From: Tessaracoccus rhinocerotis
GTDB taxonomy: Bacteria; Actinomycetota; Actinomycetes; Propionibacteriales; Propionibacteriaceae
Reading direction: 5' to 3'
DNA: 64,000 nucleotides
Assembly: GCF_007197885.1 (NCBI RefSeq)
Contig: NZ_VKKG01000001.1
Coordinates: 186,001-250,000, forward strand
Shown here: positions 1 to 64,000 of the stretch, in pieces
How positions within the stretch are numbered: position 1 is the first letter of the stretch
How the letters are laid out: the number at the start of each line of letters is the position of its first letter
The notes under the pieces: model-generated
Told to the model about the DNA's origin: nothing
Seen by the model: the letters and a program-made list of their open reading frames with translations, nothing else
Databases searched by the model: none
Position numbers and translations under genes: made by a program

Positions 1-1
1 C

Positions 2-872
2 ACACGGCGTCGTGCGCTCGGAGGCGCCCTCGTCGCCGCGGCCGCGGGTGTGACCGCGTGCGCACCCAGCGTCGCGGCCGAGAGCGCCAGCCCCTCGCCC
101 ACACCCTCGCCGAGCCCGACGCCGTCACCCACGGTCGACGACCGGCCACGGTGGCCACTGACCGGGAGGTTGATGTCGGACCAGACGCTCGGCGGCCACC
201 CCGCCGTTGCGGTCAAGGTTCCGGACAACCAGAACGAACACCCCCAGGAGGGCATCAACGAGGCTGACATCGTGTTCGTCCAGGCGGACGGGTACCGCAA
301 CCCCAACGGGTACGACGGGACACGCCTGATGCCGGTCTACCACTCCAACATGGCGGAGAACTCGGCCCCGGTTCGCTCACTGGCGCCCCGTCGACGTGCC
401 CCTGCTCGCCCCGATGCACGCCGTGCTCGGCAGCAGCGGCGGCGCCCCATGGGTGGTGAACTACCTCGAGAGCTTCTCCGAGTCGATCTCCAGTGACCTC
501 GTCTACATCGACATGAAGGGCACTGGGGCCTACTCGGTGAACCGGGAGCGGGTCCGCAAGTACCAGGGACAGACCTACTGCGACCGCGCCCTGGTGTGCC
601 ACCCCGGCATACTGGCCGAGGTCTCGGGCGTGTTCCCGGACGGGCCGCCGATCGCCTACCTGCCGTTCGCGACGGACGTCGACGAGCCCAGCATCGCCAA
701 AGGCACCTTCGTGTACGCCTCCGGCGGCCGGCACGTGAGGGGCAACTGGTCCAAGCGCGCCGAGGACTCGGCTTTCGTCTTCACACTGGATGATGGCGCG
801 CCGCTGCTCATGACCCCGGGACGAACGTTCTTCGAGCTCGTCGACGAGGGCACCGAGGTCACCATCTCCTGA
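2..872 (+). pseudogene. DUF3048 (YerB-like) lipoprotein, frameshifted; 5' end outside window
   Basis: The reading frame enters from the left edge with a hydrophobic signal peptide ending in a lipobox-like VTAC at bases 50-61, followed by a Ser/Pro/Thr-rich linker and then sequence typical of DUF3048 proteins (VKVPDNQNEHPQEGINEADIV). Near base 383 the frame breaks: the expected VRSxRPVD block is read VRSL in one frame and RPVDVPLLAPM in the next, consistent with one extra G in the run around 381-384. The remaining domain continues in the new frame to the stop at 872. Known members are cell-surface lipoproteins of unknown biochemical role. It is either a recent pseudogene or an assembly error; both halves are otherwise intact, so a sequencing slip is quite possible. 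Confidence 0.8.
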
Positions 873-903
873 GGGTCACTACCGGTCCCGGTGCGACGTG
901 GCC

Positions 904-919
904 GGTCCGGCCCCGGACC
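904..919. terminator. Short hairpin between convergent genes
   Basis: A GGTCCG stem pairs with CGGACC across a GCCC loop between the ends of the DUF3048 gene and the facing gene. There is no U-run, so a terminator role is only inferred from position. Confidence 0.3.
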
Positions 920-931
920 CTCGGCAGGCGC

Positions 932-1432
932 CTAGGAGCGGTCCCACTCCTGCTTGAGCGCGTCGGTCCGCTCGACGATGAACGCGGCCGTCGCCGGATC
1001 GGCAAGGCTGGCGCCGCCGCTGGCCGAGGTGTACCAGGTGATCTCGTCGCTGCCGTCGAGGCGACGTCGCCCCACGATCTGGATGCTGCCACGGGGGAGA
1101 TCGTGTGCCTCGGTCGCGACGGTGGAGGCCTGCACCCGCTCCCGGAAGACCTCCGGGAGCTTGCCCACCTCGTCGAGCTTCGCCTCGACCTTGCGGTTGC
1201 CGCCCACGGTCCAGGTGAACGTGGATTGCTCCGCCCGCCACGCGCCCTTCAGCACCTCGTCCCAGCCCCAGGTCTCCCACTCACCCAGGTGCCTGAGCGC
1301 GAGCAGCTCACGGGTCGCGAACACCGTCGCCTCCGGGCCGGAACCGTGCGCCAGTACGGCTACCTTGCGGCCGCTCACCTGCTCCAGTTCGTGCAGGAGG
1401 GACTTGTCCGGGCGGGGCGCGATGAAACTCAT
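932..1432 (-). CDS. Unknown conserved cytoplasmic protein, 166 aa
   Basis: A 166-residue protein starting MSFIAPRPDK with no signal peptide or membrane segment. It alternates charged and aromatic stretches (LGEWETWGWDEV, TFTWTVGG) and ends in a helix rich in Glu and Arg. I do not recognise a named domain. An alternative start three codons upstream (MGAM, 1441) is possible; neither start has a strong ribosome binding site. The gene is divergent from the downstream ion transporter with about 60 bases between the two starts, so they may share a promoter region. The function is unknown. Confidence 0.65.
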   Translation of the reverse strand: MSFIAPRPDKSLLHELEQVSGRKVAVLAHGSGPEATVFATRELLALRHLGEWETWGWDEVLKGAWRAEQSTFTWTVGGNRKVEAKLDEVGKLPEVFRERVQASTVATEAHDLPRGSIQIVGRRRLDGSDEITWYTSASGGASLADPATAAFIVERTDALKQEWDRS

Positions 1433-1494
1433 GGCACCCATTGTGCCCGGCCTGGAGGCCCGCACTAGATTGGCCGAAGCTGAAAGGACAGACC

Positions 1495-2919
1495 GTGCTG
1501 CTTGAGACCTCACTGGCGTGGTGGACAGTGCTTCCGTTCGTCGTGTTGCTGCTGTGCATCGCCATCCTGCCGCTGATCCCGGCAACCGAGCGCTGGTGGG
1601 AGCACAATCGAAGCAAGCTCATTGTCGCCCTGGCACTCGGGATCCCGGTCGCGGTGTTCATGAGCATGCTCGAGGGCCCCTCCCCCGTGGTGCACGCGCT
1701 CGTGGAGTATGCGCAGTTCATCATCCTGCTGCTCGCCCTGTTCATCATCTCGGGAGGAGTTCACCTTGGCGGCGACATCGCCGCGCGACCGCGCACGAAC
1801 GCCGCCTTCATCGGCTTCGGCGCCCTGATCGCGTCCTTCATCGGAACCACCGGCGCCGCGATGCTGCTCATCCGGCCGCTGCTGCGGACCAACCACCAGC
1901 GCATGTACCGCGCCCACACCGTCGTCTTCTTCATCTTCACCGTCGCCAACGCGGGCGGCCTGCTGACGCCGCTCGGCGACCCACCCCTGTTCCTGGGAAT
2001 GCTGCGTGGCGTCCCGTTCACGTGGACGTTCAGCCTGTTCCCGCAGTGGCTGTTCGTCAACGCCCTGCTCATCCTGAGCTACTACGCGCTGGACAAGGTC
2101 CTGCACGCGAAGGAACCGGCCGCCAACATCATCTGGGACCTCTCGGAGGTCAAGCCGCTCTACGTCGTCGGGCGCCGCAACCTGGTGTTCCTGGCCATGG
2201 TGGTGCTCGCCGTGGCACTCGTCCCGTCCATCGACCTGCACGGCATCGAGGCGGGGCACCCACTCTGGTACCACTACGTGCCCTGGCGGGAGATCATGAT
2301 GCTGACGGCGGGCGCGCTCTCCCTGCTCGCTGGCAGCCGGGACGTCCGCTACGTCAACAACGGCTTCAGTTGGGGGCCGATCCTGGAGGTCGCCGCCCTG
2401 TTCGTCGGGATCTTCCTGACGATGATCCCGGCACTGCGGGTCCTGGGGCAGCTGGCACCAAAGCTGCCCCTCAACGACGTGACCTTCTTCCTGCTCACCG
2501 GTGGCCTCTCCGCGGTGCTGGACAACGCCCCCACGTACGCGACGTTCTTCGAGATGGCCCACACCCTCGGTGAGGGCACCACCGGCGTCGAACTCGTGGC
2601 CGGGGTACCAGTGAGCTTCCTGACCGCGATCAGCCTGGGTTCGGTGTTCTGGGGGGCGATGACGTACATCGGCAACGGCCCCAACTTCATGGTGAAGGCG
2701 GTGGCGGAGGAATCGGGGGTCCCGATGCCGAGCTTCGGCGGCTACATCGTGTGGTCGGGCCGCTACCTGCTGCCGATCCTGATCGCCATGATGTGCATCT
2801 TCGTCGCGGGCCAGTGGTGGGCGAAGGGGCTCGGCGTCGCCCTGACCCTCGCCATCGTCGGCGCTGCGACCGTCAGCCTGCGCCGGGCGAGGCAACTGGA
2901 GACCACCACGGCGGCCTGA
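1495..2919 (+). CDS. Sodium:proton antiporter / CitMHS_2-type ion transporter
   Basis: A 474-residue polytopic membrane protein with roughly a dozen hydrophobic segments. The blocks TTGAAMLLIRPLLR and LLTPLGDPPLFLGM, and the later LTGGLSAVLDNAPTYATFF, are typical of the ion transporter superfamily that includes NhaD, ArsB and the CitMHS_2 group, where the paired TG/DNAPT motifs form the substrate site. Members are annotated as Na+/H+ antiporters or citrate-metal transporters; the substrate cannot be decided here. The GTG at 1495 is preferred because GAAAGGA lies just upstream and it precedes the first membrane helix; the in-frame TTG at 1441 lacks such a site. Its stop is followed at once by the repeat array before the sigma factor gene. 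Confidence 0.85.
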   Translation: MLLETSLAWWTVLPFVVLLLCIAILPLIPATERWWEHNRSKLIVALALGIPVAVFMSMLEGPSPVVHALVEYAQFIILLLALFIISGGVHLGGDIAARPRTNAAFIGFGALIASFIGTTGAAMLLIRPLLRTNHQRMYRAHTVVFFIFTVANAGGLLTPLGDPPLFLGMLRGVPFTWTFSLFPQWLFVNALLILSYYALDKVLHAKEPAANIIWDLSEVKPLYVVGRRNLVFLAMVVLAVALVPSIDLHGIEAGHPLWYHYVPWREIMMLTAGALSLLAGSRDVRYVNNGFSWGPILEVAALFVGIFLTMIPALRVLGQLAPKLPLNDVTFFLLTGGLSAVLDNAPTYATFFEMAHTLGEGTTGVELVAGVPVSFLTAISLGSVFWGAMTYIGNGPNFMVKAVAEESGVPMPSFGGYIVWSGRYLLPILIAMMCIFVAGQWWAKGLGVALTLAIVGAATVSLRRARQLETTTAA

Positions 2920-3003
2920 GTGTTGCCCAACCGCCGCCGGGTGTTGTCACCGGAAGGCCTGGTGTTGGCACCCCTGGGGCTGTTGTTGTCGGTCCTGCCG
3001 CAG
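2920..3003 (+). repeat. Four phased 21-bp repeats with a TGTTG core
   Basis: GTGTTG occurs at 2920, 2941 and 2962, and TTGTTG at 2983, that is exactly 21 bases apart; the next bases are CC, TC, GC and TC. The array begins immediately after the transporter stop codon and ends 39 bases before the sigma factor start. A 21-base spacing equals two DNA turns, as in operator arrays for dimeric regulators, but it is also a multiple of three, so it could be read as heptads (VL...) if the sigma factor began at the GTG at 2920. No ribosome binding site supports that start. Confidence 0.6.
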
Positions 3004-3042
3004 CGCTGGCGGGGCACCCGTCCGCCCACGAGACTGCGGTGC

Positions 3043-3915
3043 ATGGCCTTCCTTGACAACCACCTGAACGCACCCCTGCTCACCGCTGACGAGGAGGTCC
3101 GGCTGGCCCGAAGGATCGAGGCCGGCGTCTATGCCGAGCACCTCCTCGCCACCGAGCGGGCGGGCGACGTGGCGCTGGTGGCCGTTCGAGACGACGGCCG
3201 GGACGCCTGGCAGGAGCTCTGGACGGCGAACCTTCGCCTGGTTCGTAGGCACGCCATGGACTTCGCCAAGCGGCAGTCCCTGCCGGTGGACGACCTCTTC
3301 CAGGATGGCTGCATCGGCCTCGCCGACGCAATGCAGCGCTTCGACCACGGACGGGGGTTGCGCTTCACAACCCTCGCCCATGACTACGTCCGGCACGCGG
3401 TGGCCGCCAGCGCGGCCCGACGCGGCGGGATGCTCGAGGGACCGCTGCACCGCCAGCGCATCCGGCAGCGCATCCGACGGGCCGAGGCCGATGGGGGCCG
3501 GGTCGGCCGCCGAGAGTTGGCTGACTTGGTGGGGGCCAGTCCCCTGGCCGTCGAGATCGCACGGGGACACACGGCGTCGATCGACGAGGTACCGAGTGCG
3601 CAGGTGGTCTTCGTCGACGACTTCGACAGGGTCGAGCGGGTGGGGACCGACTTCCTGAACCTGCTCTCGACGGAGGCCGCGGAGTTCCTGCGGCTGCGCT
3701 TCGGCATCGGACGGCCCACGCACAGCCTGCGCCAGCTGGCGGCGCGACTGAGCATCTCCGAGTCCACTGCCCGCAGACTGGAGGCGGTCGCCCTCGAACT
3801 GGCACGCCGCGTGCTGGCCGGCGACGACGAGCGCTGCGTGCTGCCGTCCGAGACGGAGCTGGACCCGACGATGCAGGCCCTGGGCCCACGGCTGCTGGCG
3901 CTGGCAGCGGCCTGA
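3043..3915 (+). CDS. Sigma-70 family RNA polymerase sigma factor, atypical
   Basis: A 290-residue protein with a region 1.2/2 core (NLRLVRRHAMDFAKRQSLPVDD, then DLFQDGCIGLADAMQRFDHG at about residues 80-107) and a C-terminal region 4 helix-turn-helix (SLRQLAARLSISESTARRL, about residues 226-244). The segment after FDHGRGLRFTT, which recognises the -10 element and usually reads ATWWIRQAI, is replaced by LAHDYVRHAVAAS, so promoter specificity probably differs from the housekeeping factor. The start at 3043 (MAFLDNHL) is chosen because it begins the conserved part; a longer form from 2920 would add a proline/leucine-rich stretch. No anti-sigma gene is adjacent. It could be an alternative group 2 or group 3 sigma factor; its regulon is unknown. 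Confidence 0.8.
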   Translation: MAFLDNHLNAPLLTADEEVRLARRIEAGVYAEHLLATERAGDVALVAVRDDGRDAWQELWTANLRLVRRHAMDFAKRQSLPVDDLFQDGCIGLADAMQRFDHGRGLRFTTLAHDYVRHAVAASAARRGGMLEGPLHRQRIRQRIRRAEADGGRVGRRELADLVGASPLAVEIARGHTASIDEVPSAQVVFVDDFDRVERVGTDFLNLLSTEAAEFLRLRFGIGRPTHSLRQLAARLSISESTARRLEAVALELARRVLAGDDERCVLPSETELDPTMQALGPRLLALAAA

Positions 3916-3919
3916 GCGC

Positions 3920-5755
3920 CTACTCCCCGGCGCTCGCGACAAGCAGTTGCTTGCGCTGCATCTCCAACTGGGTCAGCTCCGCGAACTGGCTGCGGTGGGC
4001 CGTGGGTTCCTTGACCGGGTCCGTGCGCTGCAGCTTGGACTTGCAGTCGGCGATCTCCCGCACCACCCGCGCGAGCTGCAGGCGGCTGGAGTGGGCCAAC
4101 GAGTAGTTCTCGCTGGCCTCGCGCACCAGCGGCTCCACCAGCAGCGCCACCAGGAGCTGGGTCACGAGCTCGTTCGGGGCCGCGGACCTGAGCCGCTCCA
4201 CCCAGCCGTCGGCAAGTGGCGTGGCGCTGATCACCCGGAACACCGCCGCGTAGCCGGGGTGGGTGAAGTCCCCCTCGACGACGCCGTTCCAGGCAGCGTC
4301 GAACGTCAGCGGGTGCTGCAGCATCAGTTTCAGGGTGTCGCGCTCCAGCCGCAGCGACCGGTCGTCCGGGTTCGGCCAGCCGACGTCGCCGTCACGGAAG
4401 GACTCCTCAGGGGGCGCCTCCGACGGGGACGGGCCACCGCGCTGCCGGCTGGACACCTCGCGTCGCACGTCCTCGATGTCCATCCCGAGCATCCCCGCAA
4501 GCTCGCGCAGGTACTGGCTGACCAGGGAACCGTCGCGGATGGAGCTGACCAAGCCCGCGCACTCCCGCAGGGCGCTCAGTCTGGCGTCGGCACGGTCCAG
4601 GTCGTAGCCCTCCAGCACGTTGGCCATAACGAACCGGTACAGCGGCACCCGGCGACCCACGAGCTCACGCACCGCAGCCTCGCCGTGCTCGAGGCGCAGG
4701 TCGCACGGGTCCAGCCCGGTGGGCTCGACGGCGACGTAGGTCTGCGCGATGAAGTTCTGGTCACCCTTGAACACCTTGAGGGCTGCCTTCTGGCCCGCGT
4801 CGTCCCCGTCGAAGGTGAAGATCACCTCGCCGTGCAGCCCGTCGCGCGTACCCATGAGCCGCTGCAGCAACCGGGCGTGGTCATCACCGAAGGCGGTGCC
4901 GCAGCTGGCCACCGCGGTGTCCACGCCCGACAGGTGCGCGGCCATCACGTCGGTGTAGCCCTCGACGATGACAGCCTGCGAGCGCTTCCCGATGCTCTGG
5001 CGGGCGAGGTCCAGACCGTAGAGAACGTGGGACTTCTTGTAGACCGGGGTCTCGGGGGTGTTGATGTATTTCGCCGGCAGCCTGTCGTCGTCGTGGATCC
5101 GGCGCGCGCCGAAGCCGAGAACGGACTGGGCCGAGTCCCGGATGGGCCACAGCACGCGGCCGGAGAAGAAGTCCCAGCCGTTGTCCCTGACCAGTCCCGC
5201 CGCCTTGAGCGTGGCATCGTCGAAGCCCTTGGCCCGCAACGTCTGGCCCAGCGCGCGGCCGTGCTTCGGCGCGTACCCCACGCGGAAGTGCAGCGCGGCC
5301 GCCCTGTCGAAGCCGCGTCCGTCGAGGAACTGCCGGCCCGCCACACCCTCGGGGGTCTCGAGCTGCGCCGCGAAGAACTCCTCGGCCGCCTGGTTGGCCT
5401 CCAGGATGCGCTTGCGCCGCCCCGGGGGCTGGCCGGGCCCGGTGCCGTCGTCGGTGACGCGCAGCACGATCCCGACCCGGTCGGCGAGCACCTGGATGGC
5501 CTCGGTGAAGCTGAGGTTCTGCTGGCGCTGGAGGAACGTGATCACGTCGCCGCCCTCCCCGCACCCGAAGCAGTAGTAGAAGCCGCGCGACGGCGTCACT
5601 GTGAAGCTCGGGGTCTTCTCGTCGTGGAAGGGGCACAGCCCCTTCTGGGAACCGCCGCCCGCGTTGCGCAGTGCGACGTACTCCCCCACCACATCGTCGA
5701 TCCGGACGCGTTCACGGACCGACGCGATGTCGTCCTCGTTGATGCGTCCAGCCAT
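3920..5755 (-). CDS. dnaG: DNA primase
   Basis: A 611-residue primase that makes RNA primers at the replication fork. The N-terminal zinc-binding CHC2 finger is complete (C41, H44, C62, C65), followed by the TOPRIM catalytic core with VEGYTDVMAAH and FTFDGDDAGQKAA carrying the metal-binding acidic residues, and a C-terminal helicase-interaction domain. The ATG at 5755 begins MAGRINEDDI, the usual primase N terminus; the reading frame stays open upstream but overlaps dgt and is not needed. It is the last gene of a dgt-dnaG pair, separated by 65 bases, and ends 4 bases from the convergent sigma factor gene. Confidence 0.97.
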   Translation of the reverse strand: MAGRINEDDIASVRERVRIDDVVGEYVALRNAGGGSQKGLCPFHDEKTPSFTVTPSRGFYYCFGCGEGGDVITFLQRQQNLSFTEAIQVLADRVGIVLRVTDDGTGPGQPPGRRKRILEANQAAEEFFAAQLETPEGVAGRQFLDGRGFDRAAALHFRVGYAPKHGRALGQTLRAKGFDDATLKAAGLVRDNGWDFFSGRVLWPIRDSAQSVLGFGARRIHDDDRLPAKYINTPETPVYKKSHVLYGLDLARQSIGKRSQAVIVEGYTDVMAAHLSGVDTAVASCGTAFGDDHARLLQRLMGTRDGLHGEVIFTFDGDDAGQKAALKVFKGDQNFIAQTYVAVEPTGLDPCDLRLEHGEAAVRELVGRRVPLYRFVMANVLEGYDLDRADARLSALRECAGLVSSIRDGSLVSQYLRELAGMLGMDIEDVRREVSSRQRGGPSPSEAPPEESFRDGDVGWPNPDDRSLRLERDTLKLMLQHPLTFDAAWNGVVEGDFTHPGYAAVFRVISATPLADGWVERLRSAAPNELVTQLLVALLVEPLVREASENYSLAHSSRLQLARVVREIADCKSKLQRTDPVKEPTAHRSQFAELTQLEMQRKQLLVASAGE

Positions 5756-5820
5756 GGCGGGAAGTCTAGCCCTCCCGGGCGAGTGGTTGCGCAGGGCCCC
5801 ACCGGGGCTGTGGAGAGGTC

Positions 5821-6930
5821 TCAGGCGCCGCGGCCGATCCCCCGTGGCAGTTGCGTCGGGTCCCAGCCGAGGAACTCCTGCGCGCGGTCGAAGGCGAACC
5901 GGTCGGTCATGCCGCCGACATAGGTCACCGCGCCGCGCACGGCGTCCTCGGTGCGGTAGTCCGCCGGCAGGATGTGGGGGTGCTCGAGGTAGAACTCGAC
6001 GAGCCCCCTGAGCACGCGCACGACCGTGCGCGACTGTTGGATGGACTCGGGCCGGGTGTAGATGCGCTCGTAGTTGAAGCGACGCAACTCCCCGAGCGCC
6101 TCGCCCGTCACCCGGTCCATCCCCACCACCCCGCCCGAGGAGGTGGTGTGGATGACCGCGTTGATGAACGTCGCGAGCTGCCGGCGCCGGGTGGTGCCCG
6201 CCACCTCGCGCACGATCTCGGGAACCTCCGCCTCGTTGACGATGCCCGCGGCGATGGCGTCCTCGAGGTCGTGGGCGCAGTACGCGATCCGGTCGGCCCA
6301 GCTCACCAGTTCGCCCTCCAGCGTGGCCGGCGCCGGTCTGGACCAGGAGTGGTTGCGGATGCCGTCCAGGGTCTCCAGGCACAGGTTCAGGTCCCGCAGG
6401 ACGACGTCGGCGCCCCAGGGCCCGTGGTCGTAGCCACCGGCGATGAACTCGTCGAAGGCGTCCTCGGAGGCGTGCCCGCCGGGGCCGTGGCCGCAGTCGT
6501 GCCCGAGCGCCATCGCGTCGACGAGCGTGACGTTGGCGCCCAGGCCTCGAGCCATCGCGACGGCGCACTGGGCCACCTCGATGGCATGGGTCAGGCGGGT
6601 GCGCTGGTGATCCGTGGGGTAGACGACGACCTGCGTCTTTCCTGCCAACCTGCGGAAGGCGGCCGAGTGCACGATCCGGTCCCGGTCACGCTCGAAGCAG
6701 GTGCGGAACGGGTCCGGATCCTCCTCGCGGGCCCGGTTGCCGGCGCCGAGCGCGAAGGTGGCGTTGGGGTCCAGCAGCGCCCGCTCGGCCTCCTCGCGTC
6801 GCTCCCGCACGCGCCGGCCGTCGCCGGCCAAGGTCGCGCTCGAGCTCTCGTGCGCGGTTACGACCTCGTCGCCGTGGCCGTGCATCGTCTGGGCCCAGAG
6901 CTTTGTGCGGGGCAGGAGGCTGTCATTCAT
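5821..6930 (-). CDS. dgt: Deoxyguanosinetriphosphate triphosphohydrolase-like protein
   Basis: A 369-residue HD-domain phosphohydrolase. The metal site is visible as H115 in RLTHAIEV, the H144-D145 pair in ALGHDCGHG and a later aspartate. Family members split dNTPs into deoxynucleosides and triphosphate, affecting nucleotide pools and DNA fidelity. The FRTCFERDRDRIVHSAAFRRL block (residues 75-94) is characteristic of the bacterial dGTPase-like group. It stands directly upstream of dnaG, the order common in Actinobacteria, and 22 bases downstream of the citrate synthase gene stop, so all three may be cotranscribed. Confidence 0.95.
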   Translation of the reverse strand: MNDSLLPRTKLWAQTMHGHGDEVVTAHESSSATLAGDGRRVRERREEAERALLDPNATFALGAGNRAREEDPDPFRTCFERDRDRIVHSAAFRRLAGKTQVVVYPTDHQRTRLTHAIEVAQCAVAMARGLGANVTLVDAMALGHDCGHGPGGHASEDAFDEFIAGGYDHGPWGADVVLRDLNLCLETLDGIRNHSWSRPAPATLEGELVSWADRIAYCAHDLEDAIAAGIVNEAEVPEIVREVAGTTRRRQLATFINAVIHTTSSGGVVGMDRVTGEALGELRRFNYERIYTRPESIQQSRTVVRVLRGLVEFYLEHPHILPADYRTEDAVRGAVTYVGGMTDRFAFDRAQEFLGWDPTQLPRGIGRGA

Positions 6931-6952
6931 GTCCCCGCAAATCTAGCGAACC

Positions 6953-8239
6953 TCAGCGCTCGTCCCGCGGCAGCCACTGCGTCAGCGGGTTGCCGACGTA
7001 GAGCTGGCGGGGGCGCTGGATGCGCTGGGCGGGGTTGTCGTGCACCTCCTTCCAGTGCGCGATCCAGCCCGGGGTGCGGCCGATGGCGAACAGCACCGTG
7101 AACATGTCCTTGGGGATCCCGAGGGCACGCAGGATGATGCCGGAGTAGAAGTCGACGTTCGGGTAGAGCCTGCGCTCGCGGAAGTAGTCGTCGGCGAGCG
7201 CCAACTCCTCCACCTCCCGGGCGATGTCCAGCAGGGGGTCCGTCACGTGCATCGACTCGAGGAGGTTGTACGCCGCCTCCTTGAGGACCCGGGCACGGGG
7301 GTCGAAGTTGCGGTAGACCCGGTGCCCGAAGCCCATCAGCCTCACTCCGGACGACCTGTCCTTGGCCATGGAGATGTAGCGCTGCGCGGGGATCCCTTCG
7401 TCGTGGATACCCTCGAGCATGTCCAGCACCGCCATGTTCGCCCCGCCGTGCAGAGGACCCCACAGCGCCGTGACGCCGGCGGAGACCGACGTGAACAGGT
7501 TCGCGCCGCCCGAGGCCACCATCCTCACAGTGGAGGTGGAGCAGTTCTGCTCGTGGTCGGCGTGCAGCACCAGGAACATGTTGAGCGCGTGCGCCATCTC
7601 CGGGGTGGGCTCGAAGTCCCGGTAGGGCACGGAGAACATCATGTGCAGGAAGTTCTCGGCGTAGGCGAGGTCGGGGCGTGGGTAGGCGATCGGCTGGCCC
7701 ACGTGGCTCTTGTAGGTGGCCGCCGCGATGGTCCGCGTCTTGGACAGGAGCCCGGCGGCCGCTCGTCGGAAGCCCGCCTCGTCGGTGATGTGGATCTCGG
7801 GCAGGTCGTAGGCCTGGATCGCGTTGATCATCGCGGAGAGCACCGCCATCGGGTGGGCGTCAACGGGGAAGCCGTCGAAGTGCTTGCGCATGTCGCGGTG
7901 CAGCGCGGCACTGTCGGTGAGCAGTGCGCGGAACTCGTCACGCTCGGCCGCGTCCGGCAGTTCGCCGAAGATCAGCAGTTCGGCCGTCTCGATGAACGAC
8001 GACCTGGCCGCGAGGTCCTCGATGGGGACCCCCCGGTACCGCAGGATCCCCTGCTCACCGTCGATGAAGGTGATTGCGGAGCTGCACGAGCCGGTGTTGG
8101 CGTAGCCGTCGTCGAGGGTCACGAGGCCGGTCTCGGCCCGGAGGTGGGAGATGTCGATGGCGCGTTCTCCCTCGGTCCCGGTCAGGATGGGCAGTTCGTG
8201 ACTCACGCCGTCGATGGTGAGTGTGGCCGTGGTTTCCAA
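6953..8239 (-). CDS. gltA: Citrate synthase
   Basis: A 428-residue type II citrate synthase condensing acetyl-CoA and oxaloacetate at the entry to the TCA cycle. The catalytic histidines lie in HGGANMAVLD and GFGHRVYRNFDPRA, and the N-terminal extension with the GSCSSAITFIDGEQGILRYRG block is typical of the larger hexameric, NADH-sensitive class. The length is normal for that class. The start METTATLTIDG at 8239 has no competing upstream ATG. The gene is followed closely by dgt. Confidence 0.97.
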   Translation of the reverse strand: METTATLTIDGVSHELPILTGTEGERAIDISHLRAETGLVTLDDGYANTGSCSSAITFIDGEQGILRYRGVPIEDLAARSSFIETAELLIFGELPDAAERDEFRALLTDSAALHRDMRKHFDGFPVDAHPMAVLSAMINAIQAYDLPEIHITDEAGFRRAAAGLLSKTRTIAAATYKSHVGQPIAYPRPDLAYAENFLHMMFSVPYRDFEPTPEMAHALNMFLVLHADHEQNCSTSTVRMVASGGANLFTSVSAGVTALWGPLHGGANMAVLDMLEGIHDEGIPAQRYISMAKDRSSGVRLMGFGHRVYRNFDPRARVLKEAAYNLLESMHVTDPLLDIAREVEELALADDYFRERRLYPNVDFYSGIILRALGIPKDMFTVLFAIGRTPGWIAHWKEVHDNPAQRIQRPRQLYVGNPLTQWLPRDER

Positions 8240-8314
8240 TTCGGTGCCTTCCTCTTCGGTGCTGGCAGCCTAACCGCCAGCTGTCCGGAGCGAACGGGCA
8301 CCCCCGCCCAACGG

Positions 8315-9478
8315 CTAGCCGCCGCTGGTGTCCAGTTCCGCGTCACCGAGCTCGAGGTCCATGCCGGAGGTGTCGTCGTACCAGCCGTGCGGCACGACCA
8401 CCTTGGACCGTGGCGTCCCCTGCCTGCCGCGCGGGGTGCCGAGCTCCGACTCCGGGAAGGCTGCCCCCGAGTCGAGCTGGCCGACGAGGTCCTCGAGTTC
8501 GGCCATGGAGGAGACCATGGCGAAGCTCCGGCGCAGTTCGCCCACGGGATAGCCCTTGAAGTACCAGGCCATGTGCTTGCGGATGTCGACGATGCCGCGC
8601 TCCCCCATGATCCCGGTGAGCAGCTGCGCGTGCCGGATGATGGTGCGCCCCACCTCGCCGAGCGTCGGGCGGCGGCGGTACTCCTGGCCGGTGAAGGCTG
8701 CGGCGAGGTCGCCGAACAACCACGGCCTGCCGAGGCAGCCGCGGCCGATGACGACGCCGTCGGCGCCGGTCTCGCGCATCATCCGAAGGGCGTCCTCGGC
8801 CTCCCAGATGTCGCCGTTGCCCAGTACCGGGATGTCCACCTCGGCCTTGAGCGCGGCGATGGCCTCCCAGTCCGCCTCTCCGGAGTAGGCCTGCTGCACG
8901 GTGCGGCCGTGCAACGCGATCGCCGCAGCGCCCTCCTCCTGGGCGATCCGCCCTGCATCTAGGAAGGTGTGGTGGTCCTGGTCGATGCCGATGCGCGTCT
9001 TGATGGTGACGGGCACTCCGGACTCGTCGGCTGCCCGCACGGTCTCGCGCACGATCGCGCGCAGCCGGTCACGCTTGTACGGCAGCACGCCCCCGCCGCC
9101 CTTGCGGGTGACCTTGGGCACTGGGCAGCCGAAGTTCAGGTCGATGTGGTCCACGGAGAAGTCCCGCACCAGGATGCGGGCAGCGTCGGCCATCACGTGC
9201 GGGTCCACGCCGTAGAGCTGCACCGAGCGGGTGGTCTCTCCGGGATCGAACTGCAGCATGTCGTGGGTCTTGTGGTCGCCGACCACCAGCCCCCGTGAGG
9301 TGATCATCTCGCAGACGTAGAGCCCTGCACCCTGTTCACGGCACAGTTGCCGGTAGGCGGCGTTCGTGACCCCCGCCATCGGCGCCAGCACCACGGGCAG
9401 GTCCACCACGACGGCGTCGGCGCGGCTGGGCGCGCTCAACCGCAGCGGGGCGTAGCTGGTGACTGTCTCGGTGGTCAT
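8315..9478 (-). CDS. dusB: tRNA dihydrouridine synthase (DusB family)
   Basis: A 387-residue FMN-dependent TIM-barrel enzyme that reduces uridine to dihydrouridine in tRNA. LAPMAGVTNAAYRQLCR (residues 31-47) forms the flavin site, and the catalytic cysteine is C118 in NFGCPVPKVTRKGGG. The barrel is followed by a C-terminal helical tRNA-binding region, and the last 60 residues are a low-conservation acidic tail. It may be transcribed from its own promoter, since it is upstream of gltA with 75 bases between them and is divergent from the hydrolase gene at 9575. Confidence 0.93.
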   Translation of the reverse strand: MTTETVTSYAPLRLSAPSRADAVVVDLPVVLAPMAGVTNAAYRQLCREQGAGLYVCEMITSRGLVVGDHKTHDMLQFDPGETTRSVQLYGVDPHVMADAARILVRDFSVDHIDLNFGCPVPKVTRKGGGGVLPYKRDRLRAIVRETVRAADESGVPVTIKTRIGIDQDHHTFLDAGRIAQEEGAAAIALHGRTVQQAYSGEADWEAIAALKAEVDIPVLGNGDIWEAEDALRMMRETGADGVVIGRGCLGRPWLFGDLAAAFTGQEYRRRPTLGEVGRTIIRHAQLLTGIMGERGIVDIRKHMAWYFKGYPVGELRRSFAMVSSMAELEDLVGQLDSGAAFPESELGTPRGRQGTPRSKVVVPHGWYDDTSGMDLELGDAELDTSGG

Positions 9479-9574
9479 GGTCCTCCAGGGGTGAGCAACC
9501 CGTCGATTCTACGACGCCCGACCGGTGGGTCCGAATCCCTTGTGGCTAGGGCGCGGTGGTGCCACGGTGGGGGC

Positions 9575-10360
9575 ATGACCGACGACGCGCCACGCGAACC
9601 CCTCAACGTCCACCGCTTCGGCAACCCCGATGCCCCGCCACTGGTGCTCGTGCACGGACTGACCGACGACGGCACCAACTGGCCCGACGCGGTGTTCCGC
9701 TGGTCCTTCCACTGGGACATCCACGCCCCCGACCAGCGCGGTCACGGCCACTCACCGCGGTTCACGCGCGAGGAGGTCACCGACAGCCAGGGCATCTGGG
9801 TGGCAGACCTCCTGGAGCTGCTGCGTGGCCTGGAACAGCCCGCAGTGCTGGTGGGTCACTCGCTGGGGGGCCTGGTCTGCCTCCGCGCAGCCCTCGACGA
9901 GCCCGACCTCGTCCGCGCCCTGGTGCTCGAGGACCCGGCGGCACCCACCGACACCGACGCCGCCGATGCGCAGTTCGTGGCCCACCAGCAGCGCTTCCTC
10001 GCCGCGTTCCCGGAGCACACCCACTCCGAGATCGGGCGGATGCGCGCAGAGACCCCCTGGTCCGAGACGGAAATCCTCGCGTGGGCGCAGTCGAAGGCGC
10101 TGGTGGATCCCCTGATGGTCGAGCAGGGCCTGCTGCTGCGCGGTCACGAGTGGGCCGGACTGTTCGAGCAGCTCACCGTCCCGACGATGCTGGTGCTTCC
10201 CGGCGACGGCGGTATGGGCCCGGACGCGGCCGACTACGACAACCCACTGGTGGAGCGGGTCGAGGTGCCAGGTGCGGGACACTGCGTGCGCCGCGACCGC
10301 CCGGAGGCCTTCCACGAGGCGGTGGATGCCTTCCTCGCGGCGCACCGCCGGTCCGTCTGA
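9575..10360 (+). CDS. Alpha/beta hydrolase
   Basis: A 261-residue alpha/beta-hydrolase fold protein. The oxyanion-hole strand LVLVHGLT (residues 23-30), the nucleophile elbow GHSLGG with S96 and the late histidine in GAGHCVRRD complete the triad. No signal peptide is present, so it acts in the cytoplasm. The substrate cannot be inferred: this fold covers esterases, lipases and epoxide or haloalkane hydrolases. The ATG at 9575 opens the conserved domain; longer in-frame sequence upstream overlaps the dusB gene and is not credible. Confidence 0.88.
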   Translation: MTDDAPREPLNVHRFGNPDAPPLVLVHGLTDDGTNWPDAVFRWSFHWDIHAPDQRGHGHSPRFTREEVTDSQGIWVADLLELLRGLEQPAVLVGHSLGGLVCLRAALDEPDLVRALVLEDPAAPTDTDAADAQFVAHQQRFLAAFPEHTHSEIGRMRAETPWSETEILAWAQSKALVDPLMVEQGLLLRGHEWAGLFEQLTVPTMLVLPGDGGMGPDAADYDNPLVERVEVPGAGHCVRRDRPEAFHEAVDAFLAAHRRSV

Positions 10361-10420
10361 GCGAGGGCGATCGGACGACGAGATCCTGACGTTGCCCTGC
10401 GGATGCGGTTGGATGGTTCC

Positions 10421-12463
10421 ATGACGAATCCGCTGCTGCAGCCCTCCGAGCTCCCGTTCCAGCTGCCCGACTACGCCAACCTCGGCGACGACCAGGTCCG
10501 TGAGGCGATCAGCATCGGCATGGCCGAGCAGCTCAACACCCTCGACGCCATCGCCACCAACCCGCACATCCCGACGGTGGCCAACACTCTCGAGGACTGG
10601 GAGCGCAGCGGGGCCACCCTGACCCGGGCCATGAACGCCTTCTGGGTCGCCAAGGCAGCCGACACCAACCCCGTGCGAGACGCCATCGAGGAGGAGTTCG
10701 CGCCGAAGCTGGCCGCCCACGGGGACGCGATCCTGCTGGACGCGCGCCTCTACGAGCGGCTGCTCCAGCTGAAGGACCGGGGCGAGAGGGGCGAGATCGA
10801 GCTCGACGCCCAGGACTCCCACCGGATCGAGGAGCACCTGCGCGCCTTCCGCCGCGGCGGCATCGCCCTGCCCGAGGCGGAGAAGGAACGCCTCCGGGCC
10901 CTCAACGTGGAGCTCGCCACGCTCTCGGCCCAGTTCCAGGAGTTGCTCGTGGCCGGCCGCAACGCCGCCGGAGTGCACGTCACCGACCCCGCCGAACTGG
11001 ACGGCCTCTCAGACGACGACCGGGCCTCGGCCAGGTCCTCCGCGGAGGCGGCCGGTCTGGACGGATGGCTCATCGACATCGTCAACACCACGACCCAACC
11101 GGCCCTCGAGGACCTGACCGACCGCGGCCTGCGCGAGCGCATCTTCCGCGCCTCGGTGGCCCGGGGCCTGGCCGGGGAGCACGACACCCGCGAGCTGGCG
11201 GTCCGCACAGCCCACCTCAGGCACGAGCGGGCCCAACTGCTTGGATTCGAACACCACGTTGCCTACGTCGCCGGCGACGGCTGCGCCCGCACCACCGGGG
11301 CGATCAACCAGCTGCTCGCGCAGGTCGCCCCGGGTGCGCGGGAGCTGGTGGAGCGGGAGGCCGTCGAGCTCCAGGCGCTGCTCGCCAAGGATGCTCCGGA
11401 TGCCACGCTGGAGCCGTGGGACTGGCAGTTCTACGCCGCCCGCGCCGCCGCGGCCAACTCCGTCGACCAGCAGGCCCTGCGCCCGTACCTGGAGTTCGAG
11501 CGCGTCCTCCACGAGGGGGTCTTCGCCGCAGCCACCGCCCTGTACGGGATCACTTTCCACGAGCGGCCGGAGCTGGTCGGCTACACGGCCGACGCCCGCG
11601 TCTTCGAGGTGCGCGAGGACGACGGTGCCGTCCTGGGGGCCGTCGTGATCGATCCCTTCACGCGCCCCACCAAGCAGGGCGGCGCCTGGATGACCAGCAT
11701 CGTGGACCAGTCCCTGCTGTTCGGTGACCTGCCGGTGGTCACCAACACCTGCAATTTCCCCAGGCCGGCCGCCGGCTCCCCCAGCCTGCTGACCTGGGAC
11801 AACGTCATCACGCTGTTCCACGAGTTCGGGCACGACCTGCACGGCCTGCTCTCCCACGTGCGCTACGCCTCCCTGTCCGGCACCGCGGTGCCGACGGACT
11901 TCGTCGAGTTCCCCTCGCAGGTCAACGAGATCTGGGCATGGGAGCCCGCGCTGATCGCGAGGTATGCCGTGCACCACGAGACCGGTGAGCCGATCCCCGC
12001 CGAGTGGATCGATCGGCTCGTCGCAGGCCGACGGCAAGGCATCGGGCACCAGACGTTCGAGACCGTCGCGGCGCAGCTGCTGGACCAGGCCTGGCACCAG
12101 AGCGCCGTGGAGGAACTTCCCGGCGGCGCCGAGGAGGTCGAGGCGTTCGAGGCCGGTGCGCTGGAGGCGGCTGGGGTCAGCTTCCCCCTGGTGCCGCCGC
12201 GGTACCGCAGCGCCTACTTCGCGCACATCTTCTCCGGTGGCTACGGTGCCGCCTACTACTCCTACCTGTGGTCCGAGGTGATGGACGCCGACACCGTCGC
12301 CTGGTTCCGGGAGGCCGGCGGCCTGTCCCGGGAAACCGGTGAGCGGTTCCGGCGCCGCCTGCTCGCCCCCGGCGGCTCGGTGGAGGCGATGGACTCCTAC
12401 CGCGACTTCCGCGGAGCCGACCCCGACGTGCGCCACCTGCTGGAGCGCTTCGGCCTGGGGTGA
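10421..12463 (+). CDS. M3 family metallopeptidase (Dcp-like)
   Basis: A 680-residue thimet-oligopeptidase/dipeptidyl carboxypeptidase family zinc peptidase. The zinc motif HEFGH is at about residues 467-471 with the third ligand glutamate in FVEFPSQVNE about 25 residues later, exactly as in the family. These cytoplasmic enzymes trim short peptides produced by larger proteases. The full length matches bacterial Dcp. The ATG at 10421 (MTNPLLQPSE) is preferred to one 18 bases earlier. Confidence 0.93.
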   Translation: MTNPLLQPSELPFQLPDYANLGDDQVREAISIGMAEQLNTLDAIATNPHIPTVANTLEDWERSGATLTRAMNAFWVAKAADTNPVRDAIEEEFAPKLAAHGDAILLDARLYERLLQLKDRGERGEIELDAQDSHRIEEHLRAFRRGGIALPEAEKERLRALNVELATLSAQFQELLVAGRNAAGVHVTDPAELDGLSDDDRASARSSAEAAGLDGWLIDIVNTTTQPALEDLTDRGLRERIFRASVARGLAGEHDTRELAVRTAHLRHERAQLLGFEHHVAYVAGDGCARTTGAINQLLAQVAPGARELVEREAVELQALLAKDAPDATLEPWDWQFYAARAAAANSVDQQALRPYLEFERVLHEGVFAAATALYGITFHERPELVGYTADARVFEVREDDGAVLGAVVIDPFTRPTKQGGAWMTSIVDQSLLFGDLPVVTNTCNFPRPAAGSPSLLTWDNVITLFHEFGHDLHGLLSHVRYASLSGTAVPTDFVEFPSQVNEIWAWEPALIARYAVHHETGEPIPAEWIDRLVAGRRQGIGHQTFETVAAQLLDQAWHQSAVEELPGGAEEVEAFEAGALEAAGVSFPLVPPRYRSAYFAHIFSGGYGAAYYSYLWSEVMDADTVAWFREAGGLSRETGERFRRRLLAPGGSVEAMDSYRDFRGADPDVRHLLERFGLG

Positions 12464-12468
12464 ACGGC

Positions 12469-13488
12469 TCAGCCCCGGCAGGCTGCGACGGAGTGGGTGA
12501 GGCGCTCGAACACGGCGGCGTCGACGTCCACCCCGAGCCGCCGGAGCGCCAACACCGCTGAACCGACGAGTCCGTCGACCACCGGGACCAGTCCCTCCGG
12601 CGGCAGCTCGTCGCCCAGCACCCGCTCCAACCGCTGCCTGAGCCCGTGCGCGCCCGTCAGCAGTCCACCGGCAACCACCACCGGTCCCGGGGCCCCGTCG
12701 GCCAGCGCCGCCCGCAGCGTGACCGCGAGGCCGGCGGCCGCCTCGTCGAGGATCTCCCGGGCGACCTCATCCTCCGGCACCGCGAAGACCAGCGATGCGT
12801 ACCGCGCGAGCCGCACGGGCAGTTCCGAATAGCTCGTGATCCCGATCTCGTGCACCAAGCGGGGCCTGCCGTTCAGGGCGTCTCGCTCGTCGACGAGGTG
12901 CTGCAGGCCCATCGCGGACACCAGCAGCGGGGTGAGCCCGGTGCTGGGGCCAGTGCCGTCCAAGTCCGCCAGCACGGCCCGCACCACCCGCTGGCCCACC
13001 CAGAAGCCGGAGCCGATGTCGCCCAGCAACCAGCCGAGGCCATCGACGGACCGGATGCTGCGACCACCCTCGACGCGGTGCGCGACGGCGCCGGTTCCGG
13101 CGACCAGCACGTACCCGTGCCCGAGGTGGGTCCCGGAGCAGAACGCGGCCAGGCCGTCGGCCTCCATCGCCACGGGAGCGTGCACGCCGCGCAGGCCCAA
13201 CGACGTGCTGATCATCTGCATGAAGGCGGGCCGGTGGCCCCCACCGGCGGCCGCCAGCAGGACGAGGCGGACGTCAGCCGGATCGGCTCCCGCCATGTCC
13301 ACGGCCCCGAGCGCACTGGTCACGATCGCCGCGGCGGCATCGCCGTCGTCGGTTGCCAACGGATTCGCGGAACCTGCGAGGCCTAGCCCCCTACAGGTTC
13401 CTCCGAAGTCGACGAGCGCTGTTCTGCAGGAAGTGCCTCCGGCGTCGACGGCAAGCACTAACGTTCCCTCGGGCAACCGTTCGCCCAT
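12469..13488 (-). CDS. BadF/BcrA-type sugar kinase, likely N-acetylglucosamine kinase
   Basis: A 339-residue ASKHA-fold kinase. The phosphate loop VDAGGTSCRTALVD (residues 14-27), the second loop VAGTGAVAH and the GDIGSGFWVG block resemble bacterial N-acetylglucosamine and N-acetylmuramic acid kinases in the BadF/BadG ATPase family. The divergent RpiR regulator and the sugar isomerase-like protein support an amino-sugar role, probably recycling cell-wall sugars. The shared 72-base intergenic region holds a putative operator. Which amino sugar is phosphorylated is not decided by the sequence. Confidence 0.8.
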   Translation of the reverse strand: MGERLPEGTLVLAVDAGGTSCRTALVDFGGTCRGLGLAGSANPLATDDGDAAAAIVTSALGAVDMAGADPADVRLVLLAAAGGGHRPAFMQMISTSLGLRGVHAPVAMEADGLAAFCSGTHLGHGYVLVAGTGAVAHRVEGGRSIRSVDGLGWLLGDIGSGFWVGQRVVRAVLADLDGTGPSTGLTPLLVSAMGLQHLVDERDALNGRPRLVHEIGITSYSELPVRLARYASLVFAVPEDEVAREILDEAAAGLAVTLRAALADGAPGPVVVAGGLLTGAHGLRQRLERVLGDELPPEGLVPVVDGLVGSAVLALRRLGVDVDAAVFERLTHSVAACRG

Positions 13489-13492
13489 CAGG

Positions 13493-13525
13493 TTGACACC
13501 CCCCAGCCACTGAAAGTATGTTTCA
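13493..13525 (+). promoter_or_regulatory. Promoter with embedded RpiR-type operator
   Basis: TTGACA at 13493-13498 and TATGTT at 13517-13522 are separated by 18 bases, a good sigma-70-type promoter for the regulator gene. The -10 element lies inside the inverted repeat TGAAA-GTATG-TTTCA (13511-13525). GAAA/TTTC half-sites are known for RpiR/MurR-family regulators, so autorepression and joint control of the divergent kinase are inferred. Confidence 0.65.
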
Positions 13526-13560
13526 CGTAGTCAGCCTACAGACGAACAGGAATTTCCGCC

Positions 13561-14481
13561 ATGGAATCCGAACCCGCCGTCACCGGGGTACCGAGCCCAG
13601 AGTTCGGACTGCTCGCGCGGGTGCAGGCCGCCCTGCCAAGTCTGTCACCATCCATGGCCAAGATCGCCCGCCTCCTGCTGGGGAACCCGGAGCTACCGCT
13701 GACGCTGTCCATCACCGAACTCGCGGATCGCGCGGGCACCTCGCCGCCGACGGTGACCCGGTTCTGCCGCCAACTTGGCTACGGCGGCTACGTCCCCCTG
13801 CGGGTGGGGGTTGCCGCCGACCTCGGCCGCTCCGACGCCCAGACCGAATTCGTGCACGAACTCGGCCGGACGTTCGATCCCGACGAGAGCAGCACCGCAT
13901 TGCTCAAGACGCTGCGGCTGAGCCACATCAACAGTATCCAGGCGGCTGCCGACCTGATCGCCCTGGACGACTTCGAAACCGCGGCCGGCGCCATCGCCGC
14001 CAGCCCGCGCGTGGACATCTACGGCGTCGCCGGGAGCGCAACCGTGGCCCACAGCCTGCACGACAGGCTCTACCGGATCGGCGTGCACACCCACTCGTGG
14101 TCCGAGGTCCACCACGGCCTGATGAGCGCGTCGCTGCTCCAGCTCGGCTCGACAGCGATCGCCATCTCCAACTCAGGCAGGACCTCCGAGGTGGTGGAGA
14201 TGCTGGCAGCAGCCAGGGACACCGGTGCGACCACCGTCGCGATGACCAGCGACCCGCACTCCCCGCTGGCCGAGCTCGCCGACACGCACCTGCGCACCTC
14301 GCCGCCGGACCAGTTCTTCAGCGCCGGCGGAATCGCAGCACAGACGGTGCAGATGTTCGCCTGCAACGTCTTGTACATGCTGGTGGCCAAGGCCACCTAC
14401 ACCAGGACGCAGGAGGCACTCGCACTGAGCGCCGCCGTCATCGACAACCACAACAACCCCCGCCGTCGCCAGCAGTCGTGA
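13561..14481 (+). CDS. MurR/RpiR family transcriptional regulator
   Basis: A 306-residue regulator with an N-terminal RpiR helix-turn-helix (LSITELADRAGTSPPTVTRF, about residues 43-62) and a C-terminal SIS sugar-phosphate-binding domain (about 130-270, with AISNSGRTSEVVEML binding the phosphate). Members sense phosphorylated sugars such as MurNAc-6-P or GlcN-6-P. It is divergent from the amino-sugar kinase and 26 bases upstream of the sugar isomerase-like gene, so it probably controls both. Confidence 0.92.
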   Translation: MESEPAVTGVPSPEFGLLARVQAALPSLSPSMAKIARLLLGNPELPLTLSITELADRAGTSPPTVTRFCRQLGYGGYVPLRVGVAADLGRSDAQTEFVHELGRTFDPDESSTALLKTLRLSHINSIQAAADLIALDDFETAAGAIAASPRVDIYGVAGSATVAHSLHDRLYRIGVHTHSWSEVHHGLMSASLLQLGSTAIAISNSGRTSEVVEMLAAARDTGATTVAMTSDPHSPLAELADTHLRTSPPDQFFSAGGIAAQTVQMFACNVLYMLVAKATYTRTQEALALSAAVIDNHNNPRRRQQS

Positions 14482-14507
14482 CGGCCAGGAACAACAGGGA
14501 GAACAGA

Positions 14508-15275
14508 ATGCACGAACTCGCCACCTCCTTCTCCGAAGAGGTCACCAAGCGCCTGCGGGCCCTCGATGAGGACGCTGCCGCCGGCCGCTTCGACGACGCG
14601 GTCACGATCATGGTGGAGACCTTCGCCCGCGACGGCGTCCTGCACGCCTTCGGAACGGGCCACTCGGAGGCGTTCGCCATGGAGATCGCGGGCCGCGCCG
14701 GCGGGTTCATCCCCACGCACCACATGACCCAGAAGGACCTGTTCTTCCTCGGCGGCCGCACCAGCGTCTCCGAGATCGGGGGCGCGGAGCTGGAGCGCGA
14801 CGACTCGACCGCCGACCAGCTCTACGAGCTCTACGAGATCCACCCCACGGACGCCCTCATCATCGCCTCCAACTCCGGGGCGAACGGCTCCACCATCGGG
14901 CTGGCGCTGCGCGCACAGGCCGAGGGCCTCCCGGTCATCGCGGTGACCAGCCTGGACCACAGCTCCCGGGTCACCTCCAAGCACCGTTCGGGCAAGCGTC
15001 TGTTCGAGGTGGCCGACGTCGTCATCGACAACCACGCACCCTACGGCGATGCCACGCTCGAGATCACCGAGGGCCTGAAGGTGGGGCCGGTCTCGTCGCT
15101 GACCGCCGCCTACATCGCGCAGCTCCTCACCATCGAGACCGCCGCCCGACTGCAGGCCTCCGGCACGCTGCCGCCGATGTTCATCTCTGCCAACATCCCC
15201 GGCGGCGACGAGCACAACAACGTGCTGCAGGACCGGTTCGGGGCGCGCATCCGGCCGCACCTGTACCAACGCTGA
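14508..15275 (+). CDS. SIS-domain sugar isomerase-like protein (UPF0309)
   Basis: A 255-residue protein with a SIS fold from end to end. The phosphosugar-binding stretches GTGHSEAFAMEIAGRAGG, IIASNSGANGSTIGLAL and VTSLDHSSRVTSKHRSGK, and the C-terminal SANIPGGDEHN, match the UPF0309 group. Catalysis has not been established for that group; an isomerase or sugar-phosphate-processing role is inferred from the fold and from the neighbouring amino-sugar kinase and RpiR regulator. The start at 14508 follows CAGGGAGAAC and is cotranscribed with the regulator. Confidence 0.85.
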   Translation: MHELATSFSEEVTKRLRALDEDAAAGRFDDAVTIMVETFARDGVLHAFGTGHSEAFAMEIAGRAGGFIPTHHMTQKDLFFLGGRTSVSEIGGAELERDDSTADQLYELYEIHPTDALIIASNSGANGSTIGLALRAQAEGLPVIAVTSLDHSSRVTSKHRSGKRLFEVADVVIDNHAPYGDATLEITEGLKVGPVSSLTAAYIAQLLTIETAARLQASGTLPPMFISANIPGGDEHNNVLQDRFGARIRPHLYQR

Positions 15276-15280
15276 GCCGC

Positions 15281-15583
15281 TCAGAGCCCCCGGGGCAGGT
15301 TCTCCCCCAGCTCCTCGGGGGCCAGGTAGGCCGACGGTTCGTCGATCGCACGACTGAGGACCGGGGTCAGGACCACCTTGGCGTCGTAGCCCCCGAACGA
15401 GCGGCGGTAGGCGCCCACTGACTCCCAACGGCTCACGATGGCCCACATGGACTGTTCGTCCAGGTTGCGGACGAGCTCGACCGACAGGCATCCGTCCCGC
15501 TGCTGCCAGAACTCGACCACGGCGCGGGCCCCGGCCTCGAAGTCTGGTCCGGGTTCGGAGAAGCGGGAGATCGCGAGGAGCAT
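15281..15583 (-). CDS. ABM-like (antibiotic biosynthesis monooxygenase) small protein
   Basis: A 100-residue single-domain protein with the dimeric ferredoxin-like pattern of ABM proteins: a first beta strand MLLAISRF, a helix including ARAVVEFWQQRDGC, and a strand with SMWAIVSRWESVGAYRRSF. Such proteins range from quinol monooxygenases to heme-degrading enzymes and many have no known substrate; no catalytic role is claimed. It faces the preceding gene tail to tail with 5 bases between stops. Confidence 0.75.
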   Translation of the reverse strand: MLLAISRFSEPGPDFEAGARAVVEFWQQRDGCLSVELVRNLDEQSMWAIVSRWESVGAYRRSFGGYDAKVVLTPVLSRAIDEPSAYLAPEELGENLPRGL

Positions 15584-15629
15584 GGCCGCAGCCTAGCCGA
15601 GCTGAGTTGACACCGGACCACCAGGTTAT

Positions 15630-15644
15630 TGATACTGATTCTCA
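15630..15644 (+). promoter_or_regulatory. Putative Zur box over the znuA start codon
   Basis: TGATACTGATTCTCA matches the actinobacterial Zur palindrome TGAAAATGATTTTCA at 12 of 15 positions by eye. Its last A is the first base of the znuA ATG. Zinc-bound Zur here would block initiation of the zinc uptake operon, which includes the zur gene. Confidence 0.7.
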
Positions 15645-16603
15645 TGACATCTCGTGCACTCGCCGCCGTCCTGACCGCCGGAGCCCTCGCGCTGACCGCC
15701 TGCGGCGCCAAGTCGCCCGCTCCGGGGGACGGCGACGCCGAAGGGCTCCGGGTCGCAGCCGCCTTCTACCCGCTGGCGCACGCGGCCGAGCTTGCAGGCG
15801 GCGACGCCGTCGCCGTCTCCAACCTCACCACCCCCGGGACCGAGGCCCACGACCTGGAACTCTCCCCCCAGCAGATCGTCGCCCTGACCGAGGCCGACGT
15901 CGTGGTGTACCTGGCCGGCTTCCAGCCCGCCGTCGACGACGCGATCGCCCAGTCGGGGGCCCAGAACGTGATCGAGGTCTCGGAGGTGGCCCGGCTGACC
16001 GAGCACGCCGCCGACGAGCCCGGGCACGCGGACGAGGGCCACGAGGACGAGGGGCACGAGGACGAGGGCCACGACCACGGGGAGGCGGACCCGCACTTCT
16101 GGCTCGACCCCACCCGCCTGGCGGACGTCGTCGAGGCCATCTCCGAGGAGCTGGCTGCAGTGTCCCCGGAGGATTCCGAGGCCTTCAAGGAGAACGCCGT
16201 CCGGTCACGGGTCGCGCTGGTTGCGCTGGATGAGGAGTTCGCCACCGGACTCGCCGAGTGCGAACGTCGTGAGATCTTCGTCTCTCACGCCGCCTTCGGC
16301 TACCTGACCGAGCGCTACGACCTCGAGCAGGTCGCCGTCGTCGGCCTCACCCCCCACGCGGAACCGTCGCCCGCGCGCATCGCCGAGGTGCAGGAACTGG
16401 CGCGGGAGCACGGCGCCACCACCATCTTCTTCGAGTCCCAAGCATCTGACGCGGTCGCCGACTCCATCGCAGGAGACCTCGGACTGCGGACCGCGGTGCT
16501 GGATCCGCTGGAGTCACTCACAGAGGAGTCGGCCGGGGAGGACTACTCTGCTGTGATGCGCGCAAATCTCCAGGCCATCCGGGACGCCAATGGCTGCTCC
16601 TGA
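15644..16603 (+). CDS. znuA: Zinc ABC transporter substrate-binding lipoprotein
   Basis: A 319-residue cluster A-I metal-binding protein. The signal peptide ends in the lipobox LTAC, so the mature protein is lipid-anchored outside the membrane. The zinc-site histidines are in EAHDLELSP and DPHFWLDP, and a His/Asp/Glu-rich loop (HADEGHEDEGHEDEGHDHGE, about residues 125-146) typical of zinc-specific members precedes the second one. It is the first gene of a four-gene operon and overlaps the ATPase gene by 14 bases. The putative Zur box overlaps its start. Confidence 0.93.
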   Translation: MTSRALAAVLTAGALALTACGAKSPAPGDGDAEGLRVAAAFYPLAHAAELAGGDAVAVSNLTTPGTEAHDLELSPQQIVALTEADVVVYLAGFQPAVDDAIAQSGAQNVIEVSEVARLTEHAADEPGHADEGHEDEGHEDEGHDHGEADPHFWLDPTRLADVVEAISEELAAVSPEDSEAFKENAVRSRVALVALDEEFATGLAECERREIFVSHAAFGYLTERYDLEQVAVVGLTPHAEPSPARIAEVQELAREHGATTIFFESQASDAVADSIAGDLGLRTAVLDPLESLTEESAGEDYSAVMRANLQAIRDANGCS

Positions 16604-17348
16604 CAACGAACTGCTGGCCGCCGACGGGGTCTACGTCTCCCTCGGCGGCCTGCCGATCCTGCGCGACGTCTCCCTGCACGTGGGCCGGGGGGAGGCCGTT
16701 GCCGTGCTCGGCGGAAACGGCTCCGGCAAGTCGACGCTGGTCCGTGCGGTCGTGGGGCTGAACCAGGTCCAGGGGGGAACCGTGAGGCTGTTCGGGCAGC
16801 CGTTGCAGGACTTCAGGCAGTGGTCGCGCGTCGGATACGTGCCGCAACACTCCTCGCTCAACGTCTCCAACGCGACCGTTCAGGAGATCGTCGCCTCCGG
16901 GCGCCTCCCCCACCGCCGGCCGTTCCGCTGGTTCCGCCGCGCCGACCGCGCCGCCGTCGCCGACGCCCTGCAACTCGTGGGCCTGGCGGACCGTGCGAAG
17001 TGGCCCTTCCGCAGCCTCTCCGGCGGCCAGAAGCAGCGCACCCTGATCGCGCGCGCCCTGTCCACCCAGCCCGAACTGCTGGTGATGGATGAACCCTTCG
17101 CCGGTGTCGACCTGCACAGCCAGGCCGGGCTGGCCAACCTGCTCGCCGGCCTGCGCGCCGACGGGCTCGGCCTGGTGATCGTGCTGCACGAGCTCGGCCC
17201 GATGGCCGAGGTGCTCGACCGCACCATCACGCTGTGCGACGGCCGCCTCGCCGACCACGACGCCCCAACCTCCACCATGGACTGTGACCCCGAGTTGGCC
17301 GAGCACTCCGAGATCGGCCTCCTCGACCCGGTGGCGGGGGGCGAGTGA
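16590..17348 (+). CDS. znuC: Zinc ABC transporter ATP-binding protein
   Basis: A 252-residue ABC ATPase with Walker A GGNGSGKST, Q-loop YVPQHSS, signature LSGGQKQRT, Walker B LLVMDEPF and H-loop VLHE. It drives zinc import with the membrane partner encoded next. The start overlaps the end of znuA by 14 bases and its stop codon shares bases with the permease start, signs of translational coupling. Confidence 0.95.
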   Translation: MAAPDNELLAADGVYVSLGGLPILRDVSLHVGRGEAVAVLGGNGSGKSTLVRAVVGLNQVQGGTVRLFGQPLQDFRQWSRVGYVPQHSSLNVSNATVQEIVASGRLPHRRPFRWFRRADRAAVADALQLVGLADRAKWPFRSLSGGQKQRTLIARALSTQPELLVMDEPFAGVDLHSQAGLANLLAGLRADGLGLVIVLHELGPMAEVLDRTITLCDGRLADHDAPTSTMDCDPELAEHSEIGLLDPVAGGE

Positions 17349-18325
17349 TGGAGATCCTCGCCTATCCGTTCATGCAGCGCGCGCTGCTGGCCGCCCTCCT
17401 CAGTGGCCTGATGGCCCCGGCCATCGGCATGTACATCGTGCAGCGCAAGCTGAGCCTGCTGGGCGACGGGCTGGGCCACGTCGCCATCATGGGCGTCGGC
17501 CTGGCGTTCCTCACAAACACCGCACCGCTGCAGATGGCCATCGTGGTCAGCGTGCTGGGCGCCGTCGCCGTCGAACTGGCCCGCCAGCACGGCAAGGCCT
17601 CGGGCGACCTGGGGCTGGCCATCCTGTTCTACGGCGGCCTGGCCTCCGGCGTGATGATGGCCGGCATCTCGGGACAGGGCCCTGCCGGGCTCTCGGCGTT
17701 CCTGTTCGGTTCCCTCACCTCCGTCAGCGGACCCGACCTGTGGGTGATCCTCGTGCTCGCCGTGGTGGTGCTCGTGCTCACCGTCGGCCTCTCGCAGCGC
17801 CTGTTCGCCGTCGCCGTGGACGAGGACTACGCAAAGGTCCTGGGCGTGCGGGTGAACCTGCTGAACCTGATGATCGTCGTGGTGGCTGCCGTCACCGTCA
17901 GCGTGTCGATGAGAACCGTCGGTCTGCTGCTGATCAGTGCACTGATGGTGATCCCGGTTGCCACCTCCCAGCAACTTTTCGTCGGCTTCAAGGCCGCCTT
18001 CTTCGGCGCCATGGGCATCGGGATGCTCGCTGCGCTGCTCGGCACGGTCGGCTCCTTCTACCTGGACACCGCCTCCGGCGCGACGATCGTCGTGGTCGCC
18101 ATCCTCCTGCTTGGTGTCTCGTGGATCGTCGCCGGTCCATTGCAGCGCAAGCGTAGGTTCATCCCCTATGTCGAGGACCATGGGGACCACGAGCACGAGC
18201 GGGCTGAGGGCCACGCCGCCTCCCCGCCCGCCGGCGCCCGCGTGATCCAGCACGGTGACCACCTCGACTACGTCCACGACGGACACAGACACGCCCGCCA
18301 CGGAGACCACTATGACGAGCACTGA
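17348..18325 (+). CDS. znuB: Zinc ABC transporter permease with His-rich tail
   Basis: A 325-residue ABC-3 type permease with about eight membrane helices and the cytoplasmic coupling motif region near GLGHVAIMGVGLAF. The last 50 residues form a cytosolic tail rich in His and Asp (DHGDHEHE, HGDHYDEH) that probably binds zinc; such tails are not universal in this family. The ATG at 17348 overlaps the upstream TGA; a GTG just before it is also possible. The 3' end overlaps zur by 14 bases. Confidence 0.93.
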   Translation: MEILAYPFMQRALLAALLSGLMAPAIGMYIVQRKLSLLGDGLGHVAIMGVGLAFLTNTAPLQMAIVVSVLGAVAVELARQHGKASGDLGLAILFYGGLASGVMMAGISGQGPAGLSAFLFGSLTSVSGPDLWVILVLAVVVLVLTVGLSQRLFAVAVDEDYAKVLGVRVNLLNLMIVVVAAVTVSVSMRTVGLLLISALMVIPVATSQQLFVGFKAAFFGAMGIGMLAALLGTVGSFYLDTASGATIVVVAILLLGVSWIVAGPLQRKRRFIPYVEDHGDHEHERAEGHAASPPAGARVIQHGDHLDYVHDGHRHARHGDHYDEH

Positions 18326-18737
18326 GCAGCCCACCAGCCCACCCACCCGCCACACCTGGCAGCGCGCCGCGGTGCGGGACCTGCTGGCCCGGATGGGCGA
18401 GTTCCGCACGGCCGCCCAGGTGCACGAGGACCTGCGCCGGCTCGGGGACAAGGTGGGCCTCGCCACGGTCTACCGTGCGCTGCAGGCAATGGCCGACTCC
18501 GGCGAGGTCGATGTCCTGCGCACCCCCGACGGGGAGGCCGCGTACCGTCGCTGCTCCACCGGGCACCACCACCACCTGGTGTGCCGGGAGTGCGGCGCCA
18601 CCGTGGAGATCGCGGCCGTCTCCGTGGAGCGGTGGGCCCACGACGTCGCCGCCGAGCACGGCTTCACCGACGCCGGCCACGAGATCGAGATCTTCGGCCT
18701 GTGCGCCGAGTGCTCAGCGCTCGAGGAACGGGATTGA
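18312..18737 (+). CDS. zur: Fur-family zinc uptake repressor
   Basis: A 141-residue Fur-family repressor with a winged helix (about residues 10-80, RTAAQVHEDLRRLGDKVGLATVYRAL) and a C-terminal dimerisation domain with the structural zinc pairs CRECG and CAEC and the metal-sensing run TGHHHHLVC. The zinc-transporter operon it closes makes Zur the best assignment rather than Fur or Nur. Being under the operon's Zur box would give autoregulation. Its last 24 bases overlap the convergent recO gene. Confidence 0.92.
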   Translation: MTSTEQPTSPPTRHTWQRAAVRDLLARMGEFRTAAQVHEDLRRLGDKVGLATVYRALQAMADSGEVDVLRTPDGEAAYRRCSTGHHHHLVCRECGATVEIAAVSVERWAHDVAAEHGFTDAGHEIEIFGLCAECSALEERD

Positions 18738-19439
18738 GCGCAGGCCACGGTCCATGTGCCAGCTCGCGAACGCCACCACGAGCCCGTGGCAGCGCCTCGC
18801 CACGCCCGGCTCCGTCCGGGAGACCGTCTCCCAGTCTCCTGTGAGCAACGCCGTCAGGTGGCGCAGGGAATCCTGGTCGACCCGGGCCGACGACGGGGGC
18901 CGGCAGCGGACGCACACGGTGCCGCCGCCCTGCGGGTTGAACCAGCCGACGTCGTCGACCGACCCGCAGCCCGAGCAGCTCTCCAGCACGACGGCCCAGC
19001 CCGCGATCGCAAGCGACCTCAGCAGGTAGGAGTCCACCACCGCGTTGGGCGACATGTCCGCACGGTTCATCGCCAACAAGGCACCCAGCAGCAGCCGGTA
19101 CTGCTGCAGCGCAGGCACGCCGTCCTCGGCGACCAGCCGCTCCGCGGTCTCGACCAGCACCTGGCCCGCGGTGAAGCGGTCGTAGTCCAGCCCGAGCTGG
19201 CTCGGGTGGAGGGTCTCGACCTGCGTGACCACCTCGAGGCTGCCGCGACCCTCCGCGAACTGGATGTCCACGTGGCTGAACGGCTCCAGCCGGGAGCCGA
19301 ACTTGCTGCTGGTGCGGCGCACCCCCTTCGCGACGGCGCGCACCTTGCCATGGGCGCGCGTGAGGAGGCAGATGATGCGGTCGGCCTCACCGAGTTGGTA
19401 GGTGCGCAGCACAACTGCCTCGTCACGATAGGTCGCCAC
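18714..19439 (-). CDS. recO: DNA repair protein RecO
   Basis: A 241-residue recombination mediator that helps load RecA on SSB-coated single-stranded DNA. The N-terminal OB fold opens with the conserved YRDEAVVLRTYQLGEADRII, and a zinc ribbon follows (CSGCG then CVRC at about residues 160-179). The neighbouring uppS gene is divergent, and leuA and era lie on the far side of the 20.3-21.0 kb unit. Its 3' end overlaps zur tail to tail by 24 bases. Confidence 0.94.
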   Translation of the reverse strand: MATYRDEAVVLRTYQLGEADRIICLLTRAHGKVRAVAKGVRRTSSKFGSRLEPFSHVDIQFAEGRGSLEVVTQVETLHPSQLGLDYDRFTAGQVLVETAERLVAEDGVPALQQYRLLLGALLAMNRADMSPNAVVDSYLLRSLAIAGWAVVLESCSGCGSVDDVGWFNPQGGGTVCVRCRPPSSARVDQDSLRHLTALLTGDWETVSRTEPGVARRCHGLVVAFASWHMDRGLRSIPFLER

Positions 19440-19488
19440 GCGCCCCAGTCTACGAGCCGGCGCCGACGGCTCCCGGTAGGCTCGCAGG

Positions 19489-20253
19489 GTGGCAGACTCC
19501 TACCGGCTCCCGCCCCCTCACCCGAGCGGCGCGACCGCCCCGAAGATCCCGGCGAAGGCGCTGCCAAGGCACGTCGCGATCGTGATGGACGGCAACGGGC
19601 GCTGGGCCAAGCAGCGGGGCATGAAGCGCACGGAGGGCCACGCCCGGGGTGAGGGAGCCCTGCTGGATGTGATCCACGGAGCGCTGGAGATGGGCATCCC
19701 GTACCTCTCCGCGTACGCCTTCTCCACGGAGAACTGGAAGCGCTCCCCCGACGAGGTCCGCTGGCTGATGGGCTTCAACCGCGACGTCATCCACCGCCGC
19801 CGCGACGAGCTCGACGCCATGGGTGTTCGGATCCGCTGGGCCGGCCGTCGTCCCCGCCTGTGGGGCTCCGTCATCAAGGAGCTCGAGTCCGCCGAGGAAC
19901 AGAGCAAGGACAACACCAAGCTGACCCTGCAGTTCTGCGTGAACTACGGGGGGCGGGCGGAGATCGTCGACGCCGCACGGGAGATCGCCCGGCAGGCCGC
20001 CGCCGGCAACCTGGACCCCGAGCGACTGACCGAGGCCCGGTTCGCCAAGTTCCTCGACGAGCCCGAGATCCCCGACGTCGACCTGTTCCTGCGCAGCTCC
20101 GGTGAGCAGCGCACCTCCAACTTCCTGCTGTGGCAGTCCGCCTACGCAGAGTTCATCTTCCTCGATCGGCTGTGGCCCGACTTCGACCGTCGTGACCTCT
20201 GGGCGGCCGTCGAGCAGTACAGCTCCCGCGAGCGCCGGTTCGGCAGCGCCTGA
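19489..20253 (+). CDS. uppS: Isoprenyl transferase (cis-polyprenyl diphosphate synthase)
   Basis: A 254-residue enzyme elongating isoprenyl diphosphates in cis to make the lipid carrier for cell-wall synthesis. The catalytic aspartate is D34 in [16 protein letters not shown], and the C-terminal substrate-binding motif [18 protein letters not shown] is complete. The GTG at 19489 starts the only sensible N terminus. It is divergent from recO across 49 bases, a typical actinobacterial pairing. The chain length of the product is not predictable. Confidence 0.95.
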
Positions 20254-20306
20254 GCCCGGCCCCGGCCCGTCTCGCGCGACACGGCTGGGGAGTTGGCGCG
20301 GAGTCC

Positions 20307-20336
20307 TTGACGCCCCTCGTCGGGGCGGAGTAGTGT
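20307..20336 (+). promoter_or_regulatory. Strong sigma-70 promoter with inverted repeat in the spacer
   Basis: TTGACG (20307-20312) and TAGTGT (20331-20336) are 18 bases apart. The spacer carries the inverted repeat CGCCCC-TCGTC-GGGGCG, a possible operator. It would begin a transcript about 55 bases before the 41-residue peptide gene. Confidence 0.65.
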
Positions 20337-20397
20337 CAACCCCCGATCGACCTGACCGGGACGGTCGCGCACCGCGAGACGAGAGGAGGGGATCCTG

Positions 20398-20523
20398 ATG
20401 GACATCACCCAGGCTCCCACCACCAAGGCCACCGCGTCCGGCCCCGTCCGCAATGCCGCCACCGTCTCCACCATTTGCATCTCGGTCCTCGGCGTCCGCA
20501 CCTCCGGTACGTACCAGGCGTAA
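20398..20523 (+). CDS. 41-residue peptide, possible stalling leader peptide
   Basis: A short gene behind a very strong ribosome binding site (GAGGAGGGG, ending 6 bases before the ATG) and the good promoter at 20307. The product starts MDITQAPTTKATASG and ends STICISVLGVRTSGTYQA; the second half is hydrophobic, with Ile, Cys, Val and Leu clustered, and Tyr, Gln and Ala at the end. There is no recognisable signal peptide or known RiPP recognition pattern. A hairpin follows the stop codon by 15 bases, and a 94-residue protein gene follows 206 bases downstream. The layout suggests a regulatory leader peptide whose translation or stalling controls the downstream gene; a functional small protein is the alternative. 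I do not recognise the sequence. Confidence 0.6.
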   Translation: MDITQAPTTKATASGPVRNAATVSTICISVLGVRTSGTYQA

Positions 20524-20538
20524 GGCCGCGCCACCGCC

Positions 20539-20556
20539 GCGTCTCTGAGGAGACGC
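20539..20556 (+). promoter_or_regulatory. Hairpin after the 41-residue peptide gene
   Basis: GCGTCTC and GAGACGC form a perfect 7-bp stem with a TGAG loop. The left arm can alternatively pair with GAGACG at 20376-20381, directly in front of the peptide's ribosome binding site, so two exclusive structures are possible. No U-run follows, arguing against a simple intrinsic terminator. Confidence 0.5.
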
Positions 20557-20729
20557 ACCACTCCATGTGAACAGATGGGCTTCGTTGCCCGTCGTCTCCC
20601 ACCCCCTGCATGCCCCGAGGGCGACCCGGAGCGATCCTGCGTCCGTCCGTCGAGCATGCGCGTCATCTCCCCACGTCTTCCGGTGACGACTGGCGTCCCC
20701 GGCAACCAACACCAACCGAAGGAAACATC

Positions 20730-21014
20730 GTGAACACGATGCACGTGCCCGAAACCGCCCACCCTCCTGAACAGCTCGTGACCGCAGCCGCGCTCACCGA
20801 GTTGCCCTCGATCCCTGGTGCCACGCTGACTGATCGCATCTCGATGCGCATCGGCCTGTGGCTGCTGCTGCGCGGGGCCCGCAACGCAGCCCGGGACGAG
20901 CAGGACCGACGAGAAAACGAGCTCGAGCGCATCTCTGATGCGGCCCGGGCCGAACACACCGACGGGGTCGCCCGCGCCTGGCTCCAGGGCGCCCAGTCCC
21001 CCGAGCCGCGATGA
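20730..21014 (+). CDS. Unknown small protein, 94 aa
   Basis: A 94-residue protein starting at a GTG eight bases after GAAGGAAA. The middle contains an amphipathic or weakly hydrophobic helix (RISMRIGLWLLLRGARNAAR, about residues 37-56), followed by a highly charged helix (DEQDRRENELERISDAARAE). It has no cysteine, so it is not a WhiB protein. The LWLLLR patch may associate with the membrane. It is the only clear gene downstream of the promoter and leader peptide, ending 11 bases before a strong hairpin. The function is unknown. Confidence 0.65.
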   Translation: MNTMHVPETAHPPEQLVTAAALTELPSIPGATLTDRISMRIGLWLLLRGARNAARDEQDRRENELERISDAARAEHTDGVARAWLQGAQSPEPR

Positions 21015-21025
21015 GCACCGGAATC

Positions 21026-21057
21026 GTGTCGGGGAGTGCAGCAGCACTCCCCGACAC
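21026..21057. terminator. Strong hairpin, probable terminator of the 94-aa gene
   Basis: GTGTCGGGGAGTGC pairs perfectly with GCACTCCCCGACAC over an AGCA loop (14 bp). It follows the 94-residue gene stop by 11 bases. No U-run is visible; it lies between convergent genes and may also serve leuA. Confidence 0.7.
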
Positions 21058-21220
21058 CCCCAGTCGAGCGGAACCTCGGGCCGCGACTACGATCCCGTGG
21101 TGACAGCGGTCCGCGACACGCCGACAACCGGTTCCAGTAGCGCTCAGAAAGCGTATTCTCGCGGAGGCTGGTCACCACACCACGGCGCGCGCAGGACCGG
21201 TCGAAGTGGCAGCGGCCGCC

Positions 21221-22972
<1,752 letters not shown>

Positions 22973-23008
22973 TCAGCTGGTGTGGTGGGCGCCAGGCACG
23001 ACGAGACT

Positions 23009-23057
23009 CCGCAGCGAGGGGGCTGGCTGTTCCATTCAGGAGCGGGCCCCGCTGCGG
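23009..23057 (-). promoter_or_regulatory. leuA attenuator hairpin
   Basis: On the minus strand CCGCAGCG (plus 23050-23057) pairs with CGCTGCGG (plus 23009-23016), and a GGGC/GCCC pair continues inside. The 5' arm overlaps the codons directly after the three leader Leu codons. A ribosome stalled at those codons would cover the arm and prevent folding, letting transcription or translation reach leuA. Confidence 0.6.
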
Positions 23058-23086
23058 CAACCAAGGAGCAGGAACTGCTGTGCCAC
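23036..23086 (-). CDS. leuA leader peptide, 16 aa, Leu-rich
   Basis: A 16-residue frame, GTG start, reading (V/M)AQQFLLLGCRSGARS, with three consecutive and different leucine codons (CTG CTC CTT). It starts only 7 bases after a TAAAGT -10 element, so the mRNA is probably leaderless. It ends 75 bases before leuA. Leucine-codon leader peptides controlling leuA are known in Actinobacteria; this one fits that design with the hairpin at 23009-23057. Confidence 0.7.
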   Translation of the reverse strand: MAQQFLLLGCRSGARS

Positions 23087-23093
23087 GAACGCG

Positions 23094-23122
23094 ACTTTAG
23101 GCCCCGAGGGGGCCATCGGCAA
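23094..23122 (-). promoter_or_regulatory. leuA leader promoter
   Basis: On the minus strand TTGCCG (plus 23117-23122) is followed after 17 bases by TAAAGT (plus 23094-23099). The spacer contains the inverted repeat GGCCCC-CTC-GGGGCC, similar in position to the one in the promoter at 20307. Confidence 0.7.
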
Positions 23123-23174
23123 GCGCGACCCGCGATGTGGACGCCACCGCGGCCGCGGCAGCCGCGTCGTTTGC

Positions 23175-24116
23175 TCAGAAACCGAGCCGGTTCAGGTACT
23201 TGGCGTCGCGCTGCCATTCCTTGAGGACCTTCACGTGGAGGCTCAGGTGCACCGGGGTGCCCAGCAGCCGGTTGATCTGGTGACGAGCCTGCGTGCCGAT
23301 GTCCTTCAACCGTGCCCCGCGGTGGCCGATCACGATGCCCTTCTGGGAATCGCGCTCCACCACGATGGTGGCGAAGACGTCCAGCAGGGGCTTGTCCTCC
23401 GGGCGGTCGGCACGGGGCAGGATCTCGTCGATCATGACTGCAATGGAGTGCGGCAGCTCGTCACGGACGCCCTCGAGCGCCGCCTCGCGGATCAGTTCCG
23501 CGATCAGCGTCTCTTCGGGCTCGTCGGTGATCTCGCCCTCCGGGTACCAGGCCGGCCCCTCGGGCAGCAGGTCCAGCAGGACTCGCTCCACGTCGTCGAG
23601 CTGGTCGCCGAGCTCGGCGGAGCAGGGCACGACCGCCGCCCAGTCGATGCCGAGCTCCTCGCCCAGCTTCGCGATGTCCACCAGGTGGGAGAGGACCCTG
23701 TCCTTGGAGACGAGGTCGGTCTTCGTGGCGATCGCGATGACCTTCGGCTTGTTCTCGAGCTCGGCGATCTGCTTGGCGATGAAGGTGTCTCCGGGGCCGA
23801 TCCGCTGGTCGCACGGCAGGCAGATGCCGACGATGTCGACCTCGCTCCAGGTGTCCTTCACGAGGTCGTTGAGGCGTTCACCGAGCAGTGTGCGCGGTTT
23901 GTGCAGGCCAGGGGTGTCGATGAGCACCAACTGCCCGTCGGGTCGCGTGATGATGCCGCGGACCACGTGGCGCGTGGTTTGCGGCTTCGACGAGGCGATA
24001 GCGATCTTCTGGCCCACGAGCGCGTTGGTGAGGGTTGACTTCCCGGCGTTCGGGCGGCCCACGAAGCAAGCGAAGCCCGATCGGAAGCCCTGCTCGGGGG
24101 TCTGGTTCTCAGTCAT
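23175..24116 (-). CDS. era: GTPase Era
   Basis: A 313-residue Ras-like GTPase with a C-terminal KH domain, needed for 30S ribosome assembly by binding the 3' end of 16S rRNA. G1 GRPNAGKST, G3 DTPGL and G4 TKTD are all present, and the KH region includes RDSQKGIVIGHRGARLKDIG near the end. It lies between the CNNM/CorC gene and leuA in the conserved actinobacterial chain. Confidence 0.97.
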   Translation of the reverse strand: MTENQTPEQGFRSGFACFVGRPNAGKSTLTNALVGQKIAIASSKPQTTRHVVRGIITRPDGQLVLIDTPGLHKPRTLLGERLNDLVKDTWSEVDIVGICLPCDQRIGPGDTFIAKQIAELENKPKVIAIATKTDLVSKDRVLSHLVDIAKLGEELGIDWAAVVPCSAELGDQLDDVERVLLDLLPEGPAWYPEGEITDEPEETLIAELIREAALEGVRDELPHSIAVMIDEILPRADRPEDKPLLDVFATIVVERDSQKGIVIGHRGARLKDIGTQARHQINRLLGTPVHLSLHVKVLKEWQRDAKYLNRLGF

Positions 24117-24261
24117 GATCCGCCGAGTCTATCGGACCCGTCATCCCGGGGGCTTCGTGGCAACCGGTGCGATGTGAGGTGTTTCGACGATCTGCCTGTG
24201 TCGGCACCCGTCGGGGTCTAGTGTCGGAAGAACCACTGATTCAGATGGACGGAGGATTGTC

Positions 24262-24933
24262 ATGCCGGACTGGCCGATTTGGGTGTGGGTAGTGATTGCG
24301 GTGGTGGTGCTTGCCATCATCATCGCCATCGTCGTGGCCGCGACACGCGGCAGCAAGGGCGCGAGGATCGAGCGCGCCGAGCAACTCCGCGCCAGGGCGC
24401 ACGAGGACGACAGGATCGTCTCCGCCCGCAAGGAAAGGGCGGACGGACTCGCCGCACGAGCCGAGGCCGTGCGCGAGGAGGCGCGTTCCGAGGGTGCGCG
24501 CGCCGACAGCCTCAGGCGGGAGGCCGAGGCCGCGGAGGAGCGCTCTGCCAGGGCCGCGGAGGAGGCTCAGCTCCGCGACGAGGAGGCCCAACACAGCAAC
24601 GAGAAACTGGGTGAAGCAGTCCAGGAGCGGGACCGGAGACTGCACCGGGCCGACGAGCTCGACCCGCGCACCGACGCCGACGACGGGCGTCATCGACGCG
24701 ATGACCGCGACTCCACCCTCGGGGGGCGCGACGTCCACCGCGGGGACGACCTCCACGGCGACGACAACCTCCGCCGCGACGACGACATCCGCCGTGACGA
24801 CCTCGGTCGCGACGACGAACTCCGCCGTGACGACCGGGACGTCCTGCCCGATGACCACGACGCACCCCGCGACGAGCAGGGCCGACGTCTGGACCCCTAC
24901 GGGAACCCGATCGACCCCGACCAGAGGAACTGA
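24262..24933 (+). CDS. Membrane-anchored coiled-coil protein with Arg/Asp repeat tail
   Basis: A 223-residue protein of unknown function. Residues 5-29 form one hydrophobic helix (WVWVVIAVVVLAIIIAIVVAAT), then a long Ala/Glu/Arg-rich coiled coil (about 35-125) and a tail made of repeated charged units such as LRRDDDIRRDDLGRDDELRRDD (shown here only in part: RRDD recurs at least three times). The N terminus would anchor it so that the coiled coil lies on one side of the membrane. A GGAGGA site precedes the ATG by 6 bases. It is convergent with the CorC-like gene by 4 bases. The tail is low complexity and may vary in length. Confidence 0.7.
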   Translation: MPDWPIWVWVVIAVVVLAIIIAIVVAATRGSKGARIERAEQLRARAHEDDRIVSARKERADGLAARAEAVREEARSEGARADSLRREAEAAEERSARAAEEAQLRDEEAQHSNEKLGEAVQERDRRLHRADELDPRTDADDGRHRRDDRDSTLGGRDVHRGDDLHGDDNLRRDDDIRRDDLGRDDELRRDDRDVLPDDHDAPRDEQGRRLDPYGNPIDPDQRN

Positions 24934-24937
24934 CAGC

Positions 24938-26254
24938 TCAGTCCGCGTCTGATCCGGCCTCGTCGGGCGTCGGCTCCAGGTCCTCCTCGGTGAGGCGACG
25001 GACCAGCACGGTCCCCACCTGGTGGCGGCGCCCGACGGCTCGGTCGGCGACCATCTCGATGCCGTCGTGGACCACCATCGAACCGGGGATGGGCACGAGG
25101 TTCAGCAGCTTGGCCATGAGCCCGCCGACGGTCTCGACGTCCTCGTCGTCCCAATCACGGTCGAACAGGTCTCCGCACTCGTCCAGCGGCAGGCGGGACG
25201 AGACGCGGTACCGGCCGTCGTCGAGGGGGACGACGGCCTCGATCTCGTCGTCGTACTCGTCGACGATCTCGCCAACGATCTCCTCGACGATGTCCTCCAT
25301 GGTCACGAGGCCAGCGGTGCCGCCGAACTCGTCGATGACCACCACGAGGTGCGAGTGGGTCACCTGCATCTCCCGCAGCAGGTCTGCGGCCGGCTTCGAG
25401 TCGGGGACGAAGGAGGCGGGCCGCATGTGGTCCCCCACCGTCTCGAGCTTCTCCGCGTCTGGGTAGTCGTAGATGCGGCGCATCACGTCCTTGAGGTAGA
25501 CGATCCCCTGCACGTCGTCGATTCCGCCCTCGCCCACGACGGGGATCCTGGAGAAGCCCGAGCGCAGGGACAGTGACAGGAGCTGGCGCAGGGTCCGCTC
25601 CAGCGGCACGAAGACCATGTCGGGGCGCGGCACCATCACCTCCTTCACGAGGGTGTCACCGAGCTCGAAGACGGAGTGGATCATCTTCGACTCCTCGGCC
25701 TCGATCAGGTCGTTCGCCTCGGCCAGGTCCACGTACTCACGCAGCTCCGCCTCGGAGGCGAACGGCCCGTCGGCGAACCCACGACCGGGAGTCAAGGCGT
25801 TGCCGATCAGCACCAGGATCGCGGTCACCGGCCCGAGGAGTGTGGTGAGGACGGAGACCGGCAGAGCGAAGGCACGCATCACCCCCTCGGGGCGCTGCCG
25901 CCCGATGGTGCGCGGCGCGACCCCCCAGAAGATGAAAGAGACCAGCAGCATGCTTCCGATCGTCAGACCCAGCCTGGGCCACAGGCCCTGGACGTTGTCG
26001 AACACGACCAGCGCCACGAGCAAGACGGTTGCCGTCTCGAGCAGCATCCGCGTGAACATGACGGCGTTGATCGACGGCGCCGGGTCCTGCGCGATCTGCT
26101 GGATCCGTCCGGCGCCCGGGACCGCCTCCTCGACCATCTTGTCCGCGCGTCCCCGCGAGAGGGTGGACAGTGCCGTCTCAACGGCCGCCAGGCCCGATGC
26201 GAACACTGCGCTGACCAACGCGACGACCAGTGTGGTCCACTCCGCCTGCGTCAC
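24938..26254 (-). CDS. CNNM/CorC-family membrane protein with CBS domains
   Basis: A 438-residue protein with an N-terminal CNNM transmembrane domain (about residues 5-150), two CBS domains (about 200-330; VPRPDMVFVPLE and FSRIPVVGE) and a C-terminal transporter-associated domain. This family is variously annotated as hemolysin-like, magnesium and cobalt efflux (CorC) or CNNM magnesium transporter. It is next to era, ybeY and phoH in many Actinobacteria. Here it is separated from ybeY by a secreted protein and an amino acid permease gene. Confidence 0.9.
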   Translation of the reverse strand: MTQAEWTTLVVALVSAVFASGLAAVETALSTLSRGRADKMVEEAVPGAGRIQQIAQDPAPSINAVMFTRMLLETATVLLVALVVFDNVQGLWPRLGLTIGSMLLVSFIFWGVAPRTIGRQRPEGVMRAFALPVSVLTTLLGPVTAILVLIGNALTPGRGFADGPFASEAELREYVDLAEANDLIEAEESKMIHSVFELGDTLVKEVMVPRPDMVFVPLERTLRQLLSLSLRSGFSRIPVVGEGGIDDVQGIVYLKDVMRRIYDYPDAEKLETVGDHMRPASFVPDSKPAADLLREMQVTHSHLVVVIDEFGGTAGLVTMEDIVEEIVGEIVDEYDDEIEAVVPLDDGRYRVSSRLPLDECGDLFDRDWDDEDVETVGGLMAKLLNLVPIPGSMVVHDGIEMVADRAVGRRHQVGTVLVRRLTEEDLEPTPDEAGSDAD

Positions 26255-26288
26255 GGTGGGTGATCAACTCATCTCTGCCGAGAGGGAA

Positions 26289-26325
26289 AAGGGCTGCCCC
26301 AGTCTATCCGACCGGGGCAGCCCTT
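26289..26325 (-). terminator. Intrinsic terminator of the 26338-26916 gene
   Basis: AAGGGCTGCCCC pairs perfectly with GGGGCAGCCCTT over a 13-base loop. Read on the minus strand it is followed by TTTTCCCTCT, giving a U-tract, so it terminates transcription coming from the secreted protein gene. Confidence 0.85.
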
Positions 26326-26337
26326 CGGGGATCACCT

Positions 26338-26916
26338 TCAGGAGAAGCGGACCATGTTGTTCAGCACCCACTTCTGGACCAGCTCGAACTGGCTCGACCC
26401 TGCGGTCACGGGCTGCCAGACGTCGGCCCACACGTAGCTGCGACAGCCGCCGCGACCAGTCGTCGCGTTGTCGCACTCGGTGGTCCACTGGCGGCCGTCC
26501 TCCGCGGTCCAGGCGCCGTTGCGGGCGAGCGGGCCCACAGTCATACTTGCCCCGGTTCCACCGGGCAGGATCTCGCGTCGGGGCACGGGAGGATTGGAAA
26601 CACTGGCCGGGTAGTACCAGGTGCAGCTGTCTGCGTTGGAGAGAGTGTCGGACGTGGTGACGATCTCGCGATTGGGTGCCGTGGCGTCCGTGGTCTCGAA
26701 GCGGAACTTAAGGGTGACCACGTCGCCCACCTCGTACGCCGACTTCTGGGGCGCCACCGAAGAGATCCGATACTGGCCGTACTGCCCGGGGACCCATTCA
26801 CCGACCTCTGCCGCCCTGGCCAAGCTCGGCGCCCCGAACGGGACGGCAAGACTGATCGCAGTCACGACTGCCGTCAGTAGAATCAGTAATTTCGGCGTTC
26901 GCCTCGTAGCACGCAT
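26338..26916 (-). CDS. Secreted protein of unknown function
   Basis: A 192-residue protein with a classical signal peptide (residues 1-36, twin-Arg-like RRTPK then a hydrophobic core, cleavage after ARA). The mature part has four cysteines likely forming disulfides (CTWYYP, CDNATTGRGGC) and beta-rich sequence but no domain I recognise. The ATG at 26916 is chosen because GGAGG lies 7 bases upstream; it gives a normal signal peptide. It has its own terminator and no operon partners. The gene lies between conserved backbone genes and looks like an accessory insertion. Confidence 0.75.
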   Translation of the reverse strand: MRATRRTPKLLILLTAVVTAISLAVPFGAPSLARAAEVGEWVPGQYGQYRISSVAPQKSAYEVGDVVTLKFRFETTDATAPNREIVTTSDTLSNADSCTWYYPASVSNPPVPRREILPGGTGASMTVGPLARNGAWTAEDGRQWTTECDNATTGRGGCRSYVWADVWQPVTAGSSQFELVQKWVLNNMVRFS

Positions 26917-27025
26917 GCAAGACCTCCGTGTCTCCCCGCCCACTCTTCATGTGCGGTTCCCGCAACTATGGGTGGCCCGTTTCGGGCGGGTCAAGCGTCA
27001 GACATCAGATGAGCCCTAATGCGCA

Positions 27026-28282
27026 TCAGGACTGCGCGGATCGTCCCGAAATCCGGAGTCCGAGCCCGCGCAGGAGGAGGCCGACCGCAACCACGGCCAC
27101 GCCCGTGACGACCGATTGCCACGGAAGTGTCACGACCAGCGTGAGGCACGCCACGGCGCCTGCCACCTGCAGCCAGCGGGGGAACCGGCGGTGCTCGACC
27201 CCCTGCCGATGGGCCGCAACATTGGCCACGAAGTAGTAGAGGAGCACGCCGAAGGACGAGAAGCCGATCGCTCCCCGCAGGTCCACGAGCGCGATCACGA
27301 CTGTGAGCACGATCCCCAGCGCGATCTCCACCCGGTGTGGCACCTTGTGGACCGGGTGCGTGACCGCGAACCACTGCGGCATGTCGGACTCGCGCGCCAT
27401 CGCCAGCCAGGTCCGCCCGATGCCGGTCAGCAGCCCCAGCAGGGCACCGGCGCTTGCGGCCACGGCGCCAACCACCAGGACAGCGGTGGCCACCGGAGCG
27501 CCCTCGACGAGCAGCGTCAGCGGGGCGCTCGTCGCAGCCAGCCTCTCCGGTCCCACCAGCGCCAGCAGGCTGACCGCCACGGCCGCGTACAGGACCAGCA
27601 CCACGCCCAGTGCCGCGACGATGGCTCGGGGGATCGTGCGGGCGGGGTCCCTGACCTCCTCGCCCATGGTGGCGATCCGCGCGTATCCGGCGAAGGCGAA
27701 GAACATCAGACCCGCCGACTGCAGGACTCCGTACCAGCCGCCCGGGCCCTCGGGCAGGGCGACGGCCGGCGAGCCGACGGCCATGGTCCCCCAGCCCGTC
27801 CCCAGTGCCACCAGCAGTCCCGCGAGCGCCACCAGCACCAGCACCCTGGCGACCTGCGCCGTGCGCGTCACTCCGAAGTAGTTCACCGCGACCAGCACCC
27901 AGACCAGGCCGATCGCCACCGGCTTCTGCCAGGTCTCAGGCACCCAGTAGGCCGCGAAGACCATGGCCATGGCCGCGCACGAGGCGGTCTTACCGATCAC
28001 GAAGCTCCAACCGGCGAGGTAGCCGGACCACGGCCCCAGCACCTCACGGCCGTACAGGTAGGTGCCACCGGCGCCGTGGTACTGCGCGGCCAGCTGGGCC
28101 GAGGAGGTCGCGTTGCACCACGCCACGAAACCGGCCACCAGCAACCCGATCAGCAGGGCGCCCCCGGCCACCGCGGCGGCGGGCGCGAAGACGGCGAATA
28201 CGCCGGCGCCCACCATCGAGGCAACCCCGATGAAGAATGCGTCCCATACGCCCAGGCGGCGGCTGAGCTGCGACTGGGTCAC
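27026..28282 (-). CDS. APC family amino acid permease
   Basis: A 418-residue membrane protein with about 12 hydrophobic helices. The opening FFIGVASMVGAGVFAVFAP is the glycine-rich unwound helix 1 of the amino acid-polyamine-organocation family that binds the substrate backbone. The transported substrate is unknown. It sits 66 bases downstream of ybeY, with a short hairpin between them, and separates ybeY from the CNNM/CorC gene compared with the usual actinobacterial order. Confidence 0.88.
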   Translation of the reverse strand: MTQSQLSRRLGVWDAFFIGVASMVGAGVFAVFAPAAAVAGGALLIGLLVAGFVAWCNATSSAQLAAQYHGAGGTYLYGREVLGPWSGYLAGWSFVIGKTASCAAMAMVFAAYWVPETWQKPVAIGLVWVLVAVNYFGVTRTAQVARVLVLVALAGLLVALGTGWGTMAVGSPAVALPEGPGGWYGVLQSAGLMFFAFAGYARIATMGEEVRDPARTIPRAIVAALGVVLVLYAAVAVSLLALVGPERLAATSAPLTLLVEGAPVATAVLVVGAVAASAGALLGLLTGIGRTWLAMARESDMPQWFAVTHPVHKVPHRVEIALGIVLTVVIALVDLRGAIGFSSFGVLLYYFVANVAAHRQGVEHRRFPRWLQVAGAVACLTLVVTLPWQSVVTGVAVVAVGLLLRGLGLRISGRSAQS

Positions 28283-28306
28283 GGGTACTCCTGTCGGCAG
28301 ATTGAT

Positions 28307-28328
28307 CCGCCCACCGTCCGGCGGGCGG
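28307..28328 (-). terminator. Possible hairpin terminator after ybeY
   Basis: CCGCCC pairs with GGGCGG over a 10-base loop between the ybeY stop and the permease start. No U-run follows, so the call is weak. Confidence 0.3.
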
Positions 28329-28348
28329 CTGGGGACGGCTGGTGGGAG

Positions 28349-28813
28349 CTAGCTGGTGCGCTCGGCCCGGGCGATCTCCCAGGCGGCGATGATCTTGTCG
28401 TTCAGCCCGAACATGACTGCCTTCTCCTCGGGCTCGGCGTGGTCGTGCCCGAGCAGGTGGAGCAGGCCGTGGATGAGCAGGTACTCGGCCTCGGCGTTGG
28501 GTTCCCGGCCGTTCTCGGCTGCCTGCGCGCGGGTCACCTGCGGGCAGAGCACGATGTCGCCGAGCAGCCCCATGGGCGGGTCCTCGTCGTCGGCCGGAGC
28601 GCGGAGCTCGTCCATCGGGAAGCTCATGACGTCGGTGGGTCCGGGCAGGTCCATGAACCGCTCGTGGTAGCCGGCCATGGTCTCGGAGTCCACCAGCAGG
28701 ATGGACAACTCGGCCTGCGGGTGGATCCGCAGCTTCTCGAGAGCGAAACCGGCCAAGGCCACGAGCCCCTGCTCGTCCGCCGTCTCGCCGGACTCGTTGT
28801 TGATGTCGATCAT
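28349..28813 (-). CDS. ybeY: Endoribonuclease YbeY (rRNA maturation factor)
   Basis: A 154-residue single-strand endoribonuclease involved in 16S rRNA 3' maturation and ribosome quality control. The zinc motif H-x3-H-x5-H is visible as HGLLHLLGHDH. The start codon overlaps the phoH stop in an ATGA, so the pair is translationally coupled, the arrangement found throughout Actinobacteria. Confidence 0.96.
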   Translation of the reverse strand: MIDINNESGETADEQGLVALAGFALEKLRIHPQAELSILLVDSETMAGYHERFMDLPGPTDVMSFPMDELRAPADDEDPPMGLLGDIVLCPQVTRAQAAENGREPNAEAEYLLIHGLLHLLGHDHAEPEEKAVMFGLNDKIIAAWEIARAERTS

Positions 28814-29781
28814 CTCGTCCTCGGCCTGTGCTCGTTGGGTGCGTTGTTGACGGAGTCGAACTGGTCGTAGGCGGCGACGATGCGGCCCACCAGGCGGTGG
28901 CGCACCACGTCCCGAGAGGTCAGGGTGCAGAACGCGATGTCGTCGAGGCCGTCGAGGATGCCCTGCACCTGCCGCAGGCCGCTGCGCACGCCCCCCGGGA
29001 GGTCCACCTGCGTGACGTCACCCGTGACCACGACCTTGGAACCGAAGCCCAGGCGGGTGAGGAACATCTTCATCTGTTCGCTGGAGGTGTTCTGCGCCTC
29101 GTCGAGGATGATGAACGCGTCGTTGAGCGTGCGGCCGCGCATGTAGGCCAGCGGTGCCACCTCGACCGTTCCGGAGGTGAGCAGCTTCGGCACGGCGTCG
29201 GGGTCGACCATGTCGTGCAGCGCGTCGTAGAGGGGCCGCACGTAGGGGTCGATCTTGTCGTTCAGCGTGCCGGGCAGGAACCCGAGCCGCTCCCCCGCCT
29301 CGATCGCCGGACGGGTGAGGATGATGCGGCTCACCTGCTTGGCCTGCAGCGCCTGCACCGCCTTCGCCATGGCGAGGTAAGTCTTGCCGGTGCCGGCCGG
29401 ACCGATGCCGAACACCACGGTGTGCTGGTCGATGGCGTCGACGTAGCGCTTCTGGTTCAACGTCTTGGGCCGCACGGTCTTGCCGCGCGAGGAGACGATG
29501 TCCGCGGTGAGGATCTCGCTGGCCGTGGCCTCGGGATCCGAGGCCATGCCGACGACGCGCTCGACGTCTTCACCGGTGAGGCCCTGTCCGGTCCGGATGA
29601 TCGTGATGAGTTCGGTGAGGACGTCGGCTGCGTGGGCGACGTCGGCGGCGCTGCCGCTCAGCGTGATCTGGCCGCCGCGGACGTGGAGGTCCGCTCCCAG
29701 TTCACGCTCGAGGATGCGCAGGAAGTCGTCCCGTGGGCCGAGCAGGTTGACCATGTCCATGGAGGCAGGAACCTGCACCAC
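28810..29781 (-). CDS. phoH: PhoH family ATPase
   Basis: A 323-residue P-loop ATPase related to the N-terminal half of helicases, thought to act in RNA metabolism with YbeY. An N-terminal KH-like part (about residues 10-85) precedes Walker A GPAGTGKT and Walker B with the following glutamine (ILDEAQN). The GTG at 29781 is the first usable start, and there is no stronger codon upstream in frame. It overlaps ybeY by 4 bases. Confidence 0.94.
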   Translation of the reverse strand: MVQVPASMDMVNLLGPRDDFLRILERELGADLHVRGGQITLSGSAADVAHAADVLTELITIIRTGQGLTGEDVERVVGMASDPEATASEILTADIVSSRGKTVRPKTLNQKRYVDAIDQHTVVFGIGPAGTGKTYLAMAKAVQALQAKQVSRIILTRPAIEAGERLGFLPGTLNDKIDPYVRPLYDALHDMVDPDAVPKLLTSGTVEVAPLAYMRGRTLNDAFIILDEAQNTSSEQMKMFLTRLGFGSKVVVTGDVTQVDLPGGVRSGLRQVQGILDGLDDIAFCTLTSRDVVRHRLVGRIVAAYDQFDSVNNAPNEHRPRTR

Positions 29782-29907
29782 ACGGGTGCCGGGCTGCGCC
29801 TCCAGTGCGTGCGAGGGAGTCAGGGTGAGCCTTCTTCGTCTCCGAGCGGGCGCCGTTCGCCCACGTCGTGGGCAAGTCTAGGCCAACGCCGGAGCGGACC
29901 GGAGGGA

Positions 29908-30354
29908 TCAGTCGAGCTGGTCCTCGTCCTCGTCCGAGATGACGTGCATCGCGGCCTCCTCGGCGCTGGCTGCGCCTCCCGAATAGCCGACGTCGACCCC
30001 GAGGGTGTGCTGCCGGCCTCCCGGCCCCTGCACCCCCATCAGGCGGCCGGCGCGCTCGCCGCCCACCTGTCGCTTGTCGCCGTCCTTGTTCCAGCGCTCG
30101 CCGTCGGACTGCTGGTCCGGGTCCGGCTCAGGGACCTCCTGCTTGACCCTCTGCTCGATCGTCTCGCCCTGGCGCATCTCGGCCGGCGTGTTGCCGAATC
30201 GTTGCGCCGGTGACCAGCCCTCGGGGGTGGTGTACCCCTCGTCGAGGACGTCGGCCACCCCACGGTTGACGAGCGAGTCCCCCTCCTGCAGCTGGTCCAG
30301 CTGCTCTGACTCGTCCGGTACCTGCTCGTTCATGAAATCGTCGGTGGCTTCCAT
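29908..30354 (-). CDS. DUF5709 domain protein
   Basis: A 148-residue acidic protein with the DUF5709 pattern: SLVNRGVADVLDEGYTTPEG near residues 25-45, RFGNTPAEMRQGETIEQR, a dozen acidic residues, then GGERAGRLM and the C-terminal ASAEEAAMHV. This actinobacterial family has no known function. The protein is soluble. The ATG at 30354 starts the conserved part; a longer frame from 31140 overlaps the next gene and is not credible. The gene is divergent from the transporter gene at 30388 with 33 bases between starts, so the promoters must overlap. Confidence 0.85.
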   Translation of the reverse strand: MEATDDFMNEQVPDESEQLDQLQEGDSLVNRGVADVLDEGYTTPEGWSPAQRFGNTPAEMRQGETIEQRVKQEVPEPDPDQQSDGERWNKDGDKRQVGGERAGRLMGVQGPGGRQHTLGVDVGYSGGAASAEEAAMHVISDEDEDQLD

Positions 30355-30387
30355 GAAGCAATCTTGCCACCCCCTTATGGTTGACCG

Positions 30388-31089
30388 GTGACAAACCCCA
30401 CCGATTCCCGTTTCGCGCGCCGCCCGGGCGGCAACTACGACGTGATCGTCGCGCTTTTCTGCGCCTTCCTCCTGATCTCCAACGTCGCGGCCACGAAGCT
30501 GATCCAGTTCGGCCCCGACGTCGAGGTCCTCGGGTTCCCGGTGCTGCCGATCATCACCGACGGCGGAGCGTTCCTGTTCCCCATGACCTACATCCTCGGC
30601 GACGTGCTGGCCGAGGTGTTCGGCCTGAAGGGGGCACGCCGCGCGATCCTCCTCGGCTTCGTCGTCTCGGCGCTGGCCTCGGTGGTTTTCCTGGCGGTGG
30701 GAGCCGCACCTCCCGCCGCCGACTGGGGCGGGCAGGAGGCCTTCACCACCATCCTGGGGTTCGTCCCGCGGATCGTGCTGGCGAGCGGCCTGGCGTACCT
30801 CGCCGGGCAGTTCCTCAATGCCTACGTGCTGGTGAGGCTCAAGGAGAGGTCCAAGGACGGGTCGCTGTGGACACGGCTGCTGGGATCCACGCTCGTCGGC
30901 GAGGCGGCCGACACGGTGATCTTCTGCGTGGTCGCCTTCGGGGGCGTCGTCGGCCTCGGCACCCTCGGCAACTACATCGTCGTCGGGTACGTCTACAAGG
31001 TCCTCGTCGAGGTGGTCATGCTGCCGGTAACCTACCGCGTCATCGCGCTGGTGAAGCGGCACGAACCGACCTACCAGCCGGCCGCCTGA
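30388..31089 (+). CDS. yhhQ: Queuosine precursor transporter (YhhQ family)
   Basis: A 233-residue membrane protein with about six helices. ISNVAATKLIQF, ITDGGAFLFPMTYILGDVLAEVFG and the later EVVMLPVTYRV match the VUT/YhhQ family, which imports queuosine precursors such as preQ0/preQ1. The tRNA-guanine transglycosylase gene at 35561-36787, about 4.5 kb away, would use the imported base. No queuosine biosynthesis genes are seen in the window, suggesting salvage. The GTG start at 30388 has no clear ribosome binding site and may belong to a leaderless mRNA. Confidence 0.88.
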   Translation: MTNPTDSRFARRPGGNYDVIVALFCAFLLISNVAATKLIQFGPDVEVLGFPVLPIITDGGAFLFPMTYILGDVLAEVFGLKGARRAILLGFVVSALASVVFLAVGAAPPAADWGGQEAFTTILGFVPRIVLASGLAYLAGQFLNAYVLVRLKERSKDGSLWTRLLGSTLVGEAADTVIFCVVAFGGVVGLGTLGNYIVVGYVYKVLVEVVMLPVTYRVIALVKRHEPTYQPAA

Positions 31090-31095
31090 GCGCCA

Positions 31096-31175
31096 CCGAC
31101 CCGACACGCCGCACGGAATCGCGGCAGGGGGAACCCGCACCCTCCGACTCCGTTCTGAACGGCGTGTCGGGTCGC
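31096..31175. repeat. 80-bp hairpin repeat, copy 1
   Basis: CCGACCCGACACGCC at 31096-31110 pairs with GGCGTGTCGGGTC(G) at 31161-31174, a 14-15-bp perfect stem whose inner arms are also partly complementary (ACGGAATC with GACTCCGT). The inner block GGAATCG-NN-GCAGGGGG is shared with copy 2 at 62184-62263. It lies in the 99 bases between two convergent genes and could act as a bidirectional terminator, but the sequence conservation between distant copies points to a dispersed element. Confidence 0.8.
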
Positions 31176-31188
31176 CCCGGTGAGCGGC

Positions 31189-32124
31189 TCAGCCCGGGCC
31201 GAGCAGCGCGGCAATCACCAACAGCGATCCCACCGAGAGGATCGTGGACCAGAACACCGAGTCCCGCGCGAGCAGCTCGCTCTCGCCGTAGCGGGTGGCC
31301 ACGACGTGCACGTTCTGCGCCGACGGCAGCGCGCCCAGCACGACGACGGCGTACAACTCGGCGCCCCCCAGGCCGAAGGCCCGCCCCAGCAGCCACGCCA
31401 ACAGCGGGTGCCCCACCACCTTCAGTGCGACCGTCAACCACGAGTGGGGGCTGTGCGGGCCGCCGCCGGGCAGCGGGTCCAGCCTGAGCGAGACGCCGAA
31501 CGCCATCAGCATCAGCGGAACGGCAATGCCGCCGACCATCTCGACCGGCGCCCAGACCGGCTGCGGGATCTGCACCTCCAACAGGTTCACGGCAAGACCG
31601 GCGAGGATCGCGACGGTGATCGGGTTGCGCAGGGGCAGGGTGAGGTAGCGCACCAGCCCGAGTTCAGCGCCGGTGGCTCGCGCCCCGGCGACGTCGAGCA
31701 GGGCCAGCCAGACGGGCATGATGACCGCCACCTGCATCAGCAGGATGGGCGCCATCCACGTGGCGTCGCCCAGCAGCGCCAGCGCCACGGGCAGGCCGAA
31801 GTTGGCGGCGTTGGTGTAGGAGCTGGCGACGAAGCCAGTGACGGCGGCGCCGAGACCGGGCCTGACGAACAGCCTTGCCAGCAGCAGATAGAGCGTCCCG
31901 GTGGCCAGGATGGCCAGGCCCGAGACCACCACCGTCATGGAGAAGACGTGGTCCAGCGACGCGCGGGCCACCAGCACGAACAGCAGGGCGGGCGACCCGA
32001 CGTTGAACGCCAGCAGCGCCATCAGCTTGCGGCCCTTGTGGTCGGCCAGTCGCAGGTGCGCCACCAGCCAACCGACGCCAATCACCACCCAGATGGTGGA
32101 GATTCCTGCGAATGCGTCGGTCAC
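31189..32124 (-). CDS. AEC family transporter
   Basis: A 311-residue membrane protein with about ten helices of the auxin efflux carrier fold. The characteristic N-rich break NAANFGLPVALALLG (about residues 107-121) and the second repeat PSAQNVHVVATRYG near residues 268-281 are visible. Members export organic acids such as malate or malonate; the substrate here is unknown. The gene is convergent with yhhQ, separated by the hairpin repeat. Confidence 0.87.
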   Translation of the reverse strand: MTDAFAGISTIWVVIGVGWLVAHLRLADHKGRKLMALLAFNVGSPALLFVLVARASLDHVFSMTVVVSGLAILATGTLYLLLARLFVRPGLGAAVTGFVASSYTNAANFGLPVALALLGDATWMAPILLMQVAVIMPVWLALLDVAGARATGAELGLVRYLTLPLRNPITVAILAGLAVNLLEVQIPQPVWAPVEMVGGIAVPLMLMAFGVSLRLDPLPGGGPHSPHSWLTVALKVVGHPLLAWLLGRAFGLGGAELYAVVVLGALPSAQNVHVVATRYGESELLARDSVFWSTILSVGSLLVIAALLGPG

Positions 32125-32168
32125 GACGCGAGCCTAGTGCCCACCATCATCGCCGGGCGCCGGGACTC

Positions 32169-33011
32169 TCACCCTTCGTACCGGAGTGAGTCGATCACCT
32201 CTTCGACGTCGGCGACCCTGGGTGCCTCCTCCGAGTTCACGACGCCATGGAAGGTGGGCAGGCGTTCGCCGTCGTCGAGGACGATGACGTCCACCCTGTC
32301 GACCAGGCCGGAACCGGAGTGGATGAGCCCCTGCACGCGCCAGCCCTGCAGCCCGTCCACCTGGACGGACTCGTCGAGCACCACCTCGACCTTTCGAACC
32401 GACGTGTAGTAGGTCTCCGAGGCCTGGCAGTCGAAGACGGTGTGGGCCGAGTCCCGCGGGTCCGTGAACCCCTCCCCGGGGCGGAGCTCGGCCACCATCA
32501 CCACGTTGTACCAACGGTCCCCGTCATTGCGGAGGCCGTCGGCATCGTGTGCCCAGGGGATGTTGACCTCCGTGGACACCGGCTCCCATTCAGGGCCCGG
32601 GTGCCGGAAGGAGAGGCCACCGCCCCGGATCCAGTCACCGTCGGAGTCCGAGCTCCGGGCCTCCGGGTCCCCGCTCGGGCACACCGTCTCCTCCCCCGAC
32701 GACGGCGCCGTGTCGGAGGTGGGCGTCGGGGACTGCGTGACAGGCAGTTCGTCCCACTGGCTCTGCGTGGGCCGCGGCCCGGTAGGTTCGGGGTCCGGCT
32801 CGGCGATGGCGTCACCGCCGAATACCCGGGACAACAGCAGTGCCACCGCGACCACGAGGACCGCCAGGACCACCAGCAGCACCAGCCAGCGACGCGTCCT
32901 GCGGGACCCGCCACCAGCCGCGGCCGGGGCGTCGGCCCAGGAATGACCGTCCCAGTAGCGGGCACGGTCCGGGTCCTGCGGGTCCGGGTACCAACCGGGG
33001 GCTGCTGACAT
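32169..33011 (-). CDS. DUF2510 membrane-anchored lipoprotein-like protein
   Basis: A 280-residue protein. The N terminus GWYPDPQDPDRARYWDG is the DUF2510 motif, a cytoplasmic WY-containing module found on many actinobacterial membrane proteins. A single hydrophobic helix (about residues 42-62) follows, then a Pro/Thr/Ser-rich linker and an extracellular domain that I do not recognise. The reading frame extends upstream, but MSAAPGWYP is the natural start. It lies between AEC and SulP transporter genes on the same strand. The function is unknown. Confidence 0.8.
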   Translation of the reverse strand: MSAAPGWYPDPQDPDRARYWDGHSWADAPAAAGGGSRRTRRWLVLLVVLAVLVVAVALLLSRVFGGDAIAEPDPEPTGPRPTQSQWDELPVTQSPTPTSDTAPSSGEETVCPSGDPEARSSDSDGDWIRGGGLSFRHPGPEWEPVSTEVNIPWAHDADGLRNDGDRWYNVVMVAELRPGEGFTDPRDSAHTVFDCQASETYYTSVRKVEVVLDESVQVDGLQGWRVQGLIHSGSGLVDRVDVIVLDDGERLPTFHGVVNSEEAPRVADVEEVIDSLRYEG

Positions 33012-33042
33012 GGGGCCAGCGTAGTCCCCGCGTGGTCCCGCC

Positions 33043-34713
33043 TCAGCTCTGCGGCACAGCCCGGGCGCGGGCCTCGGCGTTGCGACGGACGTGGCTGCGC
33101 GCGTGCTCCACCGCCAATGCGAGGTCGTCGAACTGGTGCTCGCGGTGGCGCAGCGCGCCCACAACGCCCACGCGTTCCACCAGCTGGGTGTGGACCGAAC
33201 GCACGCCCTTGATGAGCACCGTGACGCCACGGCTCTCCAGCTCGTCGATGGTCTCGACGAGGGTGTGGGCGCCGGTGGCGTCCAACAGGTCCAGGTGGCT
33301 CATCCGCAGGATCACCACCTCGACGCCCTTGACCGCCGAGATCTCGGTCATGATGCGTTCGGAGGCACCGAAGAACATGGAACCCTCGAGCCGGAACAGC
33401 GCGATCCGGCCGTCGCCGTCCTCCCGCCTCCCCGGGAGCTGTTCGCGCCGCGCCCCGGACATCTTCGCCACTGCGCGCAGGGCGAAGAAGGCGGCGGCGA
33501 GCACGCCGATCTGGATGGCCTCGATGAGGTCGAAGGCCACGGTGACGAAGGCGGTGATCGTGAAGAGCGCCGCGCTGGAGCGCGACGAGCGCAGCACCAC
33601 TTTCGCCGTGGAGGTGAACACCATCCTGGCCGCGGTCACCATCAGCACCCCGGCGAGCGCGGCGATCGGGATGCGCGAGACGAGTCCGGAGCCCGCATAG
33701 ACCACCAGCAGCAGCACGAGCGAGTGCACCACGACCGAGAACCGGGTCCGGCCGCCGCTGCGGACGTTGACGGCCGTGCGGGCGATCGCGCCGGTCGCGG
33801 GCATCCCCCCGAAGAGCCCCGCCGCGACCGAGGCGAGTCCCTGGCCGACGAGCTCACGGTCCGGGTGGTAGGGACCGGTGGTGGTGCCCTCTGGTCCACG
33901 CAGGCCGGAGGCGACCCGGGCGGACAGGAGCGACTCGATGGCCGCCAGCAGGGCCACTGCCACGGCCGGCCCGGCCAGCTGGGTGACCAGTTCGGCGCTG
34001 ATGGGCGGTATCGACGGTGCGGCCAGCGACTGCGGGAGTGCCCCGATGCGCGGTACGTCTATCCCGAGCACCTCCACCAGGACAGTGGCCAGCACCACGC
34101 CGATGAGGCTTGCGGGCAGCGCCCGGTGGATCCTGGGCACGAGCAGTTGCACGGCAACCACCAGCAGGATCAGGCCGAGTGCCAACAGGAGGGTGGAAGT
34201 TCCTGCCCCGGAGACGGACAGGTATGCCGCAACCACGGCATTGATGCCCTCCACTCCCTCGGCGGCGAGCGCGAGCGGCACCTGTTGGAGGAAGATGATG
34301 ACTCCGATGCCGAGCGTGAAACCCTCCACCACCGGCCATGGGATGAACGCGACGGCCCGACCCAGCTTCGTTATCCCGAGTGCGAGCACGATGACACCCG
34401 CCATCACGCTCAGCAGCGCGACGCTCCCCACGCCATGGCTCGCGACGATCGGGGCCAGGACGACCACCATCGCGCCCGTGGGTCCCGAGACCTGGACGTG
34501 GCTGCCGCCGAACACGGCCGCGACGATGCCGGCCACCACTGCGGTGGCGAGACCGGCGGCGGCGCCGACTCCGGAGGAGACCCCGAAGGCCAGCGCCAGT
34601 GGGAGTGCCACGATGCCGACCGTGACCCCCGCGAAGATGTCGACGCGCCAGGAAGTGGGAAGCTCGGCGTAGTCATTGCGAACGGGCAGGAGCTCCCGGA
34701 CACCGCGCAGCAA
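33043..34713 (-). CDS. SulP family anion transporter with STAS domain
   Basis: A 556-residue protein: about 12-14 membrane helices (FAGVTVGIVALPLALAFGVS and the SLC26-type QVSGPTGAMVVVLAP, about residues 30-90) and a cytoplasmic STAS domain (about 430-540, with HLDLLDATGAHTL). Bacterial SulP proteins carry sulfate, bicarbonate or dicarboxylates; the substrate is not predictable. The TTG at 34713 is preferred because it follows the uronate dehydrogenase stop as TGA-G-TTG with an AAGGA site just upstream, giving translational coupling. A longer form from 34779 would overlap that gene by 65 bases. Confidence 0.85.
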   Translation of the reverse strand: MLRGVRELLPVRNDYAELPTSWRVDIFAGVTVGIVALPLALAFGVSSGVGAAAGLATAVVAGIVAAVFGGSHVQVSGPTGAMVVVLAPIVASHGVGSVALLSVMAGVIVLALGITKLGRAVAFIPWPVVEGFTLGIGVIIFLQQVPLALAAEGVEGINAVVAAYLSVSGAGTSTLLLALGLILLVVAVQLLVPRIHRALPASLIGVVLATVLVEVLGIDVPRIGALPQSLAAPSIPPISAELVTQLAGPAVAVALLAAIESLLSARVASGLRGPEGTTTGPYHPDRELVGQGLASVAAGLFGGMPATGAIARTAVNVRSGGRTRFSVVVHSLVLLLVVYAGSGLVSRIPIAALAGVLMVTAARMVFTSTAKVVLRSSRSSAALFTITAFVTVAFDLIEAIQIGVLAAAFFALRAVAKMSGARREQLPGRREDGDGRIALFRLEGSMFFGASERIMTEISAVKGVEVVILRMSHLDLLDATGAHTLVETIDELESRGVTVLIKGVRSVHTQLVERVGVVGALRHREHQFDDLALAVEHARSHVRRNAEARARAVPQS

Positions 34714-34714
34714 C

Positions 34715-35494
34715 TCAGGATCCTTCGGGCCAGGAGTCGCGGACGGTGGCGCCGCCCTCGACCACGTCCTCGGAGGCACCGCGGAACTCGGTCCAGGAGT
34801 CCGCGGGCCGGTAGCCCAGCTCCAGCAGTGTGTTCGTCAGGTCCCACCGCCGGTTCGGGTTGTCGGAGATCGCGTAGAACAGCCCGTAGGTGGTCTCGGC
34901 CTCGATGGCCCGGCGGATGACCTGCTCGGCGTCGTCGGGGCTCAGCCACATCGCCCGCAGGAGTTCCTCGTCGGCGCTCATAGGGTCGTCGGTGACCCAG
35001 CCGATGCGCAGCGAGATGAAGTCGAGCCCGTACTCGTCGTGGTAGTAGCGTCCGAGCAGTTCCCCGAAGCCCTTCGAAACCCCGTAGAAGGAGTCGCCCC
35101 GCGGGAGGTGGTGCGGGTAGACCGGCCACTGCTCGCGCCTGTCGTACATGCCCATCGCGTGGTTCGAGGAGGCGTAGACGACGCGGCGCACCCCGGCCAA
35201 CCGCGCGGCCTCCAGCACGTTGCGGGTGCCCACGATGTTGGCCTCCAGGACCGTGTCCCACTCGGACTCGGGCGAGGCGGCGCCGGCCAGGTGGACGACG
35301 GTGTCGACCCCCTCCATCAGCGGGGGCCAGTCATCGAACTCGCCAAGGTCGGCGATGCGGAGCTCCGCCTCCTGCCGCTCGTCCTTCGGGGTCCGGCCCT
35401 GCTGCACGAGGTCGTAGTCGTCCCGCAGTCGCAGGGCGAGCATTGCGCCGATGCCGCCCGTGGCCCCGGTGATCAGTACGCGTCGCTTCCCCAT
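34715..35494 (-). CDS. NAD-dependent epimerase/dehydratase, uronate dehydrogenase-like
   Basis: A 259-residue short-chain dehydrogenase of the extended type. The nucleotide loop VLITGATGGIGAMLALRL opens the protein and the active-site SSNHAMGMY and YGVSK (Tyr and Lys at about residues 133 and 137) follow. The block SFYGVSKGFGELLGRYYHDE resembles bacterial uronate dehydrogenases, which oxidise galacturonate or glucuronate to aldarolactones. No uronate catabolism genes lie nearby, so the substrate is uncertain. It is coupled to the SulP gene. Confidence 0.78.
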   Translation of the reverse strand: MGKRRVLITGATGGIGAMLALRLRDDYDLVQQGRTPKDERQEAELRIADLGEFDDWPPLMEGVDTVVHLAGAASPESEWDTVLEANIVGTRNVLEAARLAGVRRVVYASSNHAMGMYDRREQWPVYPHHLPRGDSFYGVSKGFGELLGRYYHDEYGLDFISLRIGWVTDDPMSADEELLRAMWLSPDDAEQVIRRAIEAETTYGLFYAISDNPNRRWDLTNTLLELGYRPADSWTEFRGASEDVVEGGATVRDSWPEGS

Positions 35495-35560
35495 CGTGTT
35501 CCTCTCCTCGGCTCGCCTCCACACTAGTGGAGGCCATCCGACGGCAAGGACGGGCCCTCG

Positions 35561-37514
<1,954 letters not shown>

Positions 37515-37518
<4 letters not shown>

Positions 37519-38681
37519 TTGAACGCCTCGCGCAGCCAGCCGAGCACGCCGCCCTTGCCGCCGCTGTGTGCCTCGACCTCGTCGAGACGCTCCTTGCGGA
37601 CGTCTGCGAACTCCCGGAGCAGCTCGCGCTGGCGGTCGTCGAGCTTGGTGGGGGTCTGGACGAGGAAGGTGATGCCGAGCTCTCCCCGACCGCCGCCGCG
37701 CAGCCTCGGGACGCCACGGTTCTTGATGACGATGCGGGTGCCGGACTGGGTTCCGGCGGGAACCTCGACGGCCACCTTGCGGTCGGCCACGTCGGAGTTC
37801 TCCCATTCGGCCTCGAGCGTGGTGACGTCGACGGTGGTGCCGAGCGCAGCCGCCGTCATCGGGAGCTTGACGACCATCTCGAGGTTGTCGCCGTCGCGCC
37901 TGAAGGTCTCGTGCTCGGCCACCTGGACCTCGACGTAGAGGTCACCGGCGGGTCCTCCGCCGGGGCCGACCTCCCCCTGGCTCTCGAGGTGGATGCGGAT
38001 GCCGGTGGAGACGCCTGCGGGGATGCGGACGGAGATGTTGCGCACGGAGCGGACACGGCCCTCGCCGGAGCACTCGCCGCAGGGTCGCGGGATGGTGGTG
38101 CCGTAGCCGCGGCAGGTGGGGCAGGGCTGGGACGTGCGGATATCGCCGATGAAGCTGCGCTGGATCTGCGAGACCTCGCCGGCGCCGTCGCAGGTGACGC
38201 AGGTCACGGGCTCGGAGCCGGGCTCGCCGCCGCGTCCTTGGCACTTCGGGCAGACGACGGCGGTGTCCACCTTGATGGACTTGGTGACGCCGAAGACGGC
38301 CTCGTGCAGCTGCAGCCGGACCCGGATGAGCGCATCCTGGCCCTGGCGCACACGAGAACGGGGGCCGCGGGTGCCTTGGGCGCCGAACATGGCGTCGACG
38401 AGGTTGGAGAAGTCGAACCCGCCGGCGAAACCACCCCCGAAGCCGGAGAAGCCGGCGCCCTGGTTGGACATCGGGTCGCCGCCGCGGTCGAAGACGGCGC
38501 GCTTGTTCGGGTCGCTCAGGACCTCGTAGGCCTCGTTGAGCTCCTTGAACTTGTCCGCTGCGTCGTCGCCCTGGGCGACGTCGGGGTGTACCTTCATCGC
38601 CTGTCGGCGGTAGGCCTTCTTGATCTGCTCGGCCGTCGCGTCCTGCTCGACGCCCAGGATGCCGTAGTAGTCCTTGCTCAT
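37515..38681 (-). CDS. dnaJ: Chaperone DnaJ
   Basis: A 388-residue Hsp40 with an N-terminal J domain (HPD motif in MKVHPDVAQ, about residues 32-34), a Gly/Phe-rich linker (GAGFSGFGGGFAGGF) and four zinc-finger repeats CPKCQGRG, CVTCDGAG, CPTCRGYG and CGECSGEG, then the substrate domain. It stimulates DnaK ATPase. dnaK and grpE are not in the window. The gene directly follows hrcA, the heat-shock repressor, and so is controlled through the CIRCE element. Confidence 0.97.
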
Positions 38682-38691
38682 GCGGGTGGGT

Positions 38692-39705
38692 TCAGCCTTC
38701 CGTCAGGAATCGGCTCACGTACCGCGCGACGGCGCGGACGGATGCAATGGTTGATGGGTAGTCCATGCGGGTGGGACCGACGATACCGAGGCTGGCCGTC
38801 AGCTCGCCCTCGGAACCGTAGCCCGAGGCCACCAGCGAGGTGGTCTGGAAACCCTCGGCCCGGTTCTCCTGGCCGATCCGGATGGTGACGTCGTCACCGG
38901 CCGCCTCGTCGAGGAGCCGCAGCAGCACCACCTGCTCCTCCAGCGCCTCGAGCAGCGGGCGGAAATTGCTCTGGAAGCCGGAGTCGAACGACGCCAGGTT
39001 CGGAACCCCAGCCACGACGACGTGCGCCGAGTGGCCAGGCCCGAGCAGCTCGAGCAGGGTGGCGACGAGGGGCGCGGCCAGGGCGCGGTCGGCGGGCGGG
39101 AACTCGTCCAGGATCCTGCCCAGGACCTGGGCGGCGTCCGGCGTGGACTGCCCCACTAGGCTCTCGAGGAGCTTGGCGCGGATTGGCGCGAGGATGCGCT
39201 CGTCCGGTACGGGCAGCTCGACGACCGTCTGGTCGACCTTGCCGGTGGAGTTGACCACCAGCACGAGCAGCCGCTCGCCGGTCAGCGGCACGAGCTCGAC
39301 GTGCCGGATCACCGCGCGCTGGGCCACCGGGTACTGCACGATGGCCACCTGCCGCGTGAGCTGCGCCAGCAGCCGCACGGTGCGGGTGACGAGGTCGTCC
39401 ATGTCCAGCGCGCCGGAGAGGAACGTGGAGATGGCCCGACGCTCTGCCGCCGAAAGCGGCTTGACGCTGGCGAGGCGGTCCACGAACAGGCGGTAGCCCT
39501 TGTCCGTGGGGATGCGGCCGGCGCTGGTGTGGGGCTGGGTGATGTAGCCCTCCTCCTCCAGCACGGCCATGTCGTTGCGCACGGTGGCGGACGAGACGTC
39601 GAGTCGGTGGCGGTCCACCAGCGCCTTGGAGCCCACCGGTTCCCGCCGGTCGACGTAGTCGGTGATGATGGCTCGCAGCACGGCCAGCTTGCGGTCGTCG
39701 AGCAT
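38692..39705 (-). CDS. hrcA: Heat-inducible transcription repressor HrcA
   Basis: A 337-residue repressor with a winged helix (about residues 5-75, AIITDYVDRREPVGSKALVD and VSSATVRNDMAVLEEEGYI) and a C-terminal GAF-like dimerisation domain. It binds the CIRCE operator. The ATG at 39705 is preferred over a GTG two codons earlier because GGAGG is correctly spaced. It is cotranscribed with dnaJ. Confidence 0.96.
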   Translation of the reverse strand: MLDDRKLAVLRAIITDYVDRREPVGSKALVDRHRLDVSSATVRNDMAVLEEEGYITQPHTSAGRIPTDKGYRLFVDRLASVKPLSAAERRAISTFLSGALDMDDLVTRTVRLLAQLTRQVAIVQYPVAQRAVIRHVELVPLTGERLLVLVVNSTGKVDQTVVELPVPDERILAPIRAKLLESLVGQSTPDAAQVLGRILDEFPPADRALAAPLVATLLELLGPGHSAHVVVAGVPNLASFDSGFQSNFRPLLEALEEQVVLLRLLDEAAGDDVTIRIGQENRAEGFQTTSLVASGYGSEGELTASLGIVGPTRMDYPSTIASVRAVARYVSRFLTEG

Positions 39706-39726
39706 GTTCACCTCCGGGATTCGATT

Positions 39727-39753
39727 CTGGCACTCAGGGCATGCGAGTGCCAG
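39727..39753. promoter_or_regulatory. CIRCE operator
   Basis: CTGGCACTC and GAGTGCCAG are perfect inverted arms separated by 9 bases, the standard CIRCE geometry (consensus TTAGCACTC-N9-GAGTGCTAA). It lies 22 bases upstream of hrcA, so HrcA represses its own hrcA-dnaJ operon. The MBL hydrolase gene begins 54 bases away on the other strand and could also be affected. Confidence 0.92.
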
Positions 39754-39806
39754 TGTAGTTCCGCCGCGCGGGAGGGGCGAATCGCGGAGGGCATAAGCTG
39801 GCGGGC

Positions 39807-40646
39807 ATGCCTGACAGCGAGACCATCAACTGGCGCGAACTCACCCCCAACGTATTCCTCACCACCCTGGAGCCGGCCTCCGTGAACGTCGGGCTGGTGG
39901 TGGGCGACGAGAGGGCACTGCTCATCGACGCCGGCTCGTCGCCCGCACAGGGCGCCGCGCTGCTGGCGTCCGCGCGCACACGCGCCGGGGTGCCGGTCAC
40001 CCACGTCGTGGTGACCCACAACCATTGGGACCACTGGTTCGGGATCGCCGGGATGCCGGAGCTGGTGAGCATCGCGCACGAGAACCTGCTGGAGACCGCT
40101 CCCTCGGGCGAGACGGCCGCCCGGGCCACGGAGCTCGGGCTCGCGGAGCTTCCCCGTCCCACCGTCACCTTCTCGATCGCGAAGGCCGTGGACCTGGGCG
40201 GGCGCCGCGTCGAGATCGTCCACTTCGGCGGCGGCCACACCGGGGCAGACGCGTTCGTGCTGGTACCCGACGAGGACCTCACCTTCACCGGCGACATGCT
40301 GGAGCAGGGCTCCGACCCCCAGTTCGACGAGACCTCCAACATCAGCAACTGGCCCACCGCCCTGGACGGGGTGCTCGGTGCATCGCGGGCCTCGACGCGG
40401 TTCGTCCCGGGCCACGGCGACGTCGTGGAGCGCAACTTCGGTTTCATCCAGCGCGCCGAGGTGGGCATGCTCTACGGCACCACGGAGGCCCTGATCCAGC
40501 AGGGCACCAAGCTGGAGGATGCCGCGGCCGCGGCGGAGTGGCCGTTCAGCGAGGAGACCCTCGCCGTCGCGCTGCCGCTGATCTACGCGGAACTCGAAGC
40601 CAAGGGCGTCAAGCCCCGCACCCAGCTGCCCATCATGGGGCTCTAG
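39807..40646 (+). CDS. MBL-fold metallo-hydrolase
   Basis: A 279-residue metallo-beta-lactamase fold protein with the metal motif THNHWDHW (about residues 71-78) and later ligands in FGGGHTGADA and FVPGHGDV. The glyoxalase II/hydrolase branch fits the length, but the substrate cannot be assigned. It is divergent from hrcA, with the CIRCE operator between the starts. Confidence 0.85.
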   Translation: MPDSETINWRELTPNVFLTTLEPASVNVGLVVGDERALLIDAGSSPAQGAALLASARTRAGVPVTHVVVTHNHWDHWFGIAGMPELVSIAHENLLETAPSGETAARATELGLAELPRPTVTFSIAKAVDLGGRRVEIVHFGGGHTGADAFVLVPDEDLTFTGDMLEQGSDPQFDETSNISNWPTALDGVLGASRASTRFVPGHGDVVERNFGFIQRAEVGMLYGTTEALIQQGTKLEDAAAAAEWPFSEETLAVALPLIYAELEAKGVKPRTQLPIMGL

Positions 40647-40647
40647 G

Positions 40648-41421
40648 TCACAGGCGCCAGTTCTGCTGCGCCGTCATCCACACGAGGATGTCGTTGGCCA
40701 CGATGAGGCCCTTGCTGCGCGAGAGCACGGTGTAGGCCAGGCCGTCCATCGTGCGGCTCACCCCGCCGTTCTCGGTCAGCATCAGTGCCCCGGCGAGGTG
40801 GTCCCACGGCATGATGTTGGTGTAGTAGATGAAGTCGTACTCGCCGTGCAGTGCGGCCGGGTAGTCGAAGCAGCAGGCGAACTTGGTGTGCACGGTGGGG
40901 CTCAGCCGGCCGCCACCGTCGAAGCCCTGCAGCGCGTCCTTGGAGGTGGCGCCCTGGGGCAGCCGGTCCGGCCTGTCGGGGATGATGACCTCGTCGTTCA
41001 TGCGGACCCCCGCGCCCCGCTCGGCGACGTAGGCACGTCCCGTCTGGGGCTGCCAGATCCATCCGCGCGTGGTGATCCCGGCGCGCGTCTCGGCGATGAT
41101 GATGCCGTGCTCGTCCTTGCCTCGCACGAAGTTCGCGGTGCCGTCGATCGGGTCGATGATGAAGGCGTGGTCGGCGTTGTTGAGCTTCTCGCGGAGTTCC
41201 GGCTCGGCGAAGATCGCCTCCTCCCCCACCACCACGGCGTCCGGGTTGGCCGCCCTCAGCCGCTCGGTGAGCATCACCTCCGCCTCCTTGTCGGCGACGG
41301 TCACGAAGTCCGACGCGTGGCTCTTGGTCTCGACGTCGGTGTCGGCGAGCGCGCGGAAGCGGGGGTTGATCACCTCTTCGGCGGTCTCCTGCATCAGTTC
41401 GAGGACGGCGGCGGTATCCAT
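40648..41421 (-). CDS. Inositol monophosphatase family protein
   Basis: A 257-residue Mg-dependent phosphatase. The metal site is visible as GEE (66-68) and IDPIDGT (89-95), with a third motif at WDHLAGALMLTENGG. Actinobacterial members act on inositol phosphates, histidinol phosphate or adenosine 3'-5' bisphosphate; inositol phosphate is plausible but not proven. It is tail-to-tail with the MBL gene, 1 base apart. Confidence 0.88.
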   Translation of the reverse strand: MDTAAVLELMQETAEEVINPRFRALADTDVETKSHASDFVTVADKEAEVMLTERLRAANPDAVVVGEEAIFAEPELREKLNNADHAFIIDPIDGTANFVRGKDEHGIIIAETRAGITTRGWIWQPQTGRAYVAERGAGVRMNDEVIIPDRPDRLPQGATSKDALQGFDGGGRLSPTVHTKFACCFDYPAALHGEYDFIYYTNIMPWDHLAGALMLTENGGVSRTMDGLAYTVLSRSKGLIVANDILVWMTAQQNWRL

Positions 41422-41463
41422 GTTGCAACCCTAGCGTCGGGTGCCCGGTGAGGGCATTTCGGT

Positions 41464-42018
41464 TCAGCCCATGGTCCGCTGGCCGTCGATGGTCTCCCGG
41501 ATGATGTCGGCGTGGCCGGCGTGCTGCGCCGTCTCCCCGATGAGGTGCAGCAACACCTCCCGGTTGGACCACTGGGCGCCGGTCTCGAACCAGGGAGCCT
41601 CGGGCAGGTCGTGCTTGCGGTCCAGGTCTAGGTCGGTCACGACGATCCGGGTGTGGGCCGCCTGCTCGTTCATGGAGCCCACCAGATCTGTCAGGGTCTC
41701 GCCGTCGGCGAGCCGCCACTGGGCCTGCTGCTCGGCCAGCCACGCGGGCATCTCCTGGCGGCCGTCGGCGATGGCGTCCCAGTCGATCGCGCCCCAGTCC
41801 TCGTCGGCCTTGGCGGCGGGGCCGTGGCGCATGAAGTCCACCCAGCCGGCCTCGTTCGCCGTGACGTGCTTGACCAGGCCCGCGAGGCAGAGCGTGGAGG
41901 CCGTGGGGGTGGCGGAGGCCTGCTCGTCGGTGAGGCCCTCCACCGTCCTCAGGAGGAAGTTGCGGCGCAGGTCCAGCATGTCGAGGAGTTCGGTCTTCTC
42001 CTGTCCGAGGTCGGTCAT
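41464..42018 (-). CDS. DinB/DUF664 family protein
   Basis: A 184-residue four-helix-bundle protein of the DinB superfamily. The metal-binding histidine is in VKHVTANEAGW, and LLHLIGETAQHAGHADIIRE carries the others. Related actinobacterial proteins are mycothiol-dependent transferases or of unknown activity. It lies downstream of the DUF3097 gene on the same strand with 46 bases between them. Confidence 0.85.
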   Translation of the reverse strand: MTDLGQEKTELLDMLDLRRNFLLRTVEGLTDEQASATPTASTLCLAGLVKHVTANEAGWVDFMRHGPAAKADEDWGAIDWDAIADGRQEMPAWLAEQQAQWRLADGETLTDLVGSMNEQAAHTRIVVTDLDLDRKHDLPEAPWFETGAQWSNREVLLHLIGETAQHAGHADIIRETIDGQRTMG

Positions 42019-42064
42019 CTCGGGCTCCTTCCGGTCGGGGCCCCAACAATGCCACCCGGCGGGA

Positions 42065-42907
42065 TCAGGGACCGACGTGGTCTTGGGTCACGAAGTCGAT
42101 GAGCTTCTCCACCAGCGTGTTGAAGCGCGGCTCGAGGTCCCGCCAGGACTCCACCCGCGCGAGGATTGCCTGCCAGCCCTGCGCAATGTCCTTCTGGTCG
42201 GCGTGTGGGAGCCCGAGCACCTTGAGCGTGCCCTTCTTGAAGTCGACGTCGCGTGGGATGTCCGGCCACTTCTTGAGCCCGACGCGCGCGGGTCGGACGG
42301 CGTTCCAGACGTCGATGTACTCGTGGCCCTCCACCAGCACGACGTCGCGGAACCCGGCCTTGTGGACCTGAGCCACGATGCGGGACTCCTTGCTGCCGGG
42401 CACGAGGTGGTCGACGAGCACGCCCAGGCGACGGCCGGGCTCGGGGCGGAACTGGGCCACGACGTCGGGGAGGTCGTCGATCCCGCCGAGGAACTCGACG
42501 ACCACGCCCACGTGGCGCAGGTCGTCGCCCCAGACCTTCTCGACGAGCTCGGCGTCGTGGCGGCCCTCCACGTAGATGCGGCTGGGCAGCGCGGTCCGAG
42601 CGGGTTCGGGCGCGGCGGAGGCACGGGAGCCGGACGCGGTGTACTTCTGCTTCTTGGGGACGTTTCGCAGCGGCGGGCGCAGCGCCACGGGTTGCCCCTC
42701 GAGCAGGAAGCCCGGCCCGAACGGGAAGCTGCGGCGCTTGCCCCTGCGGTCCTCCAGCACGACGATGCCGTTCTCCCAGCCGACGACCGCACCGACGAAG
42801 TCGTCGAACTCGACGACCATGTCCTTCTCGACACCCACGTCGCGGGTCTGCTTGAGGTGCGCCTTCTGCCAGCCGGGGCGCAGGACGTCTTGGGAGTAGC
42901 GGTTCAC
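42065..42907 (-). CDS. DUF3097 protein
   Basis: A 280-residue protein beginning (V/M)NRYSQDVL with the conserved actinobacterial DUF3097 pattern: VVGWENGIVVLEDRRG near residues 41-56 and IYVEGRHDAELVEKVWGDDL (about 112-131), where VEGRHDAELV resembles a TOPRIM nucleotide-binding/metal motif. The function is not established; a nucleic-acid role is inferred from that motif. The GTG at 42907 is the first conserved residue; the frame is open upstream but not conserved. Confidence 0.88.
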   Translation of the reverse strand: MNRYSQDVLRPGWQKAHLKQTRDVGVEKDMVVEFDDFVGAVVGWENGIVVLEDRRGKRRSFPFGPGFLLEGQPVALRPPLRNVPKKQKYTASGSRASAAPEPARTALPSRIYVEGRHDAELVEKVWGDDLRHVGVVVEFLGGIDDLPDVVAQFRPEPGRRLGVLVDHLVPGSKESRIVAQVHKAGFRDVVLVEGHEYIDVWNAVRPARVGLKKWPDIPRDVDFKKGTLKVLGLPHADQKDIAQGWQAILARVESWRDLEPRFNTLVEKLIDFVTQDHVGP

Positions 42908-42997
42908 CCCAAGAAGGCTAGGCCCTCGGGAACGGTATTCGGCGGAACGCCACCCCGCCTCCCGTGATTGCCGCGACTTGGGAGCAGACTGGGGCCC

Positions 42998-43663
42998 ATG
43001 AGCGTGCACGACCTCAGGAACCGCCGGATCAACTACGACTCCTCGACCCTCGACGACGGCCGTGCCGCCGACCCGTTCGAACTCTTCGCGGACTGGATGG
43101 ACGAGGCCACGGACGCGCAGGACGCGGGGAAGCTGTTCGAGGCCGCAGCCATGACGCTGGCGACCGCGCACCCCACGGCCGACGGCACGTGGCAGCCGCG
43201 CAACCGGGTGGTCCTGCTTAAGGGCTGGGACACGGCAGGGTTCATGTTCTTCACCAACTACGACTCCGCCAAGGGTCGCGACCTCGACGAGAACGCCCGC
43301 GCCAGCCTGCACTTCCACTGGCCGGAGCTCCACCGTCAGGTGCGCATCGACGGGACGGTGCGTCGGACCTCGGCCTCGGTCTCCGAGGAGTACTTCGCGA
43401 TGCGGCCGAGGGGCTCCCAGGTCGCGGCCTGGGCGTCGCGACAGAGTTCGCCGATCCGCTCCCGGGAGGAGCTGGAGGGCAGGGTCGCGGAGGCGGAGCG
43501 ACGCTTCGAGGGCAAGGAGGTGCCGTGCCCGCCGAACTGGGGCGGCCTGGTCGTCGTCCCGCAGGAGATCGAGTTCTGGCAGGGGCGGACCTCCCGCCTC
43601 CATGACCGGATCGTGTTCACGACGGTCGACAGGGGCTGGGAGGTCACCCGGCTGTGCCCGTGA
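42998..43663 (+). CDS. pdxH: Pyridoxamine 5'-phosphate oxidase
   Basis: A 221-residue FMN enzyme oxidising pyridoxamine or pyridoxine phosphate to pyridoxal phosphate. The FMN-binding NRVVLLKGWDTAGFMFFTNYD (here 20 residues quoted in part) and the C-terminal EFWQGRTSRLHDRIVF, with the substrate-binding RLHDR, identify it. The ATG at 42998 follows no strong ribosome site. It is divergent from DUF3097 and convergent with the ABC permease gene, 13 bases apart. Confidence 0.94.
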   Translation: MSVHDLRNRRINYDSSTLDDGRAADPFELFADWMDEATDAQDAGKLFEAAAMTLATAHPTADGTWQPRNRVVLLKGWDTAGFMFFTNYDSAKGRDLDENARASLHFHWPELHRQVRIDGTVRRTSASVSEEYFAMRPRGSQVAAWASRQSSPIRSREELEGRVAEAERRFEGKEVPCPPNWGGLVVVPQEIEFWQGRTSRLHDRIVFTTVDRGWEVTRLCP

Positions 43664-43676
43664 GTGCCGAGCGACC

Positions 43677-44495
43677 TCAGACGAGCGACACCTTTCCGTT
43701 CCAGGACACCACTGTGCGCCACACCAGCACGGCGGCCGCCACCAGGAACCCGGGCAGGAACCCGATGGGCACCGTGGCCGGATCAGCGCCGTCGAGCACC
43801 ATCGCGAGGTAGTTCTCGGAGACCAGCGCGAGGGCGCCGCCCTCGACACCGAGCCCGATTGGGATCAGCATGAATCCGATCAGCACGATCTGGAGCACCA
43901 CGTACAGGACGAACCAGACCAGTACGGGGCCACCGAGGCCGAGGGAGCCGAAGCGCTTCTCGCTGCCCACGGACGCGGCGAAGTAGTACTGGAGCAGGTT
44001 GAAAGTCGCCAGCAGTAGCAGTGCCGGCGGTGCGGCCATCCAGCCCCACCACGGCATCACGGCCGCCATGTCAGTCCACCACTGGCCGACCATGGAGAAC
44101 AGGTCCAGCGGTGCGTGGCCCAGTGAGCCGGCGTTGCCCATGAACGTGATCGCGCCGAGCAGCAGGGCGAGGGCCACCGAGGCGACCACCACCAGCGTCC
44201 CCCACGCCAGCTTGGCCCAGTAGATGGTGGAGCCCTTCACGGGCAGCGTCTGCGTGAAGTAGCCGATCCGGCGGTACCCGGTCTGCCAGTAGTCGAAGGC
44301 GAGTGCCAGCTGCGTCGCGGGCACGACCCCGACCGCACCCAGCACCGAGACGACGAGGCCGAACTGGGCGACCACCGGCCACTGGGTGGCGGCCAGCAGC
44401 GCCCCCATGACTGCCAGCAGGGTGGCGGCCCCGAACACCGTGGCGAGCATGCCCCTGGTGCGGATGGCCTCGTGCTTGATCAATTTGCCGACCAT
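43677..44495 (-). CDS. ABC-2 type permease-like membrane protein
   Basis: A 272-residue protein with six to seven hydrophobic segments and no catalytic motif. Its start overlaps the ATP-binding protein by 16 bases and it follows it on the strand, so it is the membrane half of that transporter. The sequence is not otherwise recognisable. Together with the YtrA-type regulator the unit resembles transporters induced by cell-wall or lantibiotic stress. Confidence 0.75.
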   Translation of the reverse strand: MVGKLIKHEAIRTRGMLATVFGAATLLAVMGALLAATQWPVVAQFGLVVSVLGAVGVVPATQLALAFDYWQTGYRRIGYFTQTLPVKGSTIYWAKLAWGTLVVVASVALALLLGAITFMGNAGSLGHAPLDLFSMVGQWWTDMAAVMPWWGWMAAPPALLLLATFNLLQYYFAASVGSEKRFGSLGLGGPVLVWFVLYVVLQIVLIGFMLIPIGLGVEGGALALVSENYLAMVLDGADPATVPIGFLPGFLVAAAVLVWRTVVSWNGKVSLV

Positions 44496-45238
44496 GAGTA
44501 GACCTCCTTGAAGAGTTGGTCGATGGACTTGTTGTGCCGGGCGCGCAGGTCGTCGACCTGGCCGGTGAGCAGGACCTTGCCGTGGCGCATCATCACCACG
44601 CCGTCGAGCACCGGCTCCAGGTCGTGGACCAAGTGGGTGGAGATGAGCAGCAGGGAGTCCTCCCGGAGGTTACGGAGGATCCCCTGGACGATGACGTCCC
44701 GGGCTGCGGGGTCGACGCCGGAGATCGGCTCGTCGAGCAGGTAGACGCGCGCCTTGCGTGACATGGCGAGTGCGATCTGGACCTTCTCTCGCATCCCCTT
44801 CGACATCTGCCCCAGCCTCATCGACCGCTCGAGACCGAAGAACCCGATGAGGTCCTCGGCGCGGGCGCGGTCGAAGTCGGCGAAGAAGTCGCCGTACAGG
44901 TCGAGGCAGTAGGCAACCCTCGCGCCGTCGGGGAGGAAGCTCACGTCGGGCAGGAAACTGACCCGGGCCTTGGACTCCGGGCCGAGCGGGGCCCCGGCGA
45001 TCTCGACGCTGCCCTCGTGGTCCTGCAGGAGACCGGCCAGGACCTTCAGCAGCGTGGTCTTGCCGCAGCCGTTCTCGCCGAGCAGCCCAACCACCTGCCC
45101 GTACGGCAGGCTCAGGTCCAAAGCGTCGAGCGCGCTCAGGGATCCGTAGGTCTTGGTCAGCCCCCGGACCTCGATGGCGTTGCCGGTCATGGCGTCATCG
45201 CTCCCCTCCGGTACTGGGCGGGTGATTGTCGAAGTCAT
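44480..45238 (-). CDS. ABC transporter ATP-binding protein
   Basis: A 252-residue ABC ATPase with Walker A GENGCGKTT, signature-like MSKGMREKVQ and Walker B VYLLDEPISG. The signature MSKGM is less canonical than LSGGQ, as in many YtrB/BcrA-type export ATPases. The ATG at 45238 has GGTGGAG before it; a shorter form from 45190 is possible. It is the middle gene of a regulator-ATPase-permease operon, overlapping the regulator by 44 bases and the permease by 16. Confidence 0.88.
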   Translation of the reverse strand: MTSTITRPVPEGSDDAMTGNAIEVRGLTKTYGSLSALDALDLSLPYGQVVGLLGENGCGKTTLLKVLAGLLQDHEGSVEIAGAPLGPESKARVSFLPDVSFLPDGARVAYCLDLYGDFFADFDRARAEDLIGFFGLERSMRLGQMSKGMREKVQIALAMSRKARVYLLDEPISGVDPAARDVIVQGILRNLREDSLLLISTHLVHDLEPVLDGVVMMRHGKVLLTGQVDDLRARHNKSIDQLFKEVYSWSAN

Positions 45239-45590
45239 TGCTCCACCTCTGTTCAAGTAGTGCGCGGGCGTCGTCGAGGCTCATCCCGAACCCCCGCCCG
45301 CGTTGTACGAAGTCGTCGGCCGCCGCCGTCGCGAGCCGCCGTCGCAGGCCGGAGACCAGTTGCTGGTCGTCCGAGACGAAGCGACCCGCGGTCCGCTCGG
45401 AGCGCACGAGGCCGTCCCGCTCGAGCTCGGCGAACGCGCGCTGCACCGTGTTGGGGTTGACCCCCAGGTCCGCGGCGAGTTCACGGACGCCCGCGACCCG
45501 CTCCCCCGCCGGCCACACCCCGACGGCGATCCGACGCGAGAACTCGGCGACCAGCTGGAGCCAGATCGGTTGGGTGCTGTCGAAGTCCAC
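45195..45590 (-). CDS. GntR family regulator, YtrA subfamily
   Basis: A 131-residue regulator: a GntR winged helix at residues 5-75 (PIWLQLVAEFSRRIAVG, AGVRELAADLGVNPNTVQRAF) with only a short C-terminal dimerisation helix, as in YtrA-type members that control adjacent ABC transporters. It is the first gene of the operon. An inverted repeat lies 27 bases upstream and is its likely operator. Confidence 0.92.
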   Translation of the reverse strand: MDFDSTQPIWLQLVAEFSRRIAVGVWPAGERVAGVRELAADLGVNPNTVQRAFAELERDGLVRSERTAGRFVSDDQQLVSGLRRRLATAAADDFVQRGRGFGMSLDDARALLEQRWSNDFDNHPPSTGGER

Positions 45591-45616
45591 GGGGCACCTC
45601 CTCGCGTGTTGTGTTG

Positions 45617-45638
45617 CTGTACTAGGTACTTAATACAG
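45617..45638. promoter_or_regulatory. Putative GntR/YtrA operator
   Basis: CTGTA at 45617-45621 and TACAG at 45634-45638 are inverted, 12 bases apart, and the interior contains the direct repeat GTACT. The AT-rich block stands out from the GC-rich surroundings and includes likely -10 sequence for the regulator operon. YtrA-type repressors bind such inverted repeats, but the exact site is inferred. Confidence 0.55.
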
Positions 45639-45659
45639 TAGCACGCGGCGTTGATCTGT

Positions 45660-46157
45660 TCAACGGTCCTGCGACCCGGGCGGGCGCGAAGCACCCTTGC
45701 GCCATCGAGCCAGGACGGCGATGATCGACCCGATCGCCAGTAGCAGGAAGCTGGCCGACAGGGCGAGCCACTTGCCGGCGGTGAAGATCGGCGCCAGTTC
45801 CGCGAGCACTGGCGTCCGGGCCGGATAGCGCGCCATCACCGTCGCGGTGCAGACGTTCTCGGCGTAGTCCAGAGCCACCGCCACGACCGGCAGCAGGCCC
45901 ACCGCTCGCCACCGGCTCCCAGCAGCCGTCCCTCGCGCCCAGGCCCAGGCGAGCGTCGTCAGCAGGAAGAACCCGTACACGATCGGCCAGACGACATCGA
46001 ACGTCACGCGCGCCTGGACATAGGCGGATCGACCATCTCGCCCCCAAGCCTCGGCGGCTGCGTAAAGATCGTCCGGGGAGTACCAAAGGGACGTGTCCGG
46101 GGCGGCGTGGCGGACCGTGTAGAAAGCCCCCAACTCAGCCTGTGCCGGCAGCACCAG
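45660..46157 (-). pseudogene. N-terminally truncated membrane protein
   Basis: About 165 codons of a membrane protein with two to three hydrophobic segments (FDVVWPIVYGFFLLTTLAWAW; LSASFLLLAIGSIIAVL). Related proteins begin with a first transmembrane helix and then a conserved LPAQAE stretch; here LVLPAQAE is preceded directly by sequence from a DUF1990 gene, with an in-frame stop a few codons upstream. A GTG at 46154 could restart translation. The first helix is missing, so this is probably a broken gene created by a deletion at about 46157/46158. The role of the intact protein is unknown. Confidence 0.7.
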
Positions 46158-46520
46158 GTGCCGTAGGCGAATCCCTTCCGGTGTGGCTCATCCATGACGT
46201 ACACGACACGCACTGGTGCCCTCCAGGCTCAGGCTGCCCCGGCCCAGCAGAAGGACGGCTACGGCCCCGGGGACCGCGTGCTTGCTGGAGGTGCGAACAC
46301 GAATTCCCGCTATGCGATGCATGTCCCAAGACATCAGGATGCGAACGGCCTGTTCGAACCGATCGGCTCCGGTCCCGAGGATGCGAACGCGGCGAAGGTG
46401 ATCGTAGTTGCCGGGCAGGGTTTCGCTCTGGGTGGCGCCGACTTCGCCGTATGTGAAATCGGCATCGCCCAGCCTCTTGGTCTCCTTGCTGGACAGGGCT
46501 TCGTCGGTCACGGACAGCAT
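46158..46520 (-). pseudogene. DUF1990 protein, frameshifted and truncated
   Basis: The start (MLSVTDEALS) and FTYGEVGATQSETLPGNYDHLRR-RILGTGADRFEQAV, then MSWDMHRIAGIRV, match DUF1990. After GRGSLSLEG the frame is lost, but VRVVYVMDEPHRKGFAYGT continues the same domain in the next frame (46213-46158). The normal C terminus is absent: the sequence switches at FAYGT into the membrane protein fragment. So the gene carries a frameshift and a 3' deletion. DUF1990 has no established function. Confidence 0.75.
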
Positions 46521-46571
46521 CGTTACACAACAGCAAGGGCATCCGTTACTGACACGGTTGACTGGCTCACC

Positions 46572-46640
46572 GCGCGGCAATTGAGGGCGGTCGTGCTCGG
46601 GCGCCAGGCAGCCGAAAGGCTACCCTCGCACACCGCGGCA
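46572..46640 (+). repeat. About 70-bp dispersed repeat, copy A
   Basis: Starts GCGCGGCAATTGAGGGCGG and ends CACCGCGGCA; copy B at 47849-47918 is the same with about five mismatches and one inserted base. It abuts the duplicated 0.57-kb unit. Confidence 0.8.
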
Positions 46641-47205
46641 TGTGCGCGCATCCCTGCGGGCGGCTCTGTTCAGAGCTCGGAGCGGGCATGCGTTTCGAGG
46701 GAGGTGGCATTCGTCTGCAGGTGCCGACGCCAAGGGACCACGACCGCAGCACTGATCCCCATGGCGATCGGCGCCATCAGCGCAATCCAACCGGGGCTCC
46801 CAAAGACCCAAGAGCCGAGCAATGGCAACGCAGCCGATGCGACGAGGAAGCCAACGGCCAACCTTGAGGGCAAACCCCGTCGGACACTCCCACCCAGCCG
46901 CAGGACTCCCGTCATTCCTGCCAAGAGCGCCAGCGGTGCATCAAAATGGCCGCAGCCGGGCAGAATCGGGTCGAACCAAGAATGCCTCGACACCGGTGGA
47001 TCCACTCCCAGAGCAGGGTCAACACCCCAGTGCATCTCCATCGTCGGGAGCAGCATCACGCCGACACCCACCACCGCCACCACTAGGGCGACTATGCCTG
47101 GCCAGCGCTTCATTGTTCGATCCTGCCACTACGGCACACCAGCCGGGGCGGCCCTTCACTTTCCTAGGCGGAAGCCCGCTCTGGATGCAGCAAGTCCGGA
47201 CGTCC
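46635..47205. repeat. Duplicated gene unit, copy 1
   Basis: This block (3' flank GCGGCATGTGCGCGC, the 147-codon membrane protein gene and its upstream region ending TCCGGACGTCC) recurs at 49540-50102. The protein copies align without gaps and the shared motifs on both flanks show that more than the coding part was copied. Confidence 0.75.
46670..47113 (-). CDS. Four-helix membrane protein, paralogue 1
   Basis: A 147-residue protein with about four hydrophobic helices and no known domain. Conserved features are an N-terminal MKRW, a helix ending MLLPTME, WGVDPALG, RHSWFDP and FDAPLALLAG. It is roughly 60% identical (by eye, no gaps) to the protein at 49577-50020, including MLLPTME, WGVDPALG, RHSWFDP and GWIAL. 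The duplicate covers flanking DNA too. Location in the cell membrane is predicted; the function is unknown. Confidence 0.75.
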   Translation of the reverse strand: MKRWPGIVALVVAVVGVGVMLLPTMEMHWGVDPALGVDPPVSRHSWFDPILPGCGHFDAPLALLAGMTGVLRLGGSVRRGLPSRLAVGFLVASAALPLLGSWVFGSPGWIALMAPIAMGISAAVVVPWRRHLQTNATSLETHARSEL

Positions 47206-47285
47206 AAATAAAACAACCCCGCCCGAATTGAGGACTATCCAGACCCAGGCGCCGGATGACGACGGTGCTGGCTTATCGTTCGCTT

Positions 47286-47834
47286 ATGAAGCAGGGGAAA
47301 CTGATCCGCATCCTCGAGTGTGTCACCGTAGCACTGGTCCTCGCTGGCTGCACCGGAGGCGCTGCCGTCCTTGCAGTTCCAGATGGCACCAATGCGGTAT
47401 GCGCAGGGGTTCTTCCCGGGAAGGCTGAGCCGTACTGGTTCGGTATCCCGGTTTCGAATCCGGGGCAAAGCCCGATCACGCTGAAGGACGTCCGCCTTGG
47501 GGAGCATGATCACATCATGATGAGCGATGCCTTCGCCGTGCCTGCGGTGCAACTCGATGACGGAACCATGCTGGGAGTGGGCGTGATGCGCGCTCCGGCG
47601 GAGGAGAGTCCCGAGTTGTGGTCCGGTCGGCAATCGGTGGCCGGGTACGTCATCGCGCCAGGGGCCGATGTTCATCTGGCGCTCGGTCTGTCTCGTGACG
47701 GGGCCGAGACCGGACGGGTCCACAGCCAGACCATCACATATCGGGTCGACGGTGAACTCTACGATCGCAACGCGACCTCCGGGCTGAAAATGGCCCTCAC
47801 AAGCGACTGCCAGACCCTCGAAGAAGACAAGTAA
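47286..47834 (+). CDS. Lipoprotein of unknown function
   Basis: A 182-residue protein whose signal peptide ends in LAGC (Cys at about residue 19), a typical lipobox, then a beta-rich domain with VSNPGQSPITLKDVRLGE. The N-terminal ATG at 47286 follows an AT-richer stretch. The domain resembles no family I recognise. It lies inside the decayed region and may be intact. Confidence 0.65.
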   Translation: MKQGKLIRILECVTVALVLAGCTGGAAVLAVPDGTNAVCAGVLPGKAEPYWFGIPVSNPGQSPITLKDVRLGEHDHIMMSDAFAVPAVQLDDGTMLGVGVMRAPAEESPELWSGRQSVAGYVIAPGADVHLALGLSRDGAETGRVHSQTITYRVDGELYDRNATSGLKMALTSDCQTLEEDK

Positions 47835-47848
47835 CACTTCCTCACTCT

Positions 47849-47918
47849 GCGCGGCAATTGAGGGCGGTCGCGCTCGGGTGCCAGGCAAGCCGGAAGGCTA
47901 CCCTCGCACACCGCGGCA
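47849..47918 (+). repeat. About 70-bp dispersed repeat, copy B
   Basis: Same element as copy A at 46572-46640 with one extra base (GGCAAGCC instead of GGCAGCC). Between copies A and B lies a segment that carries the paralogue 1 gene and the lipoprotein gene. The 205 bases from 47919 to 48123 contain no gene that I can support. Confidence 0.75.
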
Positions 47919-48076
47919 AATCCGGATGCTCGAAGCTCGCTTGGAAGCATGTTGCGCCGGCGCGGGCATTCGGAACGTCTGCGGCAGCTTCGGTGGTGCG
48001 GTCGCGCATTTGGGCATGACGCGCGTGGAGTGCCAAGGTCCAAGTCAACGGCCGCTCCGGTCTCCGTATCATGGGT

Positions 48077-48202
48077 GGACACTTGGCCTGCAAGCCCTAG
48101 AGAGCCCGACGCGCCAGGCGAAATCAATCGAGTTCCGCCCGCAGGTCCCGCAGCCAATCGGGGGCCGGGTTGTGGGTGGACCGTTCGGTAGGCCAAGTGT
48201 CC
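48077..48202. repeat. Inverted repeat with 13-bp arms
   Basis: GGACACTTGGCCT at 48077-48089 is exactly inverted as AGGCCAAGTGTCC at 48190-48202, 100 bases apart. One arm is inside the HIT gene 3' end. It could be chance, a large hairpin, or a remnant of a mobile element; no target duplication is evident. Confidence 0.5.
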
Positions 48203-48546
48203 AGTGCGTCACCTCGCCACCGAGGCACGACGTGGAAGTGCAGGTGGGGCACGGACTGGTCTGATCCCGGGCCGCTGGCGTTCAGCACATTCACGCCCAG
48301 TGCGCCCATCGTCGTTGCCATGCTTCGGGAGACACGCCGCACCAGGGACATCGTCGCGTGCAGGTCCGCCAAGGAGGCGTCCTGAACTCCGACCGCGTGG
48401 GCGTTGCTGATCACAAGGGTGTGCCCAGGAGCTAGTCGAGTCTCGGGCAATGGGAGCAGCGCTGCTGCCCGGTCTTCTCGGACAAGCCACTCTGCTGGTC
48501 CCTCCCCAGCTAGGAGACCGCAGAACACGCACGACCCAGCAAACAT
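48124..48546 (-). CDS. HIT family protein
   Basis: A 140-residue histidine-triad protein with CVFCGLLAGE near residues 6-15 and the active-site HLHFHVV near residues 105-111. HIT proteins hydrolyse nucleoside phosphoramidates or dinucleoside polyphosphates. The ATG at 48546 begins MFAGSCVFC; a longer form from 48633 has an unrelated leader and is doubtful. It is isolated within the accessory region. Confidence 0.85.
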   Translation of the reverse strand: MFAGSCVFCGLLAGEGPAEWLVREDRAAALLPLPETRLAPGHTLVISNAHAVGVQDASLADLHATMSLVRRVSRSMATTMGALGVNVLNASGPGSDQSVPHLHFHVVPRWRGDALDTWPTERSTHNPAPDWLRDLRAELD

Positions 48547-48696
48547 GCGCGAGAGCCTATCCCACCGCTGCGGCACCAATCCCGGTTTGGTGAACTGCTG
48601 GTGGCGTAGTCGACCCCCGGGTGATCGCGACAAAGCTGCGCAACGCTTCGCGGCTTGAGCGCGCGTTCGCGTGACGGCGATGTGGAACGAACTCTC

Positions 48697-49438
48697 TCAA
48701 AAAGTGTACGGCGTCCATTTCTGGCCATCCCAGATGTTTCCGTTTGTCAGATCGCCACCGATGAAGAGGAAGGGGGCGCCTTGGTCATTGACCTCTACGT
48801 ACTCACGTGTGCCATCGATGAGTACTGGCAGGCGGGCGTGCCAGGAATACTGGTAGGGGTTCGCAGATTGAACACGAAGCAGGAACTGCTCCACCCCATT
48901 GCGTCCCAGCGAGAAGGACAGCGGGTCGTGCCGAACCGAGCCAGACTGATCCTCCAGGTTCACAACTGGATTCCGGTGGCCGAAACTGTCTAGGTCCACG
49001 GTGTAGGCCCGAGGGGTAATGTCTGCCCCTCCGACTGGTCGCACAACCTTGACGCATGAGTGGTGCGGTTCGGAGGTGACCGTTACAACTGGCGTCTCGA
49101 CCACCACGGCGACGGGCGCCGTTCCCACCAGGGTGAGACGAACGACACTCTCCCAAAGGTCATAACCTCCGTGGCTGGACGCCCACCGACGCCACTCCCG
49201 CGGACTCGCCAGGCGGCGGCTCATCAGGCAAGCCAGTGGGGAAACAGAACTGAAATGGAACCCAGTCCGGCGTGCCAGCCCAGATCACTGCAGGATCGGT
49301 CTCGACGTGGACTGCTAGACCACGGTCCCGCGCAGTCTTGCGTCCAACGCGACCGACCAAGCGGTTCAGAGGCTCGACGAGCGTCGCAGCAAGGCCGGCC
49401 AGCAGTCCCACCGCGAAACTCGCAACCTCAGCCCACAT
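48697..49438 (-). pseudogene. Unknown membrane-linked protein, frameshifted
   Basis: The 5' part (49438-49160) encodes a hydrophobic N-terminal helix (VASFAVGLLAGLAATLVEPLN) and DPAVIWAGTPDWVPFQFCFPTGLPDEPPP. Near 49196-49215 the frame changes: PREWRRWASSHGGYDLW and VVRLTLVGTAPVAVVV, which naturally continue the protein, are in the next frame (48697-49224). Actinobacterial proteins with the same PREWRRWA-...-VRLTLVG arrangement have both parts in one gene. I read it as one gene with a frameshift; assembly error is possible. The function is unknown. Confidence 0.6.
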
Positions 49439-49539
49439 GGCATCACTCTAAGGCGTATTGATGAACGCCACGGCGGTCACCCAGAAGCAGTCTGGATCCG
49501 CCCGCTCGTGGCCGATTGCTAGTGAGTGCCGCCCACGCT

Positions 49540-50102
49540 GCGGCATGTGCGCGCGTTTAATAGAGTGCATGTCCGCTCAGGGTTCGGAGCGGAGATGTTG
49601 TTGGAGAACGGTGGCTTCAGCCTCGGCCAAGCCACGGGAGATAATCGCCGCCGCGGCACTGGCTGCCATCGCAGTTGGCGCCAACAGCGCAATCCACCCG
49701 AGACTCCCGAAGGCCCAGAACCCGAGTAGAGGCACGACCGTCCCCGCGATCAAGAATCCAACCGCGAGCCACGAGGGCGGGCCCCTGCGCACACTCAAGA
49801 CGAGCAGGAAGAACCCCGCTATCCCTGCCAACAGCGCAAGCGGCGCATCGAAACGAGCTACGCCGAAAAGAAGTGGGTCGAACCACGAGTGCCTCGTTAC
49901 CGTCGGCTCGAGTCCGAGTGCGGGGTCAACGCCCCACCGCAGTTCCATCGTCGGGAGAAGCATCACCACGACGCCCCCTGCCGCGACGATTAGGGAGGCC
50001 ATGCCCAGCCAGCGCTTCATCGTAGGATCATCTCAGAACGCCGCACCCACCGGGACGGACCCCGCACTGCATAGAAGGGGTATGCGGCAGTTCCGGACGT
50101 CC
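49540..50102. repeat. Duplicated gene unit, copy 2
   Basis: Second copy of the unit at 46635-47205. Shared flanking sequences include GCGGCATGTGCGCGC at one end and TTCCGGACGTCC at the other. A related CAGTT(C)CCGACGTCCG stretch occurs again near 51366-51381. Confidence 0.7.
49577..50020 (-). CDS. Four-helix membrane protein, paralogue 2
   Basis: A 147-residue protein with four hydrophobic helices, the paralogue of 46670-47113. WGVDPALG, RHSWFDP, FDAPLALLAG and GWIAL are conserved between both. Most substitutions are conservative and the frames are intact, so both copies may be functional. The C-terminal 25 residues differ most. The function is unknown; gene duplication with flanking DNA is clear. 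Confidence 0.75.
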   Translation of the reverse strand: MKRWLGMASLIVAAGGVVVMLLPTMELRWGVDPALGLEPTVTRHSWFDPLLFGVARFDAPLALLAGIAGFFLLVLSVRRGPPSWLAVGFLIAGTVVPLLGFWAFGSLGWIALLAPTAMAASAAAAIISRGLAEAEATVLQQHLRSEP

Positions 50103-50245
50103 GTAGATCGGCACGGCTGCGGCAGATCCGCGCTTTTCCAGATTATCCGGCGGGGCTGGATCGACATCGCCCCCTGGAGAGACTCTCGGATCCCCGGCTG
50201 CAAACACCATGGAGTGCTCGCCGGACGCAGCAACCACCGATCCTG

Positions 50246-50671
50246 CTAGTTCGAAGCGCGCACCGGCCTGCGTAAGCGCAGGCCGTGACGGCCATGGAGC
50301 ACGATAGCCGCAGTCATCAAAGCCGGGACGATTGCGAAGTAAACCCCATAGACCACAAGGTAGAAAACGAGTGCTCCCCACCACCCTCGATCATCCCACA
50401 GCATGCTGATCGGAAGTAGAGTCATCGCCGCAGCCGTCACGCCCACGGCCAAGACGGTCGCCCATCCAGACGGCGGACGCCAAGCCAGCAACGTGACCCC
50501 GGCTACAGCTGCCAGAGCAGTGCAAGCCAGCGAAAGGCTGGACCACGCCAACGGCGTCTCGTTAGGGCCTCCGAGGAGTAAGTGGGAGAGGGTAGGGACC
50601 GTCAGCATGATTCCCGCTGCGGCCAAGAAGGCTACAGCAATTCGGGCGGGGAAGGGGGAAGGCTTCTTCAT
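50246..50671 (-). CDS. Small four-helix membrane protein
   Basis: A 141-residue hydrophobic protein with four predicted helices and no recognisable family. It starts MKKPSPFPARIAVAFL; the frame extends to 50785, but that extension is not a plausible membrane protein N terminus. It lies in the accessory region between paralogue 2 and the toxin-antitoxin pair. The 159 bases before it in the strand direction contain no gene. Confidence 0.6.
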   Translation of the reverse strand: MKKPSPFPARIAVAFLAAAGIMLTVPTLSHLLLGGPNETPLAWSSLSLACTALAAVAGVTLLAWRPPSGWATVLAVGVTAAAMTLLPISMLWDDRGWWGALVFYLVVYGVYFAIVPALMTAAIVLHGRHGLRLRRPVRASN

Positions 50672-50830
50672 GCCTACAGCATGGACCATCCCGTCACCGA
50701 ACAAGTAGAGCCCCGGGAGTCCGTCCCCGCCAGCCGCACCGCGCCTCGTTCCAAGCGCCGGACTGGTTGAGCGTGCCTTCTTCACCCTTGGGAACGCGGC
50801 ATGAGCGAGCGTGCTTCTGTGCCCAGCTAG

Positions 50831-51073
50831 TCATGGCAGTAGGTCCCAGTACTGCTTGCGGGCAGGCATGGCGTGGATGACCATCTCTTCCCCGCTCTCG
50901 AAAACCAGGACAACCGTCTCCAGCAACCGAGCCGCGGTATCGAACCCGAGCCGCAGTTCCCGGTGCGGCCACTCATCCTCGTCAAGGGGCTCAATCCACA
51001 ACGACCAGTACGCGGCCTGCACCGCATCCTCCTGAGCGATGCCGTGCTTGAGTGCGCTCGGGTGAACCTTCAC
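50831..51073 (-). CDS. Putative toxin of a type II toxin-antitoxin pair
   Basis: An 80-residue protein beginning MKVHPSALKHGI. Its pattern (VQAAYWSLWIEPLDEDE, then RLGFDTAARLLETVVLVFESG and VIHAMPARKQYWDLLP) is that of a small-protein family regularly paired with ribbon-helix-helix antitoxins in Actinobacteria. The start overlaps the antitoxin stop by 4 bases. The target is unknown. Confidence 0.75.
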   Translation of the reverse strand: MKVHPSALKHGIAQEDAVQAAYWSLWIEPLDEDEWPHRELRLGFDTAARLLETVVLVFESGEEMVIHAMPARKQYWDLLP

Positions 51074-51303
51074 GCGGCGTAGCCGGCCAAGGCGCGACGG
51101 ATCGCCTCCGAGCGCGACACGTGATCCCGCTCAGCTGCCGCGTCCAGCTCGGCGAGCTCCTCGGGCGTCAGGCGCACCGCGATCACCTGCGACGGCTCAG
51201 CGCCGCGACCCGGACGGCCGCGTCCTCGCCGCAACAGCTTCTCCGGGTCGTAGCCAGCTTCTGCTTCGTCGGCCCACTTCTGGATCTGCTCGTCACTGAC
51301 CAT
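51070..51303 (-). CDS. Ribbon-helix-helix antitoxin
   Basis: A 77-residue protein with a C-terminal CopG-type ribbon-helix-helix (VIAVRLTPEELAELDAAAER, about residues 40-59). The N-terminal part probably wraps the toxin. It is the first gene of the operon, and the palindrome 8 bases upstream is a likely autoregulatory operator. Confidence 0.82.
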   Translation of the reverse strand: MVSDEQIQKWADEAEAGYDPEKLLRRGRGRPGRGAEPSQVIAVRLTPEELAELDAAAERDHVSRSEAIRRALAGYAA

Positions 51304-51310
51304 GCACAAA

Positions 51311-51321
51311 TCGTATAACGA
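51311..51321. promoter_or_regulatory. Putative toxin-antitoxin operator over the -10 element
   Basis: TCGTATAACGA is a near-perfect palindrome with TATAAC/TATACG acting as -10 sequence, 8 bases before the antitoxin ATG. Antitoxin binding would repress the pair. The short leader suggests a near-leaderless mRNA. Confidence 0.5.
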
Positions 51322-51411
51322 AAAGGGAGCGCGGGGAAGAGTCCCCTGGAACTTTGCGCAACTCGGCAGTTCCCGACGTCCGCTCGTCGGCAGTTGAGGA
51401 CGTTCCCGGAG

Positions 51412-51987
51412 TCAGGCCAGATGAATCTCGTACGTGTCGAGGAGCTTCCGGAGCCTCTCCATCCCGTCACCATATGTCCAGCGTTCCGCGTTCAATCCCG
51501 CGGACCGAGCTCCCGAAACGTTCGCAGGCTGATCGTCGATGAACAGCAGCTGCTCGGGGGCAAGCCCAAGATCCGACGCGATGTGTTCGAAGAACACCGC
51601 CGACGGCTTTGCCGAGCGGATGTCGCAAGAGTAGTACGCGCCGTCGAGGATCTCCTCGTAAGGCGCACGGTTTCGCATGCACGTCGCGCGGTAGGAATCC
51701 TGGTTTGTCGCGAGATAGCAGGAGACCCCGGTGGCTCGCACTCTAGCGACGATCTCCAACGCGGGCTGCAGGACGTCGAAGGTCCACCAGACGGAGAGAA
51801 CATCATCAATGCGATCGCCCAAACCCATGGCGTCAGCGACGGCCCGAATGCCATCTTCATCGATCGCTGCTCCGGTGAGCGCGCCAGGGAACTGAGACAC
51901 GACCGAGGCCGCGAGGTCCCAGGTGCCAGCAGGCGTGCCCTGTAGCACGCCGTCAGCGTCCCAGAGGACGGCACGGACGGATTGCAT
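51412..51987 (-). CDS. HAD family hydrolase
   Basis: A 191-residue haloacid dehalogenase-like phosphatase. The catalytic motif DADGVL (D at about 10 and 12), the Thr motif in CYLATNQ, the Lys in SAKPSAVFFEH and the acidic motif LLFIDDQPANV are all present. The cap is of the small alpha-helical type. The substrate is unknown. It has its own promoter region of about 128 bases next to hemW. Confidence 0.85.
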   Translation of the reverse strand: MQSVRAVLWDADGVLQGTPAGTWDLAASVVSQFPGALTGAAIDEDGIRAVADAMGLGDRIDDVLSVWWTFDVLQPALEIVARVRATGVSCYLATNQDSYRATCMRNRAPYEEILDGAYYSCDIRSAKPSAVFFEHIASDLGLAPEQLLFIDDQPANVSGARSAGLNAERWTYGDGMERLRKLLDTYEIHLA

Positions 51988-52115
51988 AGGGATGTGGGCC
52001 TCCGACTCTTGACGTGGGCGAGTGATTCGATCATAGAAGCGATGGATGTCAGGTCGCCGCTTTCCTCTGGATGATCCTCGCAGGCTCCGCTACGCCCCAA
52101 CATCGGCAGACCCGG

Positions 52116-53324
52116 TCAGTCCAGCAGGTCGCGGACCACGCCGTCGGCCAACAGCCGCCCCCGCAGGGTGAGGACCAGGCGGTCCCCTTCCACGACGGCG
52201 AGGCCTGCGCCAACCACGTCGCCGACCTTGGCACGCTCGGACGGCGTGAGGACGTCCAACGCGAGGCCGTCGGAGAGGCGCAGCTCCAGCAGCACGCGCT
52301 CCACCCGTTGGTCCTCGGGCGCGAGGAACTCACCCGCCTGCGCTGGCGAGCGTCCGGCGTCGAGTTCGGCCACCCAGGACCGGGGGTGCTTGCGGTTCCA
52401 GAACCGGACACCGCCCACGTGGCTGTGAGCGCCTGGCCCGATTCCCCACCAGTTGGCCCCCCGCCAGTAGGCGAGGTTGTGCCGGCAGCGGCCTGAGTCC
52501 CGGCTCGCCCAGTTGCTGACCTCGTAGTTCGTGAACCCCTGGCCGGTGAGGTACTCCTCTGCCACGAGGTACTTGTCTGCGAGCACGTCGTCGTCGGGCA
52601 TCGGGATCTCTCCCCTGCGGACCTGGAGCGCCAGTCGGGTGCCCTCCTCGACGATGAGCGAGTACGCGGAGACGTGGTCGACGGGGGTGGCCGCGACCGC
52701 CTCGAGCGAGCGGCGCCAGTCGTCGAGGGACTCCCCCGGCGTGCCGTAGATCAGGTCCAGGCTGACGTGCTCGAACCCAGCCTCGCTGGCCCAGCGGGCG
52801 GCGTCGAGGCCGCGACCGGCGGTGTGGACGCGCTCCAACACCTGCAGGACGTGCGGCACAACGGACTGCATCCCGAGCGAGATCCGCGTGAAGCCACCCT
52901 CGAGCAGCTCCTCGAAATAGGCGGGAGTCACCGTGTCCGGGTTGGCCTCGGTGGTGACCTCGGCCCCGGGCAGGAGTCCGAACTCGTCGCCGATGGCATC
53001 TAGGAGGCGCACCAGTTCGCGGGCGGGCAGCATCGTGGGGGTGCCGCCGCCGAAGAAGACCGTGCCGACTGGGGGCGCGGCATCGCCGAGGACGCGTCGC
53101 GCGAGGCGGATCTCGGCCAGCGCGCCCGTCAGGAAGCTGGAGGTGGACATCCCCGGCAACTCGGAGGCGGTGTAGGTGTTGAAGTCGCAGTAGCCGCACC
53201 GTGTCCGGCAGAAGGGGACGTGGAGGTACAGCGACAGCGGCCGCGCCGACACGTCCGCGAGGGCGGAGGCAGGCAGGGAGCCGTCGGCGGGCAACTCGAC
53301 GCCGTCTGGGAGCTGGGAGGGCAC
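52116..53324 (-). CDS. hemW: Radical SAM heme chaperone HemW
   Basis: A 402-residue radical SAM protein. The iron-sulfur motif is CRTRCGYCDFNTY (about residues 38-50; C-x3-C-x2-C). HemW proteins bind and deliver heme; they resemble coproporphyrinogen dehydrogenase HemN but lack its activity. It lies upstream of hrcA in the usual Actinobacterial order, here separated from hrcA by the accessory region. The start is set by the conserved N terminus. Confidence 0.93.
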   Translation of the reverse strand: MPSQLPDGVELPADGSLPASALADVSARPLSLYLHVPFCRTRCGYCDFNTYTASELPGMSTSSFLTGALAEIRLARRVLGDAAPPVGTVFFGGGTPTMLPARELVRLLDAIGDEFGLLPGAEVTTEANPDTVTPAYFEELLEGGFTRISLGMQSVVPHVLQVLERVHTAGRGLDAARWASEAGFEHVSLDLIYGTPGESLDDWRRSLEAVAATPVDHVSAYSLIVEEGTRLALQVRRGEIPMPDDDVLADKYLVAEEYLTGQGFTNYEVSNWASRDSGRCRHNLAYWRGANWWGIGPGAHSHVGGVRFWNRKHPRSWVAELDAGRSPAQAGEFLAPEDQRVERVLLELRLSDGLALDVLTPSERAKVGDVVGAGLAVVEGDRLVLTLRGRLLADGVVRDLLD

Positions 53325-53412
53325 CCCACGAGCCTACGTTCCGCGTCCTCCCTTGGCGAACGCGCGTGGCGGTGACCCAGGAGGTGAGCGGCCCAGTGGG
53401 ATGCTTGGACCC

Positions 53413-54705
53413 ATGAAGCTCAATCGACGAACCCTGCTCACCCTGGGCGGCGGCCTCGCCGCCACCGCGACCCTGGCCGCCTGCGGCAGCAACAACCCGC
53501 TCGCCTCCGAGGAGCCCACCACTTCAACAACCGGGGAGGACACGGCCGCTGCGGGCATCACCCTGCAGCAGTGGTACCACGAGTATGGCGAGGCCGGCGT
53601 CAAGGAGGCGGTCGAGGGCTACGCGGCTGATTACCCCGACGCCACCGTCGAGGTCAAGTGGACCCCCGGCGACTACGGCAGCATCCTGGCCGCGCAACTG
53701 CTGACCGACGACGTCCCGGACGTGTTCGAGGTGGAGCAGGGCGGCTCGCTGGACATGATCCGCAGCGGCCAGCTCGCCGACCTGACCGACATCATCGAGC
53801 CGGTCCGTGACCAGTTCAACGCCTCGGTGATGGAGCGCTTCACCTTCGAGGGCAAGGTCCACGGCATCCCGCAGACCATCGACATGCAACTCCTCTACTA
53901 CCGGCCCTCGCTGCTGGAGGCCGCAGGCGTCGAGCCGCCGCAAACCTTCGACGAGCTCGTCGCCGCGATCGAGGCGGTGAGGACCGACGACATCGGCGGC
54001 CTGTTCGCCGGCAACGACGGCGGCGTCGGCGTGCTCGGCACCCTGTTCATCTGGGCCTCCGGCAACGACCAGCTCAACGCCGAGCGCACCGAGGCGGCCT
54101 TCCTGAACGAGGACTTCTACAACGCCCTGGTGGCCTACCGCGAGCTCTCCGCCTCCGGCGGCGTCGTGCAGGCGGCCTCGGCCGAGTGGTACGACGGCGC
54201 CGCCTTCATCAACGGCGAGGCCGCGTTCCAGTGGGGCGGCCTGTGGTCTCTCCCGCAGATCATCGAGGCCCACGGCGACGACGTCGGCGTCCTCCCGTTC
54301 CCAGCCATCGGACCCGGCGGACGTCCTGCGGTGCCTTTCGGGGCGTTCGGCGCCTGCGTCGCGGCCGACGGCCCCAACGTCGAGGCCGCGAAGGCTTTCG
54401 TGAAGTGGCTGTGGATCGACCAGGAGGACAAGCAAGTCGACTTCTCCAACTCCTACGGCACCCACATCCCGGCCAAGGACGCACTCGTGGCGAAGGCGGA
54501 CAAGCTGTCGGGCGGTCCGGGCGCAGAGGCTGCCCGCTTCGTCGCCGAGAGCGGCTTCGCCAACGACATCATGTGGTCGGGGACCCTCGGCGACGCGTTC
54601 GGCGCCGCGGTGAGCAACGTCATCAAGCAGGACGCTGACCCCGCCACCGAGTTCGCCGACTTCGCGGACCTGGCGGCCACCGAACTGGAGAAGCTCCAGG
54701 GCTGA
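53413..54705 (+). CDS. Carbohydrate ABC transporter substrate-binding lipoprotein
   Basis: A 430-residue extracellular binding protein of the sugar cluster (family 1). The N terminus MKLNRRTLLTLGGG with the lipobox LAAC looks like a Tat- or Sec-exported lipoprotein. It has GIPQTIDMQLLYYRPSLLEAAGV and FINGEAAFQWGG motifs. It is the first gene of a binding protein/two permease unit. The sugar is unknown. Confidence 0.92.
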   Translation: MKLNRRTLLTLGGGLAATATLAACGSNNPLASEEPTTSTTGEDTAAAGITLQQWYHEYGEAGVKEAVEGYAADYPDATVEVKWTPGDYGSILAAQLLTDDVPDVFEVEQGGSLDMIRSGQLADLTDIIEPVRDQFNASVMERFTFEGKVHGIPQTIDMQLLYYRPSLLEAAGVEPPQTFDELVAAIEAVRTDDIGGLFAGNDGGVGVLGTLFIWASGNDQLNAERTEAAFLNEDFYNALVAYRELSASGGVVQAASAEWYDGAAFINGEAAFQWGGLWSLPQIIEAHGDDVGVLPFPAIGPGGRPAVPFGAFGACVAADGPNVEAAKAFVKWLWIDQEDKQVDFSNSYGTHIPAKDALVAKADKLSGGPGAEAARFVAESGFANDIMWSGTLGDAFGAAVSNVIKQDADPATEFADFADLAATELEKLQG

Positions 54706-55667
54706 TGTCGACGCCGCACGCCACGGTCCCGGCCCGCCCCCAGCAGGGGCGGGCCGGGCTCTGGCGTCGCCTGAAGGGCAGGCAGGGCCGCAACCTGTGG
54801 TTCGCAGCGTTCGTGGCGCCGTTCTTCGTCGGCCTCGCGGTGTTCGTCTACCTGCCGATCGCCTGGAGCGGTTACCTCTCGTTCTTCGAGGCCCGCAACA
54901 CGGTCAGTCCCACCCGCTTCGTCGGCTGGGACAACTACGCGCGACTGCTCAACGACGACCTGTTCATCGACTCGCTGCTGGTCTTCGTGGTGTTCGCTGC
55001 CTTCATCGTGCCCGTGACCTACGTGTGTTCCTTGGGGCTGGCGCTGCTGCTGAACAACCTGAAGCACGGCCAGGCGTTCTTTCGCTCGGTCTTCTTCATC
55101 CCGACGGCGGTCTCCTACGTGGTGGCCGCGATCGTGTGGCGCTTCGTGTTCTTCAACGGTGCCCGCTTCGGCTTCCTGAACTCGATCATCCGCTCGCTGG
55201 GCGGCGACCCCGTCAACTGGCTGGGCGGCACCAACGACCTCTACTGGGTGGCGCTGGTCACCGTGCGGCTGTGGCTGCAGGTGGGGTTCTACATGATCCT
55301 GTTCATCGCGGGGCTGCAGCTGATCCCGCACGAGACCTACGAGGCGGCCGCCCTCGACGGCGCCTCCGGCTGGCGCCTGCTGCGCTGGATCACGCTGCCA
55401 CAGCTGCGAGCCACCAGCGTCGCAGTAATCATGCTGCTGCTGATCAACGCGTTCCAGGCCTTCGACGAGTTCTACAACATGCTGGGATCCATCGGCTCCT
55501 ACCCGCCGTACGGCCGACCACCGCTGGTTCACCTCTACATCACGGCGCTCGGCGGCGGCCAGCAGGACCTCGGCGTCGGCGGCGCGGGCACCATGATCCT
55601 GACCAGCATCATCGTGCTGTTCGGCCTCGCCCAGAGCTGGGTCCTGAACCGGGGACGCGACAAATGA
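54705..55667 (+). CDS. Carbohydrate ABC transporter permease 1
   Basis: A 320-residue permease with six helices and the coupling EAAALDGASGWRLLRWITLP loop (about residues 211-230). It shares one base with the binding-protein stop and overlaps the next permease by 4 bases, so all three genes are translated together. Confidence 0.93.
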   Translation: MSTPHATVPARPQQGRAGLWRRLKGRQGRNLWFAAFVAPFFVGLAVFVYLPIAWSGYLSFFEARNTVSPTRFVGWDNYARLLNDDLFIDSLLVFVVFAAFIVPVTYVCSLGLALLLNNLKHGQAFFRSVFFIPTAVSYVVAAIVWRFVFFNGARFGFLNSIIRSLGGDPVNWLGGTNDLYWVALVTVRLWLQVGFYMILFIAGLQLIPHETYEAAALDGASGWRLLRWITLPQLRATSVAVIMLLLINAFQAFDEFYNMLGSIGSYPPYGRPPLVHLYITALGGGQQDLGVGGAGTMILTSIIVLFGLAQSWVLNRGRDK

Positions 55668-56488
55668 CGACCCGACGCTCAACGACTGTGTTGCGCTACG
55701 TCGCACTCGTGGTACTGGCAGCACTCTTCTGCCTGCCCTTCTACGTGATCGTGCGCAACGCGTTCTCCACCAACGCCAACATCACCTCCGCGCAGTGGAA
55801 CTGGCTGCCCGACCAGTTGGACCTCACGAACCTGGACTCGCTGCTGGCCAACGACTCCATCGGGATCCTGCGGGCAATGTTCAACTCGGCGGTGATGGCC
55901 GTGCTGCAGACTGGCGGCACCGTCGTCGTCTCCCTGCTCGCCGGGTACGCCCTGGCCCGTCACACGCACCGGCTCTCCCGGTTCCTGCTGGGGTTGACGC
56001 TGTTCACCCTGATGGTTCCCGCCGCCACGACGTTCGTCCCGATGTTCATCATCACCGCCCAGTTCGGGTGGATCGACACCTTCCGCGGCCTGGTGGTCCC
56101 GGGGATGTTCTCAGCGTTCGCCACCTACCTGTTCCGGCAGTCGTTCCTGGACTTCCCCACCGAACTCGAGGACGCGTCGCTGATCGACGGCTGCAACCCT
56201 TGGAGCAGCTTCTGGCGGATCGTGGTGCCGAACTCCAGGGGCATCATCGCCGCCGTCGGCACCATCGTCCTGATCGGCTCGTGGAACGCGTTCCTGTGGC
56301 CCAGCCTGGTCGGCCGCGACGCGACGCGCACCCTGCAGGTTGCGCTCAGCCAGTTCATGACCAGCCAGGGCGTGCGCTACCCGGAACTGTTCATGGGCTC
56401 GCTGGTCGCGATCGTGCCCATGGTGTTCGTGTTCCTTTTCCTGCAGCGCTACCTGGTGCGTGGGCTGACAACTTCCGGCCTGCGCTGA
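55664..56488 (+). CDS. Carbohydrate ABC transporter permease 2
   Basis: A 274-residue MalG-like permease with six helices and the coupling EDASLIDGCNPWSSFWRIVVP loop (20 residues of it quoted in part, about residues 168-187). The ATGA overlap with the preceding gene marks translational coupling. No ATP-binding protein gene is adjacent, so a shared MsiK-like ATPase elsewhere is likely. Confidence 0.92.
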   Translation: MTTRRSTTVLRYVALVVLAALFCLPFYVIVRNAFSTNANITSAQWNWLPDQLDLTNLDSLLANDSIGILRAMFNSAVMAVLQTGGTVVVSLLAGYALARHTHRLSRFLLGLTLFTLMVPAATTFVPMFIITAQFGWIDTFRGLVVPGMFSAFATYLFRQSFLDFPTELEDASLIDGCNPWSSFWRIVVPNSRGIIAAVGTIVLIGSWNAFLWPSLVGRDATRTLQVALSQFMTSQGVRYPELFMGSLVAIVPMVFVFLFLQRYLVRGLTTSGLR

Positions 56489-56520
56489 GGCGGGGCATCC
56501 ACCGCCGCTGCGTCCCGACG

Positions 56521-56721
56521 CTACTCGTCGCCCAGGACGTCGGCGAGCCCCCATGCCGACGCCGCGGCCCAGGCCGGGGGCCGGCAGCTGGCCGGGTACG
56601 GCAGGGGCGGCCAACCCTCGTCGGCCGACAGCCAGCCGAACCCGGTGGCCGTGGTGTTCATCATCTTCCAGAAGCGGATCATGAACGCCTCGTCCGGTGC
56701 CGTGAACGAGTGAGGGCTCAC
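56521..56721 (-). pseudogene. C-terminal relic of an amylo-alpha-1,6-glucosidase-like enzyme
   Basis: Sixty-six codons, of which the last 50 (FMIRFWKMMNTTATGFGW, then LPYPASCRPPAWAAASAW) resemble the C-terminal end of glycogen debranching enzyme-like glucosidases, where PYPASCRPQAW is a typical end motif. There is no catalytic domain. The fragment abuts and overlaps the CBS gene end by 4 bases and lies convergent with the sugar ABC permeases. It looks like the end of a deleted sugar-degradation gene that once belonged with the transporter. Confidence 0.6.
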
Positions 56722-57167
56722 ACCGTCGAGCGGTCACCCTGCACGTAGTGGAAGAGCTGGTTGGTCTCCTCCTCAAGCTCGTCCAACCGGTTCTTCACGA
56801 CGTCGCCGATGGACACGATGGCCAGGAGGTGGCCGTCCTCGTCCAGCACCGGCATGTGCCGGACGCGGTGCTCGGTCATCCGCACCGCGAGGCTCCGGAG
56901 CTCGTCGTCGATGGCGCACGCCTGCACCTCCGGTGTCATGATCGAGCTGACCGGTTTCTCCAGCACACCGGTGCCGCGTTCGTGCAGGGCGATGACGACG
57001 TCGCGTTCGCTGACGATCCCCGCCACCGTCGAGCCGTCGTCGAGACTGACGACGCAGGCACCGATCTTGTTGTCGTAGAGAGACTTGAGGAGATCCGCCA
57101 CGGACGCATCCGGGGCGATGGTCACCACCTTGCTCCCCTTGCGCTTGATTACCTCTGAGATCCTCAT
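56718..57167 (-). CDS. CBS domain protein
   Basis: A 149-residue protein made of two CBS modules (VVSLDDGSTVAGIVSERDV and RHMPVLDEDGHLLAIVSIGDVV), which normally bind adenosine nucleotides and sense energy state. No effector domain is present. The ATG at 57167 (MRISEVIK) starts the first strand. It is a single-domain regulator of an unknown partner. Confidence 0.88.
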   Translation of the reverse strand: MRISEVIKRKGSKVVTIAPDASVADLLKSLYDNKIGACVVSLDDGSTVAGIVSERDVVIALHERGTGVLEKPVSSIMTPEVQACAIDDELRSLAVRMTEHRVRHMPVLDEDGHLLAIVSIGDVVKNRLDELEEETNQLFHYVQGDRSTV

Positions 57168-57231
57168 GCCCAAGCCTAACCCCGCTGCCCATGCCACGGG
57201 CGGAACGGGACCGTTCCGCAGGGGCGGGACC

Positions 57232-59001
57232 TCAGGCGCCGCGGAGCCAGCGGCGCATCACGAGGATGCGCTGGTCCACCTGCTCCTGCGACGCCTCCGG
57301 CACCTTCGGGCCGCCGGTCTCGCGGCGCAGGTTGGCGTGGACGTGGCTGTGAGGCACGCCGTTGGCCCGGGCGAACTGGGCCACCAGGGAGTTGAGCTCC
57401 TTGCGCTTGCTCGCCAGCGCCCGGTGGAGGGCCACGGCCGGTTCGGCACGCTCCTTGCGGTCCTGCCGCTCGCGACGGCGCAGCTGGCGACTCTGGCGCT
57501 CCGCGAGCAGCGAGTGCACCTGGTCCGGCTCCAGCAGCCCCGGCAGGCCGAGGTAGTCCTGCTCGTCCTCGCTCAGCGGTTCGGCGTGCATCCCGAAGGC
57601 CTGAGAGTCGAACAGGACGTGGTCGAAGGTGGCCTGGGACTCGAGCGCCTCGAACTGCCCGAGGAGGTCGTCGGCGGCGGAGTCGTTGGAGTTCGCGTCG
57701 GCCATCAGCGCCTCGGACTCGCTCCAGAGGTCGTCGGCGTTGCGGGGGCGGCCCAGGACGTGGTCGCGCTGCCGCTCCAGGTTGGCGGCGTGGCTCAGGA
57801 GGATGGGCACCGTCGGCAGGAACACGGTGGCCACCTCGCCGCGGCGGCGGGAGCGGACGAACCGGCCCACGGCCTGGGCGAAGAACAGGGGCGTGGAGGT
57901 GGCGGTGGCGTAGACCCCCACCGCGAGCCTTGGGACGTCAACGCCCTCGGAGACCATCCGCACGGCCACCATCCAGCGGTCCTCCGACTCGGAGAACTCC
58001 TCGATGCGGGAGCTGGCCTTCTGGTCGTCCGACAGCACGACGGTGGGTTTCTGGCCCGTGAGCGAGTGCAGGAGGCGGGCGTAGGCACGCGCCTGGGTCT
58101 GGTCCGTGGCGATCACGAGACCACCGGCGTCGGGGACGTGGCGCCTGGCCTCGGTGAGCCGGGTGTCTGCGGCGCCGAGGACCGCCTGGATCCACTCCCC
58201 CGTGGGCGCCAGGGCGGTGCGCCAGGCGTGGGAGGTGAGGTCCTTGGTCAGCGGCGTGCCGAGGTCGACTGCGAGCTCCTCCCCGGACTTGGTGCGCCAG
58301 CGCATGGGGCCGCCGTAGTTCATGAACAACACGGGCCGCACCACGTGGTCGGCCAGGGCCTCGGCGTAGCCGTAGGTGTAGTCGGGACGGGAGGTCTTCA
58401 CCCCGCCCGCGCCCTCCTCGTAGGTGACGAACGGGATGGGGTGCTCGTCGGAGCGGAACGGGGTTCCCGTCAGTGACAGGCGCCTGGCCGCAGGCGCGAA
58501 GGAGTCGGCGACGGCGTCGCCCCAGGAGCGGGAGTCCCCGGCGTGGTGGATCTCGTCGAAGATGACCAGCACGTCCGTGCCGTGGCAGATGGCCTCGTAG
58601 GCGTAGGCGCGCATGGCCACCCCGGCGTAGGTCACCACCGAGCCGTCGTACTCCTTGGAGCGGCCGCGGCGGGTGCCGCCGGTGCCGGGGTCGAGCTGGA
58701 TGCCAACGCGGGCCGCGGCGTCGGCCCACTGCACCTTGAGGTGCTCGGTGGGGGTCACGACGATGATGCGCTTGACCGTGCGCCTGCTGAGCAGGTGGTG
58801 CGCCACGCGCAGCGCGAAGGTCGTCTTGCCGGCGCCGGGGGTTGCGACGCAGAGGAAGTCCCGGGGCTCGGTTTCGCAGTAGAGGTCGAAGGCCTCCTGC
58901 TGCCAGGCGCGCAGGCTCGAGGCGGTTCCCCAGGGTGCCCGCCTGGGATAGGCGGGGGGCAGGGACTCGAACGGTGAAGCGCGCATACGGCTTGGGATCA
59001 T
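57232..59001 (-). CDS. DEAD/DEAH-box helicase family protein
   Basis: A 589-residue superfamily 2 ATPase with Walker A ATPGAGKTT, the DEIH box (VIFDEIHH) and motif III SLTGTPF, then the second RecA domain with VRMVSEGVDVPR and AVGRFVRSRRRG. The N terminus is short and there is no nuclease or methyltransferase domain. It resembles type III restriction-like/RadD helicases, but the substrate is unknown. The ATG at 59001 is used; one at 58986 (MRASPFE) is equally possible. Confidence 0.85.
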   Translation of the reverse strand: MIPSRMRASPFESLPPAYPRRAPWGTASSLRAWQQEAFDLYCETEPRDFLCVATPGAGKTTFALRVAHHLLSRRTVKRIIVVTPTEHLKVQWADAAARVGIQLDPGTGGTRRGRSKEYDGSVVTYAGVAMRAYAYEAICHGTDVLVIFDEIHHAGDSRSWGDAVADSFAPAARRLSLTGTPFRSDEHPIPFVTYEEGAGGVKTSRPDYTYGYAEALADHVVRPVLFMNYGGPMRWRTKSGEELAVDLGTPLTKDLTSHAWRTALAPTGEWIQAVLGAADTRLTEARRHVPDAGGLVIATDQTQARAYARLLHSLTGQKPTVVLSDDQKASSRIEEFSESEDRWMVAVRMVSEGVDVPRLAVGVYATATSTPLFFAQAVGRFVRSRRRGEVATVFLPTVPILLSHAANLERQRDHVLGRPRNADDLWSESEALMADANSNDSAADDLLGQFEALESQATFDHVLFDSQAFGMHAEPLSEDEQDYLGLPGLLEPDQVHSLLAERQSRQLRRRERQDRKERAEPAVALHRALASKRKELNSLVAQFARANGVPHSHVHANLRRETGGPKVPEASQEQVDQRILVMRRWLRGA

Positions 59002-59080
59002 ACCGGGGTTCACCGGCCCTTCCGAACCCACGACATCCGGCGCGCCGACCCCGATCGCGGGGCCGGCGCACCGTCGGTTG

Positions 59081-60166
59081 TCAGTACGCCGCCAGGATGT
59101 CGACGACGAAGACCAGCGTCGCGTCCGGCGGGATGGTGTCGCCACTGCCGGTGGCTCCGTAGCCCATCTCCGAGGGGACGACGAGCAGGAGGCGGCTGCC
59201 CACCTGCTGCCCGAGGACGCCCTGGTCCCAGCCCTGGATGACGCCGCCGGTGCCGGCCTGGAACGTGAACACGTCGTTGGGGGCCTCGCGCTCCCACGAG
59301 GAGTCGAACGGGGTGCCGTCGGTGAGCCAGCCGCTGTACTTCACCAGTACCGTCTGGCCCGCCTCGACGGTGGCACCCTCGCCCTGTACGAGCGGCTGGA
59401 CGACGAGTTCCGTCGGGTCGGTGAAGGACTCAGGAACCGTGATCGCGGGCTTGCCGTCGACGATCTCGACGACGGGGAGCGACTCGTCGGTGACGGGCAC
59501 GTCCGCGCCGGTCGCGGAGTCGGCCACAGCCTGCGAGCCGGTGATGGTCATGGCGTAGAGGAAGCCGTTGACGGCCTGCCCGGTGGAGCTCTCCTCAGCC
59601 GTCAGGCCGGGCTGCGCCCACAGCAGCTTGGCGCCGGTGCTGACGCCGTCCATGGTGGCCGCGAGCGACTCGCCGAAGTTGGCGACCGACAGCACATAGG
59701 TCTCCGGAGCGTCCTCCTCGGCGGTGAGACCCCAGGTTGAGTAGAGCTTCTCTCCGGTGACCGTGTCGCAGACCAGGTAGTTGAAGGTGACCAGGTGGCC
59801 GTCCGCGAGGTCCTCGCCGTCACCGTCGGAAGCCACCCGCACGGCCTCCTGACCGATGGACATCGGCGCGTCGAAGGTCACCGTCGGGGCAGCGTCGTCG
59901 CTGATGGTGACCGCCTCGAGGGCGGCGAGCGAGGCTTCGGCGTCGGCGGTGGTGTCGGCCTCGCCCTCGCCCATCGTCGCGTCGCAGGTGCCGCCGCTCT
60001 CGGGTACGGGGGCCTCCGTGGTGGCGGTGTCCGCGGCGGGCGTGGTGGCCGGGGCCGTCGCCTCGGACGCGGCATCGGTCTGGGTGGCGTCGGGGCTGGA
60101 GCAGCCGGCGACCAGGAGTCCGGCGACGGCGCAGAGCGCAGCGAGGTTGCGGGCAGGCAGTTTCAT
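59081..60166 (-). CDS. FKBP-type peptidyl-prolyl isomerase lipoprotein
   Basis: A 361-residue protein: a lipobox LVAGC signal, a Thr/Ala-rich linker, an extra FKBP-like region (about residues 90-220) and a canonical FKBP domain at the C terminus (GQTVLVKYSGWLTDGTPFDSSW, VIQGWDQGVLG, PPDATLVFVVDIL; each within 20 residues here). It likely folds extracytoplasmic proteins. A palindrome lies 29 bases upstream. The helicase gene stop is 64 bases downstream. Confidence 0.9.
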   Translation of the reverse strand: MKLPARNLAALCAVAGLLVAGCSSPDATQTDAASEATAPATTPAADTATTEAPVPESGGTCDATMGEGEADTTADAEASLAALEAVTISDDAAPTVTFDAPMSIGQEAVRVASDGDGEDLADGHLVTFNYLVCDTVTGEKLYSTWGLTAEEDAPETYVLSVANFGESLAATMDGVSTGAKLLWAQPGLTAEESSTGQAVNGFLYAMTITGSQAVADSATGADVPVTDESLPVVEIVDGKPAITVPESFTDPTELVVQPLVQGEGATVEAGQTVLVKYSGWLTDGTPFDSSWEREAPNDVFTFQAGTGGVIQGWDQGVLGQQVGSRLLLVVPSEMGYGATGSGDTIPPDATLVFVVDILAAY

Positions 60167-60194
60167 GGGGTGGTCCTCAGGTCGGTGTTGCATT

Positions 60195-60208
60195 CCGGGA
60201 GCTCCCGG
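60195..60208. promoter_or_regulatory. Perfect 14-bp palindrome before the FKBP gene
   Basis: CCGGGAGCTCCCGG is perfectly self-complementary. It sits 29 bases upstream of the FKBP start and 69 bases downstream of the lepA stop, so it could be an operator or a terminator without U-run. Confidence 0.4.
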
Positions 60209-60276
60209 AGCAGTCTCCCCGGCGACGATACCCGCCGAACCTGTGACGCGCCTTTGGGTCCGCTGCCGGTGGTCCG

Positions 60277-62106
60277 CTACTTCTTGGTCGGCTCCGAGGT
60301 GGACAGCGCGGCGACGAAGGCCTCCTGGGGGACCTCGACGCGGCCAACCATCTTCATCCGCTTCTTGCCCTCCTTCTGCTTCTCCAGCAGCTTGCGCTTT
60401 CGGGAGATGTCTCCGCCGTAGCACTTGGCGAGGACGTCCTTGCGGATGGCGCGAATGGTCTCGCGGGCGATGACCCGGGCGCCGATGGCGGCCTGGATGG
60501 GCACCTCGAACTGCTGGCGCGGGATCAGTTCCTTCAGCTTGGCGGCCATCGACAGACCGTAGCTGTAGGCGTTCTCACGGTGGACGATCGCGGAGAAGGC
60601 GTCGACCGGGTCACCGTGCAGGAGGATGTCCACCTTCACGAGGTCCGCCGACTGCTCGCCGTCGGGCTCGTAGTCCAGCGACGCGTAGCCCTTGGTGCGG
60701 GACTTCAGCGCGTCGAAGAAGTCGAAGACGATCTCGGCCAACGGGAGCTGGTAGCGGATCTCGACGCGGTCCTCGCTGAGGTAGTCCAGGCCCAACTGGA
60801 TGCCGCGCCGGGTCTGGCACAGCTCGAGGATGGTGCCGATGTAGTCGGCCGGCGCCAGGATCGTGCTGCGCACGACCGGCTCGTAGACCTCGGCGATCTT
60901 GCCCTCCGGGTACTCCGACGGGTTGGTCACCGTGTGCTCCGTGCCGTCCTCCATCACCACTCGGTAGACGACGTTGGGGGCGGTGGAGATCAGGTCCAGG
61001 TTGAACTCGCGCTCCAGCCGCTCCCGGACGATCTCCATGTGGAGCAGGCCGAGGAAGCCGATGCGGAAGCCGAAGCCGAGCGCGCCGGAGGTCTCGGGCT
61101 CGTAGGTGAGGGCGGCGTCGTTGAGCTGCAGCTTCTCGAGCGCCTCGCGCAGGTTGCCGAAGTCGTCGCCGTCCATCGGGTACAGGCCGGCGTAGACCAT
61201 CGGATTGGGGTGCTGGTAGCCACCGAGGTCCTGCTGCGCGGGGCGGGACTGGGTGGTGACCGTGTCACCCACGCGCGACTGGCGCACGTCCTTCACGCCG
61301 GTGATCAGGTAGCCCACCTCGCCGACGCCGATGGCGTCGGACTTGATCGGGTCGGGCGAGATCACGCCCACCTCGAGCAGTTCGTGGGTGCCCTTGGTGG
61401 ACATCATCTGGATGCGTTCGCGGTGGTTCAGCTCGCCATCGACGACGCGGACGTAGGTGACCACTCCGCGGTAGGTGTCGTAGACGGAGTCGAAGATCAG
61501 CGCGCGTGCCGGGGCGTCGGCGTCGCCGACGGGGGCGGGAATCTGCTCGACGATCTCGTTCAGGAGCTCGGGGACGCCGACGCCGGTCTTCGCGGAGACG
61601 CGCAGTACGTCGTCGGGGTCGCAGCCGATGATTCCGGCGAGCTCCTCGGCGAACTTCTCCGGCTGAGCGCCGGGCAGGTCGATCTTGTTCAGGACCGGGA
61701 TGATGTGCAGGTCGGCCTCGAGCGCGAGGTACAGGTTGGCCAGCGTCTGGGCCTCGATGCCCTGGGCGGCGTCCACCAGCAGCAGCGCACCCTCGCACGC
61801 CTGCAGGGACCGGGACACCTCGTAGGTGAAGTCAACGTGGCCGGGGGTGTCGATCATGTTCAGGACGTGGATCGTGCCGTCGACCGTCCACGGCATCCGC
61901 ACCGCCTGCGACTTGATGGTGATGCCGCGCTCGCGCTCGATGTCCATGCGGTCCAGGTACTGCGCCCGCATGCTCCGGTTGTCGACGACTCCCGTCAACT
62001 GCAGCATCCGGTCCGCAAGGGTCGACTTCCCGTGGTCGATGTGGGCGATGATGCAGAAGTTGCGGATGATCTCCGGCTCGGTCCGGCCGGGGCTCGGTGC
62101 GCGCAT
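60277..62106 (-). CDS. lepA: Elongation factor 4 (LepA)
   Basis: A 609-residue translational GTPase that back-translocates stalled ribosomes. G1 [10 protein letters not shown]3 DTPGHVDF and G4 NKID are intact and the LepA-specific C-terminal domain ends in the lysine-rich [20 protein letters not shown]. The length is normal. It is followed in the same strand direction by the FKBP gene. Confidence 0.97.
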
Positions 62107-62183
62107 TCACATTCCTCGTGGGTCTCAGGGAACACACATTCTCGCACGGAACCCCGGACCGGCGAAACGGCAGCGGGACCGGG

Positions 62184-62263
62184 CCGACCCGACACGCCCG
62201 GTGGAATCGACGCAGGGGGGACGGGCCACCCCTGCGCTTGATCCGTGCGGCGTGTCGGGTCGG
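62184..62263. repeat. 80-bp hairpin repeat, copy 2
   Basis: CCGACCCGACACGCC at 62184-62198 pairs with GGCGTGTCGGGTCGG at 62249-62263, a perfect 15-bp stem. The inner block GGAATCG-NN-GCAGGGGG is the same as in copy 1 at 31096-31175. It lies in the 182-base gap between the 62289-62921 gene and lepA, not at convergent ends, so a terminator function for this copy would cut off lepA only from read-through. Confidence 0.8.
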
Positions 62264-62288
62264 AGTGGGATTGTGGACCCGACGGCCG

Positions 62289-62921
62289 TCAGGCCAGGGC
62301 CGCGCACTGATCCTCGGCATCGCCTGCGACGACGTTGCCGCCACCGGTCGGCGCCGGGTCGTTGCCCTCGCACTGGAGGTTGCCGTCGATGGTGTTGCCG
62401 CTGAACTCCTGCGCACCGGTGTTGTCCTCGGACTGGATGTCCCCGTCGACGTCGGTTCCGGTGACGGTGGCGGCGCCGCCGCCGTTGAGCTGGATGTTCC
62501 CGCCGACCCGGCCGTCGACGAACGTGACGGCGGCGTGCCCCTCGCCCTGGACGTCGCCATCGACGGTGACCTCGTTGGCCACGAGGGTGCCCCCTCGCTC
62601 GATCTCGAGGTTGCCACCGATGACAGCCCCGTCGAGCTCGCAGACCTCGCCGTCGCGGATCACCAGGTCGTCGTCGCTCGAGGCGCAGTCCCCCGCCGGG
62701 CCGGTGGTGGCGGCGTGCGTGGGTGTGCCGGCCTCGGTGGTCTCCGGGGACGTGGTCGCGGAAGCACCGTTGTGGGTGTCGTCCGACGCAGCGGTGGCGA
62801 CCGGCTGCCCGGAGACCGTGGTCGCGGGCGTGGCGGACCCGTCCGGCCCGGTCTCACCCCCGGAGCATGCGGCCAGGAGCAGGAGCGGAACGACGGTCAG
62901 GGTGATCAAGGACTTTCGCAT
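62289..62921 (-). CDS. Secreted lipoprotein with beta-solenoid-like repeats
   Basis: A 210-residue protein with the lipobox LLAAC, a Thr/Ser/Ala-rich linker (to about residue 80) and then five or six imperfect repeats of the form G-x-N-L-x-x-x-G (VIGGNLEIERGG, VGGNIQLNGGG, IDGNLQCEGN, VDGDVQGEGH and VDGDIQSED). Repeated G(N/D)-hydrophobic turns suggest a right-handed beta-solenoid similar to bactofilin or polymer-forming proteins. A disulfide between the few Cys residues is possible. No family is recognised with certainty. Confidence 0.7.
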   Translation of the reverse strand: MRKSLITLTVVPLLLLAACSGGETGPDGSATPATTVSGQPVATAASDDTHNGASATTSPETTEAGTPTHAATTGPAGDCASSDDDLVIRDGEVCELDGAVIGGNLEIERGGTLVANEVTVDGDVQGEGHAAVTFVDGRVGGNIQLNGGGAATVTGTDVDGDIQSEDNTGAQEFSGNTIDGNLQCEGNDPAPTGGGNVVAGDAEDQCAALA

Positions 62922-62988
62922 GGTCCAATTGAAGCGCCGTAGTATGAGAAGCCGATGAGAGACGCGGGAAGATCCTCTCACGCATGAT

Positions 62989-63018
62989 TTGGCCGCTCAG
63001 GCCAAGCGACAGTAGTAT
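62989..63018 (+). promoter_or_regulatory. Promoter of rpsT
   Basis: TTGGCC at 62989-62994 and TAGTAT at 63013-63018 are 18 bases apart; the transcript would begin about 55 bases before the GTG. The inverted repeat GGCC-GCTCA-GGCC in the spacer is notable but its function is unknown. Confidence 0.55.
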
Positions 63019-63080
63019 GGGTCGTCGCGCCGAGTGCGCGACTGAAAAATCCGAGTAGACATTTAGTGAGGCGAGCCCCA

Positions 63081-63344
63081 GTGGCGAACATCAAGTCCCA
63101 GAAGAAGCGCAACAAGACCAACGAGAAGTCGCGCCAGCGCAACAAGGCCATCAAGTCCGAGCTGCGCACCCACATCCGCTCGTTCCGCCAGGCTGTCGCC
63201 GCCGGTGAGACCGAGAAGGCCGTCGAGCTCTCGAGGGTGGCCAACCGCTCCCTGGACCGGGCCGTGAGCAAGGGCGTCATCCACAAGAACAACGCCGCCA
63301 ACCGCAAGTCGGCGATCTCCGCCACTGCGGCCGCCCTCTCCTGA
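63081..63344 (+). CDS. rpsT: 30S ribosomal protein S20
   Basis: An 87-residue basic ribosomal protein, starting [18 protein letters not shown] with a GTG at 63081. Lysine/arginine-rich helices and the conserved end [16 protein letters not shown] are intact. It is divergent from the 62289 lipoprotein gene and ends 24 bases before a strong terminator. Confidence 0.96.
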
Positions 63345-63368
63345 GGCACCCACAGCGCTGAACGTGAC

Positions 63369-63402
63369 CAGCGCCCCGACCCACTCGGTGGTCGGGGCGC
63401 TG
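63369..63402 (+). terminator. Terminator of rpsT
   Basis: CAGCGCCCCGACC pairs perfectly with GGTCGGGGCGCTG across 8 bases and is followed by TTTC, 24 bases after the rpsT stop. It lies between convergent rpsT and holA. Confidence 0.85.
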
Positions 63403-63422
63403 TTTCGCGTTCCCGTGCCCGG

Positions 63423-64000
63423 TCAGCGGGCGGCGTTTCGACGCTGCGCCAGCACTCCCAGCACCATCCGCTCCAATGAGTACTCGGCGCTGGTGGCGGC
63501 GCCCTTCACGTCAGCGTCCGCAGCGGCAACCAGCTTGATCGCGGCGGCCACTCCCCCGGACTGCCAGTGCCGGGAGTTGCGGGAGTAGTCCTTGATCTTC
63601 CAGGGCGGCACCCCGAGCTGGCGGGCCAGGTCGTACTCGTTCATCCGCATGCCTTGCGCGTCCAGGTACTTGCCCATCCCGCGAAACGCGGCCGCCATGG
63701 CGCTGGTCACGAGCACCGGCGCCGCACCGGTGCTGAGCGCCCAGCGCAGCCGCTCCATCGCGAGGGACGAGTTGCCGGCGAGGACGGCGTCGGCGACGGC
63801 GAACGACGTGACGTCGGCCCGGCCCGCGAAGTAGCGGCCGATCAGCTTGGCGTCGATCTCCTCCCCGCCGGCGTCGTCGGCGAGCTGGGAGATGGCCGAG
63901 ACCAGCGCCCGCAGGTCAGTGCCGATCGCGGCGACCAGCGCATTGGCCGCATCCGTGGTGAGCCCCACCCGCTGCCGCTTGGCCTCGGCCTGGCAGAACT
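63423..64000 (-). CDS. holA: DNA polymerase III delta subunit, partial
   Basis: The last 192 codons of the clamp-loader delta subunit; the 5' end lies beyond the right edge. The alpha-helical C-terminal part contains RALVSAISQLADDAGG, IGRYFAGRADVTSFAVADAV and VTSAMAAAFRGMGKYL, typical of actinobacterial HolA. It is convergent with rpsT, the usual holA-rpsT-lepA arrangement. Confidence 0.9.
   Translation of the reverse strand, partial: FCQAEAKRQRVGLTTDAANALVAAIGTDLRALVSAISQLADDAGGEEIDAKLIGRYFAGRADVTSFAVADAVLAGNSSLAMERLRWALSTGAAPVLVTSAMAAAFRGMGKYLDAQGMRMNEYDLARQLGVPPWKIKDYSRNSRHWQSGGVAAAIKLVAAADADVKGAATSAEYSLERMVLGVLAQRRNAAR

Follow-up and report, generated by a model that had tools for sequence, protein, structure and literature searches.

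The window, as the whole 64,000-nucleotide stretch of DNA analyzed here is termed, contains a sigma-70 family gene preceded by an array of four direct repeats, GTGTTGCCCAACCGCCGCCGG, GTGTTGTCACCGGAAGGCCTG, GTGTTGGCACCCCTGGGGCTG and TTGTTGTCGGTCCTGCCGCAG, read on the + strand at 2920, 2941, 2962 and 2983 (Table 1). The first copy begins directly after the stop codon (TGA, 2917-2919) of a CitMHS-type transporter gene upstream, which is missing from the same place in most relatives. At the left end of the window, a + strand gene (50-872) is split over the overlapping frames 50-496 and 396-872, in a frameshift-like manner near 380-400. An earlier note, made from the letters of this DNA, had pointed out GTGTTG or TTGTTG at exact 21-base steps in front of the sigma gene, and this periodicity was confirmed: a search for three GTGTTG copies 21 bp apart, allowing at most 2 mismatches, returned the array as its sole match within the window, and a mean of 0.00 matches in 100 dinucleotide shuffles of it. 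Tandem Repeats Finder, run at score 30, did not report the array, since just ~12 of every 21 bases are alike. Across the whole genome, KTGTTG-N15-GTGTTG yielded 7 matches versus 1 for the reversed control, and 5 of these fall within two arrays; a more degenerate scan of the same genome with 3 mismatches was uninformative (82 matches, mostly coding background, and 22 for the reversed control). The one further array in this genome has four copies and ends 61 bp before a DUF6459 gene that adjoins a secA-like gene.

Table 1. Coordinates of the features at the array and the sigma gene, as positions in the window.
Feature	Position	Strand	Remarks
CitMHS_2-type transporter ORF	1441..2919	+	Upstream neighbour of the array; start codon uncertain
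Array copy 1	2920..2940	+	GTGTTGCCCAA...; ATG at 3043 lies 123 bp on
Array copy 2	2941..2961	+	GTGTTGTCACC...; ATG lies 102 bp on
Array copy 3	2962..2982	+	GTGTTGGCACC...; ATG lies 81 bp on
Array copy 4, degenerate	2983..3003	+	TTGTTGTCGGT...; ATG lies 60 bp on
Predicted -10 hexamer GAGACT (G at -12)	3030..3035	+	7 nt before the start codon
Sigma-70 family gene, 290 aa	3043..3915	+	Regions 1.2, 2 and weak 4; predicted leaderless start at 3043
Region 2.4 segment D-Y-V-R-H-A-V-A	3382..3405	+	SigA/SigB: W-W-[VI]-[RK]-Q-A-[IT]-[TS]
His118	3394-3396	+	At the position of sigma70 Q437

The conservation of the array was assessed in the promoters of 30 same-genus (Tessaracoccus-type) sigma orthologues, chosen by protein homology alone, which together with the window make up 31 promoters. 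Of these, 27, window included, have at least one [GA]TGTTG no more than 170 bp from the chosen ATG, and none was found over that distance in the other four (L040, L041, L045, L056). Of 17 spacings between successive [GA]TGTTG copies, 14 are 21 bp and the others are 20, 13 and 8 bp; the period therefore does not drift freely in relatives. Of the 11 phased promoters, a count that includes the window and leaves out L036 for its ambiguous start codon, five have the last copy at -60, five at -61 and one at -59; the fourth window copy has the distance to the ATG that most phased relatives show for their final copy. A second group of sigma promoters carries a single copy at about -76/-77, in many of them flanked by TGTGGAAAAG-like and TTGTCCACAG-like boxes.

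The earlier note had offered heptad coding as an alternative, in which the GTG at 2920 opens an N-terminal extension of the sigma factor with a repeated Val-Leu heptad. An open frame does indeed span 2920 to 3915, and a 21-base step is divisible by three. The last-copy positions at -59, -60 and -61, however, represent all three reading frames relative to the ATG, the relative L051 has an in-frame stop between array and ATG, and unrelated genes are preceded by the same arrays. Protein-level conservation, which the note had named as grounds for abandoning a regulatory reading, was accordingly not seen: relatives preserve the DNA site and its distance to the ATG, not the frame. Heptad coding was rejected on this change of frame and retains hardly any probability, and the repeat is both real and a DNA-level, not a protein-level, feature. 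A steady 21-bp period in a non-coding array, with its last copy at a classic activator distance, makes cooperative binding of a regulator to one face of the DNA, as the note had proposed, the natural reading, and the results support it.

The same spacing was then followed at wider phylogenetic levels. GTGTTG-N15-GTGTTG has matches in 37 of 39 genomes of the genus, and the stricter GTGTTGYC-N13-GTGTTGYC in 118 of 198 Propionibacteriaceae genomes, covering 21 of 29 genera, with a single match in all for the reversed control. In other Actinomycetes the strict pattern occurs in 17 of 293 genomes, with one match each and 3 control matches in all; this set originally comprised 296 genomes, 19 of them matching, from which three family members (two matching, one not) were removed. 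A species-wide scan returned at least 117 stretches, and among the matches listed Propionibacteriaceae, including Cutibacterium, Acidipropionibacterium, Propionibacterium and Raineyella, showed arrays whose spacers are unlike one another, the remaining stretches listed being minisatellite-like or coding-repeat-like. An origin as a minisatellite or selfish DNA repeat with no regulatory role is suggested by the 21-bp GTGTTG arrays inspected outside the family, which among the matches listed are near-identical minisatellites, but it is contradicted within Propionibacteriaceae by spacers that are not conserved and by fixed distances to start codons, and we regard it as extremely improbable. Over 158 array units the conserved part reads aG-GTGTTG-T-C-c-g, in which the GTGTTG letters are fixed by the search itself, and the rest of the step is free. 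Some variants were also observed. In L139, L144, L157 and L161 the final step is 20 bp, not 21, and the last copy still lies at about -60. A Propionibacteriaceae metagenome-assembled genome (L230) has about seven GTGTTGTCC-like copies in succession with no start codon close behind. Three Cutibacterium species (L209:1484-1590, also L253 and L265) present a reverse-oriented array before a gene of ~222 aa, whose C-terminus resembles sigma region 4 (no Pfam match; NCBIfam E 0.054).

In order to identify the genes behind these arrays, 61 array loci (L104-L163 and L072) were taken up. Seven were set aside, L142 because it was judged to be coding and L144-L149 as part of a 60% complete genome (G008) with broken frames, and seven further loci belong to Tad pilin operons, whose leaders are longer. 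The 47 classified loci comprise 24 DUF6459, 13 AbiEi/DUF559-like, 6 E1-like and 4 DUF222-HNH genes, where "AbiEi/DUF559-like" and "E1-like" are names given by resemblance: Pfam gave no match for the one arrayed AbiEi-like protein examined, and the one E1-like protein tested matched a TOMM model below its cut-off. In G031, four AbiEi/DUF559-like genes each have their own array (L104, L105, L108, L109), and these genes are possibly a multi-copy regulon member of selfish or defence-like nature there. Between the last exact copy and the start codon, 39 of the 47 loci have 59-62 bp, 6 have 79-82 bp and 2 have 102-103 bp, a count that leans towards this pattern because start codons were sought only at 57-63, 78-83 and 100-105 bp; the unrestricted start-codon list covers 40-170 bp, and the 31 sigma promoters are a set not chosen by array. 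Tad pilin operons with GTGTTG sites show phased pairs or triples in 8 genomes, the pilin being unrecognised by the script in 7 of 38 loci.

All 59 arrayed promoters (the 47 classified loci and 12 of 12 arrayed sigma promoters) contain an NAnnnT hexamer 6 or 7 nt ahead of the start codon, which we take to be the mark of leaderless promoters; arrayed promoters lack an evident -35 element. Transcription of the window sigma gene would probably start, leaderless, at 3043, a predicted position at the edge of the 2990-3043 interval in which the earlier note had suggested looking for it. Sigma promoters lacking a phased array have the hexamer in 8 of 19 cases, never with T as its first base. This -12 base separates two sets of arrayed promoters: all 28 DUF6459 and HNH promoters have T there, as against none of the 31 sigma, AbiEi-like and E1-like promoters (Fisher P = 2e-17, uncorrected for relatedness).

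The sigma factor itself departs from its family in the segments that contact promoters. Its Pfam matches to regions 1.2 and 2 lie above the cut-off and that to region 4 just below it, its best NCBIfam match is a SigB model, far below cut-off, and its best PDB match is 7pp4; identity to two other sigma factors compared is 27-28%. The unusual -10-reading segment described in the earlier note is genuine when set against the SigA/SigB consensus (Table 1). The WW pair of region 2.4 is lost in 31 of 31 orthologues, and the Q437 position is occupied mostly by Arg, with His in four including the window; the -35-reading residues of region 4.2 are also changed in the window sigma. A search of the genome with the window sigma as query brought up four sigma factors, of which the window's alone lacks Q437 and the other three keep Gln. 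No orthologue distinct from SigA/SigB was found in G001, G006, G008, G012 and G014, two of which are 60% complete; G012 has many arrays although no distinct sigma orthologue stood out there. A search of genome contigs for related loci with a single sigma protein as query gave no match. According to the accessible text of PMC2613000, a promoter change from T:A to C:G at -12 is suppressed in E. coli by the sigma70 substitutions Q437H and T440I. The window sigma would be a natural counterpart of the classic laboratory suppressor Q437H, which accepts C at -12.

Promoters with C at -12 occur in the window genome at genes for DNA uptake. The Tad pilin promoter (GTGACGGATC-N13-ACCAGAGTGTGGGT) is almost the same as the comEA promoter, and a search for GTGACGGATC-N13-ACCAGAGTG with up to 3 mismatches gave 8 matches in this genome and 0 for the reversed control; the window itself holds no match within 3 mismatches. 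This com-box has GTGACGGATC as -35 and CAGAGT, with C at -12, as -10. All 8 matches lie before genes and 7 have the start codon 5-6 nt behind, namely those of comEA, a ComF-family gene, the CpaE homologue Ssd, DUF4192 and three AbiEi-like genes (a Pfam match in one of these three proteins); the eighth belongs to the pilin operon, with a longer leader. Ssd is the first gene of actinobacterial Tad loci. Of 7 com-box matches in the nearest relative, G026, six correspond to these kinds and one is unrelated; the control gave 1. In other clades the box differs, tending to differ alike at comEA and pilin, which is clear in G025 and G032; the covariation is modest (permutation P = 0.017 over 13 genomes), with close agreement confined to the clades of G000 (the window genome)/G026 and G025/G032. 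Direct control of comEA by the array was rejected, given that there is no array at the comEA promoters of 20 genomes: no GTGTTG pair, and only five single sites, were found in the 5.5-6 kb around comEC (20 of 37 comEC genomes). These promoters instead have a TCCACAG-like box and a leaderless-type -10; comEA was unrecognised by the script in 3 of 20 loci, the NAnnnT hexamer at 6-7 nt is missing in 5 of 17 comEA promoters, and T stands at -12 in 0 of the 12 that have it. The absence of an array at comEA, these hexamer gaps, the five genomes with no distinct sigma and the modest covariation set limits to the sigma/com-box step and not to the array. The pilin promoter of several clades combines array sites with a C-at-12 box, which ties both layers to DNA uptake.

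We therefore consider, with a probability of roughly 0.6, a chain leading from operator array to activator, from activator to sigma factor, and from sigma factor to the com-box genes. Each ~12-bp site (aGGTGTTGTCCG) would bind one unit of a putative activator, and the 21-bp step would set all units on one helix face, ending ~60 bp upstream of the leaderless start. The bound activator may then recruit RNA polymerase to promoters with no evident -35, switching on the sigma gene and, in the window genome, the DUF6459 gene. The sigma factor, having lost Trp-Trp, with His for Q437 and an altered region 4.2, would read the com-box with its C at -12, its presumed targets being comEA-comEC, comF, Tad ssd and pilin, DUF4192 and AbiEi/DUF559-like genes. 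At the promoter of the sigma gene itself the -12 base is G instead of C and a GTGA-type -35 is missing, and the factor therefore need not read it; with no such -35, this promoter may depend on the putative activator together with either sigma. Extended to the family, the data incline us, by a narrower measure, to a two-step competence switch of Propionibacteriaceae, in which a candidate activator on 21-bp-phased GTGTTGTCCG arrays would control a fast-evolving sigma factor whose natural Q437-to-His/Arg change would let it read the C-at-12 promoters of comEA-comEC, comF, Tad, AbiEi/DUF559-like, DUF222-HNH and E1-like genes.

Two other arrangements were weighed against this chain. The array could be a regulator's operator while another sigma factor, for instance of the ECF type outside the four-sigma comparison, reads the com-box and the window sigma serves only arrayed genes with C or G at -12. 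The sigma promoter and the com-box do differ in their -35, and the com-box search drew a blank in the window; the window sigma, however, is the only one of the four to lack Q437, the com-box has C at -12, and the Tad pilin promoter brings array sites and a C-at-12 box together in several clades, so that we consider this arrangement unlikely, if still a serious one. Alternatively, a cooperative repressor could coat the array and keep the sigma gene off, cooperative arrays being known from repressed promoters too. Repression is improbable, in that the array ends at about -60, with no overlap of -35 or -10 in the 47 classified loci, and the arrayed promoters have no evident -35, both of which are typical of activation.

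The proposed activator-sigma chain has a close parallel in streptococcal ComE/ComX, where direct repeats with a period near 21 bp likewise precede an alternative sigma gene. The ComE-type promoter trait, direct repeats of ~21 bp upstream of the -35, is also seen in the window array. A LytTR regulator was rejected for the window genome, in which the LytTR domain (PF04397) was not found, as compared with its presence in 5 of 14 control genomes. Unlike ComE/ComX, the sigma factor here is SigB/SigA-like with a region 1.2 and its best matches place it outside the SigX/SigH family, the pilus is of the Tad type and the site sequence is unrelated. With actinobacterial group 2 SigB it shares regions 1.2, 2 and 4, but its region 2.4 is not the canonical one: WW is lost, Q437 is His or Arg in most orthologues, and region 4.2 is altered. 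In streptococci a SigX-specific box precedes late competence genes (the SigX logic as outlined in the accessible text of PMC8467076), and the com-box before comEA, comF, ssd and pilin would be its counterpart if read by the window sigma. Micrococcus luteus competence relies on the same machinery genes, in comEA/comEC and tad clusters (PMC8467076 and PMC12849477, accessible text), and tad genes are required for its transformation (PMC8467076); its upstream regulators "remain to be identified" (PMC12849477), and the accessible portions of these two papers describe no array or sigma factor for it.

Regulation of competence in Actinomycetota is described as poorly understood in the accessible text of PMC12849477 (January 2026). 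Literature searches, in a scope without preprints and most subscription journals, found no publication on the array or the sigma factor, no paper on DUF6459 and none linking DUF4244 with competence; queries for GTGTTGTC with promoter (among the matches listed), for competence in Cutibacterium, Propionibacteri- and Tessaracoccus, and for direct repeats with ComE (as regards the array) returned nothing relevant. Together, the phased array and the com-box would point to a previously unrecognised natural-transformation switch in high-GC Gram-positive bacteria. Sigma gene, operator and com-box are all visible in one genome, which makes the question of competence control directly testable, and the array, carried by Cutibacterium species too, offers a family-wide landmark for tracing the putative activator and its inducing signal.

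Two known DNA-binding systems resemble the sites in part. In mycobacteria, PafBC recognizes RecA-NDp, TTGTCRGTG-N8-TAnnnT, as a single site 8 bp from the -10. The RecA-NDp core TTGTC(A/G)GTG resembles the GTGTTGTCAGTC copies here, but the latter have a GTG prefix and are phased, at -60 and further upstream; with the sites ending ~60 bp from the start codon, the arrays do not have the layout of the PafBC regulon. The DnaA box is TTGTCCACA. DnaA as the array binder is not supported, since the array copies read TTGTCCG/TTGTCA and have no ACA end; TTGTCCACA flanks single sites in other clades, and DnaA is still a candidate binder of the TCCACAG boxes. A DnaA-box-like TCCACAG box, or its inverted form TGTGGAAA, lies shortly before the com-box -35 in L370, L420, L428, L430, L432, L434 and L436, and a TCCACAG-type box also occurs beside single GTGTTGTCC sites in other clades.

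Follow-up and report, generated by a model that had tools for sequence, protein, structure and literature searches.

The window analyzed here is a 64,000-nucleotide stretch of Tessaracoccus rhinocerotis DNA, and the unit under study occupies the slot between uppS (19489-20253, + strand) and leuA (21221-22960, − strand). As listed in Table 1, a promoter is followed by a short upstream ORF (uORF), a spacer, the gene for a small protein of 94 amino acids, and a hairpin. An earlier note on this DNA had described a promoter, a strong ribosome site, a 41-codon ORF, a 7-bp hairpin, a GAGACG sequence, a 94-codon ORF, and a 14-bp hairpin, and all of these were found where it had placed them; GAGACG lies at 20376-20381, just before the uORF ribosome site. 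The promoter had also been called consensus-like. A strict consensus scan of the window (at least 9/12) reported no promoter, TTGACG-N18-TAGTGT included, and the match to the consensus is only moderate, but the spacing was found again upstream of the units in relatives as TTGAC-N18-TAnnnT. The hairpin at the end of the unit is a probable terminator without a T-run.

Table 1. Features of the unit in the window
Feature	Position	Strand	Basis
Promoter TTGACG-N18-TAGTGT (TTGACG, 20307-20312; 18-nt spacer; TAGTGT, 20331-20336)	20307..20336	+	Sequence; same spacing in relatives
Very strong uORF ribosome binding site GAGAGGAGGGG (20381-20391)	20381..20397	+	Sequence; predicted to pair with codons 5-7
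41-codon uORF, MDITQAPTTKATASGPVRNAATVSTICISVLGVRTSGTYQA	20398..20523	+	ORF; layout common to relatives
Codons 5-7 of the uORF (within CAGGCTCCC), with which the ribosome site is predicted to pair	20412..20418	+	Base-pair probabilities; folds
CCCCGTCC, second possible complement of GGAGGGG	20442..20449	+	Alignment, near the M. barkeri complement position; duplex −9.9 kcal/mol; not significant versus shuffled ORFs (p = 0.55)
C-over-G spacer, candidate Rho-binding region	20524..20715	+	C-G skew 0.21, top 1% of the window's control stretches
7-bp hairpin GCGTCTC-TGAG-GAGACGC, after the uORF	20539..20556	+	Fold; not conserved in relatives
Second hairpin GATGGGC-TTCGTT-GCCCGTC	20574..20593	+	Fold
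94-aa small protein, GTG start	20730..21014	+	Family alignments; core L-x-D-R-[ILV]-[AS]-[ML]-R-I-G-L-x-L-L
14-bp hairpin between convergent genes, without a T-run	about 21026..21057	+	z −5.25 versus shuffles

The unit in the window is real, with a layout beyond chance; a short ORF with a Shine-Dalgarno match of at least 7 nt in such a position occurred in 0.4% of control stretches compared to 86% of Microbacterium leaders. We found no orthologous unit at the uppS-leuA locus in the relatives searched. In the nearest relative by uppS (93%; L044:526-1500), an unrelated ORF, apparently a metallophosphatase by reading of its sequence, lies between uppS and leuA. Since this relative carries an unrelated ORF where the window has the unit, the content of the slot varies.

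The small protein and its neighbors

The earlier note had taken the downstream protein to be neither a known resistance nor a known biosynthesis protein, and no family model in Pfam, NCBIfam, or PHROG fits it. A Pfam search of 22 family members at E ≤ 1 gave no match, DUF1127 (PF06568) included, and within the genome itself DUF1127 reached only E 1.24, at an unrelated place. Within the scope of these searches, the 94-aa protein represents a family that has not been described before. A first search within the genus returned weak matches to residues 25-70, and the loci then read proved to encode complete small proteins, each preceded by TTGAC-N18-TAnnnT, a AGAAAGGAGAGGTCCC-type ribosome site, an ORF of 14 to 41 codons, and a gap. 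Profile searches detected the family in 174 of 198 Microbacterium species, nearly always as one copy, in 142 of 400 Microbacteriaceae genomes (41 of the 85 genera sampled), and sporadically in Tessaracoccus (9/39 genomes, one of these weakly). Among the carriers are Tessaracoccus oleiagri, T. caeni, Microbacterium barkeri, and Curtobacterium luteum.

AlphaFold2 (52 rows) predicted one long helix spanning residues 33-88, mostly with a pLDDT of about 90 or more, preceded by a flexible N terminus; a structure search with this model gave no PDB match. A tree of 52 small proteins was poorly resolved and placed the window protein nearest to M. barkeri-like rows without strong support. This placement suggests that the unit may have been transferred between genera. 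At a locus from another propionibacterial genus (L106:900-1760), the end of the upstream sequence resembles that of another copy of the small protein, as if copies stood in tandem there.

In 66 of 70 Microbacterium loci, the gene after the small protein encodes a tandem GNAT acetyltransferase, which is related to S. clavuligerus ORF14 (PDB 2wpw) and to PF00583 and apparently shares the operon; of the remaining four loci, three are truncated. This succession of small protein and ORF14-like GNAT (L122:4226-5326, L130:4171-5298, and L126:4212-5297) was seen in T. caeni as well as in nearly all Microbacterium species, and an ATGA overlap occurs in 15 loci. Downstream of the small protein, no GNAT is present in the window or in nearly all of the non-Microbacterium loci examined. 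We considered a distant tandem GNAT (32%) elsewhere in the genome as the window's missing partner and rejected it; it lacks such a leader.

The upstream ORF and its leader in relatives

Nearly every copy examined was organized alike, with a promoter and a very strong ribosome site, then the short ORF, a C-rich gap, and finally the small protein, and this order was seen again in relatives within unrelated neighborhoods. All 66 Microbacterium loci with resolved starts, from a set of 70, have a uORF, and 20 of 25 further Microbacteriaceae loci, most of them outside Microbacterium, passed the uORF test; the Curtobacterium uORFs, with a GGGGG-type ribosome site, were recognized by eye. The layout was also found in eight Tessaracoccus copies, that of the window counted, and in two other Propionibacteriaceae. 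The window leader can be aligned with those of M. barkeri and a further relative (L140) from the promoter through GTGAACACG. Together, the leader and the small-protein gene have the layout of a uORF-type control unit, found in many actinobacteria, and the attenuation-like layout proposed in the earlier note was right in outline. Rfam 15 covariance models matched neither the window region nor the leaders at eight loci from relatives, and a literature search joining Microbacteriaceae with uORFs, with most subscription papers outside its coverage, found no paper.

In two groups of relatives, we compared the distance from the uORF start to an internal complement of the ribosome site. This distance took seven values in group 1 and four in group 2, in a single phase each time (26/26 and 17/17, respectively); length changes before the internal element thus kept the frame in 43/43 cases. 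In contrast, the lengths of the gap were evenly distributed over the three phases. Because the frame is kept through length changes, these comparisons of sequence show that the uORF is translated in the relatives, and the copy in the window is probably translated as well.

The peptide itself appears to matter little. Its pN/pS was 0.93 in group 1 and 0.67 in group 2, with amino acids hardly more constrained than silent sites in the former and moderately so in the latter. The uORF peptides are hypervariable, unrelated between lineages, and of very different lengths; their recurring motif, S-F-G or S-V-T, is encoded by the very codons that are complementary to the ribosome site. The conservation of the uORF would accordingly be one of an RNA element. 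The window peptide begins with MDIT, as does that of M. barkeri (L124/L135), and a search for all 41 residues in 60 relatives gave matches at chance level only. In Curtobacterium (L129:3184-3340; L132:3476-3600), TGTxPF units are repeated within the uORFs (FTGTTPFTGTAPF), as though some internal element had been multiplied. Directly 3′ of the uORF stop, many Microbacterium leaders (L136-L162) carry GAGAACTCYGCCC.

The uORF and spacer of the window together have a C-G skew of 0.256, exceeded by 8e-5 of control stretches, and the median Microbacterium spacer is within the top 0.5% of local stretches for C over G. T-runs of at least 5 were seen in only 1 of 65 spacers. This composition fits Rho and not an intrinsic terminator; judged by base composition, termination may be Rho dependent. 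The small protein has a separate ribosome site, GAAGGAA before the GTG, in the window and in M. barkeri. A motif, GTGCTGCGGCAYG, often inside the hairpin GTCGTGCTGCGGCACGAC, was seen in 25 of 66 Microbacterium leaders (L136-L162) up to about 100 nt before the small protein.

Pairing between the ribosome site and uORF codons

RNAalifold, applied to the two groups, paired the uORF ribosome site with uORF codons through sequences that differ between the groups yet match within each (GGTCCCC/GGGGACC and GGTTACCGA/TCGGTAACC). Other lineages have further versions of the site and its complement (for example, GGTCACCGA/TCGGTGACC and GGTCGCCA/TGGCGACC). In a swap test with one member from each of 15 site classes, own pairs reached −19.1 kcal/mol compared to −16.3 kcal/mol for swapped pairs (permutation p ≤ 5e-5). 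Such covariation shows that, in the relatives, part of the uORF RNA is a complement of the ribosome site of the same ORF. In most of them this element falls within the second half of the uORF, and in group 1 its distance to the end of the stop codon is always 46 nt (26/26).

The earlier note had envisaged another switch, with GAGACG as the alternative partner of the left arm of the 7-bp hairpin. The match is present, but in M. barkeri and L140, the nearest relatives, conservation was seen for neither of the two arms. A different pairing, that of the ribosome site with uORF codons, is conserved and co-varies in relatives; measured against the note's own refuting condition, no conservation of the peptide or of the alternative pairing, the arrest and GAGACG version does not hold.

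For the window copy, a hairpin between the ribosome site and codons 5-7 is predicted, with pairing probabilities of about 0.96-1.0 for GGGA and CC. The total folding energy of the window leader is ordinary, not below that of shuffles, and the complementarity between its ribosome site and uORF does not exceed that seen after codon shuffling of the ORF (p = 0.55). We also considered the ribosome site of the second gene as a competitor for the uORF complement and rejected it; promising to the eye in a few leaders of group 1, it failed in group 2.

A candidate translation-monitoring leader

The closest known system is the duf1127_1 leader of Sinorhizobium meliloti (Kothe et al. 2025; PMC12218461), an attenuator that monitors translation and apparently depends on Rho. 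Reporter assays in S. meliloti showed that uORF translation, C-rich uORF codons, and the ribosome-site hairpin control premature termination before the small gene, reading ribosome availability (PMC12218461). The actinobacterial unit resembles it in having a uORF with a strong site, a ribosome site that pairs with C-rich uORF codons (by covariation in relatives; in the window as a prediction, with complementarity not significant against shuffles), a C-over-G region after the uORF with no intrinsic terminator, and a small Arg-rich downstream protein, and in the RNA apparently mattering more than the peptide. It differs in that S. meliloti is an alphaproteobacterium with a DUF1127 downstream protein, which the actinobacterial family does not match, in that the S. 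meliloti element lies in codons 3-10 whereas that of the actinobacterial relatives is mostly in the second half of the uORF, and in that control was demonstrated there by reporters and is deduced here. DUF1127 proteins (PF06568) are likewise short and Arg-rich, and one of them is uORF controlled, but the new family of Actinomycetota has no sequence match to them and is predicted to form a single long helix, some 55 residues in length, whose first part is hydrophobic. An actinobacterial uORF leader is also found upstream of Corynebacterium ilvB; its reported target, unlike ours, is an amino-acid biosynthesis operon, ilvBNC (PMC10272879).

Because the S. meliloti leader has the same parts, we infer the same principle here, and we lean modestly toward the view that the unit consists of a leader that monitors translation and the gene under its control. 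The RNA, not the peptide, probably lets the cell sense ribosome performance and turn on the small helical protein. The first ORF of the promoter's RNA, with its near-perfect ribosome site, would be translated whenever initiation is fast, and its C-rich codons would be complementary to that same site (in the window, through the predicted hairpin with codons 5-7). The C-over-G stretch of the uORF and gap is the likely zone of Rho loading and termination, a role assigned because of this composition and the absence of an intrinsic terminator. During normal growth, ribosomes would traverse the uORF and leave the C-rich RNA bare between rounds, and transcription would end short of the 94-aa gene. 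Once initiation or the first steps of elongation slow down, as with few free ribosomes, translation-blocking drugs, or uncharged tRNA, a stuck ribosome or the helix between ribosome site and codons may, by analogy with S. meliloti, mask the C-rich codons; termination would then be relieved and the small helical protein made. The uORF peptide would be mainly a by-product. Control might instead act on translation of the second gene rather than on transcription.

Ribosome-mediated attenuators of the erm, cat, and WhiB7 types read translation status through RNA folding. A drug-sensing unit of this type would use an antibiotic-stalled ribosome in the uORF to free alternative pairings, exposing the second gene's ribosome site or preventing termination, and would belong to a resistance operon with the tandem GNAT. 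The uORF in a long leader, the possible alternative pairings, and the ORF14- and PF00583-related acetyltransferase that comes next in the Microbacterium operons all fit this account. We nevertheless consider it unlikely, since the actinobacterial leaders contain no arrest motif or T-run terminator that we could find, the hypervariable peptides have no common stall motif under amino-acid selection, no conserved competitor for the uORF element was established across the groups, and the GNAT is missing beside the window copy and most copies in the other genera examined. Simple self-limitation of the uORF, whose internal complement would close its own ribosome site while the small protein is expressed independently from a weaker site of its own, accounts for the covariation of site and complement and for the separate GAAGGAA, but leaves the joint travel of uORF, C-rich gap, and small protein at unrelated loci unexplained, and we judge it decidedly improbable.

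Less probable again is that the uORF peptide is a functional small protein or, as the earlier note had tentatively suggested from an Ile-Cys-Ile-Ser-Val-Leu segment, a nascent-chain arrest peptide. One Microbacterium lineage does keep AQATGLAAPFAPRLAHSVTAG (pN/pS 0.67), and ends of the AGFVGVLTA kind are common to other genera, but with a pN/pS of 0.93 in another lineage, peptides unrelated and of widely differing length across lineages, and shared motifs that coincide with the RNA complement, we give the peptide little credence. Chance or decay, with an unrelated short ORF before an orphan gene or a unit decayed after transfer, seems to us barely plausible. The nonsignificant pairing in the window (p = 0.55) and the relatives without a copy at this locus would agree with it; against it stand the alignment of the leader with its M. 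barkeri and L140 counterparts, which extends from the promoter to GTGAACACG, and the ORF, the strong ribosome site, and the C-over-G bias, all of them retained in the window.

Returning to the translation-monitoring leader, a broader and more tentative proposal, which we hold with some doubt, is that it represents an undescribed, family-wide translation-sensing RNA leader of Actinomycetota, namely a uORF with its own co-varying anti-Shine-Dalgarno element, placed in one large group at a constant distance from the stop codon, that controls a new small helical protein, together with an acetyltransferase in Microbacterium, and that arose independently of the S. meliloti case. Ribosome-availability gating has so far been reported in detail for one alphaproteobacterial gene. 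If our proposal is true, such gating of a small protein would be widespread in Actinomycetota too, with the leader occurring in the majority of Microbacterium species and in roughly half of the Microbacteriaceae genera sampled. The analysis names an unannotated, nearly universal single-copy gene of Microbacterium with a directly testable control element, and the uORF would offer a clean case in which the conservation of a short ORF stems from RNA pairing and not from its peptide.
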